Assembly (NCBI RefSeq): GCF_000331535.1
Contig: NZ_AMZN01000034.1
Location: 1-34,138, forward strand
DNA: 34,138 nucleotides
Origin: Fulvivirga imtechensis AK7
Lineage (GTDB): Bacteria; Bacteroidota; Bacteroidia; Cytophagales; Cyclobacteriaceae
Direction: 5' to 3'
Positions 1-34,138 of the stretch are shown here, piece by piece. Made by a program: the position numbers and the translations under genes. Under the pieces are notes generated by a model. The model ran no database searches. It was given only the letters and a program-made list of their open reading frames with translations, and was not told the DNA's origin. The number at the start of each line of letters is the position of its first letter. Position 1 is the first letter of the stretch.

Positions 1-125
1 TGAAAAAACGGGGCTCAAACAGTGTGATTTATAACATGTACGTGTGGCATTGAAATTCTTAACGCCATTTTCTCAAGGCCGGTCGGTTAATTTGTCATTA
101 TCCTCAAAATCAACTAAAGTTGTTG

Positions 126-158
126 GTTGCCTCGGGATGACTGGTCTTTTGAGGCAAC
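126..158 (-). terminator. Stem-loop downstream of precursor peptide gene 1
   Basis: A perfect 8-bp inverted repeat (GTTGCCTC at 126-133, GAGGCAAC at 151-158) lies 13 nt past the stop codon of the minus-strand precursor gene. No clear T tract follows on the minus strand, so it may be a weak terminator or simply a 3' stem-loop. Confidence 0.35.
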
Positions 159-170
159 TCCTACTTATTG

Positions 171-317
171 TTACTCTCCACAAGGTGTACCGGTGGGAGG
201 CAAAATGCCACAGGTAGACATGCATCCTGTACAACGATCAGCTCCACCCTTAATTTTATCGATGGTTACAAAGCTGTTTACCTTTAGGTCTTTGAGTTTC
301 AATTTGTTCTTTTTCAT
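171..317 (-). CDS. Pinensin-like class I lanthipeptide precursor (48 aa)
   Basis: This short gene lies antisense to a longer spurious plus-strand ORF. It encodes 48 residues. The leader starts MKKNKLKLKDLKVNSFVT, runs through a basic stretch and ends in a double glycine (G24-G25). This Lys/Leu-rich leader with LKVxSFVT is, from memory of the family, the signature of Bacteroidota pinensin-type class I lanthipeptide precursors. The 23-residue core has four Cys (C29, C32, C36, C46) and several Ser/Thr (T30, S34, T35, T42, T44), enough for (methyl)lanthionine rings. The ATG at 317 is preceded by an 18-bp element shared with the second precursor at the other end of the window. No LanB/LanC dehydratase or cyclase is nearby. 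Cys-rich peptides with this leader could instead carry another modification; the RiPP call is firm, the lanthionine class less so. Confidence 0.8.
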   Translation of the reverse strand: MKKNKLKLKDLKVNSFVTIDKIKGGADRCTGCMSTCGILPPTGTPCGE

Positions 318-323
318 AATCTT

Positions 324-341
324 AGTTATTAGTTGGTTTTA
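324..341 (-). promoter_or_regulatory. Conserved 18-bp element upstream of precursor gene 1
   Basis: On the minus strand this reads TAAAACCAACTAATAACT and ends 6 nt before the start codon. The second precursor gene carries the same 18-mer with a single change, 7 nt before its start. Because it lies so close to the start, it is more likely part of the 5' untranslated region (a translational element) than a promoter box. No TAnnTTTG box was found further upstream. Confidence 0.6.
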
Positions 342-526
342 TGGTAACTAATATACTCCGGGAGGCCAGAGCAAACAACCACAGATGCTACATCATGTGC
401 TATTTTGTGCAGCTTTAATGTGTTTCGTTGACGCATACAATTGACGGCAGGGGTGAATGCGCCGGATAACGGGCCCCGTAGATGACGAAATTACATGAAC
501 GGTATGTAAGATTTAATGTAAACCTT

Positions 527-1192
527 TCAAAACCCTGTTAAATGGCTTATCAGGTGGTGATTTTCTTCATAATACATCAACTCACTCTGCTGTAGGTACC
601 CGTGCGTTTCTACCAGTATGTCATATCCGGGGGTAGGTATGTGTCTTGGTATTTTATAAATCCGTTCATCTTTTTTATCGAAAGGACAAGGCACTTTTGA
701 ATTGAAAAGATAAGGGATCAACGTTTTTGAGCAGCTTAATGCTATGCGGTCGACAGTATAGTCTTCAAAGTGGTCCTGAAGCCTTTCATTTATATTTTCA
801 AAGAAGTCAAGTGTATTGGCTAACCGTACCCTCGAGCCGGCTCGTGATTTTCCTTTTGTCTTTAGGTACTTCACTTGGCTCTTTCCCTGCTTTTTTCTGA
901 CCATATAAGATTTAAACACTTTATGATCGATCATTTCATCGCCCTCACAAAAAGCTACAGCGCTGCTACCGGATTGTATCAGTAGTATGACATAGTGAAC
1001 AGGGTCATAAAACTCTGTCAGGTCTTGAATAGGAGGGATGGTAAGGGGTAGCCTGAGGTAAATAATTTCCTGTCCGTTTTGATCATTAATAATTATTCGG
1101 TGCTTCTCATAGTCGTAGTAAAAAGGGATACCTTCCTTTTGAAGTACCTCTATGGCTTTCAATGTCTGCTCTTCTGATAAATACCGGGTCAT
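527..1192 (-). CDS. VLRF1-domain protein (Vms1/ANKZF1-like peptidyl-tRNA hydrolase)
   Basis: The 221-residue protein matches the VLRF1 fold, a release-factor-like domain known from eukaryotic Vms1/ANKZF1, which cleaves stalled peptidyl-tRNA on 60S subunits during ribosome quality control. The diagnostic stretch is VRKKQGKSQ (98-106), whose Q106 aligns with the functionally essential Gln of Vms1, followed by the KGKSRAGSRVRL segment (113-124). A strand-turn-strand with an acidic tip (residues 65-90) and a C-terminal segment with LSCSKTLIPYLF (152-163) complete the domain. No zinc finger or ankyrin repeat is present, so this is a minimal VLRF1 protein. It starts at an ATG 64 nt after the AbiEii stop and could be co-transcribed with the abiE pair. 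Release activity on bacterial ribosomes is inferred from the motif, not shown. Confidence 0.75.
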   Translation of the reverse strand: MTRYLSEEQTLKAIEVLQKEGIPFYYDYEKHRIIINDQNGQEIIYLRLPLTIPPIQDLTEFYDPVHYVILLIQSGSSAVAFCEGDEMIDHKVFKSYMVRKKQGKSQVKYLKTKGKSRAGSRVRLANTLDFFENINERLQDHFEDYTVDRIALSCSKTLIPYLFNSKVPCPFDKKDERIYKIPRHIPTPGYDILVETHGYLQQSELMYYEENHHLISHLTGF

Positions 1193-1256
1193 TGTTTGTC
1201 CTGTTGGAATATCAAAATTTAAGGGGGTTGAGAAGCTTCTGTTAATGTGTGTTACT

Positions 1257-2033
1257 CTAATAGGTTTGTTCTATCAATTGCGAAAAATGTATTACTTTTT
1301 TTGAATCTTTTGCCTGAAACAGAAAGGGTTCTACATCTCTTGCCATTTCCTTCATATCGATCTTGCCACAATGTTCAATAATAGCGTCTTTTAGATCTGT
1401 TTTCCCTGAGATTTTGGCTTTTTGTTTCAGGTATTTCCAGTCGGGTTCAATTTGGAGGCTTAGAAGAAACACAATGTCGAAGAAATCACGTCCTTTATTT
1501 CGTTTTCTGTTGAGTACCGCATAAAATTTCTGAGACAGTAGTGTAGGTAAAGGTGTGGAGAGTATTTCGGTGAATACATCAAATTTGTTGAGAAGAATTT
1601 TTTCAGGAGTGTAGTTATAGTTTTGTGGTTCAGTGTCCAATTGAATGAGTATTTTTTGTTCTTGATGTCCAGACAAACCTTGTTTAAATAAAAGACCGGG
1701 GAAACGAATGTAGCAGTGAAAGGCTCCTTTGTGAACTACTTTAAGTTCCACTTCATATCCCTCCAACTCTAACCCTTTCCTTATCAATTCGGAAACTGCT
1801 GTGAAGTCATTTTTATTCAATCCTTTATTGTCAAAATCCAGGTCTTCGGAAAAGCGACTATTGCCATGAATCAACCTTAGGCAGGTACCTCCCAAAAAAA
1901 TTAAATGTTGGCCTAATTCAGATTCATATACAATTTCAAGTAGCTTGTATTGAAGGAATTCACGAATGAGGAATTCCTCCGCATAATGCAAAGACTGCGG
2001 GTAGAATTTTTTTATTTCTTTTAAACTAAGCAT
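1257..2033 (-). CDS. abiEii: AbiEii-type nucleotidyltransferase toxin
   Basis: The 258-residue protein belongs to the AbiEii/AbiGii toxin family (DNA polymerase beta-like nucleotidyltransferases, DUF1814). The key motif is GGTCLRL...RFSEDLDFD (48-68): the GG plus the Asp pair of DLD form the nucleotide and metal site of the family. A downstream KxxDVFTE segment and the DIVFLL region complete the usual domain. The gene overlaps the upstream antitoxin by 8 bp (2026-2033), the normal arrangement for type IV abortive-infection modules. The toxin is thought to transfer a nucleotide to an essential RNA target and so stop growth when phage attack or stress disturbs the antitoxin. Length is typical and no key residue is missing. 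Confidence 0.88.
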   Translation of the reverse strand: MLSLKEIKKFYPQSLHYAEEFLIREFLQYKLLEIVYESELGQHLIFLGGTCLRLIHGNSRFSEDLDFDNKGLNKNDFTAVSELIRKGLELEGYEVELKVVHKGAFHCYIRFPGLLFKQGLSGHQEQKILIQLDTEPQNYNYTPEKILLNKFDVFTEILSTPLPTLLSQKFYAVLNRKRNKGRDFFDIVFLLSLQIEPDWKYLKQKAKISGKTDLKDAIIEHCGKIDMKEMARDVEPFLFQAKDSKKVIHFSQLIEQTY

Positions 2034-2649
2034 TCAACCACTCTTTAAACTTTAAGAAACGGTGATAAAAAAGATTGTTTTGCATCAACCGGGCATACTC
2101 TTCCATGAGTGTCATATTCGCGGTTTCCAAAATCACTTGTTTGTTAAACCTCCAGGCATTAAAATCCTCCTGTTTTTTGATTGATGTCTCTAGATAGAGC
2201 AGGTCTAGTAATGCCTTTTCAGGTTCAGCCAATCGGATTTGATGTTCTTTCCCATAGGGAATAAGTGTATAGCCAAAATAGTGTGTTTGCTTCATATTGC
2301 GGTAGATAAAACGAACATCAGGCGTATCTACTTCTTTTGTTTTTTTTGTTGTTATGGACATAACATGAAAAACCGCCTCGGGAATAAAACCATAGTAACT
2401 TAGTGCTGATTGTAAGGATACATAGGAGGGTTCAAAAACACGGTTAGCGACATACCACCATAAATTAATTTCCTTCTGTACATCTGTAAATAGGTAGTAC
2501 TCTCTTGCTACTTTTTGGATATATCCTTTTTTTTGCCATTCGGTCAGCCGCTTTCGGTCAAACCCTGAGAAATGCTTTCGAGCATCTTGCACGGAAAACA
2601 GCACAAATGGCTGTAGCTCTGTTTTAAATCTGATAAAACTTATATTCAA
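2026..2649 (-). CDS. abiEi: AbiEi-type antitoxin / autoregulator
   Basis: The 207-residue protein looks like the AbiEi antitoxin family. An N-terminal winged-helix region (about residues 17-55, with FSVQDARKHF and a WQKKGYIQKV wing) precedes the C-terminal antitoxin domain that contains PSYVSLQSALSYYGF (74-88) and the AEPEKALLDLLYL motif (141-153). These two motifs are standard for the family. Translation apparently begins at TTG (2647-2649), because an in-frame stop lies close upstream and no suitable ATG exists. In characterised homologues the antitoxin neutralises the toxin and represses its own operon through inverted repeats; a perfect 16-bp palindrome here starts at the first base of the start codon. 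Confidence 0.85.
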   Translation of the reverse strand: MNISFIRFKTELQPFVLFSVQDARKHFSGFDRKRLTEWQKKGYIQKVAREYYLFTDVQKEINLWWYVANRVFEPSYVSLQSALSYYGFIPEAVFHVMSITTKKTKEVDTPDVRFIYRNMKQTHYFGYTLIPYGKEHQIRLAEPEKALLDLLYLETSIKKQEDFNAWRFNKQVILETANMTLMEEYARLMQNNLFYHRFLKFKEWLNA

Positions 2650-2694
2650 TTTATTTCAGTTATGGGTGAAATTTAGCTCATAACTGAAATAAAT
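2649..2694. promoter_or_regulatory. Perfect 16-bp inverted repeat, probable AbiEi operator
   Basis: Arms ATTTATTTCAGTTATG (2649-2664) and CATAACTGAAATAAAT (2679-2694) are exact reverse complements separated by 14 nt. The palindrome abuts the abiEi start codon. AbiEi of Streptococcus agalactiae binds inverted repeats upstream of its operon, so an operator is the best reading. In RNA form it would also put a hairpin directly before the start codon. Confidence 0.6.
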
Positions 2695-2815
2695 AAAAGC
2701 TTTAGGGAGAATGTTTTATTACTGAGCATCTTCTTGAAGCAATAATCGAAACATACACAGCTTCATTAGGACTGGTCACCAATAATATATATTTTTAAGG
2801 TCGTTGTAACTGGTC

Positions 2816-5800
2816 ATGATTAAAAAACTTCTGTTGCTCGCTTCTTTTTTTCACAGCTTTAATTGCCACATCGAGGCACAGGAGCGAGTGGGTTACGAAA
2901 TTTCCGATTATTCTACACAGTCGATTGGAGATTACGACCATGTAATCAGCGAAGATGAACCTTTTCTGTTCAATTGGTCCGCCCTCAAGTTAACCTATAC
3001 CGTGCCTGATCAGCCCCTGGAAGGAAGACTGGAGATATTAATTTCACCAGATAGCATACCAGATGCCAATGATGTCATTCTCTTAGATACACTCTGGTCG
3101 TTCGCCGGTTTTTCATATCAGGAGACTCAGGTGAAGCATACATTAGCGCCGCGTGAATACTACCTGCTCACCACTTTTTATGCCTCTGATACTGCTCATT
3201 TCTCACCACGAAGCAATATACTGAGAAAAAAGGCCCAGGTTTATAGCTATAAAATGTCAGTGACGGATGCTCATATCACTCACCTGCGTATATCCGAGTA
3301 TAATGAAGAGACAACCCTGCACCTGAACGTAACCCATAACCTTAGCTGCTGTCCGGATCTTTTAGGAACTTTCAACAGCCAGTTAGAAGTGTTGCTGAGT
3401 GAAAATGATCAGTTGACGGCAGATGATTTATCCATCAGCACGTTTTTTATAGAAGATACGTTGCAGGCTGGAGTTGATGAAAAGGAGTATAGCTCCAATT
3501 TATACGGAACACTTCAACTGGAAAGATATAGGTATCTGATAATAAGCCGGTCTTCAGCTTACTTCACCAATGGCTACAGGAAGGTTCCGGATCATTGGTG
3601 GGCGGTTCCGTTAAGAGTTGTAGAAAATATTGAAGAAGTTAATAAATCAAAGCGGGATAAACATCCTTTCCTCACCTATGGATCTTTCGAAATTCCTTCT
3701 GATACCCTTGAAAAAATAGATGTACAACAGCTTTACGATGAAGCTGAGGAATTTTTTGAACTGTACAAAAATGCGTTGAGTGCGATTGAAGTTAAGGATT
3801 ACAATCTTGCGCTGAAATGGACGGACGCTGCTTTTGCCTATGCTGGCAGCCATCGCTACAGTAGTTTGATCTATACGTCTCCCGACATGATCTCTGACTT
3901 GTATTCAGGGTTGTCCCACCTTTCTAATTATGATAACGAAAGGGAGACATTGTCTTTTCGCCTGGGGGAAGCTATGAAAATGAGCGATCTTATGGAGCAG
4001 GCTTATGAAAATCTGGTACGGAAGCTGCTTCCGGATAGCCTGGAATTGGCAGGAAACCTTGACGAAAGTGGTTTTTATGGCAACAAAGCTACTTTTGATC
4101 AGGAACTACTGTTTCAAGTGCCTGTGATCTGGAAACGCTATTCGCTTTCTGCTCTGCAGCATTTTATCCGGGTGCAGGATTACGAGTCAGCAGATCTTAT
4201 TATTCAGCAGGCTGGGAAACATATGAAATTGTACCTACCACTATGGCGTATGTTGTCGGGTAATGCTACCATGAAAGAGGCATTTCTTTACCTGGGAGGT
4301 ACACTTGTGGAAAGTAACGATATGCTGGATATGGCCTTGACTATGCTGGAGTTTTATACAGCTACAGGCTTATTCGAGGAAGGTAGGAATGCAGAAACGC
4401 TTGCAAAATTATTGTATGACTGTACGGATGGATCTTATCCTGCTGAATATTGGAAAACCATGGCGGCATTTGCTGAAACTACCGGCAATTGGAACGCTGC
4501 CGATTCTCTCTATGGCATGGTGGATAGTTATTACCAAAATCTACTTGAGAAACAGGAGAAAGGCACTTCGTTGGCGGGAAAATATTGGATGGAGACACAG
4601 CACAGAAATCTGTTTGGTGCTAAAACCGGTGCAGTGACCGAATTAAGTCAGTTGGAGAAGACTTTTACTAAGTACATGAGCAGCATTAAGAATGATGAAA
4701 ACGCTCTTTTCCTGTACATGGACCTGATTTCAAGCCGGCATGTGAGCAGGCTGGCCGGGTTTTTAGGTAGTTCTTATTACCCGGGACTTTACCTGCATAA
4801 CATCGAATCGCTGGAGGCGCAGGGAGAGTACTTCCTGGCCAGTGACTGGAAAAAAGAGCTTGCCTTTTTTCTTGGTCGAGATGGTCGGTATGAAGAGGCT
4901 TTGTCTATGTACCTAAGCCTGTTTGTTATTGAAAACATGAAGTCTCAGGCATTTCGGCTCTCTTTTTCGGAAGAAGCTCAGATATCCTACTTTGTCTTGC
5001 AGCAGGAAATGCTCAGTCGCTTCATGAGCCTCCTTGAAGAGATGCAGTCTGTGAATGAACCACACTTTGATCAGGCTTTGGAAGAGGCCCTAAAGCAAAC
5101 CTTGTTCTATCATTCCTACATTTTAAGGGGTACTTTCCGGATGCTCTATGATGTGTATCAATCGGAGAGCCCACAGGTGCAAATGCAATACGAAAAGTGG
5201 CGGCTATTGCGGGAATATCTCAACAAGTTGTATGTAGAAGGAAAAACTCAGCCAGACGATATTCATCTTCTGAAGCAGGAGATAGGTCAAACAGAAAGTG
5301 AAATGATTCGCTTGTCAAGGGATACAGCAAGCTTTTATTTTGACCACCTTCCGGATGCTGAGGCTATACGAAACCAGTTGAAACATGGAGAGGCGGCAGT
5401 TGAAATAGTAAGATATCGTGCAAACCATAAAGTATATCATGGTGGCGCATTGAAATATGCCGCTTTTGTGATCAGGAAGGATTCACAGGATGTAGGGTTT
5501 GTACATTTCCCCGATGGCGAAAAGCTCGAAACGCGGAGCTACCATTTTTACAACAACGCCATTAAGTATAAACAGCCTGATACGCTGTCTTACGGTGCAT
5601 TTTGGGAGCCCCTGGCAGCTCATCTGGCGGGTATAAAAAAAATATTCTGGGCACCTGATGGTGTTTTTCACCTGATCAACCCAGCTACTTTATTTAACCG
5701 TGAAACCCAAAGCCACCTTCTGGAAGAAATCGAGTTGGAGGTTGTGCCAACGATTAGCCAAATATCATCTGATGAACCTGTGGAGCTAAGTACAGCAATG

Positions 5801-6511
5801 CTACTCGGTAATCCCGAGTATGTAAAGGGTGAACGTTCGGAGGAAGCCACTACAGCGCCGACCACACGTAGCTCGTTACTGCAGAATAGACTCAACGGCC
5901 TTCCGGGAACCAAAACAGAAGTAGAGTGTATTGGATCTTTACTAAAAGATAATCAGATAGATATACACACGTTAATGTATCGTGATGCTACAAAACAGGC
6001 TATTTTTGCACACAATCAGGCTGATCTGCTCCATTTTGCCACCCATGGATTCTGGATGGACCTGCTACCCGGGGTTCCTGAACGTCATCAGCTATATGAA
6101 TCGCTGTCCGGTTCGGGACTGGTGTTGGCGCATGCTCAAATTCCGAAAGAGGATGGTTATCAATTGCGTCCAGAGGGTATCCTTACAGCAGCAGAGATCC
6201 AGGATATGTACTTGTTCAAATCAAAGCTGGTTGTGCTTTCCGCTTGTGAAACTGGGCTGGGAGAGGTGGTAGCCGGAGAAGGTCTTTATGGACTAAAACG
6301 AGCCTTCCAGCGGGCTGGGGTAGAAAACCTGGTGACTTCACTGTGGAAAGTGGATGATCAGGTAACACAGCAATTTATGGTTGAATTTTATCAGCGCCTG
6401 GTCAAGACTAAGGATTTGTCTGCTTCATTCAACAACACCATGATGGCTATTAAGGCGCAATATCCGGAGCCTTATTATTGGGGCGCGTTTGTGCTCACGT
6501 GTAACCGGTGA
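2816..6511 (+). CDS. Secreted TPR-CHAT domain protein (caspase-like peptidase)
   Basis: The 1231-residue protein opens with a hydrophobic N-terminus ending near HIEAQ, which looks like a Sec signal peptide. Residues about 30-270 form beta-rich, fibronectin-like segments. Residues about 300-760 are helical and repeat-like, in keeping with divergent TPRs. The C-terminal 330 residues are a CHAT domain (caspase HetF associated with TPRs): LHFATHGF carries the probable catalytic H1077 and LSACETGLG carries C1144, followed by the conserved GEGLYGLKRAFQRAGV and SLWKVDDQ segments. Both dyad residues are present, so it should be an active cysteine peptidase. Export separates it from cytoplasmic CHAT effectors of defence systems. 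Its substrate is unknown. It stands alone, with the divergent abiE genes upstream and a repeat-rich spacer downstream. Confidence 0.85.
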   Translation: MIKKLLLLASFFHSFNCHIEAQERVGYEISDYSTQSIGDYDHVISEDEPFLFNWSALKLTYTVPDQPLEGRLEILISPDSIPDANDVILLDTLWSFAGFSYQETQVKHTLAPREYYLLTTFYASDTAHFSPRSNILRKKAQVYSYKMSVTDAHITHLRISEYNEETTLHLNVTHNLSCCPDLLGTFNSQLEVLLSENDQLTADDLSISTFFIEDTLQAGVDEKEYSSNLYGTLQLERYRYLIISRSSAYFTNGYRKVPDHWWAVPLRVVENIEEVNKSKRDKHPFLTYGSFEIPSDTLEKIDVQQLYDEAEEFFELYKNALSAIEVKDYNLALKWTDAAFAYAGSHRYSSLIYTSPDMISDLYSGLSHLSNYDNERETLSFRLGEAMKMSDLMEQAYENLVRKLLPDSLELAGNLDESGFYGNKATFDQELLFQVPVIWKRYSLSALQHFIRVQDYESADLIIQQAGKHMKLYLPLWRMLSGNATMKEAFLYLGGTLVESNDMLDMALTMLEFYTATGLFEEGRNAETLAKLLYDCTDGSYPAEYWKTMAAFAETTGNWNAADSLYGMVDSYYQNLLEKQEKGTSLAGKYWMETQHRNLFGAKTGAVTELSQLEKTFTKYMSSIKNDENALFLYMDLISSRHVSRLAGFLGSSYYPGLYLHNIESLEAQGEYFLASDWKKELAFFLGRDGRYEEALSMYLSLFVIENMKSQAFRLSFSEEAQISYFVLQQEMLSRFMSLLEEMQSVNEPHFDQALEEALKQTLFYHSYILRGTFRMLYDVYQSESPQVQMQYEKWRLLREYLNKLYVEGKTQPDDIHLLKQEIGQTESEMIRLSRDTASFYFDHLPDAEAIRNQLKHGEAAVEIVRYRANHKVYHGGALKYAAFVIRKDSQDVGFVHFPDGEKLETRSYHFYNNAIKYKQPDTLSYGAFWEPLAAHLAGIKKIFWAPDGVFHLINPATLFNRETQSHLLEEIELEVVPTISQISSDEPVELSTAMLLGNPEYVKGERSEEATTAPTTRSSLLQNRLNGLPGTKTEVECIGSLLKDNQIDIHTLMYRDATKQAIFAHNQADLLHFATHGFWMDLLPGVPERHQLYESLSGSGLVLAHAQIPKEDGYQLRPEGILTAAEIQDMYLFKSKLVVLSACETGLGEVVAGEGLYGLKRAFQRAGVENLVTSLWKVDDQVTQQFMVEFYQRLVKTKDLSASFNNTMMAIKAQYPEPYYWGAFVLTCNR

Positions 6512-6570
6512 TGTTTTTTGTTCTCAGTTCTCGGTTTCACCGTTCTCGGTTCTCAGTTTTCAGTTTGTCG
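6512..6570 (+). repeat. Degenerate short-period repeat, TTCTCRGTT-like units
   Basis: Just past the CHAT gene stop the sequence is built of slightly varied copies of TTCTCAGT / TTCTCGGT / TTTTCAGT. There is no open frame. It is one of several such islands in this window. Confidence 0.6.
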
Positions 6571-6609
6571 GTGGCACCACTATCTGCATAGTGAAGATAG
6601 TGGTGCCAC
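6571..6609. repeat. Perfect 14-bp stem-loop
   Basis: GTGGCACCACTATC (6571-6584) and GATAGTGGTGCCAC (6596-6609) are exact reverse complements with an 11-nt loop. No T tract follows, so it is not a classical intrinsic terminator, though it may protect or end the CHAT mRNA. It sits inside a low-complexity spacer and may instead be a REP-like or mobile palindromic repeat. Confidence 0.65.
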
Positions 6610-6615
6610 GAATAG

Positions 6616-6672
6616 CCACCACCCGCCCAATAACCAGTGACCAATAGCCAGAGTGACCAGCAGCCAGCAGTA
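6616..6672 (+). repeat. Degenerate repeat, CCAGTGACCAATAGCCAG-like units
   Basis: About 55 nt made of varied 7-9-nt units such as AATAACCAGTGACC, AATAGCCAGAGTGACC and AGCAGCCAGCAGTAAC. It fills the rest of the spacer up to the histidine phosphatase gene. No coding potential is evident. Confidence 0.5.
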
Positions 6673-6716
6673 ACAGTGTAGTTGTTTTTTTGTTGGAGAA
6701 TAATAGTATCTGTGTA

Positions 6717-7400
6717 ATGAGTGAGGAAATACCATCTATTAAAGACCTGAAGTTATATTACAGTCATCAGCAACCGTCATCATGCGTTGAAATATTTAAT
6801 GATGCTGCGAACAGATTTGCTCAGATCATTCTTATTCGACATGGAGAGCCTGAATTGGAACGAGTGCTGTGGTACAACAGACGAAAAATAATAACCTACA
6901 GTAAAAAATACGATCTGGTAGGAGTGAAGCCCTTTGAAGTCGGACCAATTTGCACAGAGAATTTAGAGAATGTAAAGGTCTATCACAGTACCCTTCCTCG
7001 CGCGCAACATACAGCCGAATTGATTTTTGGTAGCCGTTTTCAGATGATCCCGGATAGCAGGTTCAGGGAGTTTGAAAAGAGGATAATTCCTTTTCTTAAT
7101 ATTCACCTGCCCCTGAAATTTTGGACCGTTGTTTCCCGTGTGCTGTGGTATTTTGGGTTCAATAGCCGGGAAATTGAAAATGTAAAGCAGGCAAAGCTAA
7201 GAACTCGCGCTAATGCTGATTTTTTAGCAAAGGAAGCGCAGCTTCATCGGACGGTTATGGTGGTAGCACATGGTTTCCATAACCGGTATGTCAGCAAGTA
7301 TTTGAGGAAAAATGGATGGCACCTGGTGAGAAAGGGAGGGAGGAGTTATCTGGGAGTAAATATTTTGGCCACAAGAGTCAAGCAAGCCATAAGCAGCTAG
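6717..7400 (+). CDS. Histidine phosphatase (phosphoglycerate mutase-like) family protein
   Basis: Counting from the ATG at 6717 the protein has 227 residues. IILIRHGEPE carries the phospho-acceptor H42 next to R41; HSTLPRAQHTAE carries the conserved second Arg (R95); VVAHGFHNRY carries the second catalytic His (H185). These are the hallmarks of branch-2-like histidine phosphatases. An in-frame TTG at 6690 would add nine residues, but the ATG is preferred because the extension has no family similarity. The RHG motif sits about 40 residues in, so there is an N-terminal extension. The substrate cannot be told from sequence; the family includes phosphatases acting on sugars, nucleotides and proteins. 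The gene is followed by a long spacer and faces the convergent BNR-protein gene. Confidence 0.8.
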   Translation: MSEEIPSIKDLKLYYSHQQPSSCVEIFNDAANRFAQIILIRHGEPELERVLWYNRRKIITYSKKYDLVGVKPFEVGPICTENLENVKVYHSTLPRAQHTAELIFGSRFQMIPDSRFREFEKRIIPFLNIHLPLKFWTVVSRVLWYFGFNSREIENVKQAKLRTRANADFLAKEAQLHRTVMVVAHGFHNRYVSKYLRKNGWHLVRKGGRSYLGVNILATRVKQAISS

Positions 7401-7482
7401 CCATGAGGTACAAGGAAACATAATCTACAGTGAGTTTGTAACAAACACATGCCAGTGCACTGACCATGATAAATTAAAGGTT

Positions 7483-7592
7483 TGTAACCGCAGAGGTATC
7501 GGAGGCTTTGTTGGAGAAACACAACGAAATTTCTCTGTGCTCTCTGAACTCGCGTTAATCTGACATCTCAAATCTCAGATCTCAAATCTATA
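7483..7592 (+). repeat. Degenerate intergenic repeats (GCAGAG/CTCTGTGCTCTCTG and ATCTCAAATCTC types)
   Basis: Two adjoining islands. About 7483-7556 resembles the widespread intergenic motif that begins AACCGCAGAGG and closes with TTTCTCTGTGCTCTCTG, as recalled from many environmental genomes. About 7557-7592 consists of CATCTCAAATCTCAGATCTC-type units. The 256-nt gap between the convergent genes holds these islands and the terminator that follows, and no gene. Confidence 0.5.
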
Positions 7593-7598
7593 ATTTTC

Positions 7599-7632
7599 AA
7601 AAAAGCCCCGGAAGTACAGTGACTCCCGGGGC
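7599..7632 (-). terminator. Intrinsic terminator of the BNR-protein gene
   Basis: On the minus strand GCCCCGG ... CCGGGGC (arms at 7626-7632 and 7605-7611) is followed directly by a run of six T. It lies about 25 nt past the stop codon of the minus-strand gene, as expected for a rho-independent terminator. Confidence 0.8.
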
Positions 7633-7656
7633 AGCTTTTGTCAGTAAATTCTAAGA

Positions 7657-10600
7657 TCAGATCTTCAAAAAGTCTTCAAAAGACTTTAGCTCAACAGGCT
7701 TAAGATTGTTCTTTTGAATGTAAGTATTCATTTTGCTTACTTCTTTCTCTTTGATCTTGTTGAAATCAGCTTTGGCTTTGTTAAATCGCTCTTCCAGCAA
7801 CTGCAGGTTTTGCATTTCAGAAGCTGACGGCTTTTCATAGCCGGAGGCTATTTTGCTATACAGGTCCGACAGTTTTTCACGTAGTTGTGGCTCAGCAGAG
7901 CCCACATAGTTATCCCCTTTGGTGATCACCATTGTATCCTTCAGGTCGTTCAGTGATTTCGCTACCGCTTCAGCAGTCTTTTTGGCTTTAGCATCTTCCT
8001 TCATCAGGCTTTCAGCTCTGGCTATATACTCATCCATTTCGTATACCACATAAGCCAATTCCTCGTTCATGTTGTACAGTTTCATTGTAATGTTATGCTT
8101 CTCCTCCCGTTCGGCCGCTGTTAGCAATGAACTAGGGTCATACTCCAGAACAAGATCAGTTTCATAGGTGTCCTTTCCTTTGGTAAGCACTACCTTGTAT
8201 GTGCCAGCCGGGACACGTGGTGATGTAAAACCACCAAAGCTGAACGTTTTGCCTTTCGCTACTTTAGGCTGCCTGATCATATAGTTCCAGGTTACCACAT
8301 TTATACCTTTGGATTTTCCCGGGGTTAGTTCCATTACAGTATTTCCTCCGTTGTCCTTTATCTCCATATTCATTTTACCAAATGTATGCCGCTTCTTCAG
8401 GTAGTATACTATTCTGGCTGCTTTAGAGGGATTCGGGCCTACAAACTGCGTCTCAGTACTTCCACCACCAAAGCCACTTTCTTCTACCATTATCGTAGGT
8501 TTTGAAGCAAAAAAATGAACATCCTTTTGTAATACATCCTGACTTAGCTCTCTCAAAGGAGATATGTCGTCAATGATGATAATGCCTCGTCCATGTGTAC
8601 CCATGATCAAATCATTGGTCTTTTTATGAAGCTCAATGTAGTGGACAGCCACAGCAGGCATATTGTTGGTAAATTTATTCCAATGCTTACCACCATCTAC
8701 TGTAATGTAGAGGCCAAATTCAGTGCCTAAAAATAACAGATCTTCATTTACATAATCTTCCTGAATGTTGCGGGCAAAACCGTATATCTCATCGGTTACA
8801 ATGGATTTCCATGTTTTGCCAAAATCAGAGGTTTTATAGACATAGGCGTTCATATCGTTTTTGGTATGGCCTTCGAATACTGCGTATGCCGTTCCTATAT
8901 TGAAATTGCTGGCTTCAATGTGATAGCACCATGTATTTTTAGGCAGGCCTTGTATGTTCGCTACAGTGTTCGTCCAGGTTTTACCCCCATCCCGAGTTAC
9001 CTGCACATTTCCATCGTCTGTTCCTACCCAGATCACTTTCTCATCAATTGGGGATTCCGCAATAGTAAAGATGGTGGTGTGGTTTTCAGCGCCTGAATTA
9101 TCTTTTGACAAGCCCCCGGAGCTCTCCTGGTTTTGCTTTGCCGGATCATTGGTAGTCAGGTCAGGTGATATTTTTACCCAGGTATTGCCCATATCTTCCG
9201 ATTTATGAAGGAACTGGCTACCCATATAAAACCGGTCGGGCTGATGAACACTAACTGCCATTGGAGCATTCCAGTTGAAACGTAGTTTTGGATCGCCTTT
9301 AACCGGTAGTGGCTGTATCGTTTTTACCTTATCTCTCTCCACGTCATATCTCCAAACATTTTCAGCTCCCTGCATTTCGGAGTATATAATGTTCTTAGTA
9401 GGATGCTTTAGCACCCTGAAGCCGTCACCAAAACCAATGCTATTCCAGTCACGGGCTTCTACACCGCCGGGAGAAGAGGAGGGGCCATACCAGGAACCAT
9501 TGTCCTGCAGTCCACCATAAATATTATAAGGCTCTGCATCGTCAACGCTTATATGGTAGTACTGTGAAAGTGGCAGATTGGGTACGATCTCCATTGTAGT
9601 GCCACCATTCCAGGAGCGGTATACCCCACCATCAGTGCCTACATACATCCTGTCAGAATCGTTGATATCGAATAGGATATCGTGTATATCAGCATGCATG
9701 GGTCCAAGGTTCTTAAAGGTTTTACCTCCATCACGGCTGATAGAGCCAAAGAGTCCGCCCTTCACCACTACATCAGGATTTTTAGGATCTACTACAATTC
9801 GCGAAAAGTAGAAAGGTCGTACAACCAATCCGAAATCGTTATTCAGATGCTTCCAATTTGCGCCACCATCATCAGAACGGTATAATCCATTGTCCTTATC
9901 CTTTTCTGTTTCCAATACAGCATACAATATTTGAGGATTTGAGGGCGCTATGGCGATGGCTATTCTGCCTAATTTCCCGGAAGGAAAACCATTGTGTATC
10001 TTGTTCCATGTTTTACCTCCGTCAGTAGATTTGTATAGAGCGCTCTTGTTGCCTCCTGAGCTGAATGACCAGGCAGTTCTTCTAAACTCCCACATCGATG
10101 CATATAGGGTACTGGGGTCTTTTGGGTCCATCATCAGGTCGCCACAACCTGTGGATGGGCCGACATATAATATCTTATTCCAGGTTTTCCCCCCATCGGA
10201 TGATTTGTAGACGCCCCGTTCTTCACTGTCACCCCAAAGGGCGCCCAGCACGCCAACATACATATCACTGCTGTTGGGACTGATCTCAATACTACTTATG
10301 CGTTCGGATTTGTCAAAGCCTACTTTCTCCCACGTTTTACCACCGTCATTGGTTTTGTATAGGCCATCACCAATAGAAACACTATTGCGTGTCCAGGTTT
10401 CTCCGGTACCCACCCATATGGTATTATCGGGGTCTTTTGGGTCTATTGCTACGGTGCCGATAGACTGCGCGTGCTCGTCAAATATAGGTTTAAAAGTAGC
10501 GCCACCGTCAAATGACTTCCATACACCACCCCCGGCAGCTCCGACATAAATAATGCGATTATTGGTCGGGTGTCCTTCCAGGTCATTTATCCGGCCACTC

Positions 10601-10737
10601 ATCAATGCGGGGCCGATTTGCCGGGCTTGCAGGTCTCCGAACAGCTCCTTGCCCGACAATACTATTTCCTCCTGAGCTTGTCCATGGGAGGTAAGTATTG
10701 TACAGAGGCACGCCATTACATAAATGAGATTCTTCAT
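7657..10737 (-). CDS. Secreted BNR/VPS10-like beta-propeller protein (annotated in relatives as glycosyl hydrolase)
   Basis: The 1026-residue protein has a signal peptide (hydrophobic residues about 4-18, cleavage near SHGQAQ). Residues about 40-720 form a beta-propeller with at least nine Asp-box/BNR motifs of the form SxDGGKTW (near residues 75, 130, 180, 238, 290, 335, 583, 637 and 677), as in sortilin/VPS10 and sialidase-like propellers. The C-terminal 300 residues contain an Ig-like segment ending VPAGTYKVVLTKGKD, then a helical, Lys/Glu-rich tail. Relatives in Bacteroidota are called glycosyl hydrolases or WD40/YVTN proteins, but no catalytic residues of a defined hydrolase can be pointed to. 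It probably acts in the periplasm or at the cell surface. A LolA-like gene lies 112 nt upstream on the same strand. Confidence 0.82.
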   Translation of the reverse strand: MKNLIYVMACLCTILTSHGQAQEEIVLSGKELFGDLQARQIGPALMSGRINDLEGHPTNNRIIYVGAAGGGVWKSFDGGATFKPIFDEHAQSIGTVAIDPKDPDNTIWVGTGETWTRNSVSIGDGLYKTNDGGKTWEKVGFDKSERISSIEISPNSSDMYVGVLGALWGDSEERGVYKSSDGGKTWNKILYVGPSTGCGDLMMDPKDPSTLYASMWEFRRTAWSFSSGGNKSALYKSTDGGKTWNKIHNGFPSGKLGRIAIAIAPSNPQILYAVLETEKDKDNGLYRSDDGGANWKHLNNDFGLVVRPFYFSRIVVDPKNPDVVVKGGLFGSISRDGGKTFKNLGPMHADIHDILFDINDSDRMYVGTDGGVYRSWNGGTTMEIVPNLPLSQYYHISVDDAEPYNIYGGLQDNGSWYGPSSSPGGVEARDWNSIGFGDGFRVLKHPTKNIIYSEMQGAENVWRYDVERDKVKTIQPLPVKGDPKLRFNWNAPMAVSVHQPDRFYMGSQFLHKSEDMGNTWVKISPDLTTNDPAKQNQESSGGLSKDNSGAENHTTIFTIAESPIDEKVIWVGTDDGNVQVTRDGGKTWTNTVANIQGLPKNTWCYHIEASNFNIGTAYAVFEGHTKNDMNAYVYKTSDFGKTWKSIVTDEIYGFARNIQEDYVNEDLLFLGTEFGLYITVDGGKHWNKFTNNMPAVAVHYIELHKKTNDLIMGTHGRGIIIIDDISPLRELSQDVLQKDVHFFASKPTIMVEESGFGGGSTETQFVGPNPSKAARIVYYLKKRHTFGKMNMEIKDNGGNTVMELTPGKSKGINVVTWNYMIRQPKVAKGKTFSFGGFTSPRVPAGTYKVVLTKGKDTYETDLVLEYDPSSLLTAAEREEKHNITMKLYNMNEELAYVVYEMDEYIARAESLMKEDAKAKKTAEAVAKSLNDLKDTMVITKGDNYVGSAEPQLREKLSDLYSKIASGYEKPSASEMQNLQLLEERFNKAKADFNKIKEKEVSKMNTYIQKNNLKPVELKSFEDFLKI

Positions 10738-10804
10738 GCTAAAGTAAGTTTACAATTATAAAATGAGGTCTAGTTGATATCGGATATAGTCGATATGTGA
10801 AGGA

Positions 10805-10837
10805 ACTGCCTCAACGGATAGCTCCCATTGAGGCAGT
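10805..10837 (-). terminator. Stem-loop after the LolA-like gene
   Basis: ACTGCCTCAA (10805-10814) and TTGAGGCAGT (10828-10837) form a perfect 10-bp stem 12 nt past the minus-strand stop codon. The following minus-strand sequence is only moderately T-rich (TCCTTCACA), so this is a plausible but imperfect terminator. Confidence 0.5.
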
Positions 10838-10849
10838 ACATGATTTTAG

Positions 10850-11599
10850 TTACTCTCCTTCCGGGAAAGCAAAATCATTATCGCTTACGGTTGGGTTGAG
10901 CTCGATGGAATCTATTGTTATTGGCGAAGATCCGCCATCTTTTATACCCTGGGTCATTGAGAATGGGAAGTAAAAACCATCTACTTCCTGATAATCGCTG
11001 AACGTTACCTGTCCGATCACTCCTTTTTGAGGCCCTGACAATACCTCAGTTTCTTGAGCTATAGGTACAAAATTTTCGGTGTCAAAGTAATAAAAGGTTA
11101 TGTCGTCCAGCTTTTCACCGTCCACTGTCACCGGCTCTTTAGTTAATTTAATCTTGTAAGTTTCTGTACCCTCAATGGTTTCTTTGCCAACAAATTCCAC
11201 TTTATAACCCTTGTCTTTGTAGTTGTAAAGCGCTTCAGGAAAATCATTTTCATTGAGTTTTTGTCTTTCGGTTGATTCAGAGTCAGCTTTTTCTGCTTTC
11301 ATGGTCTGAAAGTTAGTATTCCAGAGGGTTTTACCGTCATATACACCTTGCATGATAGTATTGCCCTGAAAGGTAATTTTTGAATACTGCCTTCCATCGG
11401 CCATCTGTACAGCTTCAACCGGAATTTCCAGTCCTCCTTGTTTAACCTTAAAAGTCATTTTTACACCTTCAAGATTCCCCCAGTTATCATACCCACCGGT
11501 ATTTTCAAAGTAATTGTTGATGATCTCATCTGCATCTTGAGCATGAGCTGATGATACGGCAACAATTAGCATAAATGCGAATAATTTAACACGCTTCAT
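10850..11599 (-). CDS. LolA-like outer-membrane lipoprotein-sorting family protein
   Basis: The 249-residue protein has a clear signal peptide (MKRVKLFAFMLIVAVSSAHA, cleaved before QDADE). The mature part begins with ADEIINNYFENTGGYDNW, a start typical of LolA/LolB-superfamily proteins annotated in Bacteroidota as outer membrane lipoprotein-sorting proteins, and continues as alternating strands (for example VKMTFKVKQGG, YSKITFQGN, YKIKLTKEP, ITFYYFDTENFVPI, DYQEVDGFYFPFSM). The pattern of an unclosed beta-barrel that binds lipid fits. It is probably periplasmic and may carry acyl chains, but a true lipoprotein-chaperone role is unproven since canonical lolA normally lies elsewhere. The gene precedes the BNR-protein gene on the same strand with a stem-loop between them. 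Confidence 0.75.
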   Translation of the reverse strand: MKRVKLFAFMLIVAVSSAHAQDADEIINNYFENTGGYDNWGNLEGVKMTFKVKQGGLEIPVEAVQMADGRQYSKITFQGNTIMQGVYDGKTLWNTNFQTMKAEKADSESTERQKLNENDFPEALYNYKDKGYKVEFVGKETIEGTETYKIKLTKEPVTVDGEKLDDITFYYFDTENFVPIAQETEVLSGPQKGVIGQVTFSDYQEVDGFYFPFSMTQGIKDGGSSPITIDSIELNPTVSDNDFAFPEGE

Positions 11600-11847
11600 A
11601 ATGAATTATTTAAGTTGATTAGTTAGACACTTTTTAACTTTATATTTCTATTAAAAAGTGATCCTAATTACGTGAAAAATTCAGATATCATCATTATACA
11701 AATGATAATAGTGCATACGGGCGGATAATTGGTTCTTAGGAGTGATGGGTTGAATGGAGAAATGAAATTTTGATCTAAATCTGCGGGTACAAACAGGATG
11801 AAGTATCGCGATTGAGCTTATTGGTTTGTGACGGTGGTTATTGGCCT

Positions 11848-12696
11848 CTAAAACCCATAGGCCCCATACTCCGCAGTAAACTCTTCTTTTTTGATGTCGG
11901 GATCTATGTTTATTTCAGAGTATTCATAATGCTCATAAAGCCCCTTATTGTCATAAACCTTCATTACCACGGGCACCATCAGCTTCTGGTCGATGAACAG
12001 GATCATTCTTGGTGAGTAGTCGTTAGGAATAGTTATGTTTTGGCCTTCGGAAATGTCGTCATAATCATCTATGTCTTCATTTATTTCCAAAAGCATGTAG
12101 CCACTGAGTTTATACTTCGCGGCTATTGAAGTAATCGATTCTCCACGCCTGACTGTATAGGTATCGTATTTAAAGTGAGGATTGTTAAACTCTACTATCC
12201 AGCATTCACGGCCTTGCCAGTCTGCCGTTTTAAGCGTGGTCAACTCATTGATCTGATGTTCATATTTTTTGAACAGGTGCTCCAGGATTGACACAACATG
12301 ATCATATCCGGCATTGTGAATAGTATGGTGCTGCTTCTTCCTCATCCTGTCACCGGTAGGATCAAGTTTTAGGTTAAACCATGGAAAACCATTAGGATTG
12401 ATCAACGCGGCTTTATCTCCCTCTGCATACAATACCTCCAGCCCATTATTAGGATATTCCTGACGTGTGTAGACTTTGAAAGGGTTGCGTTGCAGCTTTA
12501 CCGATGCTATCTGTGTGGTCATTTCTCCCTCTATACGCTCCATTTTTTTCATTTTGTAAGTGAGCGTCTTGATTTTTTTGGTGGAATCAAACATCTGTCT
12601 GGTAATTTCAGCGCCCGACTGCGCCATAATCAGGTTTACAGAAATACCTGAGACAATGCAGGTGAAAAGAAAGCAAAAGTTAAAAAATGTTATCAC
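11848..12696 (-). CDS. DUF1571-type exported protein with an inserted LysM domain
   Basis: The 282-residue protein begins at GTG (12696) with a signal-like hydrophobic stretch ending LIMAQ. The body resembles DUF1571/LolA-like exported proteins: a strand-rich N-terminal part with VKLQRNPFKVYTRQ and LINPNGFPWFNLKLDP (residues 67-112), then a helix (132-145), then GRECWIVEF (162-170). A LysM module (YTVRRGESITSIAAKYKL ... GQNITIPN, residues 180-225) follows, after which the strand pattern resumes (MILFIDQKLMVPVVMKVYDN, 231-250) to the end. The LysM is therefore inside the fold rather than at an end. LysM binds peptidoglycan GlcNAc, so the protein is probably held at the cell wall. Catalytic function is unknown. 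Confidence 0.72.
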   Translation of the reverse strand: MITFFNFCFLFTCIVSGISVNLIMAQSGAEITRQMFDSTKKIKTLTYKMKKMERIEGEMTTQIASVKLQRNPFKVYTRQEYPNNGLEVLYAEGDKAALINPNGFPWFNLKLDPTGDRMRKKQHHTIHNAGYDHVVSILEHLFKKYEHQINELTTLKTADWQGRECWIVEFNNPHFKYDTYTVRRGESITSIAAKYKLSGYMLLEINEDIDDYDDISEGQNITIPNDYSPRMILFIDQKLMVPVVMKVYDNKGLYEHYEYSEINIDPDIKKEEFTAEYGAYGF

Positions 12697-12851
12697 ATTA
12701 AAAAGTTAAAGAGGCCAATCCACAATTTGATTTAAAAAAATCAAAATTTCAAATGGCAGGTGTGATTATTTAAATATTAATCTTGTTTAAAAAGTTCAGG
12801 TAACCGAGCCAATAATCCAAATTATTAATGGCTAAATGGTTCCGGATGTTT

Positions 12852-12859
12852 TAAGTTTG
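12852..12859 (+). promoter_or_regulatory. Possible -7 box (TAAGTTTG)
   Basis: TAAGTTTG matches the Bacteroidota -7 consensus TAnnTTTG and lies about 53 nt before the small Cys-rich gene at 12913. No convincing -33 TTG is present, so this is tentative. Confidence 0.35.
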
Positions 12860-12912
12860 CCAACTTATATGTTATAAAAGTTATTATAAGCTATAAAAAT
12901 ACGCTGAACGCT

Positions 12913-13167
12913 ATGGACTGCACTACGCGCAAGACATGTTATAACACCAAAGAACAAGCGGAGGATGCTTTGCTCCGTGCCAGAGCGCAATACCCTTCAT
13001 CATCAGGCGCCGGGCCTGTTGCAGTGTATCATTGCGCATATTGTAGTTGCTATCACCTCACCTCTAAGGGAGAAGTAAGTGACTTGCTCCGGTCCAAAAA
13101 TACACGTCAGAAGATAGACCTCCAACGCGAAGCCAACTACTGGGAAAGCAAGATGAAGGGAAGGTAG
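12913..13167 (+). CDS. Small Cys/His-rich protein, possible zinc ribbon
   Basis: This 84-residue protein is not assigned to a characterised family. It contains C3, C9 and a tight cluster CAYCSCYHLTS (residues 41-51), which would suit a Zn ribbon with H48. A short helix (residues 13-26, KEQAEDALLRARAQ) lies between the two Cys regions and a basic, amphipathic helix (KNTRQKIDLQREANYWESKMKGR in part) closes the protein. The pattern CxxC followed by HLTS recalls small phage and chromosomal proteins of unknown role. The start ATG is close to a possible promoter and the reading frame has normal codon use for the window. Confidence 0.65.
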   Translation: MDCTTRKTCYNTKEQAEDALLRARAQYPSSSGAGPVAVYHCAYCSCYHLTSKGEVSDLLRSKNTRQKIDLQREANYWESKMKGR

Positions 13168-13482
13168 TTTCTGGTTAGCTGGTTGGGCCTTACTGGTTAG
13201 GACGCTGGTCAAGGTTTGAAATATAAGATGTGAGATGGAGGTATGTGCTGACTTAAATCTGCTGCCTGATTTTTTGTTATTATTTATTCCACAGAAAGAC
13301 CTGAGGTATTCTGCTTATTATTAAACGTTTTATAGCCATGAATTTTAGAAAGCGTAAAGCTTCAGCTACTGGGCACTGTTACGATAAGACCTCAGCATAG
13401 TGCATAATTAACCACACCGATTAAAAAAGAACAGCAGGTAAATTTCTGTTTTAAAAGGACTTATGGTGGTGGTAAGGCTGGC
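13168..13482. other. Gene-free 315-nt spacer with degenerate repeats
   Basis: The first 75 nt (13168-13242) contain CTGGTTA-type units (CTGGTTAGCTGGTTGGG, ACTGGTTAGGACGCTGGTC) followed by GAAATATAAGATGTGAGATGG-type units, similar in style to the islands near 6.5 and 7.5 kb. The remainder shows only very short open frames and no promoter match or stem-loop that stands out. Confidence 0.5.
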
Positions 13483-14487
13483 ATGAAATTGCTTCCATCA
13501 AAGCTAATTTACCAACTAAACAGAAAGCCTATGTTTTACCACATCAAAGATCTACAATTTAATGCGCGGGTTTCCAAAGCAGACCCAAGATTTGCCCGCT
13601 TGCTCCTGGAACAATTCGGGGGACCTAATGGAGAATTGAAGGCCGCCATGCAATATTTCGTTCAGGCCTTTGCCGCCAGGCAACCTTTCCCTAAAGAATA
13701 TGATCTGTTAATGGATATAGCCACCGAGGAATTTAGTCACCTGGAAATAGTGGGGGCCACAATACAAATGCTACTCAATGGTGTTAACGGTGAGCTTAAA
13801 GATGTTGCCGATAAGTCAGAGATCATGCAACTATTGGATGGAAAGGATGCCAAAGAAAATATGATCCACCAGTCGATGACCAATCCCCAATTTCTTAATA
13901 ATAGCGGAGGTAGTCCTACATTGACCGATAGTAACGGAAATCCATGGACTGCAGCCTATGTGACTGCCAACGGAGACCTAACTGTAGACCTCAGGTCAAA
14001 TATTGCTGCGGAATCACGGGCAAAGATCGTGTATGAATATCTTATGCAATTTACTGACGATGCCTACGTGAAGGAGACATTGCAGTTTCTAATGACCCGT
14101 GAAATTGCGCATTTCCAAATGTTTGAAGCTGCCCTGGAAAATATACAACCCAATTTTCCTCCGGGAATACAACAGGGTGATCCCAGGTACTCCAATAAGT
14201 ACTTTAATATGTCTAATGGATCCAGTGCGAAGGGACCATGGAACGAAGGTGTTTCTACAGGTTTGGGTGAAACCTGGGAGTATATCGATGATCCTGTAGA
14301 GCATGTATTGAAAACAAACGGACTACTGGATGAGCCGGTTAGTGGTACCCAAAGGACTATGGAAAGCGCCAAAGAGAAGACAGAGGACCTAAGTAAAGTG
14401 AGAACTCAGCACATAAAAGGAGCCGTGCCTAAGGGCGAAAACCAATGGAGCAGATATGAGAAAGGAAAGATCAAGCAGGAGGTTTAA
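13483..14487 (+). CDS. Manganese catalase
   Basis: The 334-residue protein is a non-haem dimanganese catalase that disproportionates hydrogen peroxide. The four-helix-bundle ligands are visible: E51 in GGPNGELKAAM, E83 and H86 in ATEEFSHLE, E177 in AAESRAK, and H210 (with E207) in TREIAHFQMFE. A C-terminal part (GPWNEG near residue 253 and the tail) wraps over the neighbouring subunit in known structures. The family normally starts at MFYxxxxLQF, which here is M17 (13531); the ATG at 13483 would add 16 residues and the true start may be the inner one. It is the first gene of a tight operon with a DsbA-like protein and a small membrane protein, which suggests an oxidative-stress unit. Confidence 0.9.
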   Translation: MKLLPSKLIYQLNRKPMFYHIKDLQFNARVSKADPRFARLLLEQFGGPNGELKAAMQYFVQAFAARQPFPKEYDLLMDIATEEFSHLEIVGATIQMLLNGVNGELKDVADKSEIMQLLDGKDAKENMIHQSMTNPQFLNNSGGSPTLTDSNGNPWTAAYVTANGDLTVDLRSNIAAESRAKIVYEYLMQFTDDAYVKETLQFLMTREIAHFQMFEAALENIQPNFPPGIQQGDPRYSNKYFNMSNGSSAKGPWNEGVSTGLGETWEYIDDPVEHVLKTNGLLDEPVSGTQRTMESAKEKTEDLSKVRTQHIKGAVPKGENQWSRYEKGKIKQEV

Positions 14488-14488
14488 T

Positions 14489-15292
14489 ATGAATAATAAA
14501 AAAGGGAGGGTGGAAATAGAATATTTCACAGATCCGCTCTGCTGTTGGAGTTGGGCCTTTGAGCCTCAGTGGCGAAGGTTGAGGTATGAATATAAAGATC
14601 AGGTGCGCTGGAAGTACAGAATGACTGGGTTGTTATCTGATTGGAAGGCATACAACGATCCAATGAACTCTGTGACACGACCGACTCAAATGGGGCCGGT
14701 GTGGAAAGAGGCTCAGCATATATCCGGAATGCCTGTAAATGATAAGGTGTGGGTGGAGAATCCTCCCAGATCATCATATCCGGCATGTTTGGCAGTAAAA
14801 ACCGCTGAGCTGCAAGGGGCAAAGGCAGGAGAGCATTATTTGAGAAGAGTACGTGAAGCTGTTATGACGGAGTTGAGGGATGTGGCGCGAGGCGATGTGC
14901 TTCAGCAGATCGCACACGAAGTAGCAGAGGAGTGGCCGGGGTTGTTGGATGATGAACAGTTTGAGCATGATTTTTCCTCAAGAGCGGCGCTATCTGATTT
15001 TAAAAAGGACCTGAAAAGGGTAAAGCAAATCGGAATTAACCGTTACCCCACATTAACACTCAAGGTGAAGGGACGAAAAGGTGTCATGATCACCGGGTAC
15101 AGACCGTATAGTGTGCTGTTGCAAGCGCTGCAAAGTGTTTGTCCTGGTATCCAGAGATCGAGAAAGATTGAAAATATTGACGACTACTGGAAATATTGGG
15201 GAACCCTGACTGACAGAGAGCTGAGCGAAGCCGAATTGACATTCGGCTCAAATGAGGCTGAGAACATGGCTGAAAAATATGGAGTAAAATGA
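14489..15292 (+). CDS. DsbA/FrnE-family thioredoxin-like protein with CCWS active site
   Basis: The 267-residue protein begins at an ATG one base after the catalase stop, preceded by a strong AGGAGG site (14477-14482). EIEYFTDPLCCWSWAFEP (9-26) is the thioredoxin-fold entry of DsbA/FrnE oxidoreductases. The usual CxxC reads C18-C-W-S21: the second redox Cys is replaced by Ser while an extra Cys sits at position 19. The all-alpha insertion and the cis-Pro loop (INRYPTLTL, about 181-189) are kept. With one resolving Cys lost, it may act as a monothiol-type reductase, a glutathione-dependent enzyme, or a C18-C19 vicinal pair. No signal peptide is seen, so it is cytoplasmic. Its coupling to manganese catalase points to peroxide or thiol stress. 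Confidence 0.82.
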   Translation: MNNKKGRVEIEYFTDPLCCWSWAFEPQWRRLRYEYKDQVRWKYRMTGLLSDWKAYNDPMNSVTRPTQMGPVWKEAQHISGMPVNDKVWVENPPRSSYPACLAVKTAELQGAKAGEHYLRRVREAVMTELRDVARGDVLQQIAHEVAEEWPGLLDDEQFEHDFSSRAALSDFKKDLKRVKQIGINRYPTLTLKVKGRKGVMITGYRPYSVLLQALQSVCPGIQRSRKIENIDDYWKYWGTLTDRELSEAELTFGSNEAENMAEKYGVK

Positions 15293-15723
15293 GGTTGTTA
15301 AGAGTGATATTAGCCGGAGCAATAGGCACAACTGCTATGACAGCTTTTAGCTACGCCATTTCAGCAGCCAGAGGTAAACAGTTCAGAGAGCCTGAATTGT
15401 TAAACAAACTGACCAGGCGAATAGAAGAAAGGCTGGAGATCAGGAGGAGGCATAATGATGTGGAAGGATGGCTCATGCATTACTTAGTTGGCCTGCTTTT
15501 TTCTACGATCTATGATCAGTTGTGGCAAAAGAGCCGGATCAACACCTCATTTTTTAAAAGCTTAGCTATGGGGGGTGTTACGGGTGTCTTTGGTGTTTCA
15601 ATCTGGCACCTGACATTCAAAATGCACCCAAACCCGCCAAAGATTCATTTAAAGGAATTTTATGTGCAACTTCTGGTGGCACATGTCATCTTCGGAGTCT
15701 TTTCCTCGTGGGATATCGAATAA
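15289..15723 (+). CDS. Small integral membrane protein, unknown function
   Basis: The 144-residue protein has about four hydrophobic segments (approximate residues 5-23, 62-78, 90-108, 124-141) and a charged loop rich in Arg/Glu between the first two (LTRRIEERLEIRRRHNDVEG). The start ATG overlaps the stop of the DsbA-like gene (ATGA), so it is translationally coupled and belongs to the catalase operon. No family can be named with confidence. It could be an inner-membrane partner of the stress operon. Confidence 0.7.
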   Translation: MRLLRVILAGAIGTTAMTAFSYAISAARGKQFREPELLNKLTRRIEERLEIRRRHNDVEGWLMHYLVGLLFSTIYDQLWQKSRINTSFFKSLAMGGVTGVFGVSIWHLTFKMHPNPPKIHLKEFYVQLLVAHVIFGVFSSWDIE

Positions 15724-15843
15724 ATGTTGATCAAAAATCATTGTATACCGGATTAAATAATCTGAAGTCATTACCTGAAACAAATGTCCTCGTGAGACGA
15801 TAATATATTTTTCTCCTGACATAAGGTTGTCACAGGGCCTTGC

Positions 15844-15851
15844 TATGTTTG
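15844..15851 (+). promoter_or_regulatory. Possible -7 box (TATGTTTG)
   Basis: TATGTTTG fits TAnnTTTG and lies 28 nt before the HEAT-repeat gene at 15879. A TTGTC at 15827 could be the -33 element although the 14-nt spacing is short. Confidence 0.4.
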
Positions 15852-15878
15852 ATAAAAGTGTAAAATTGAGTAGCAAAC

Positions 15879-16640
15879 ATGGCATTCTATGATCTATCTA
15901 AAGGCGACAGAGTCAGGCTGGTCCGCAGAATTCAGGAGAATATTGGTGAAGGTTTTCGCCATGGTGAGGCCGGGTGTATCCTAAAATACTTTTCGGATGA
16001 TGATACCTATGTCAGAAAAGCAGCATACCAGGCGGTTGGAAAGGTATATAAAAGTAGCCCCGAACTACATGCCCGTATTCTGGTCATTCTCAAAACAATA
16101 TTGAGATCCGATCTTGCCAAGGTAAGACAAACAGCAGTGAACGCTGCCGGAGAGATAGGTATCCATAACTTTGAAGCTGTGCAATATTTCTTCGACACAG
16201 GTCTTTTTGATCCCCATCATTCAGTCCGAAATGCTGTTATCGGGTCGCTCAAGAAAATGAGTGAGAAAAATCCCGTTCCCACATTGCAGTGGGCAAAGTT
16301 GTACCTCCATCATGATGATAAAGAGATCAGGCGAGAAGTTTGTCATGGTATAGAACTGAGAGGCCGTACACATCCTCAGGACATTTTACCGTTGCTGGAA
16401 CAATTGCAACACGATAAGACATCAAGGGTTCGGAATACACTTATACATGTGCTCGGACAAATTGCTTATAAAAAAGGATGCCTGCCGGTAGTAGTGCAAG
16501 CGTTAAGCGCATGGGACAATCAGATATTGGTAAAAGAAGCGATAGAAGAAATTGTAGATGTACACAGGCGCTACAAGAATTTTGCCGCGCTGACAGCAGG
16601 TGAGGCTAAAACCTATATTGAGCAATATTTTTCAAAATAA
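15879..16640 (+). CDS. HEAT-repeat protein (253 aa)
   Basis: The protein is a chain of about six HEAT-like helical hairpins. Repeats are seen as DDDTYVRKAAYQAVGKV (about 43-60), SDLAKVRQTAVNAAGEIG (about 77-95), DPHHSVRNAVIGSLKKM, HDDKEIRREVCHGIEL and KTSRVRNTLIHVLGQIA, each with the conserved Asp-x-Val-Arg turn. The fold resembles DNA-alkylation-repair/AlkD-like or phycobilisome-lyase-like HEAT proteins, but no catalytic residues can be assigned, so a scaffold role is likely. No signal peptide. A second, shorter HEAT protein follows 61 nt downstream. Confidence 0.75.
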   Translation: MAFYDLSKGDRVRLVRRIQENIGEGFRHGEAGCILKYFSDDDTYVRKAAYQAVGKVYKSSPELHARILVILKTILRSDLAKVRQTAVNAAGEIGIHNFEAVQYFFDTGLFDPHHSVRNAVIGSLKKMSEKNPVPTLQWAKLYLHHDDKEIRREVCHGIELRGRTHPQDILPLLEQLQHDKTSRVRNTLIHVLGQIAYKKGCLPVVVQALSAWDNQILVKEAIEEIVDVHRRYKNFAALTAGEAKTYIEQYFSK

Positions 16641-16701
16641 ATAATTGAATAACAATGTGTTAATATTTTATATTTAAAGCTATTTATAAGTTTTGTAATC
16701 A

Positions 16702-17220
16702 ATGAACTTTGAAGAAATAATAACCGATAAGGCCATAAAGCCAAAAGAGAAAACAGAAGCGCTTAGCCGGTGGCTTGCGAATAATCCTTTAGAGCTGGAG
16801 AGGCTTATTAGCTATGCTGAAAAAGCCAAAGATCCTGTGAAAGCCTCATGCATTGAGGCTATCGAATACGTTACTAAAGATAATCCTCAGATTGTTACTG
16901 TCCATTGTTGCGATTTTCTTTCCGCTGCTCTGACAGAAGATGTCCCTCGAATAAAATGGGAATCAGCAAGGGTTATCGGGAATATTGCTCATTTGTTTCC
17001 TGACCGGTTAGAAGTAGCCGTAAAAAATCTACTTCAAAACTCTGATCATAAGGGAACAGTAGTGAGGTGGAGCACAGCATATGCTCTTGTCCAAATTATA
17101 AAGACTAAGCAGTGGCAGACCAGTGCGCTTATTGGTGCTATGGAGGCCATTGCGCAGCGAGAGGAGAAGGCGAGTATAAGGAAGATTTATCTTACGGGCT
17201 TAAAGGGCATCAAAAAATAG
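16702..17220 (+). CDS. HEAT-repeat protein (172 aa)
   Basis: This shorter protein also consists of HEAT-like hairpins: KDPVKASCIEAIEYV, DVPRIKWESARVIGNIAHL (about 76-94), KGTVVRWSTAYALVQI and EKASIRKIYLTGLKGI. It probably forms a single curved solenoid and may pair with the preceding HEAT protein; the two are not close copies. The gene is separated from its neighbour by an A/T-rich stretch and faces the convergent mazF gene 36 nt away. Function is unknown. Confidence 0.68.
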   Translation: MNFEEIITDKAIKPKEKTEALSRWLANNPLELERLISYAEKAKDPVKASCIEAIEYVTKDNPQIVTVHCCDFLSAALTEDVPRIKWESARVIGNIAHLFPDRLEVAVKNLLQNSDHKGTVVRWSTAYALVQIIKTKQWQTSALIGAMEAIAQREEKASIRKIYLTGLKGIKK

Positions 17221-17256
17221 ACAGATATAAGACGCTTATAGTTGCTGGAAGGTTTT

Positions 17257-17580
17257 TTATTCCACGTAAGTTTCTTTGATTACAGCTTTTACCTCCTGTA
17301 GCTCAGGTTTGGATAAGCGGCCTAGCTTCTTTATGATTCGTTGCTTGTCAATAATTCTGATTTGATCCAGAACAATCCAGCCAATTTTGTTGTTGTGTTT
17401 TAATTCAATCCTGGTAGGGTAGTTTTTAGATTTGGTAGTCATTGGAGCGACTACTATTGCTCTTAGGTACCTATTCATTTCATCAGGACTAATGATGGTG
17501 CAAGGTCTTGTTTTTTTAATTTCGCTGCCTATGGTAGGATCTAAATTGATCAGTATGATGTCATATTGATTTAATTCCAT
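17257..17580 (-). CDS. mazF: MazF/PemK-family mRNA interferase toxin
   Basis: The 107-residue protein has the MazF/PemK SH3-like barrel: QYDIILINLDPTIGSEIKKTRPCTIIS (in part residues 5-31) with the conserved Gly-Ser-Glu and the Arg-Pro pair, VVAPMTTK (43-50), and the GWIVLDQIRIIDKQRI segment (67-82) with the conserved DQ. In the family these residues bind and cut single-stranded RNA at short sites. It overlaps the antitoxin gene by 10 bp, a tight type II toxin-antitoxin layout. No key residue looks lost. Confidence 0.88.
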   Translation of the reverse strand: MELNQYDIILINLDPTIGSEIKKTRPCTIISPDEMNRYLRAIVVAPMTTKSKNYPTRIELKHNNKIGWIVLDQIRIIDKQRIIKKLGRLSKPELQEVKAVIKETYVE

Positions 17581-17816
17581 TCTTCAAGATTTTCATCTTT
17601 AAAGACATCATCAAATAAAAGCTGATCATCCCCATTCTCATGCATCTTTTTAAAAGCTTCATCCCACCCTTTTCTTGGATTAGATAATGGTTTTAGAATT
17701 ATATAGCCTTTTTCAAGTATGAGTTCAACTTTTTCTCGCAAATTGTACTTTTCAAGCAAAGTTTTACTCAGTCTTATTCCTTTTGAATTACCGATTTTAA
17801 TTAGAGAAACTTCCAT
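17571..17816 (-). CDS. mazE: MazE/AbrB-type antitoxin
   Basis: The 81-residue protein has an N-terminal AbrB/SpoVT swapped-hairpin domain (SLIKIGNSKGIRLSKTLLEK, residues 4-23, then a VELILEKGYIILKP strand pair). The acidic, probably unstructured tail (residues 60-81, rich in Asp/Glu and ending EEWN) would block the MazF RNA groove. It lies upstream of the toxin on the minus strand. Before the start, two direct ATTACA motifs 11 bp apart (about 17838-17856) could be part of its own operator, and TCACTTTG on the minus strand resembles a -7 box. Confidence 0.85.
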   Translation of the reverse strand: MEVSLIKIGNSKGIRLSKTLLEKYNLREKVELILEKGYIILKPLSNPRKGWDEAFKKMHENGDDQLLFDDVFKDENLEEWN

Positions 17817-17914
17817 AAATAGCGTTAAATGTTATTACAAAGTGATTACATATTATGGTAAGTCCTACAAATTGCAGTGATATTTAGTTCCGGCAAAAAG
17901 GCATAGGCTATACT

Positions 17915-19120
17915 TCATCCAAATAGATCCAACTGTCCGCCAGGTGGCTTCGATTTTCCAAACACCGTACGGCCTCCGTACTTATAGCTGTCGCTTCTTT
18001 CCTTCTCGAGAATCTTTTCAAAACGGTCAGGATCAGGTTTAAAGTTCTTTTCCATTCTGACTGCGAGGTCATGGAGGCTCTTAACAGCCTTCTGCTTATC
18101 CGACTGCCCTATTTTTGCTCTTTCAACCGAGGTTTTAAGTACATGCATGGTTTCGTCATACACCTTAGTAGGCACGGGAAAGGGGTGGCCATCCTTCCCT
18201 CCATGAGCAAAGCTATAGCGTGCAGGGTCGTTAAAGCGAGAGGGAGTGCCATGAATTACTTCACTGACCAATGTCAGAGACTGTAACGTTCTGGGGCCAA
18301 GCCCGTTGACCATCAGCAGGTCATCAAAGGTATTTATCTTACCGCTGTTAGCTAATGCCAGTACACTACCCAGCCGTTTCAGGTTAACATCCTCTTTTCT
18401 CACGTCATGGTGTCTTGGCAGAATGATTTTGCGGATCTCTTTCATCATGAGGTCCGGTTCTTCCCGTGAGATGTTCATTATGCCCTCTTTAGCTGGTTTG
18501 GCTTCAGGGGCTGTCAGGTTGAGGATAGGCCCCTTGTTTAGGCCGCATACACCGGAATGTGGATTTTCAGTAAATGATCGGATTCCGGGTGAATGCCAGT
18601 GGTATCTTCTTGCCATACCATTGGTTTGGTTCATTCCTTGCTGCACAACCACCCACTCGCCCTCGGTTGTTACTACAAAAGAATGGAGATACAACTGATA
18701 ACCATCTTGGATAGCAGTGTTGTCGACTTTAGCGCTTAACTTGCTGTTTTTCACCATTACATCGCCATCAAAGCCTACCTTTTCTGCCAGCGATAGCAAT
18801 TCGTCAGGAGTTTTACGGGAGTGCTTTCCACGACCACCGCATATGAATATACCCAATGATGACGATATCGGATTGATACTCTTCTTTAAGGCGCCCATTA
18901 CTGAGGTGGTGATACCTGATGAGTGCCAATCCATGCCCAGAACCGCCCCAAAAGCCTGGAACCACAAAGGGTCGCTCAGGCGCCTGAGAAATTCCGACCT
19001 GCCATATTCCAATACCACAGCTTCAGTGATGGCGCCACCAAGCTTAGCCATTCTTCCAGCAAGCCAGTAAGGCACTTTACCTCCGTGCAAGGGCATGTCT
19101 GCATTTCCCGATCGTTTCAT
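17915..19120 (-). CDS. DUF763 family protein with a C-terminal clamp-binding motif
   Basis: The 401-residue protein matches DUF763, a family known mainly from archaea and scattered bacteria with no settled function. It starts MKRSGNADMPLHGGKVPYWL, which is typical. Other conserved stretches are ICGGRGKHSRKTP (93-105), QLYLHSF (142-148) and RYHWHSP (172-178). Residues about 265-290 contain VNGLGPRTLQSL, a helix-hairpin-helix-like element for non-specific DNA contact. The last residues are GGQLDLFG: QLDLF (396-400) matches the bacterial sliding-clamp-binding consensus QL(S/D)LF. Together these suggest a DNA-repair or replication-associated enzyme. No catalytic site is named here. The gene stands alone and diverges from the helicase gene. 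Confidence 0.8.
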   Translation of the reverse strand: MKRSGNADMPLHGGKVPYWLAGRMAKLGGAITEAVVLEYGRSEFLRRLSDPLWFQAFGAVLGMDWHSSGITTSVMGALKKSINPISSSLGIFICGGRGKHSRKTPDELLSLAEKVGFDGDVMVKNSKLSAKVDNTAIQDGYQLYLHSFVVTTEGEWVVVQQGMNQTNGMARRYHWHSPGIRSFTENPHSGVCGLNKGPILNLTAPEAKPAKEGIMNISREEPDLMMKEIRKIILPRHHDVRKEDVNLKRLGSVLALANSGKINTFDDLLMVNGLGPRTLQSLTLVSEVIHGTPSRFNDPARYSFAHGGKDGHPFPVPTKVYDETMHVLKTSVERAKIGQSDKQKAVKSLHDLAVRMEKNFKPDPDRFEKILEKERSDSYKYGGRTVFGKSKPPGGQLDLFG

Positions 19121-19262
19121 GTTTAAATGTACTAATAAATTTAGTAAAAACTAATATATTTGGATTTTGATCTTTAAAATTCCTTTACATATAATGGGCC
19201 AGTTTGAACGAAAAATTAGTCATGGCAGAGGTAATGAATTAAATAACCGCGCGTGGTGTTTA

Positions 19263-19289
19263 TTGTGTAGAATTAAAAAGCTAACTTTG
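19263..19289 (+). promoter_or_regulatory. Promoter of the DEAD-box helicase gene
   Basis: TAACTTTG (19282-19289) matches TAnnTTTG exactly, with TTGTG (19263-19267) as -33 element 16 nt upstream. The expected start site near 19296 leaves a leader of about 16 nt before the TTG start codon. Confidence 0.65.
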
Positions 19290-19311
19290 CAGTTCAAATA
19301 AAATACATCTA

Positions 19312-20997
19312 TTGACAAATTTTTCAGATTTAGGGCTTTCAGCACCGTTGTTGAAGGTTCTCCCCGAATTGAATCTTCAAACGCCAACAAAGATTCAGCA
19401 ACAAGCCATCCCCGTACTAATTAATGAAGCAGACAGAGATTTCATAGGGCTGGCCCAGACAGGAACGGGCAAGACGGCAGCTTTTGGCCTGCCACTATTA
19501 CAGGCTATTGATGTTACCCGCGGTGGTACACAGGCATTGGTTTTGGCACCTACGAGGGAGCTTGGGCAGCAAATAGCTCAGCAGATACAGGCATTTTCAA
19601 GATATATTAAAGGTGTAAGAGTGCAAGTAGTATATGGTGGTGCATCCATTGTGCCGCAAATGAAAGCGCTCAAGAATACACCGCATATTATTATAGCCAC
19701 TCCGGGGCGTTTGCTTGATCTGATCAACAGAAAGGCCATAAACCTTGGCTCGGTAAAGTATGTGGTCTTCGATGAGGCAGATGAAATGCTCAATATGGGC
19801 TTCAGGGAAGATATTGACCATATACTGTCATATACTGCCGGAGAAAAGTCTACCTGGCTTTTTTCAGCTACTATGGCTAAGGAAATCCGGGATATAGTGA
19901 ATAAATACATGGATAACCCGAGTGAAGTCAAGATCGACTCGGGTACGCTGGTGAACCAGGATATAGACCACCAGTACTTTGTCGTAAAAGCCAAGGATAA
20001 GGCCAGCCTTTTGGAGCGCATTATTGCATTGGAACCGGACATGCGAGGCATTGTATTTTGCAGGACCAAGCGCGATACACAAGAACTTTCTCATCAGCTT
20101 CAGGCGAAAGGATTGCCTGTAGACGCAATCCATGGGGACCTGTCACAAGCACAACGCGATCAGGTGATGAAGAGGTTTAAGAATCATACACTCGAATTTT
20201 TGATCGCTACTGACGTAGCTGCCAGAGGTATTGATGTCAATGACCTGACACATGTTATTCACCACTCTATGCCTGATGATCTTGAATATTATACGCATAG
20301 AAGCGGACGTACCGGACGTGCGGGTAAAACGGGTATTTCCCTCGCTTTGGTAAGTGCCTCGGAACAAAGAAAACTGAAGTCTCTTGAAAAGAGGTTGAAG
20401 CTTTCGTTCAGTCCATACCAACTTCCGGATGCCGTGAGTGTGGAAAACAATAAATTGAAAGTGTGGGCTGAAAAAATTATGGCTACAAAAGTAGATCAGG
20501 AAACCACAGAGGCACATGCTGCAGATATTGAAAAGATATTTGATGGTATGTCAAAATCTGAGGTTATTGAAAAACTGATAGCCTATAAGCTAAATAAAAT
20601 CGGTATTAACGGTAATAAAGGTCCACAGTTGGGACAGGATTTCGAAGGCTTTAGCGAAGATGTGCATTCCAATAAAAAAACGGATCGCTTTTTTGCGAAT
20701 GTCGGTAAAATAGATGGTCTGAATAAGCGTGAATTTATCGATTTTATAGTTGAACACTCTGATATAGATTCAAAACTTATTGGCCCTGTTACCATAGAAG
20801 AGAGAAGGTCATACTTTGAAGTAGAGAAAGAGGCATCAAAGAAAATCGAAGCCGCTTTTAAAGGGCTATTTATTGATGACAGAGAGATAAGGGTAAATAA
20901 GGATAATCCCAGAACAGGCAGGGTGAAGAGCAAAGAAAGAGGTAAACCCCGTGGCAGGAGAGGTGCAGGCCGCACTCCGAGACGAGGAAGAAAATAA
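19312..20997 (+). CDS. DEAD-box ATP-dependent RNA helicase (CsdA/DbpA-like)
   Basis: The 561-residue protein carries all DEAD-box motifs: the Q motif (TPTKIQQQAIP, 24-34), Walker A AQTGTGKT (47-54), PTRELGQQ (80-87), DEAD (155-158), SAT (184-186), and in domain 2 DVAARGIDV and HRSGRTGRAGKTG. A C-terminal part (residues about 465-535, FANVGKIDGLNKREFIDFI and onward) has the form of a DbpA-type RNA-binding domain, and the tail is Arg/Gly rich (KERGKPRGRRGAGRTPRRG). It unwinds RNA, probably in ribosome assembly or mRNA decay at low temperature. The TTG at 19312 is the start because the protein then begins exactly like its family and an upstream ATG is lacking. It precedes the cold-shock gene. 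Confidence 0.92.
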   Translation: MTNFSDLGLSAPLLKVLPELNLQTPTKIQQQAIPVLINEADRDFIGLAQTGTGKTAAFGLPLLQAIDVTRGGTQALVLAPTRELGQQIAQQIQAFSRYIKGVRVQVVYGGASIVPQMKALKNTPHIIIATPGRLLDLINRKAINLGSVKYVVFDEADEMLNMGFREDIDHILSYTAGEKSTWLFSATMAKEIRDIVNKYMDNPSEVKIDSGTLVNQDIDHQYFVVKAKDKASLLERIIALEPDMRGIVFCRTKRDTQELSHQLQAKGLPVDAIHGDLSQAQRDQVMKRFKNHTLEFLIATDVAARGIDVNDLTHVIHHSMPDDLEYYTHRSGRTGRAGKTGISLALVSASEQRKLKSLEKRLKLSFSPYQLPDAVSVENNKLKVWAEKIMATKVDQETTEAHAADIEKIFDGMSKSEVIEKLIAYKLNKIGINGNKGPQLGQDFEGFSEDVHSNKKTDRFFANVGKIDGLNKREFIDFIVEHSDIDSKLIGPVTIEERRSYFEVEKEASKKIEAAFKGLFIDDREIRVNKDNPRTGRVKSKERGKPRGRRGAGRTPRRGRK

Positions 20998-21011
20998 AAA
21001 GAAATAATTTT

Positions 21012-21049
21012 TAGCGTCCGGGCGTAACATTATAATGGCCCGAGCGTTA
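21012..21049. repeat. Imperfect 12-bp stem-loop between helicase and cold-shock genes
   Basis: TAGCGTCCGGGC (21012-21023) pairs with GCCCGAGCGTTA (21038-21049) with one mismatch and two G-U pairs, around a 14-nt loop. No T tract follows. It may end the helicase transcript or be a regulatory element in its 3' end. Confidence 0.45.
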
Positions 21050-21078
21050 AGAGGAAAAACATAGTAATCATTAAAAGC

Positions 21079-21107
21079 TTGTGTATGATTTTTTTTGGTT
21101 ACTTTTG
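21079..21107 (+). promoter_or_regulatory. Promoter of the cold-shock gene
   Basis: TACTTTTG (21100-21107) matches TAnnTTTG, and TTGTG (21079-21083) is the -33 element, with 18 nt between the TTG and the -7 box. The helicase promoter has the same TTGTG. The leader would be short, about 17 nt. Confidence 0.65.
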
Positions 21108-21129
21108 ATGAATATTTTAATAATTAATA

Positions 21130-21321
21130 ATGAAAGAAGGAAAAGTAAAATTCTTTAACGAATCTAAAGGTTATGGATTTGTAAAAGATAATGACGACAA
21201 CAAAGAGTATTTTGTACATGTATCAGGTCTTATTGACGAGATCAGAGAAAATGATGAAGTAACATTTGATCTTGTAGAAGGTAGAAAAGGTTTAAATGCC
21301 GTGAACGTAAAGCTCGTTTAA
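21130..21321 (+). CDS. Cold-shock domain protein
   Basis: The 63-residue protein is a single cold-shock domain (OB fold). The RNA-binding motifs RNP1-like KGYGFVKD (13-20) and RNP2-like EYFVHVSGL (27-35) are both present, with the aromatic residues that stack on bases. It is a little shorter than CspA (70 residues) but complete in its fold. It binds single-stranded RNA/DNA and probably melts mRNA structure. Its position after the helicase, with its own promoter and terminator, fits a shared role in RNA remodelling. The gene name cannot be assigned to a specific csp paralogue. Confidence 0.92.
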   Translation: MKEGKVKFFNESKGYGFVKDNDDNKEYFVHVSGLIDEIRENDEVTFDLVEGRKGLNAVNVKLV

Positions 21322-21359
21322 GAGATAAAGATATATAAGTTAATACCTTTTAAGTTTGA

Positions 21360-21387
21360 AGCCGGCTCATTGAGCCGGCTTTTTTTA
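21360..21387 (+). terminator. Intrinsic terminator of the cold-shock gene
   Basis: AGCCGGCTCA and TGAGCCGGCT (21360-21380) form a strong GC-rich stem with a minimal loop, followed at once by a run of T (21381-21387). It lies about 40 nt past the stop codon. Confidence 0.88.
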
Positions 21388-21683
21388 TTAGAGTCTCTAA
21401 GAAAGCGCCAATTCGGATCAGGCAGAAAAGCTGGGGACCTGAGAAGTCAAAAGAATACACCGATGGTCCGGTCCTGAAAAGCATAGACCTGTGCCTTTCA
21501 GGAATCCTCATTTGCGCTTTTTTAAGATACCTTCCTTTGCATCTGCGATAAATGATTAACCGTGGTAATGTAAGAATATCTGTCGTTTTACTCATAAACT
21601 TCTGAGTGTTATACTATAACATTCAAATATTTAGAATTATATTTAGTATAATAGAAACGGTTTGTTTCGTAGAGTGCCCTATA

Positions 21684-24600
21684 ATGAGAACACCATGTAT
21701 CCAAATCAAAATTATACTGGTATGCATGGCTTACTTGTGCCATCAACTAACATGGGCGCAATCAGATGACATCAGGTTCGAACGTCTTAGCGGCAAAGGC
21801 TTATCACAAAACACGATAGTTTCCATTACCCAGGATGAAAAGGGATATCTTTGGATTGGAACACAGGACGGGCTTAACAAATTTGACGGCTATCAGTTTA
21901 CTGTTTACTCCAGTGAAGTAAATAACAGCAACTCTCTTATCCATAATTACCTTAACAGTGTGGCGCTTTATAATAAAGATCACCTGGTTATAGGCTCTGC
22001 GGGAGGCCTCGATATCTTGAATATTGAAAGGGAGGAGTTCCGGCATTTTCACACACATAATGGTGAGCAACTCCGGTTTTCAGCGAAAGGGGTGAATTCT
22101 CTCTTTGTAGATGAAAACGAAATACTGTGGCTGGGGTCCATCAACGGATTATACCGAATAGACTCACTAAAAGGGGAGATGCATCACTTTACACATAAGG
22201 GTGATGATCCGGAAAGCATCAGTAATAACAATGTTACCTGTATCACAAGAGCTAGTGACGGCACATTATGGGTGGGCACTGAAAATGGACTCAACTGGCT
22301 TGACAGGTCGGGAGAAGTATTCCACCGGTATCAAAATGATAGCATTAACCAAAAACTCACAGATAACTACATTACTGCTATATATGAAGACAGACGTGGG
22401 AGAATATGGGTTGGTACTGTTAATGGACTGAATCTATACAAGCCTGCCACCAACGAGTTCGAACATTTTTTTGCTGATAAAAAAAATAGCAGCAGCCTGA
22501 CTGACAGCCGGATAACTGTCTTGTTTCACGATAGCAAAGATCATTTCTGGGTGGGTACCAGAGATGGCCTGAACCGGTTAGTGGAAGTTGATAAGGGAAT
22601 CGAATTTTTCCATTATAATCACATTGAGAATGACCCTAACACACTGAGCAATGGTTGGATATCATCAATTTTCGAAGACAGGACCAATGTGCTTTGGGTA
22701 GGAACATACTTTGGCGGACTCAATAAATATAACCTGGAGGGTAGTAAATTCAAAACCACCAGGCACAATCAGGAGGATCCCAATACCATTTCTAGTAAGA
22801 TTGTCCGTGGCATACTAAAAGATGCTGAAGGTAACGTGTGGGTTGGCGCTAATCCCGGACTGAGCAAGATCGATCGTAAAACAGGTAAGGTAACTCGCTT
22901 TTTTCATGACCCAAACAATCCCAACAGCCTGCCGGATGACCAAATCAGGTCGTTGTGTTTTGACAATAACGGACTATTATGGATAGGGACCCGTAACAAA
23001 GGGCTTTGCACATTCAACCCTTCGACAGGAGTGTTTACCACTATTCGACACTCCCCCAATAATCCATACTCTTACAGTGGTACTGATGTAAGAGTGATAT
23101 ATAAGGACCGTCACGGAGACCTGTGGCTGGGGTCTGACGGACAGGGGTTGTTTCACTATGAAATGTCAACAGGCAATTTTTACAATTACAAGCCGAAAAA
23201 TGATAACCCGAATTCCATTAGCAGCTTATATGTATACTATGCTATCCGTGAAGATCATGATGGTAATTTATGGGTGGGTACCTGGGAGGGGCTGAATATG
23301 CTCAATAGAAAAACCGGTGAGTGGAAAAGATATCTCCATGATCAAAACAATGCCAGTAGCCTTGCTGATGACTATGTAAAAGCTGTGTTAATAGACAGGA
23401 ACAATGATGTATGGATAGCCACTGCCGGAAAGGGGCTGGATAAGCTCGTTGACCGTCAAAAAGGAATATTTGAACACTATACTATAAAGGACGGCCTGGC
23501 TAACAACCATACATATGGACTTCTGGAGGATAATGATGGCAATATATGGATAAGTACTAATAACGGGCTGTCAAAGTTCGACCCGGCTCAAAAGTCCTTT
23601 AAGAATTATGAAAAGAAAGACGGCCTGCAGGATAATGAGTTTAATTCGGGAGCCTTTTATAAAGCTGAAGATGGCGAGCTTTTTTTTGGAGGTATTAATG
23701 GTTTTAATGCTTTTTTTCCCGAAGAGATCGAAGATAATCAGTTGCAACCACAAGTGGTAATCACTGACATTCAGCTTTTTAATAAATCCGTGGGCATTCG
23801 GGATACTTCCGCTCAACTTTACCTCGACAGGCATATTTCCTATACAGATACCATTACGCTGGATTATGATCAAAAGGTAATATCATTTGAATTTGCATCG
23901 CTTCATTATTCTAATCCCGGCAAAAATCAATACGCCTATATGATGGAGGGCTTTAACGAGGATTGGATCAATACCTCCGCAGACAAGCGCTTCGTGACCT
24001 ATACTAACCTGGCTCCGGGAAGGTATACATTTAAAGTAAAAGCAACCAATAATGATGGAATTTGGGCAGAGGAACCCGCGAAACTCGCGATTATAGTTAC
24101 ACCACCTTTTTGGTTGACCTCATGGTTTATCATCTTGTCTGCATTTTTACTGGTAGGGTTGGTATTGAGCATTCACAGCTTCAAAGTTCGCAATATTAAG
24201 CGGCAGAAGCGAATACTGGAAAAACTTGTGGCTGAGCGAATAGAAGAGCTGGATAGTAAGAACAAGCTTCTACATGAACAAAATGATGAGATACTGGCAT
24301 CCAATGAAGAGTTGGAAGCTATCCAGGATGAAATTGTGGCTCAAAATGAAGAGCTGGCACGTCAGAAACAGGAACTGGAAAAGTCTTACGAGGATATCCG
24401 TACCATAAGCGAAATAGGCAACGAAATCGCCTCAATGCTTGATTTTGAAAAGATCATAGAGCGGGTGTATGAGCATGTAAATAATTTGATGGATGCTACG
24501 GAGTTTGGCATTGGTATTTATAATATTAATGAAAAGACCATTCATTTCGCATTGTATATTTTTGAATCCAGACGCTTGCAGGGTTTCACAGCCCCTGTTG

Positions 24601-25622
24601 ATGTCGACAGGTTCACAAGCTGGTCGATCAGGAATAAGAAGCCTGTGTGGATAGGTAATGTTCAAAATGAATACCACCACTACCTAAAATCCCTTGATGA
24701 ATTTGAAAATGACAGCACCCTGCTTGAATCCATCATATGTATTCCTCTGATAGTGGAAGGCAGGATAATGGGTGTGGTGAGTGTGCAGAGCCCCAAGCCG
24801 AATGCTTATAGCCAGTATCAGTTTGACATGCTCAATGCCCTGTCCACCTACATCGCGGTGGGGCTTGACAACTCTAATGCCTATAAATCACTGGAAGATA
24901 AGATCGAGGAGAGAACGCGTGATCTGAATAATACATACCTGGAATTGTTGGCGGCCAACAAAAATTTTGATGAATTTACCTACCGGTCAGCGCATGACTT
25001 GCGCGGGCCTGTGGCCAGGTTGCTAGGGCTTTGCCACCTTGGTAAACTGGAAGTAAATGACGCCACCGGACTTAAATTTATTGAGTACCTGGAGAAAGTT
25101 GCATTCGAAATGGACCGGATGCTTAGCCGGTTGTTGCGAACACATCAAAGCAAGAAAAGTCAGGTTAGCAAAGGGTTTATAGATATTAAAAAAGCTCTCG
25201 ATGATATATTGCAGTCCATAGCCAAAACAGACAAGATTGAGGATATTTCATTTGATATCGAAATAAATCCCGAAGTGAGGCTCGAGTCAGACCAGGCGTT
25301 ATTCAGTATACTGCTTGAAAATGTGCTCCAAAATGCGGTGAGATATCAGGCCCCGGAAAAAAATGAAAAGAAGATCATTGTCCGGGCCTGGCGCGATCAG
25401 GATGAGAATCAAACAGTTATTTCGGTTGCTGACAATGGTATTGGTATACCCGCTGAGCAGCAGGCGAAAGTTTTTGATATGTTTTTTATAGGCACGGAAG
25501 CTTCCAAAGGATCAGGGCTGGGCTTATATGAAGCTAAACTAATAGCAGAAAAGCTGGGAGGAGAGATAGTAGTGGAGAGAAGTGACGGTGAGTGTACGGA
25601 GTTCCGGATCTTTATGAACTGA
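21684..25622 (+). CDS. Propeller-Y_Y_Y-GAF hybrid sensor histidine kinase
   Basis: From the ATG at 21684 the protein has 1312 residues (a GTG at 21606 would add 26, before the signal peptide, and is less likely). Order: signal peptide (about 1-25, ending LTWAQ); two-component-propeller repeats of the form GNLWVGTxxGLNxF (about 30-700); Y_Y_Y domain (about 728-809); one membrane helix (about 812-836); a coiled coil of Glu/Lys/Gln repeats; a GAF domain (from about 910); a HisKA region with H1104 in SAHDLRGPVARL; and an HATPase domain with N box LLENVLQNAVRY, G1 VADNGIGIP and G2 GSGLGLYEA. The family senses a ligand, often a glycan, outside the membrane. No receiver or AraC domain is fused, unlike full hybrid one-protein systems, so its partner regulator must be elsewhere. 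Confidence 0.9.
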   Translation: MRTPCIQIKIILVCMAYLCHQLTWAQSDDIRFERLSGKGLSQNTIVSITQDEKGYLWIGTQDGLNKFDGYQFTVYSSEVNNSNSLIHNYLNSVALYNKDHLVIGSAGGLDILNIEREEFRHFHTHNGEQLRFSAKGVNSLFVDENEILWLGSINGLYRIDSLKGEMHHFTHKGDDPESISNNNVTCITRASDGTLWVGTENGLNWLDRSGEVFHRYQNDSINQKLTDNYITAIYEDRRGRIWVGTVNGLNLYKPATNEFEHFFADKKNSSSLTDSRITVLFHDSKDHFWVGTRDGLNRLVEVDKGIEFFHYNHIENDPNTLSNGWISSIFEDRTNVLWVGTYFGGLNKYNLEGSKFKTTRHNQEDPNTISSKIVRGILKDAEGNVWVGANPGLSKIDRKTGKVTRFFHDPNNPNSLPDDQIRSLCFDNNGLLWIGTRNKGLCTFNPSTGVFTTIRHSPNNPYSYSGTDVRVIYKDRHGDLWLGSDGQGLFHYEMSTGNFYNYKPKNDNPNSISSLYVYYAIREDHDGNLWVGTWEGLNMLNRKTGEWKRYLHDQNNASSLADDYVKAVLIDRNNDVWIATAGKGLDKLVDRQKGIFEHYTIKDGLANNHTYGLLEDNDGNIWISTNNGLSKFDPAQKSFKNYEKKDGLQDNEFNSGAFYKAEDGELFFGGINGFNAFFPEEIEDNQLQPQVVITDIQLFNKSVGIRDTSAQLYLDRHISYTDTITLDYDQKVISFEFASLHYSNPGKNQYAYMMEGFNEDWINTSADKRFVTYTNLAPGRYTFKVKATNNDGIWAEEPAKLAIIVTPPFWLTSWFIILSAFLLVGLVLSIHSFKVRNIKRQKRILEKLVAERIEELDSKNKLLHEQNDEILASNEELEAIQDEIVAQNEELARQKQELEKSYEDIRTISEIGNEIASMLDFEKIIERVYEHVNNLMDATEFGIGIYNINEKTIHFALYIFESRRLQGFTAPVDVDRFTSWSIRNKKPVWIGNVQNEYHHYLKSLDEFENDSTLLESIICIPLIVEGRIMGVVSVQSPKPNAYSQYQFDMLNALSTYIAVGLDNSNAYKSLEDKIEERTRDLNNTYLELLAANKNFDEFTYRSAHDLRGPVARLLGLCHLGKLEVNDATGLKFIEYLEKVAFEMDRMLSRLLRTHQSKKSQVSKGFIDIKKALDDILQSIAKTDKIEDISFDIEINPEVRLESDQALFSILLENVLQNAVRYQAPEKNEKKIIVRAWRDQDENQTVISVADNGIGIPAEQQAKVFDMFFIGTEASKGSGLGLYEAKLIAEKLGGEIVVERSDGECTEFRIFMN

Positions 25623-25634
25623 TGTTGACATGGT

Positions 25635-25685
25635 CAAAAAAAGCGTTGATCCGGCTACTATGGCCAAACCAACACTTTTATTTTA
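25635..25685. terminator. Possible bidirectional terminator between convergent genes
   Basis: An A-rich left arm (AAAAAGCGTTG, 25638-25648) and CAACACTTTTA (25670-25680) pair imperfectly, with an inner CGGC/GCC stem. T-rich sequence follows on the plus strand and A-rich sequence precedes, so it could stop the kinase gene and the convergent GT2 gene. Confidence 0.35.
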
Positions 25686-25687
25686 AG

Positions 25688-26644
25688 TTAGCCTTTGACT
25701 GTCTGAGGGTTCTCTGCTGTTGCGGGCTCAGATACTTCTGTATTGGCAACAGTCTCCTTGAGACCGTGTCGCTTGCGCCAAACTCTTATCTGGCCGCCTT
25801 TCCCCATCCAGAATTTCAGCCTTGCAGGATCAATGTTACGCTTAAAAAGTGTAGCACGCAGCATATCCGACACCTGAAGCTTAAAGCGCTTAAAGCTGGG
25901 TACCCGTCCGAGCTCCTGATATGCTCTGATGAGCATCTGTGACATTTCCTTATTGACATAGTCAGGTTCTTTTCTAAGCCGCTCCATGTAAATAGGTTGA
26001 GGACCCACATCGTGATAGTTCTTTTCGTCCCATAGAAATTTTAAAGAGGTAAGTGACGGAACTATCTCAAATGTCATTTTGGCCTTTTGCGCATCGCGGA
26101 AGAATTCTGTTCGCGGATAGGCATAGGTTTCGTGTATGTCCTTCCAGTACCCGATCGTGTCCACTACACTCTTTTTATGGACAACCGCAGTGGCCTCAGG
26201 GGGCCGGGGCAGGTCTGGTAGTAGTGGAATATCCGCTTGTGAATATGTAAATGAATACACCCATTGCATAATAGAGAATACAAAATCAGCGGATGTAGCT
26301 TCAATGTGCCTGATATTATCCTCCAGGTGATTGGGCAGCCAGATATCATCATGATTGAGGTAGGCAATATATTTGCCTTTAGCTCTTTTTATACCTTCAT
26401 TGTTTGGCTTTGATTGGTAGCCGCTGTTTTTTGGCAGGTTGTACCAGTTCACACGTGGGTCGTCCAGGTATTTGGACACCACCTGTTCGGTATGGTCTGT
26501 ACACCTGTCACCCACAATCCATACCTCAAAATTTTTAAAGGTTTGCCACATGCAACTTTGGATAGCATAATCCAGGGTGTCAGCGCGGTTATAGGTAGCG
26601 ATGACTACGGTTACAAGGGGGTGTTCATATTTTTCTTCTTTCAT
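25688..26644 (-). CDS. Family 2 glycosyltransferase
   Basis: The 318-residue protein has the GT-A fold of GT2 enzymes: VTVVIATYNRADTLDYAIQS (11-30), the GDRCTD nucleotide-sugar loop (45-50), and NHDD (97-100), the usual Asp pair for metal and UDP-sugar binding, followed by WLPNHLED. It is cytoplasmic and soluble, with no membrane helices. The acceptor cannot be told; it likely builds a surface glycan. The gene starts 6 nt after the SAF-oxidoreductase gene stop on the same strand, so the two form an operon. Confidence 0.9.
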   Translation of the reverse strand: MKEEKYEHPLVTVVIATYNRADTLDYAIQSCMWQTFKNFEVWIVGDRCTDHTEQVVSKYLDDPRVNWYNLPKNSGYQSKPNNEGIKRAKGKYIAYLNHDDIWLPNHLEDNIRHIEATSADFVFSIMQWVYSFTYSQADIPLLPDLPRPPEATAVVHKKSVVDTIGYWKDIHETYAYPRTEFFRDAQKAKMTFEIVPSLTSLKFLWDEKNYHDVGPQPIYMERLRKEPDYVNKEMSQMLIRAYQELGRVPSFKRFKLQVSDMLRATLFKRNIDPARLKFWMGKGGQIRVWRKRHGLKETVANTEVSEPATAENPQTVKG

Positions 26645-26650
26645 GTCTGA

Positions 26651-27997
26651 TTACAGCGGGTTTTCAACTTCGATACTTACTTTTTCGGCATCAGCAATGA
26701 TGAGATCCTTCTTATCATTATTTTTTGGAATACATTCCAGCGCTTTAAAGTATAGTTCAAATGAAGGATCATTGCTATCGAAATCTACGTCTTCCAGGTT
26801 TATTCGTTCATCTTTGGCAATGGCACGCTTTAGTTTTATACCCTCAGCCAGACAAATCGGTATTCCGGGGTTACCGGTGTTATCAGCCAGATTTTCAATT
26901 AGTCCGTAAGCAGCATACCCTCCCATGCCATCCAGCGCCTCACCAGCTTCAAGATCACGTTTGGCATAGGCAAACACATTCGTTTTCATACCATAGTTAG
27001 GTTGAAGCCTGGCTGATCCGTCCAGGTAGGCTTCTGCCACACATGCCATAGCCTCTATGTGTCCAAGGTGGTAGGGTCTGTAGAATAAGTAGAAAGGTCC
27101 CGGCCCCATGTTAGGAGGGAACCAGTCTAAAGTATATTGCTGAAATTTTTCCTCCGTATAACCTATTGCGAATACGCCACCCTTAGGCTCAGCGCCCAAC
27201 ACATAATCTACCACCGGCTTTTTATCTTTGTAAATCTCTTCAAAATCATAGGCATCGAAAATATCATAGATGCTTTTGATCTTATGACCATACATGCCAG
27301 GAATGGCAGTTCGCAAATCCAATGCATTAGCCAGTACGGCCATTTCCACACATAACTTGCTGCCATCAGTATATGAAGAGCACATTTTATGGTCCAGATT
27401 TCTTTTATCAGCCTCAGGAATTATTTTCGTTGGATCAGTATACCTGTCCATAAAGCCTTTCATATTACCCGCCATCACCAGATCAAAGCCCCAAAGGTCC
27501 ATTTCATCTACCAGTGTTTTGATCACAGTAGGCTGATCGCCATCGGCACAGGTATATACCACACCTTGTTCATTGGCCTTTTGCAGCAGATAGGGACCAT
27601 ACATGAGTTCAGCCTCATAATTCATCATGACTATATGCTGGCCTGTAGATATACCTTTCAAGGCATGATGAGCTCCTTGCAATATGGCATTGGAAGATTC
27701 TATTAGAACATCAATAAGCGGAGAAGAGGCTAGCACCTCGCCCTCCTGGCATACAGCCAGTTTACCACCTTCAATACATCGATTAAGTTCACTAACACTG
27801 CTAACTACTTTATAATCAATATTTAACCATTCGGCACACTCAATGGCTTTATCAAGTTTAATATCAGATATAGCCACGGGTTTTATGCCTGGTGTGCGAT
27901 ACGCCTGATAGACCAGGCCTTTACCAATGGAGCCGATTCCTATAATAGCTACATTGATGCTTTTTTCAAGTTTGTGAAGACGTTCAGATAGAGTCAT
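26651..27997 (-). CDS. NAD(P)-dependent oxidoreductase with C-terminal SAF domain (COG4091-like)
   Basis: The 448-residue protein opens with a Rossmann fold: VAIIGIGSIGKG (16-27) has the GxGxxG dinucleotide motif. The middle resembles homoserine-dehydrogenase-like enzymes (IVMMNYEAELMYGPYLLQKA and VVYTCADGDQPTVIKTLVDE segments in part), and the C-terminal third has a SAF-like domain (AKRDLEAGEALDGMGGYAAYG). This arrangement fits the predicted homoserine dehydrogenase family COG4091. Because it is co-transcribed with a glycosyltransferase and relatives occur in polysaccharide loci, it may make a modified sugar or branched compound for a surface glycan rather than act in amino-acid synthesis. 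That assignment is inference. Confidence 0.78.
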   Translation of the reverse strand: MTLSERLHKLEKSINVAIIGIGSIGKGLVYQAYRTPGIKPVAISDIKLDKAIECAEWLNIDYKVVSSVSELNRCIEGGKLAVCQEGEVLASSPLIDVLIESSNAILQGAHHALKGISTGQHIVMMNYEAELMYGPYLLQKANEQGVVYTCADGDQPTVIKTLVDEMDLWGFDLVMAGNMKGFMDRYTDPTKIIPEADKRNLDHKMCSSYTDGSKLCVEMAVLANALDLRTAIPGMYGHKIKSIYDIFDAYDFEEIYKDKKPVVDYVLGAEPKGGVFAIGYTEEKFQQYTLDWFPPNMGPGPFYLFYRPYHLGHIEAMACVAEAYLDGSARLQPNYGMKTNVFAYAKRDLEAGEALDGMGGYAAYGLIENLADNTGNPGIPICLAEGIKLKRAIAKDERINLEDVDFDSNDPSFELYFKALECIPKNNDKKDLIIADAEKVSIEVENPL

Positions 27998-28321
27998 GAT
28001 TTTTAAGGTTAGCGTGATTTCGAGCTAATATAATAATTTTTGCAAAAAAATGCACAAATTTAAAGAGGCTAATTTTCGTTTTGTCGCCATATTTGTTCTT
28101 AACCAACAACTAAATCCTTCTGAATGTTTTGATTCTAAATGATTATTCTTTCTTCATTGATATATACAATTTATAATGATTTTTGGGTTGATATTTTCTA
28201 ATTGTAACATATCTGACCAATGCTTCTTGAGTTGTTTTACTCTTATGTGTAAACATTGTGTGGAAGAGAGGGTATCAACAACTGTGTAGTAGAGAACCAC
28301 AGGTATTTCTGAAGATATACA
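27998..28321. other. A/T-rich 324-nt spacer with a possible promoter
   Basis: On the minus strand TAAATTTG (28055-28062) matches the -7 consensus TAnnTTTG and would give a leader of about 50 nt for the oxidoreductase/GT2 operon. No clear -33 TTG was found. The rest of the spacer shows no gene or strong stem-loop. Confidence 0.4.
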
Positions 28322-28723
28322 TTAAATCAACTCTCTGCTAAGCCAGTTTTGGGCATCTTTAACCGAATCGAACAATTCTATTTTAAACTCTTTTTCGCGA
28401 ATGCCTGTGGAGATTTCCTCGATGGCAGCCAGGTTAAAATAGCTGGTAGGTTTTACAATAGCCAGTGTGCGAAAGCCAAACCTCATGGCTCTTGGAAGGA
28501 AATAGTTTTGTAGCCATTGCTGATCTTCTTTATCAATAAGCAGCATGTCTTTAATATTTGCCAATACTTTGGAAGTACGGTTTTCTATCAGCAGGTTAAG
28601 CATCATTTCTGTGCCTTCACGAAAATCTATACTGGAAACATAGCCCTCCCAAAGCATTGTAACCCATTGATTCTGAGAATCAAATTGAATTTGATAGATT
28701 TTGTCTGTTTCACCAGTATGCAT
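28322..28723 (-). CDS. STAS/SpoIIAA-like small protein
   Basis: The ATG at 28723 gives 133 residues; a GTG two codons upstream (28729) is possible. The pattern of strands and helices, with a WVTMLWEGYVSS strand, a DFREGTEMMLNLL helix, TSKVLANIKDMLLID, and a DQQWLQNYFLPRAMRFGFRTLAIV segment, matches the STAS-like/SpoIIAA-like single-domain family common in Bacteroidota. A possible -7 box (TAACTTTG on the minus strand, 28731-28738) is so close to the start that the transcript might be leaderless. Its partner and role are unknown; STAS proteins usually act as switches in partner binding. It diverges from the AraC regulator gene. Confidence 0.65.
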   Translation of the reverse strand: MHTGETDKIYQIQFDSQNQWVTMLWEGYVSSIDFREGTEMMLNLLIENRTSKVLANIKDMLLIDKEDQQWLQNYFLPRAMRFGFRTLAIVKPTSYFNLAAIEEISTGIREKEFKIELFDSVKDAQNWLSRELI

Positions 28724-28890
28724 ATGCACCCAAAGTTAGAGCTTGAAAGCTGGTTAAAAGATATGTTTCAAGTAATAGAATTATCCTGTAAAAACAAACT
28801 CCTTTTTATCGAAAAGGTTTCACAATAACTTAAATTGAAGATATTCGTAAGTAACACTTGTTGCTCAATGGCGTATCAAACAATGAAAAA

Positions 28891-29463
28891 ATGATCCTGT
28901 ATATTAAAAATATGGTTTGTGACCGTTGCAAAATGGCGGTGACTGTTGCGTTAGAGAAACTGGGCTTACATCCTGAAAATGTCACGCTGGGAGAAGTAAA
29001 ATTGAAAGAAGAGCAGTTGACCGATAGCCAGCAACAGCGGCTGCATGCAGCATTGCATGAATTAGGTTTTGAAAGAATAGAAGACAGGAAGGCGCGTATG
29101 ATAGAAAGAATCAAAAACAAGATAATACAGGTAATCCATAATTCGGGTCAGGTCAGCCAGAAGTATAACTGGTCAGATGTACTGGCTGAGGAGTTGCATT
29201 ATGACTATAACTACCTTAGCAATTTGTTCTCTTCGGTGGAAGGCCTGACTATTGAGCAGTTTATCATACGACAAAAGATCGAACGGGTAAAAGAATTACT
29301 TTTCTACGATGAGTTAAGCTTAAGTGAGATCTCCTGGAAATTGGGGTACAGCAGTGTGGCTCATCTTTCTTCTCAGTTTAAAAAAGTTACAGGCATGACG
29401 CCCTCACATATGAAGAAGTCCCGCCAGATGGAGAATACCAGAAAGTCTCTTGATGACGTGTAA
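28891..29463 (+). CDS. AraC-family regulator with N-terminal HMA-like metal-binding domain
   Basis: From the ATG at 28891 the protein has 190 residues (a TTG at 28858 would add 11). Residues 1-70 form an HMA-like beta-alpha unit: MILYIKNMVCDRCKMAV holds M8, C10 and C13, the MxCxxC metal loop of copper-binding domains, and the chain ends with an ALHELGFE strand-helix. Residues about 75-185 contain two helix-turn-helix elements of the AraC type: WSDVLAEELHYDYNYLSNLF and LSLSEISWKLGYSSVAHLSSQFKKVTGMTPSHMKK (in part). A fused metal-binding and AraC DNA-binding domain next to CopA strongly suggests a copper-responsive regulator. It could act on copA or its own gene. This arrangement recurs in Bacteroidota but the sensing mechanism is not settled as far as I know. 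Confidence 0.85.
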   Translation: MILYIKNMVCDRCKMAVTVALEKLGLHPENVTLGEVKLKEEQLTDSQQQRLHAALHELGFERIEDRKARMIERIKNKIIQVIHNSGQVSQKYNWSDVLAEELHYDYNYLSNLFSSVEGLTIEQFIIRQKIERVKELLFYDELSLSEISWKLGYSSVAHLSSQFKKVTGMTPSHMKKSRQMENTRKSLDDV

Positions 29464-29955
29464 TAACCCTTTTATCTAATCCATCGGGGGCTGAAAAGGT
29501 AAGATGGTATGCAACGTGAGTGATCGGGCGGGGGCGATACCTGTTTTTTTGACTATCCATACCAGGCAGTTTACAGTTACCTTTCACAGTTAAAGTTTAC
29601 AATTTCCAGGTGTTGGCTTGTTATATCGAACCCACGTTAACTTTAGGGTTTCCTTTTTATAAGCAACTGATTTAATGGTTTTACCTGCTTCTTTCTTAAA
29701 GTACTTTAGCAGTATAAATAGCAAAATGACAGCGAAAGAAGAAGTTTATCATGTGAAATGCCAACCCGGACTTCACAAGCCCTTGCTCCGACCAAGCGGC
29801 TACGTGAAGGCGAGCTTGATCTTGATATTTTCTTAAAGCCACGTATAGTTTTCTTACAAACACTAGGTAGGAATCTTGTAAAGCATTGAAGGAATTATGT
29901 AAAACAAATCGGTCAGAGACGAGGTATAATTGTAGTAGCAAAACAAATTACTGCT
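29464..29955. other. 492-nt spacer with an IS-end-like repeat
   Basis: Between the AraC regulator and copA no gene longer than about 36 codons looks real. The region contains TTATATCGAACCCACGTTAA (29621-29640), a 20-mer that is, with one mismatch, the reverse complement of the left end of the IS at the right edge of the window. Upstream of copA, TATAATTG (29923-29930) is close to a -7 box but lacks a well-placed -33 element. Confidence 0.5.
29621..29640 (+). repeat. IS-end-like repeat (inverted copy of 33978-33997)
   Basis: TTATATCGAACCCACGTTAA matches the reverse complement of 33978-33997 at 19 of 20 positions, and two of the next few bases also agree. Its orientation is that of a right end, with the element body lying to its left. 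No transposase is attached, so it is a solo end, a MITE end, or a remnant. Confidence 0.6.
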
Positions 29956-32196
29956 ATGTCAACAACAACTATAAATAAAATGCCGGATAAACTCCAGAGG
30001 CAAACATTTCCCGTGCTGGAAATGTCATGCGCGGCTTGTGCTGTGAGTGTCGAATCTTCGCTGAAGGCTGTGTCAGGAGTAGCTGACGCTGGTGTCAACT
30101 TTGCTAATCAGTCTGCATGGGTCGAATATGATGATAATCATGTGCAGCCATCAGATCTTCAAAATGCTGTCCGCGCTGTTGGCTACGACCTTGTGATAGA
30201 CACTGTTGATCCCCAGGCACTGCAGGCAGAGGCCCGGGAGAGGCATTATAATGAAATTAAAAGAAGAACTATATGGTCATCCGTACTTTCGGTTCCTATT
30301 GTAGTGATCGGAATGTTTTTTATGGATATGCCATATGCAGCCTGGATATCCTTTGTGTTGGCTGCTCCTGTAGTTTTCTACTTTGGGCGGGGCTTTTATG
30401 TGAATGCCTGGAAACAGGCGAAGCATGGTAAGGCCAATATGGATACTTTGGTGGCGCTATCAACGGGCATAGCCTTTATTTTCAGTGCTTTTAATACTAT
30501 TTACCCGGAGTTCTGGCATGCACGCGGCATTCACCCTCATGTGTATTATGAGGCGGCAGCCGTCATCATTGCTTTTATTTCGCTAGGCAAGTTGCTGGAG
30601 GAAAGTGCTAAATCGAAGACATCATCGGCTCTGAAAAAGCTCATGGGCCTGCAACCAAAAACAGTTAGGGTCATCGTGGAAAATAAGGAGCAGGAGATAC
30701 CTGTTTCAGCAGTACAAGCAGGACAATTGATCGTTGTAAGGCCGGGAGAAAAGATACCTGTAGACGGTGAGGTGGTTTCTGGAGGATCTTTTGTGGATGA
30801 GAGTATGATCTCAGGAGAACCAATTCCCGTAGAGAAGAAAGCCGGGGAGAAGGTTTTTGCCGGTACAGTTAATCAAAAGGGCAGCTTTCGGTTCGAAGCG
30901 CAAAAAGTAGGGGGAGATACTATTCTGGCGCAAATCATCAAGATGGTGCAGGAAGCCCAGGGAAGTAAGGCTCCCGTTCAGAAGCTGGTGGATAAAGTAG
31001 CCGGTATTTTTGTGCCTGTAGTTATTGGTATTTCAATAGTTACATTTATAATATGGCTACTGGTGGGAGGTGACGATGCCTTTACACATGCCCTGCTTAC
31101 ATCGGTAACGGTACTGGTTATTGCTTGTCCCTGCGCTCTGGGACTGGCCACACCTACTGCTATTATGGTTGGAGTTGGGAAAGGCGCTGAAAACAACATA
31201 TTGATCAGAGATGCCGAAAGCCTGGAACTGGCTCACAAGGTAGATACCGTAGTGCTGGATAAAACGGGTACCATTACCGAAGGGAAACCTGTAGTAACAG
31301 ATCTTGTATGGTCGAAGCATGATAATATTACTTTAAAAAAGATCCTTTATGCTCTTGAATCTCAGTCAGAGCATCCATTGGCAGAGGCAGTGACAGATAA
31401 GCTCAAAAATGAGGATGTCGAAGCGATGGAACTGCAGAATTTTGGAAGCCTGACGGGCCGGGGGGTAAAGGGCGATTTCGAAGGGCAGACGTTTTTTGTT
31501 GGCAACAGAAAACTGATAGAGGAAAATGGTATAACCGTAAATAGTGATATAGATAAGCAGGCCCGTGGGTGGCAGCAGGAGGCTAAAACAGTAGTGTATT
31601 TTTCAGATAGCACGGAGGTGTTGGCGTTATTGTCAATTGCAGACAAGATCAAGCCTACATCCGGGGCGGCCATCAACAAACTGTATGATAGAGGCATAGA
31701 TGTCTACATGCTTACCGGTGATAACGAGCAAACGGCCAAAGCTGTTGCCGGTCAGGTAGGCCTGAAGCATTATAAGGCAGAGGTGCTGCCGGCAGACAAG
31801 GCGGAATTTGTATCTGCTCTTCAGCAGCAAGGCAAGGTAGTGGCCATGGTTGGAGATGGTATTAACGATAGTCATGCCCTGGCACAAGCCGATGTAAGCA
31901 TTGCTATGGGCAAGGGCTCTGATATAGCCATGGATGTCGCCAAAATGACCTTGATCACTTCAGATCTGCAATCAATACCAAAGGCATTAAATTTGTCCGA
32001 TAAGACGGTAAGAGGCATCAGACAAAACCTGTTTTGGGCCTTTATCTATAACCTTATCGGCATTCCGATCGCTGCCGGAGTACTCTACCCTTTCAATGGC
32101 TTCTTGCTTGATCCGATGATAGCAGGGGGCGCAATGGCGCTAAGCTCTGTATCGGTAGTAGCCAACAGCTTACGGCTACGGAAAGCAATGATTTAA
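29956..32196 (+). CDS. copA: Copper-translocating P1B-type ATPase
   Basis: The 746-residue protein pumps copper out of the cytoplasm using ATP. An N-terminal HMA domain has MSCAAC (C25, C28). Residues about 95-235 are the first membrane helices, the actuator carries SGEP (about 286-289), and the membrane metal site is CPC (391-393) in [12 protein letters not shown]. The phosphorylation site is D435 in DKTGT, SEHPLA holds the conserved H473 of P1B pumps, and the hinge is GDGIND (633-638). C-terminal helices contain [11 protein letters not shown] and [15 protein letters not shown], as in Cu(I)-transporting members. All key residues are present. It has a single HMA domain. A small chaperone gene follows, starting 35 nt after its stop. 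Confidence 0.94.
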
Positions 32197-32230
32197 TACT
32201 TGCAAAATGATAACTTCAAAACTTATAAAT

Positions 32231-32443
32231 ATGAAAAATCTAAAATTCAAAACTAACATAAAATGTGCGGCATGTGTAGCCAAAGTTACCCCATACCTCA
32301 ACGAAGCGGTGGGAGAAGATAACTGGAAAGTGGATGTTGAAAGTTCTGAAAAGACGCTGACAGTAGTTGACGGAGATGAGGTCGAGGTAAAACAAGCCCT
32401 TGAAAAGGCTGGCTACCGGGCTGAAGATAGTGAATCAATTTAA
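32231..32443 (+). CDS. Small HMA copper chaperone (CopZ-like)
   Basis: The protein starts best at the ATG 32231 (70 residues), since the earlier ATG at 32207 adds eight residues unlike the family and the start MKNLKFKTNIKCAACVAKV is standard. IKCAAC gives the metal-binding C11 and C14, though the Met usual two residues before the first Cys is Ile (I9). The beta-alpha-beta-beta-alpha-beta order is complete, ending ALEKAGYRAE. It probably hands Cu(I) to the CopA N-terminal domain. A strong stem-loop follows, closing the copA-copZ unit. Confidence 0.86.
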   Translation: MKNLKFKTNIKCAACVAKVTPYLNEAVGEDNWKVDVESSEKTLTVVDGDEVEVKQALEKAGYRAEDSESI

Positions 32444-32478
32444 CAATCACCACACTACCTACCCATTGCGCGGATATA

Positions 32479-32527
32479 TGTCATCCCCGAGACTTCTTTG
32501 ATAGCTCCGGGGTGACATTTTCTTTTA
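32479..32527 (+). terminator. Intrinsic terminator after the copper chaperone gene
   Basis: TGTCATCCCCGAG (32479-32491) pairs with CTCCGGGGTGACA (32505-32517) with one mismatch and one G-U pair. A T-rich tail (TTTTCTTTTATT) follows. It should end the copA-copZ transcript. Confidence 0.75.
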
Positions 32528-32584
32528 TTACTGGCGGTAAACTATTTGAAGGTCGATTAGTTTTATAAACAGGGTGTGAGCAAT

Positions 32585-32669
32585 AGTCGGGAGTCTTCGT
32601 TTATACACTTCGGACTTCCGGCTTCAGTCTTCTGGCTATCTCAATACTCAATACTAATATCTCAATACC
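32585..32669 (+). repeat. Degenerate short-period repeats (CTTCGGACTTCC and CTCAATACTCAATAC types)
   Basis: About 85 nt made of near-repeats such as ACTTCGGACTTCCGGCTTCAGTCTTC and ATCTCAATACTCAATACTAATATC directly before the DUF2971 start. They look like the islands near 6.5, 7.5 and 13.2 kb. No coding frame fits. Confidence 0.5.
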
Positions 32670-32675
32670 ATACAT

Positions 32676-33431
32676 ATGCGGTTAATAAGAATTGATGAGA
32701 AGGATCATGGCAAGGAGATATTCAGGATATTTCCCATGCAATGGTTTTTGGATGTACTGGAGAATAAGCGTCTTACCTTCGTTAAGCCCAGGCTTTGGAA
32801 AGATCCTATGGACCGGCTGATATTTGAATATTATTTTCACGCTCCTGATGAGAGCAAAATAAAAGTGGAGTGCCGTGATGACTATTTTGCCCAGTGCTGG
32901 ACCTTGAAATATGAATCTCATGCATTATGGAGTGAATATGCACCTTTACATGATGGAGTAAGGGTAAAGACAACCATAAAAAAACTTATAGAGCTGTTTC
33001 GAGAGCATCCTCTTAATAATAAGGATCATTCGTGGTTTATGGGTCAGATAGACTACCTGCCCATAGATGACATCAAAAAGTGGATAGGGAAGGAGCTGCC
33101 CTACAAAAATGTGGAGTATCATTCTCCATTAGGGCAGGTACATACTTTACTTATCAAACTACATCAGTATAGTCATGAGCAGGAAGTAAGGATCATATTT
33201 AATTCAAATGGCGAAAAATCCATTAGAAATTCCGAGCTATTCTGTGGACTAAACATAGAGCCGCTTGAATTATTTGACAGGCTTTTGCTTGACCCCAGGA
33301 TGCCAGAGAACATATACCAGGTGTATAAGGAGAAATTTATAGCATACGGTTTTGATGCGGACCAGATCATACGGTCCGAGCTTTACGATGAGGAGCTACT
33401 CAAGCAAAAGCTACTTCAGAATGCCAAGTAG
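32676..33431 (+). CDS. DUF2971 domain protein
   Basis: The 251-residue protein fits DUF2971. The usual marks are visible: an N-terminal strand-helix leading to LTFVKPRLWKDPMD (33-46), corresponding to the family's NDP/E region; FAQCWTLKYESHALWSEYAPLHDGVRV (in part residues 71-97), the CWS...W..Y...GV pattern; and a YSHEQEVRIIF segment (165-175) matching the conserved W..E.E.R. The biochemical function is unknown; members occur in accessory regions and some are near defence genes. It follows a repeat island and is followed by the convergent RiPP precursor. Confidence 0.75.
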   Translation: MRLIRIDEKDHGKEIFRIFPMQWFLDVLENKRLTFVKPRLWKDPMDRLIFEYYFHAPDESKIKVECRDDYFAQCWTLKYESHALWSEYAPLHDGVRVKTTIKKLIELFREHPLNNKDHSWFMGQIDYLPIDDIKKWIGKELPYKNVEYHSPLGQVHTLLIKLHQYSHEQEVRIIFNSNGEKSIRNSELFCGLNIEPLELFDRLLLDPRMPENIYQVYKEKFIAYGFDADQIIRSELYDEELLKQKLLQNAK

Positions 33432-33545
33432 CGGCTTCCGTGAAAATGTCGATCTCTTGCGGACTACGAATGAGGAGCTTTGGATTTCGATTAAGACAAA
33501 AACAATAAATCAGGTCATCTGAAAAAAATCAGGATTTCCCTTATC

Positions 33546-33574
33546 AAAAAAAAGCCCGAAGCAGAGCAACGGGC
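33546..33574 (-). terminator. Intrinsic terminator of precursor peptide gene 2
   Basis: On the minus strand GCCCG ... CGGGC (33570-33574 with 33554-33558) is followed directly by a run of eight T (33546-33553). It lies about 35 nt past the stop codon of the precursor gene and shows that the gene is monocistronic. Confidence 0.75.
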
Positions 33575-33608
33575 CAGGATGAAAATTTTCTGTTCAGACT
33601 TTGTACTG

Positions 33609-33788
33609 TCAACACGAGTCATCGCTGCATATCTGCGCACCTTGTGACAGGCAGGCTATTTTCACGGATTCTCCTCCGCAATAAAATCCTGACCATCCTC
33701 CTTTGGCAGTAGCAAAAGACTCATCTTTCAAACGAGTTACAAAACTCTGCACTTTCAATTGCTCTAGTTCAATTTTTTTCTTTTTCAT
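33609..33788 (-). CDS. Pinensin-like class I lanthipeptide precursor (59 aa)
   Basis: This 59-residue precursor has the leader MKKKKIELEQLKVQSFVT followed by RLKDESFATAKGG: the basic start, the LKVxSFVT box and a double glycine at 30-31. That is the same leader type as the gene at 171-317. The core of 28 residues contains four Cys (C37, C46, C54, C59) and five Ser (S33, S41, S48, S55, S58) but no Thr, so any rings would be lanthionine, not methyllanthionine. The two cores share no clear sequence, only the leader and the Cys count. An 18-bp element found before the first precursor gene occurs here at nearly the same distance. A terminator follows. No modification enzyme, transporter or peptidase is next to it. 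Confidence 0.82.
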   Translation of the reverse strand: MKKKKIELEQLKVQSFVTRLKDESFATAKGGWSGFYCGGESVKIACLSQGAQICSDDSC

Positions 33789-33795
33789 TATTGAA

Positions 33796-33813
33796 AGTTT
33801 TTAGTTGGTTTTA
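33796..33813 (-). promoter_or_regulatory. Conserved 18-bp element upstream of precursor gene 2
   Basis: On the minus strand this reads TAAAACCAACTAAAAACT and ends 7 nt before the start codon. It differs from the copy at 324-341 at one base. Matching position relative to the start suggests shared control of two unlinked peptides. Confidence 0.6.
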
Positions 33814-33977
33814 GCATGAGCTTAAAGATAGAGATTGACTGTTGATAGATATAACTAAAAACATTAAAATTCTTACATATGTACTGCTTATTGCAAACAT
33901 TGCAGGAAAGACGAAGGCTGAACCGCCCTGCTATTTTGTTGTTTTTATCCTGTTTTTTCTATAACCAAATTAGTATA

Positions 33978-34138
33978 TTAACGTGAGTTCGATATAAAAA
34001 CGTTGATATATTTTAATGAAAATAGGTAGAAAATTAGTACATTAAGTTATTGACAATCAACTAAATAACTAAAATTCTGCCTATGTTATTTGCTTCTAAA
34101 ATTACCGAAATTTTTTGTTCTATTGATGATTTCTGCCT
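33978..34138 (+). mobile_element. IS982-type insertion sequence, left part (cut by window edge)
   Basis: The left end is marked by TTAACGTGAGTTCGATATAA (33978-33997), which has an inverted partner at 29621-29640. A leader of about 85 nt leads to the transposase start at 34083. The right end is beyond the window, so target-site duplication and true boundaries cannot be checked. Confidence 0.6.
34083..34138 (+). CDS. IS982-family transposase, N-terminal fragment
   Basis: Only 18 complete codons are visible before the window ends: MLFASKITEIFCSIDDFC. The KITEIFxxIDDFC start is, from memory, typical of IS982-family DDE transposases in Bacteroidota. The catalytic triad is not in view, so integrity cannot be judged. 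Confidence 0.65.
   Translation, partial: MLFASKITEIFCSIDDFC

Follow-up and report, generated by a model that had tools for sequence, protein, structure and literature searches.

The gene P0001, which lies on the minus strand at positions 33609-33788 of the window (the whole 34,138-nucleotide stretch of Fulvivirga imtechensis AK7 DNA analysed here), very probably specifies a class I lanthipeptide precursor of the pinensin family whose maturation takes place in trans, through a single enzyme set that tolerates many substrates. The assignment draws on a leader model, on relatives of the gene and on the conservation of its core. The open reading frame of 59 codons runs from an ATG start to a stop codon and its product includes LKVQSFVT and GG, just as the initial annotation had described. 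The leader of 31 residues, MKKKKIELEQLKVQSFVTRLKDESFATAKGG (33696-33788, minus strand), ends in GG, the presumed cleavage site. The core that follows, WSGFYCGGESVKIACLSQGAQICSDDSC (33612-33695, minus strand), has 28 residues, and counting after the GG gave the same four Cys, five Ser and no Thr that had been noted before. The NCBIfam model NF038180 (pinensin family lanthipeptide) spans residues 4-31 of P0001 with 41.7 bits (E 8.1e-11), well above its curated cut-off of 24 bits. It was the sole NCBIfam match of P0001 at E up to 1, and a Pfam search at the same limit gave no match. The peptide had been proposed as a RiPP precursor of unnamed family, and the leader now gives it one. The leader family itself is already curated by NCBI and single members are known.

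A terminator of its own had also been ascribed to the gene. By eye and by script, a terminator-like site was found at 33546-33574 on the minus strand, in which a GCCCG/CGGGC stem encloses a loop of 11 nt (33554-33574) and is followed by a run of eight T (33546-33553); the automatic terminator scan left it unlisted because its loop limit is 8 nt. The folding of the hairpin stretch is unexceptional alone (z -1.24; an equally good fold was reached by 23 of 200 shuffles). A script identified hairpin-plus-T sites in the 120 nt that follow eight of the genome's 32 precursors, whereas the average over 20 single-base shuffles was 0.25. A search for TAnnTTTG promoters upstream of P0001 found none, and the same was true for most of the 32 precursors. 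A DUF2971 protein (32676-33431; Pfam PF11185, 23.3 bits) adjoins P0001 in the window, but none was found next to the P0001 relatives.

The annotation had called P0001 the second precursor with the same leader, and the first was presumably the 48-residue open reading frame at 171-317 on the minus strand, whose core, ADRCTGCMSTCGILPPTGTPCGE, is unrelated to that of P0001. Its leader also falls into NF038180, so that the two leaders belong to one HMM family, yet with 24.6 bits it is barely above the cut-off of 24. BLASTP of P0001 against this precursor, the first Met being omitted, aligned only six residues (E 0.071), and the kinship of the two therefore rests on the HMM. G002, G006 and G014, three further Fulvivirga genomes, also contain relatives of the 171-317 precursor. 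The window also encodes at 2816-6511 what appears by eye to be a large TPR/CHAT-type protein, and a second protein of this appearance is encoded at 3154-6492 of locus L038, directly upstream of the lanthipeptide genes on C9.

The two window genes are part of a large repertoire. With E limited to 10, NF038180 matched the genome (6.7 Mb in 225 contigs, 98.5% complete) 34 times, and 31 of these matches, spread over 19 contigs, reached the cut-off; a second leader model, derived from 30 of the genome's leaders and applied to the sequence stretches retrieved, recognized 32 precursors. Only five of the 31 lie on C81, the contig that carries the enzyme genes, whereas 26, both window genes among them, lie on other contigs. 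The claim of like leaders with unrelated cores held for the whole set. The leaders within the genome are 49% identical on average, and the cores are 23.8% identical, a value that shuffling one member of every pair changed only to 22.9% (465 pairs, three of them above 50%). The pairwise comparisons of leaders and cores excluded matches below 24 bits, loci L041-L070 and identical duplicates where loci overlap; one core of fewer than 15 residues was omitted from that of the cores, and the L006 core was taken from an earlier GG there. Cys makes up 12.4% of core residues and 0.1% of leader residues in this genome, and 31 of the 32 cores contain it. Since the paralogous cores are as dissimilar as shuffled sequence, an enzyme acting on all of them would need great tolerance. 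Some cores may be poor substrates. Cores without Cys were found in three of 91 precursors, and a precursor inside the C81 enzyme cluster (L024) has such a core. The precursors at L077 (a minus-strand open reading frame with the core VGRRR) and L112 have a recognisable leader and a core without Cys and are apparently degenerate, which suggests birth and death of members of the pinensin-leader family.

Modifying enzymes are encoded elsewhere in the genome. The genome-wide enzyme search covered Lant_dehydr_N and LanC-like domains, and both were found on C81 and C9 and nowhere else. The C81 set, which does not adjoin P0001, consists of a split LanB, namely LanB1 (1013 residues, PF04738) and LanB2 (337 residues, PF14028), and a LanC of 651 residues with the motifs CHGAPG and CHGGGG, which we take to be its zinc-ligand motifs. 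Beside these genes are a C39 peptidase/ABC exporter (730 residues, PF03412 and ABC domains), a 432-residue protein without Pfam match that resembles a membrane-fusion protein by eye, two TPR histidine kinases and a LuxR-type response regulator; five precursors lie among or beside the enzyme genes. LanB1 (L036, 14386-17424) has long Lys/Glu-rich low-complexity stretches, and its relatives measure 896-951 residues in eight single-leader genomes and 973-1051 residues in seven genomes with at least 14 leaders. The set on C9 (L038, 768-1892 and 7226-11657; L130) is a second class I set comprising a SPASM protein, a LanC, a LanB and an adjoining precursor, whose leader is nearest to NF038158 and NF038153 (both class I lanthipeptide models, both below cut-off). 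The C9 LanB matches LanB1 with 46 bits over 101 residues and is no near relative. Given this distance and the unlike leader of the precursor that adjoins the C9 enzymes, the set to which the pinensin leaders point is that of C81, the one pinensin-type enzyme set found in the genome.

Class I dehydratases use glutamyl-tRNA. From the enzyme families we infer a route that would proceed in trans throughout. The LKVxSFVT leader would be recognised by the C81 split dehydratase, in which LanB1 would glutamylate (Lant_dehydr_N) and LanB2 would carry out the elimination (Lant_dehydr_C), so that Ser residues of the P0001 core would be dehydrated. LanC would then use the four Cys to form up to four lanthionine rings, and the C39 peptidase/ABC exporter of the C81 cluster would cleave after the GG and export the product.

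The distribution of leaders and enzymes over genomes bears on this route. Among 15 genomes of the genus Fulvivirga (leader E up to 0.001), four contain 31, 22, 19 and 14 leaders, five contain one and six none; LanB was found in all nine leader-positive genomes and in none of the six leader-negative ones (Fisher p 2e-4), and the relative of LanB1 in Fulvivirga kasyanovii JCM 16186 scored 68%. Where a genome has one leader only, as is the case in five, a LanB lies within about 5 kb of it. In G014, which is assembled as a single contig, 16 of the 19 leaders are more than 20 kb from its LanB. The 225-contig assembly of the window's genome means that C34 and C81 may be linked there, though the G014 relative of P0001 lies about 1.6 Mb from the LanB. 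The LanC of G014 appears as two overlapping open reading frames (L080, 14005-15264 and 15192-15947), perhaps owing to a frameshift or an assembly error.

A survey of the family (295 genomes, 84 genera; leader E up to 1e-4, LanB1 relative E up to 1e-20) found 20 genomes with a leader, 49 with any LanB and 19 with a LanB1 relative. All 19 of the latter were within the 20 leader-positive ones (Fisher p 5e-29, a value that ignores relatedness), and the exception without a LanB match, G192, is 81% complete. At least four genera of the family include genomes with 14 leaders or more; as the best 26 leader candidates per genome were scored, the survey counts for G000, G027 and G061 are minimum values. 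The annotation had proposed one promiscuous enzyme acting on several precursors, and the near-perfect co-occurrence of leader and LanB1 over the 295 genomes supports this proposal. Together with the 31 precursors and the C81 set, it strongly suggests that one enzyme set modifies the dispersed precursors. A LanB tree, from which G050 (LanB in fragments) and G192 were left out, does not support a single clade of expanded genomes. The sister of the four expanded Fulvivirga genomes in this tree is G003 plus G008, each of which has one precursor, and the expanded G061 falls outside both groups. Of the 16 inner branches eight are open, and the most distant sequences have long branches; no single origin is claimed.

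It is improbable that P0001 is modified by another system, either the C9 class I set or a radical SAM or ATP-grasp enzyme, and carries a different crosslink. C9 does provide a LanB, a LanC and a SPASM-domain protein, and a graspetide-like precursor can be seen by eye elsewhere in the genome. However, C9 has its own adjoining precursor with a different leader, and G002, G006 and G014 carry relatives of P0001 while their LanB matches lie only in the C81-type cluster. The leader was, moreover, present in 19 of 19 genomes with a LanB1 relative but in only 19 of the 49 with any LanB. The graspetide-like peptide (L120, 1559-1744) is followed by a 325-residue open reading frame which by eye resembles an ATP-grasp enzyme; the peptide itself had no NCBIfam match at E up to 0.001. 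Somewhat less credible still is a Cys-rich secreted disulphide peptide that is no lanthipeptide and uses its leader for C39 export only. GG leaders do occur on unmodified peptides too, but of the 276 family genomes that lack the LanB1 type, 275 lack the leader as well.

The conservation of the core was found to agree with a lanthipeptide precursor modified by the C81 set. Searches of 14 further Fulvivirga genomes gave full-length relatives of P0001, core included, in three, namely G002, G006 and G014, at 75-78% identity (76% in G002). The other 11 genus genomes searched contained none, and none was found in plasmids. The four Cys are invariant across the four species, and the C-terminal 19 residues of the core vary at two positions only. 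The first core Ser is Thr in all three relatives, so this position remains dehydratable. Codon counts for the four species gave pS 0.69 and pN 0.09 over the gene as a whole, the synonymous sites being close to saturation; pN/pS was 0.15 in the leader, about 0.12 in the core and 0.04 in the last 19 codons. These counts indicate that the P0001 core is under purifying selection. That this core persists in four species suggests that it yields a definite product and is no random member of a library.

Reciprocal best hits with core identity of at least 40% gave orthologues for ten of the 32 precursors, 22 being without one by this rule, and six orthologue groups, including those of both window precursors, span all four expanded Fulvivirga genomes. 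Over 18 orthologue groups, 550 of 552 Cys, 708 of 803 Ser/Thr, 502 of 559 Gly and 1948 of 2672 remaining residues were kept; the selection at core identity of at least 40% inflates the overall identity but leaves the order of the residue classes unaffected. Each pair was counted both ways in these comparisons, which did not include the G007/G011 pair or, in one group, the G009 row. Cys and Ser/Thr conservation is thus compatible with lanthionine rings in the P0001 core, and that Ser/Thr in the cores are kept more often than the remaining residues, Gly and Cys apart, speaks against a mere disulphide peptide. The possibility that P0001 is a relic leader copy, spread by duplication and no longer made or modified, is the most doubtful of all, for although some family members look degenerate (the three cores of 91 without Cys), no TAnnTTTG-type promoter precedes the gene and its genomic position is not conserved, its core is under purifying selection while synonymous sites are nearly saturated, every Cys is kept and a terminator-like site is present.

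No synteny of P0001 with its relatives was found, apart from one weak match (31%) of a distant window protein in L096. Neighbouring genes are shared among the three relatives but differ from those in the window. The contig continues for only 350 nt upstream of P0001, so that a good comparison was confined to one side. As P0001 and its relatives share no neighbours, their orthology rests on sequence.

The prochlorosins, which belong to class II, are the best known natural many-substrate lanthipeptide system. In marine picocyanobacteria one enzyme, ProcM, serves about 30 precursors with a shared leader family, many of them far from the enzyme gene. The F. imtechensis system is alike in having many unlinked precursors per enzyme set, a shared leader and unrelated cores. 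It differs in class, leader and phylum: the prochlorosins depend on a class II LanM and Nif11-type leaders in cyanobacteria, whereas here class I LanB1/LanB2/LanC enzymes are combined with pinensin-type leaders in Bacteroidota. No LanM is part of the C81 set, and the NCBIfam search with P0001 returned no Nif11-type leader. It is fairly likely that we are dealing with a class I counterpart of the prochlorosins, in which one LanB1/LanB2/LanC set would act in trans on about 30 dispersed precursors, a subset of them stably inherited and each perhaps with its own product or role. The stable inheritance of a subset of cores, together with the purifying selection on that of P0001, is the basis for allowing each its own product or role.

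Published accounts provide several points of reference. Passages of a review give 29 prochlorosin precursors (PMC12328550), and passages of a mining study describe many of them as distant from the enzyme with a leader family in common (PMC7268733). The pinensins of Chitinophaga (NF038180, class I), whose biosynthesis uses a split LanB according to the same passages (PMC7268733), resemble the present system in leader family and in split LanB plus LanC, the likeness being one of leader model and domains. The Fulvivirga genome differs from them in having 31 leaders, 26 of them off the enzyme contig, and cores that are unrelated. Pedobacter PedA15.2 is likewise a class I lanthipeptide from Bacteroidota, alike by class and phylum, and its leader can be cleaved by the GG-type protease domain LahT150, as stated in passages of PMC12328550. 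A pinensin-like cluster is reported from six strains in passages of PMC9248904, and the cluster classes of F. kasyanovii 48LL include lanthipeptide, the passages concerned containing no precursor count (PMC12565237). The dispersed layout of class I lanthipeptide genes was not found described in the passages searched of the pinensin, prochlorosin and Bacteroidota lanthipeptide literature, which is absence and not proof. According to passages of PMC7268733, mining there covered seven genes either side of a LanC-domain protein and thereby missed distant prochlorosin precursors. Under this limit, most Fulvivirga precursors would be missed too, and mining of enzyme neighbourhoods alone would overlook most such peptides. 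If our reading is correct, a class I set with dozens of natural substrates would be a new engine for ring peptides, and its precursors would form a natural set for studying how leader-guided enzymes tolerate unrelated cores.

A side finding concerns the RNA motif DUF805b (Rfam RF02914), which lies just upstream of the start codon in five precursors of the genome (L002, L003, L006, L011 and L029; one of the five copies is slightly below the gathering score) and not upstream of P0001. Its start lies some 55-64 nt ahead of the ATG in several different RiPP-like short peptide genes (L119-L130 included) and also precedes the C9 precursor (L130). The searches scored the best 150 first-look candidates per genome. 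The window's genome has at least 12 good copies, 11 of 12 being located before short peptide open reading frames of several kinds. Among the 38 of 53 genus matches that had a locus, 28 precede open reading frames of fewer than 120 residues, 12 of these being pinensin-leader precursors. A role of DUF805b as a precursor-specific regulator was considered and rejected: the motif occurs in 96 of 395 genomes of the phylum and, in the 29 phylum loci inspected, stands ahead of many unrelated genes, and it is therefore not RiPP-specific. No mention of DUF805b, or of DUF805 together with "RNA motif", was found in the literature searched. The structure line of RF02914, as printed, contains one helix only. 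A second helix can be drawn in which three bases before GAAAA pair with three after GAGTA. Among the 38 genus copies, perfect pairing was found in 27 of 37 distinct sequences, with six different triplets, compared with a mean of 8.2 and a maximum of 16 in 2000 shuffles (uncorrected for relatedness), and this covariation supports a putative pseudoknot formed by the second helix.
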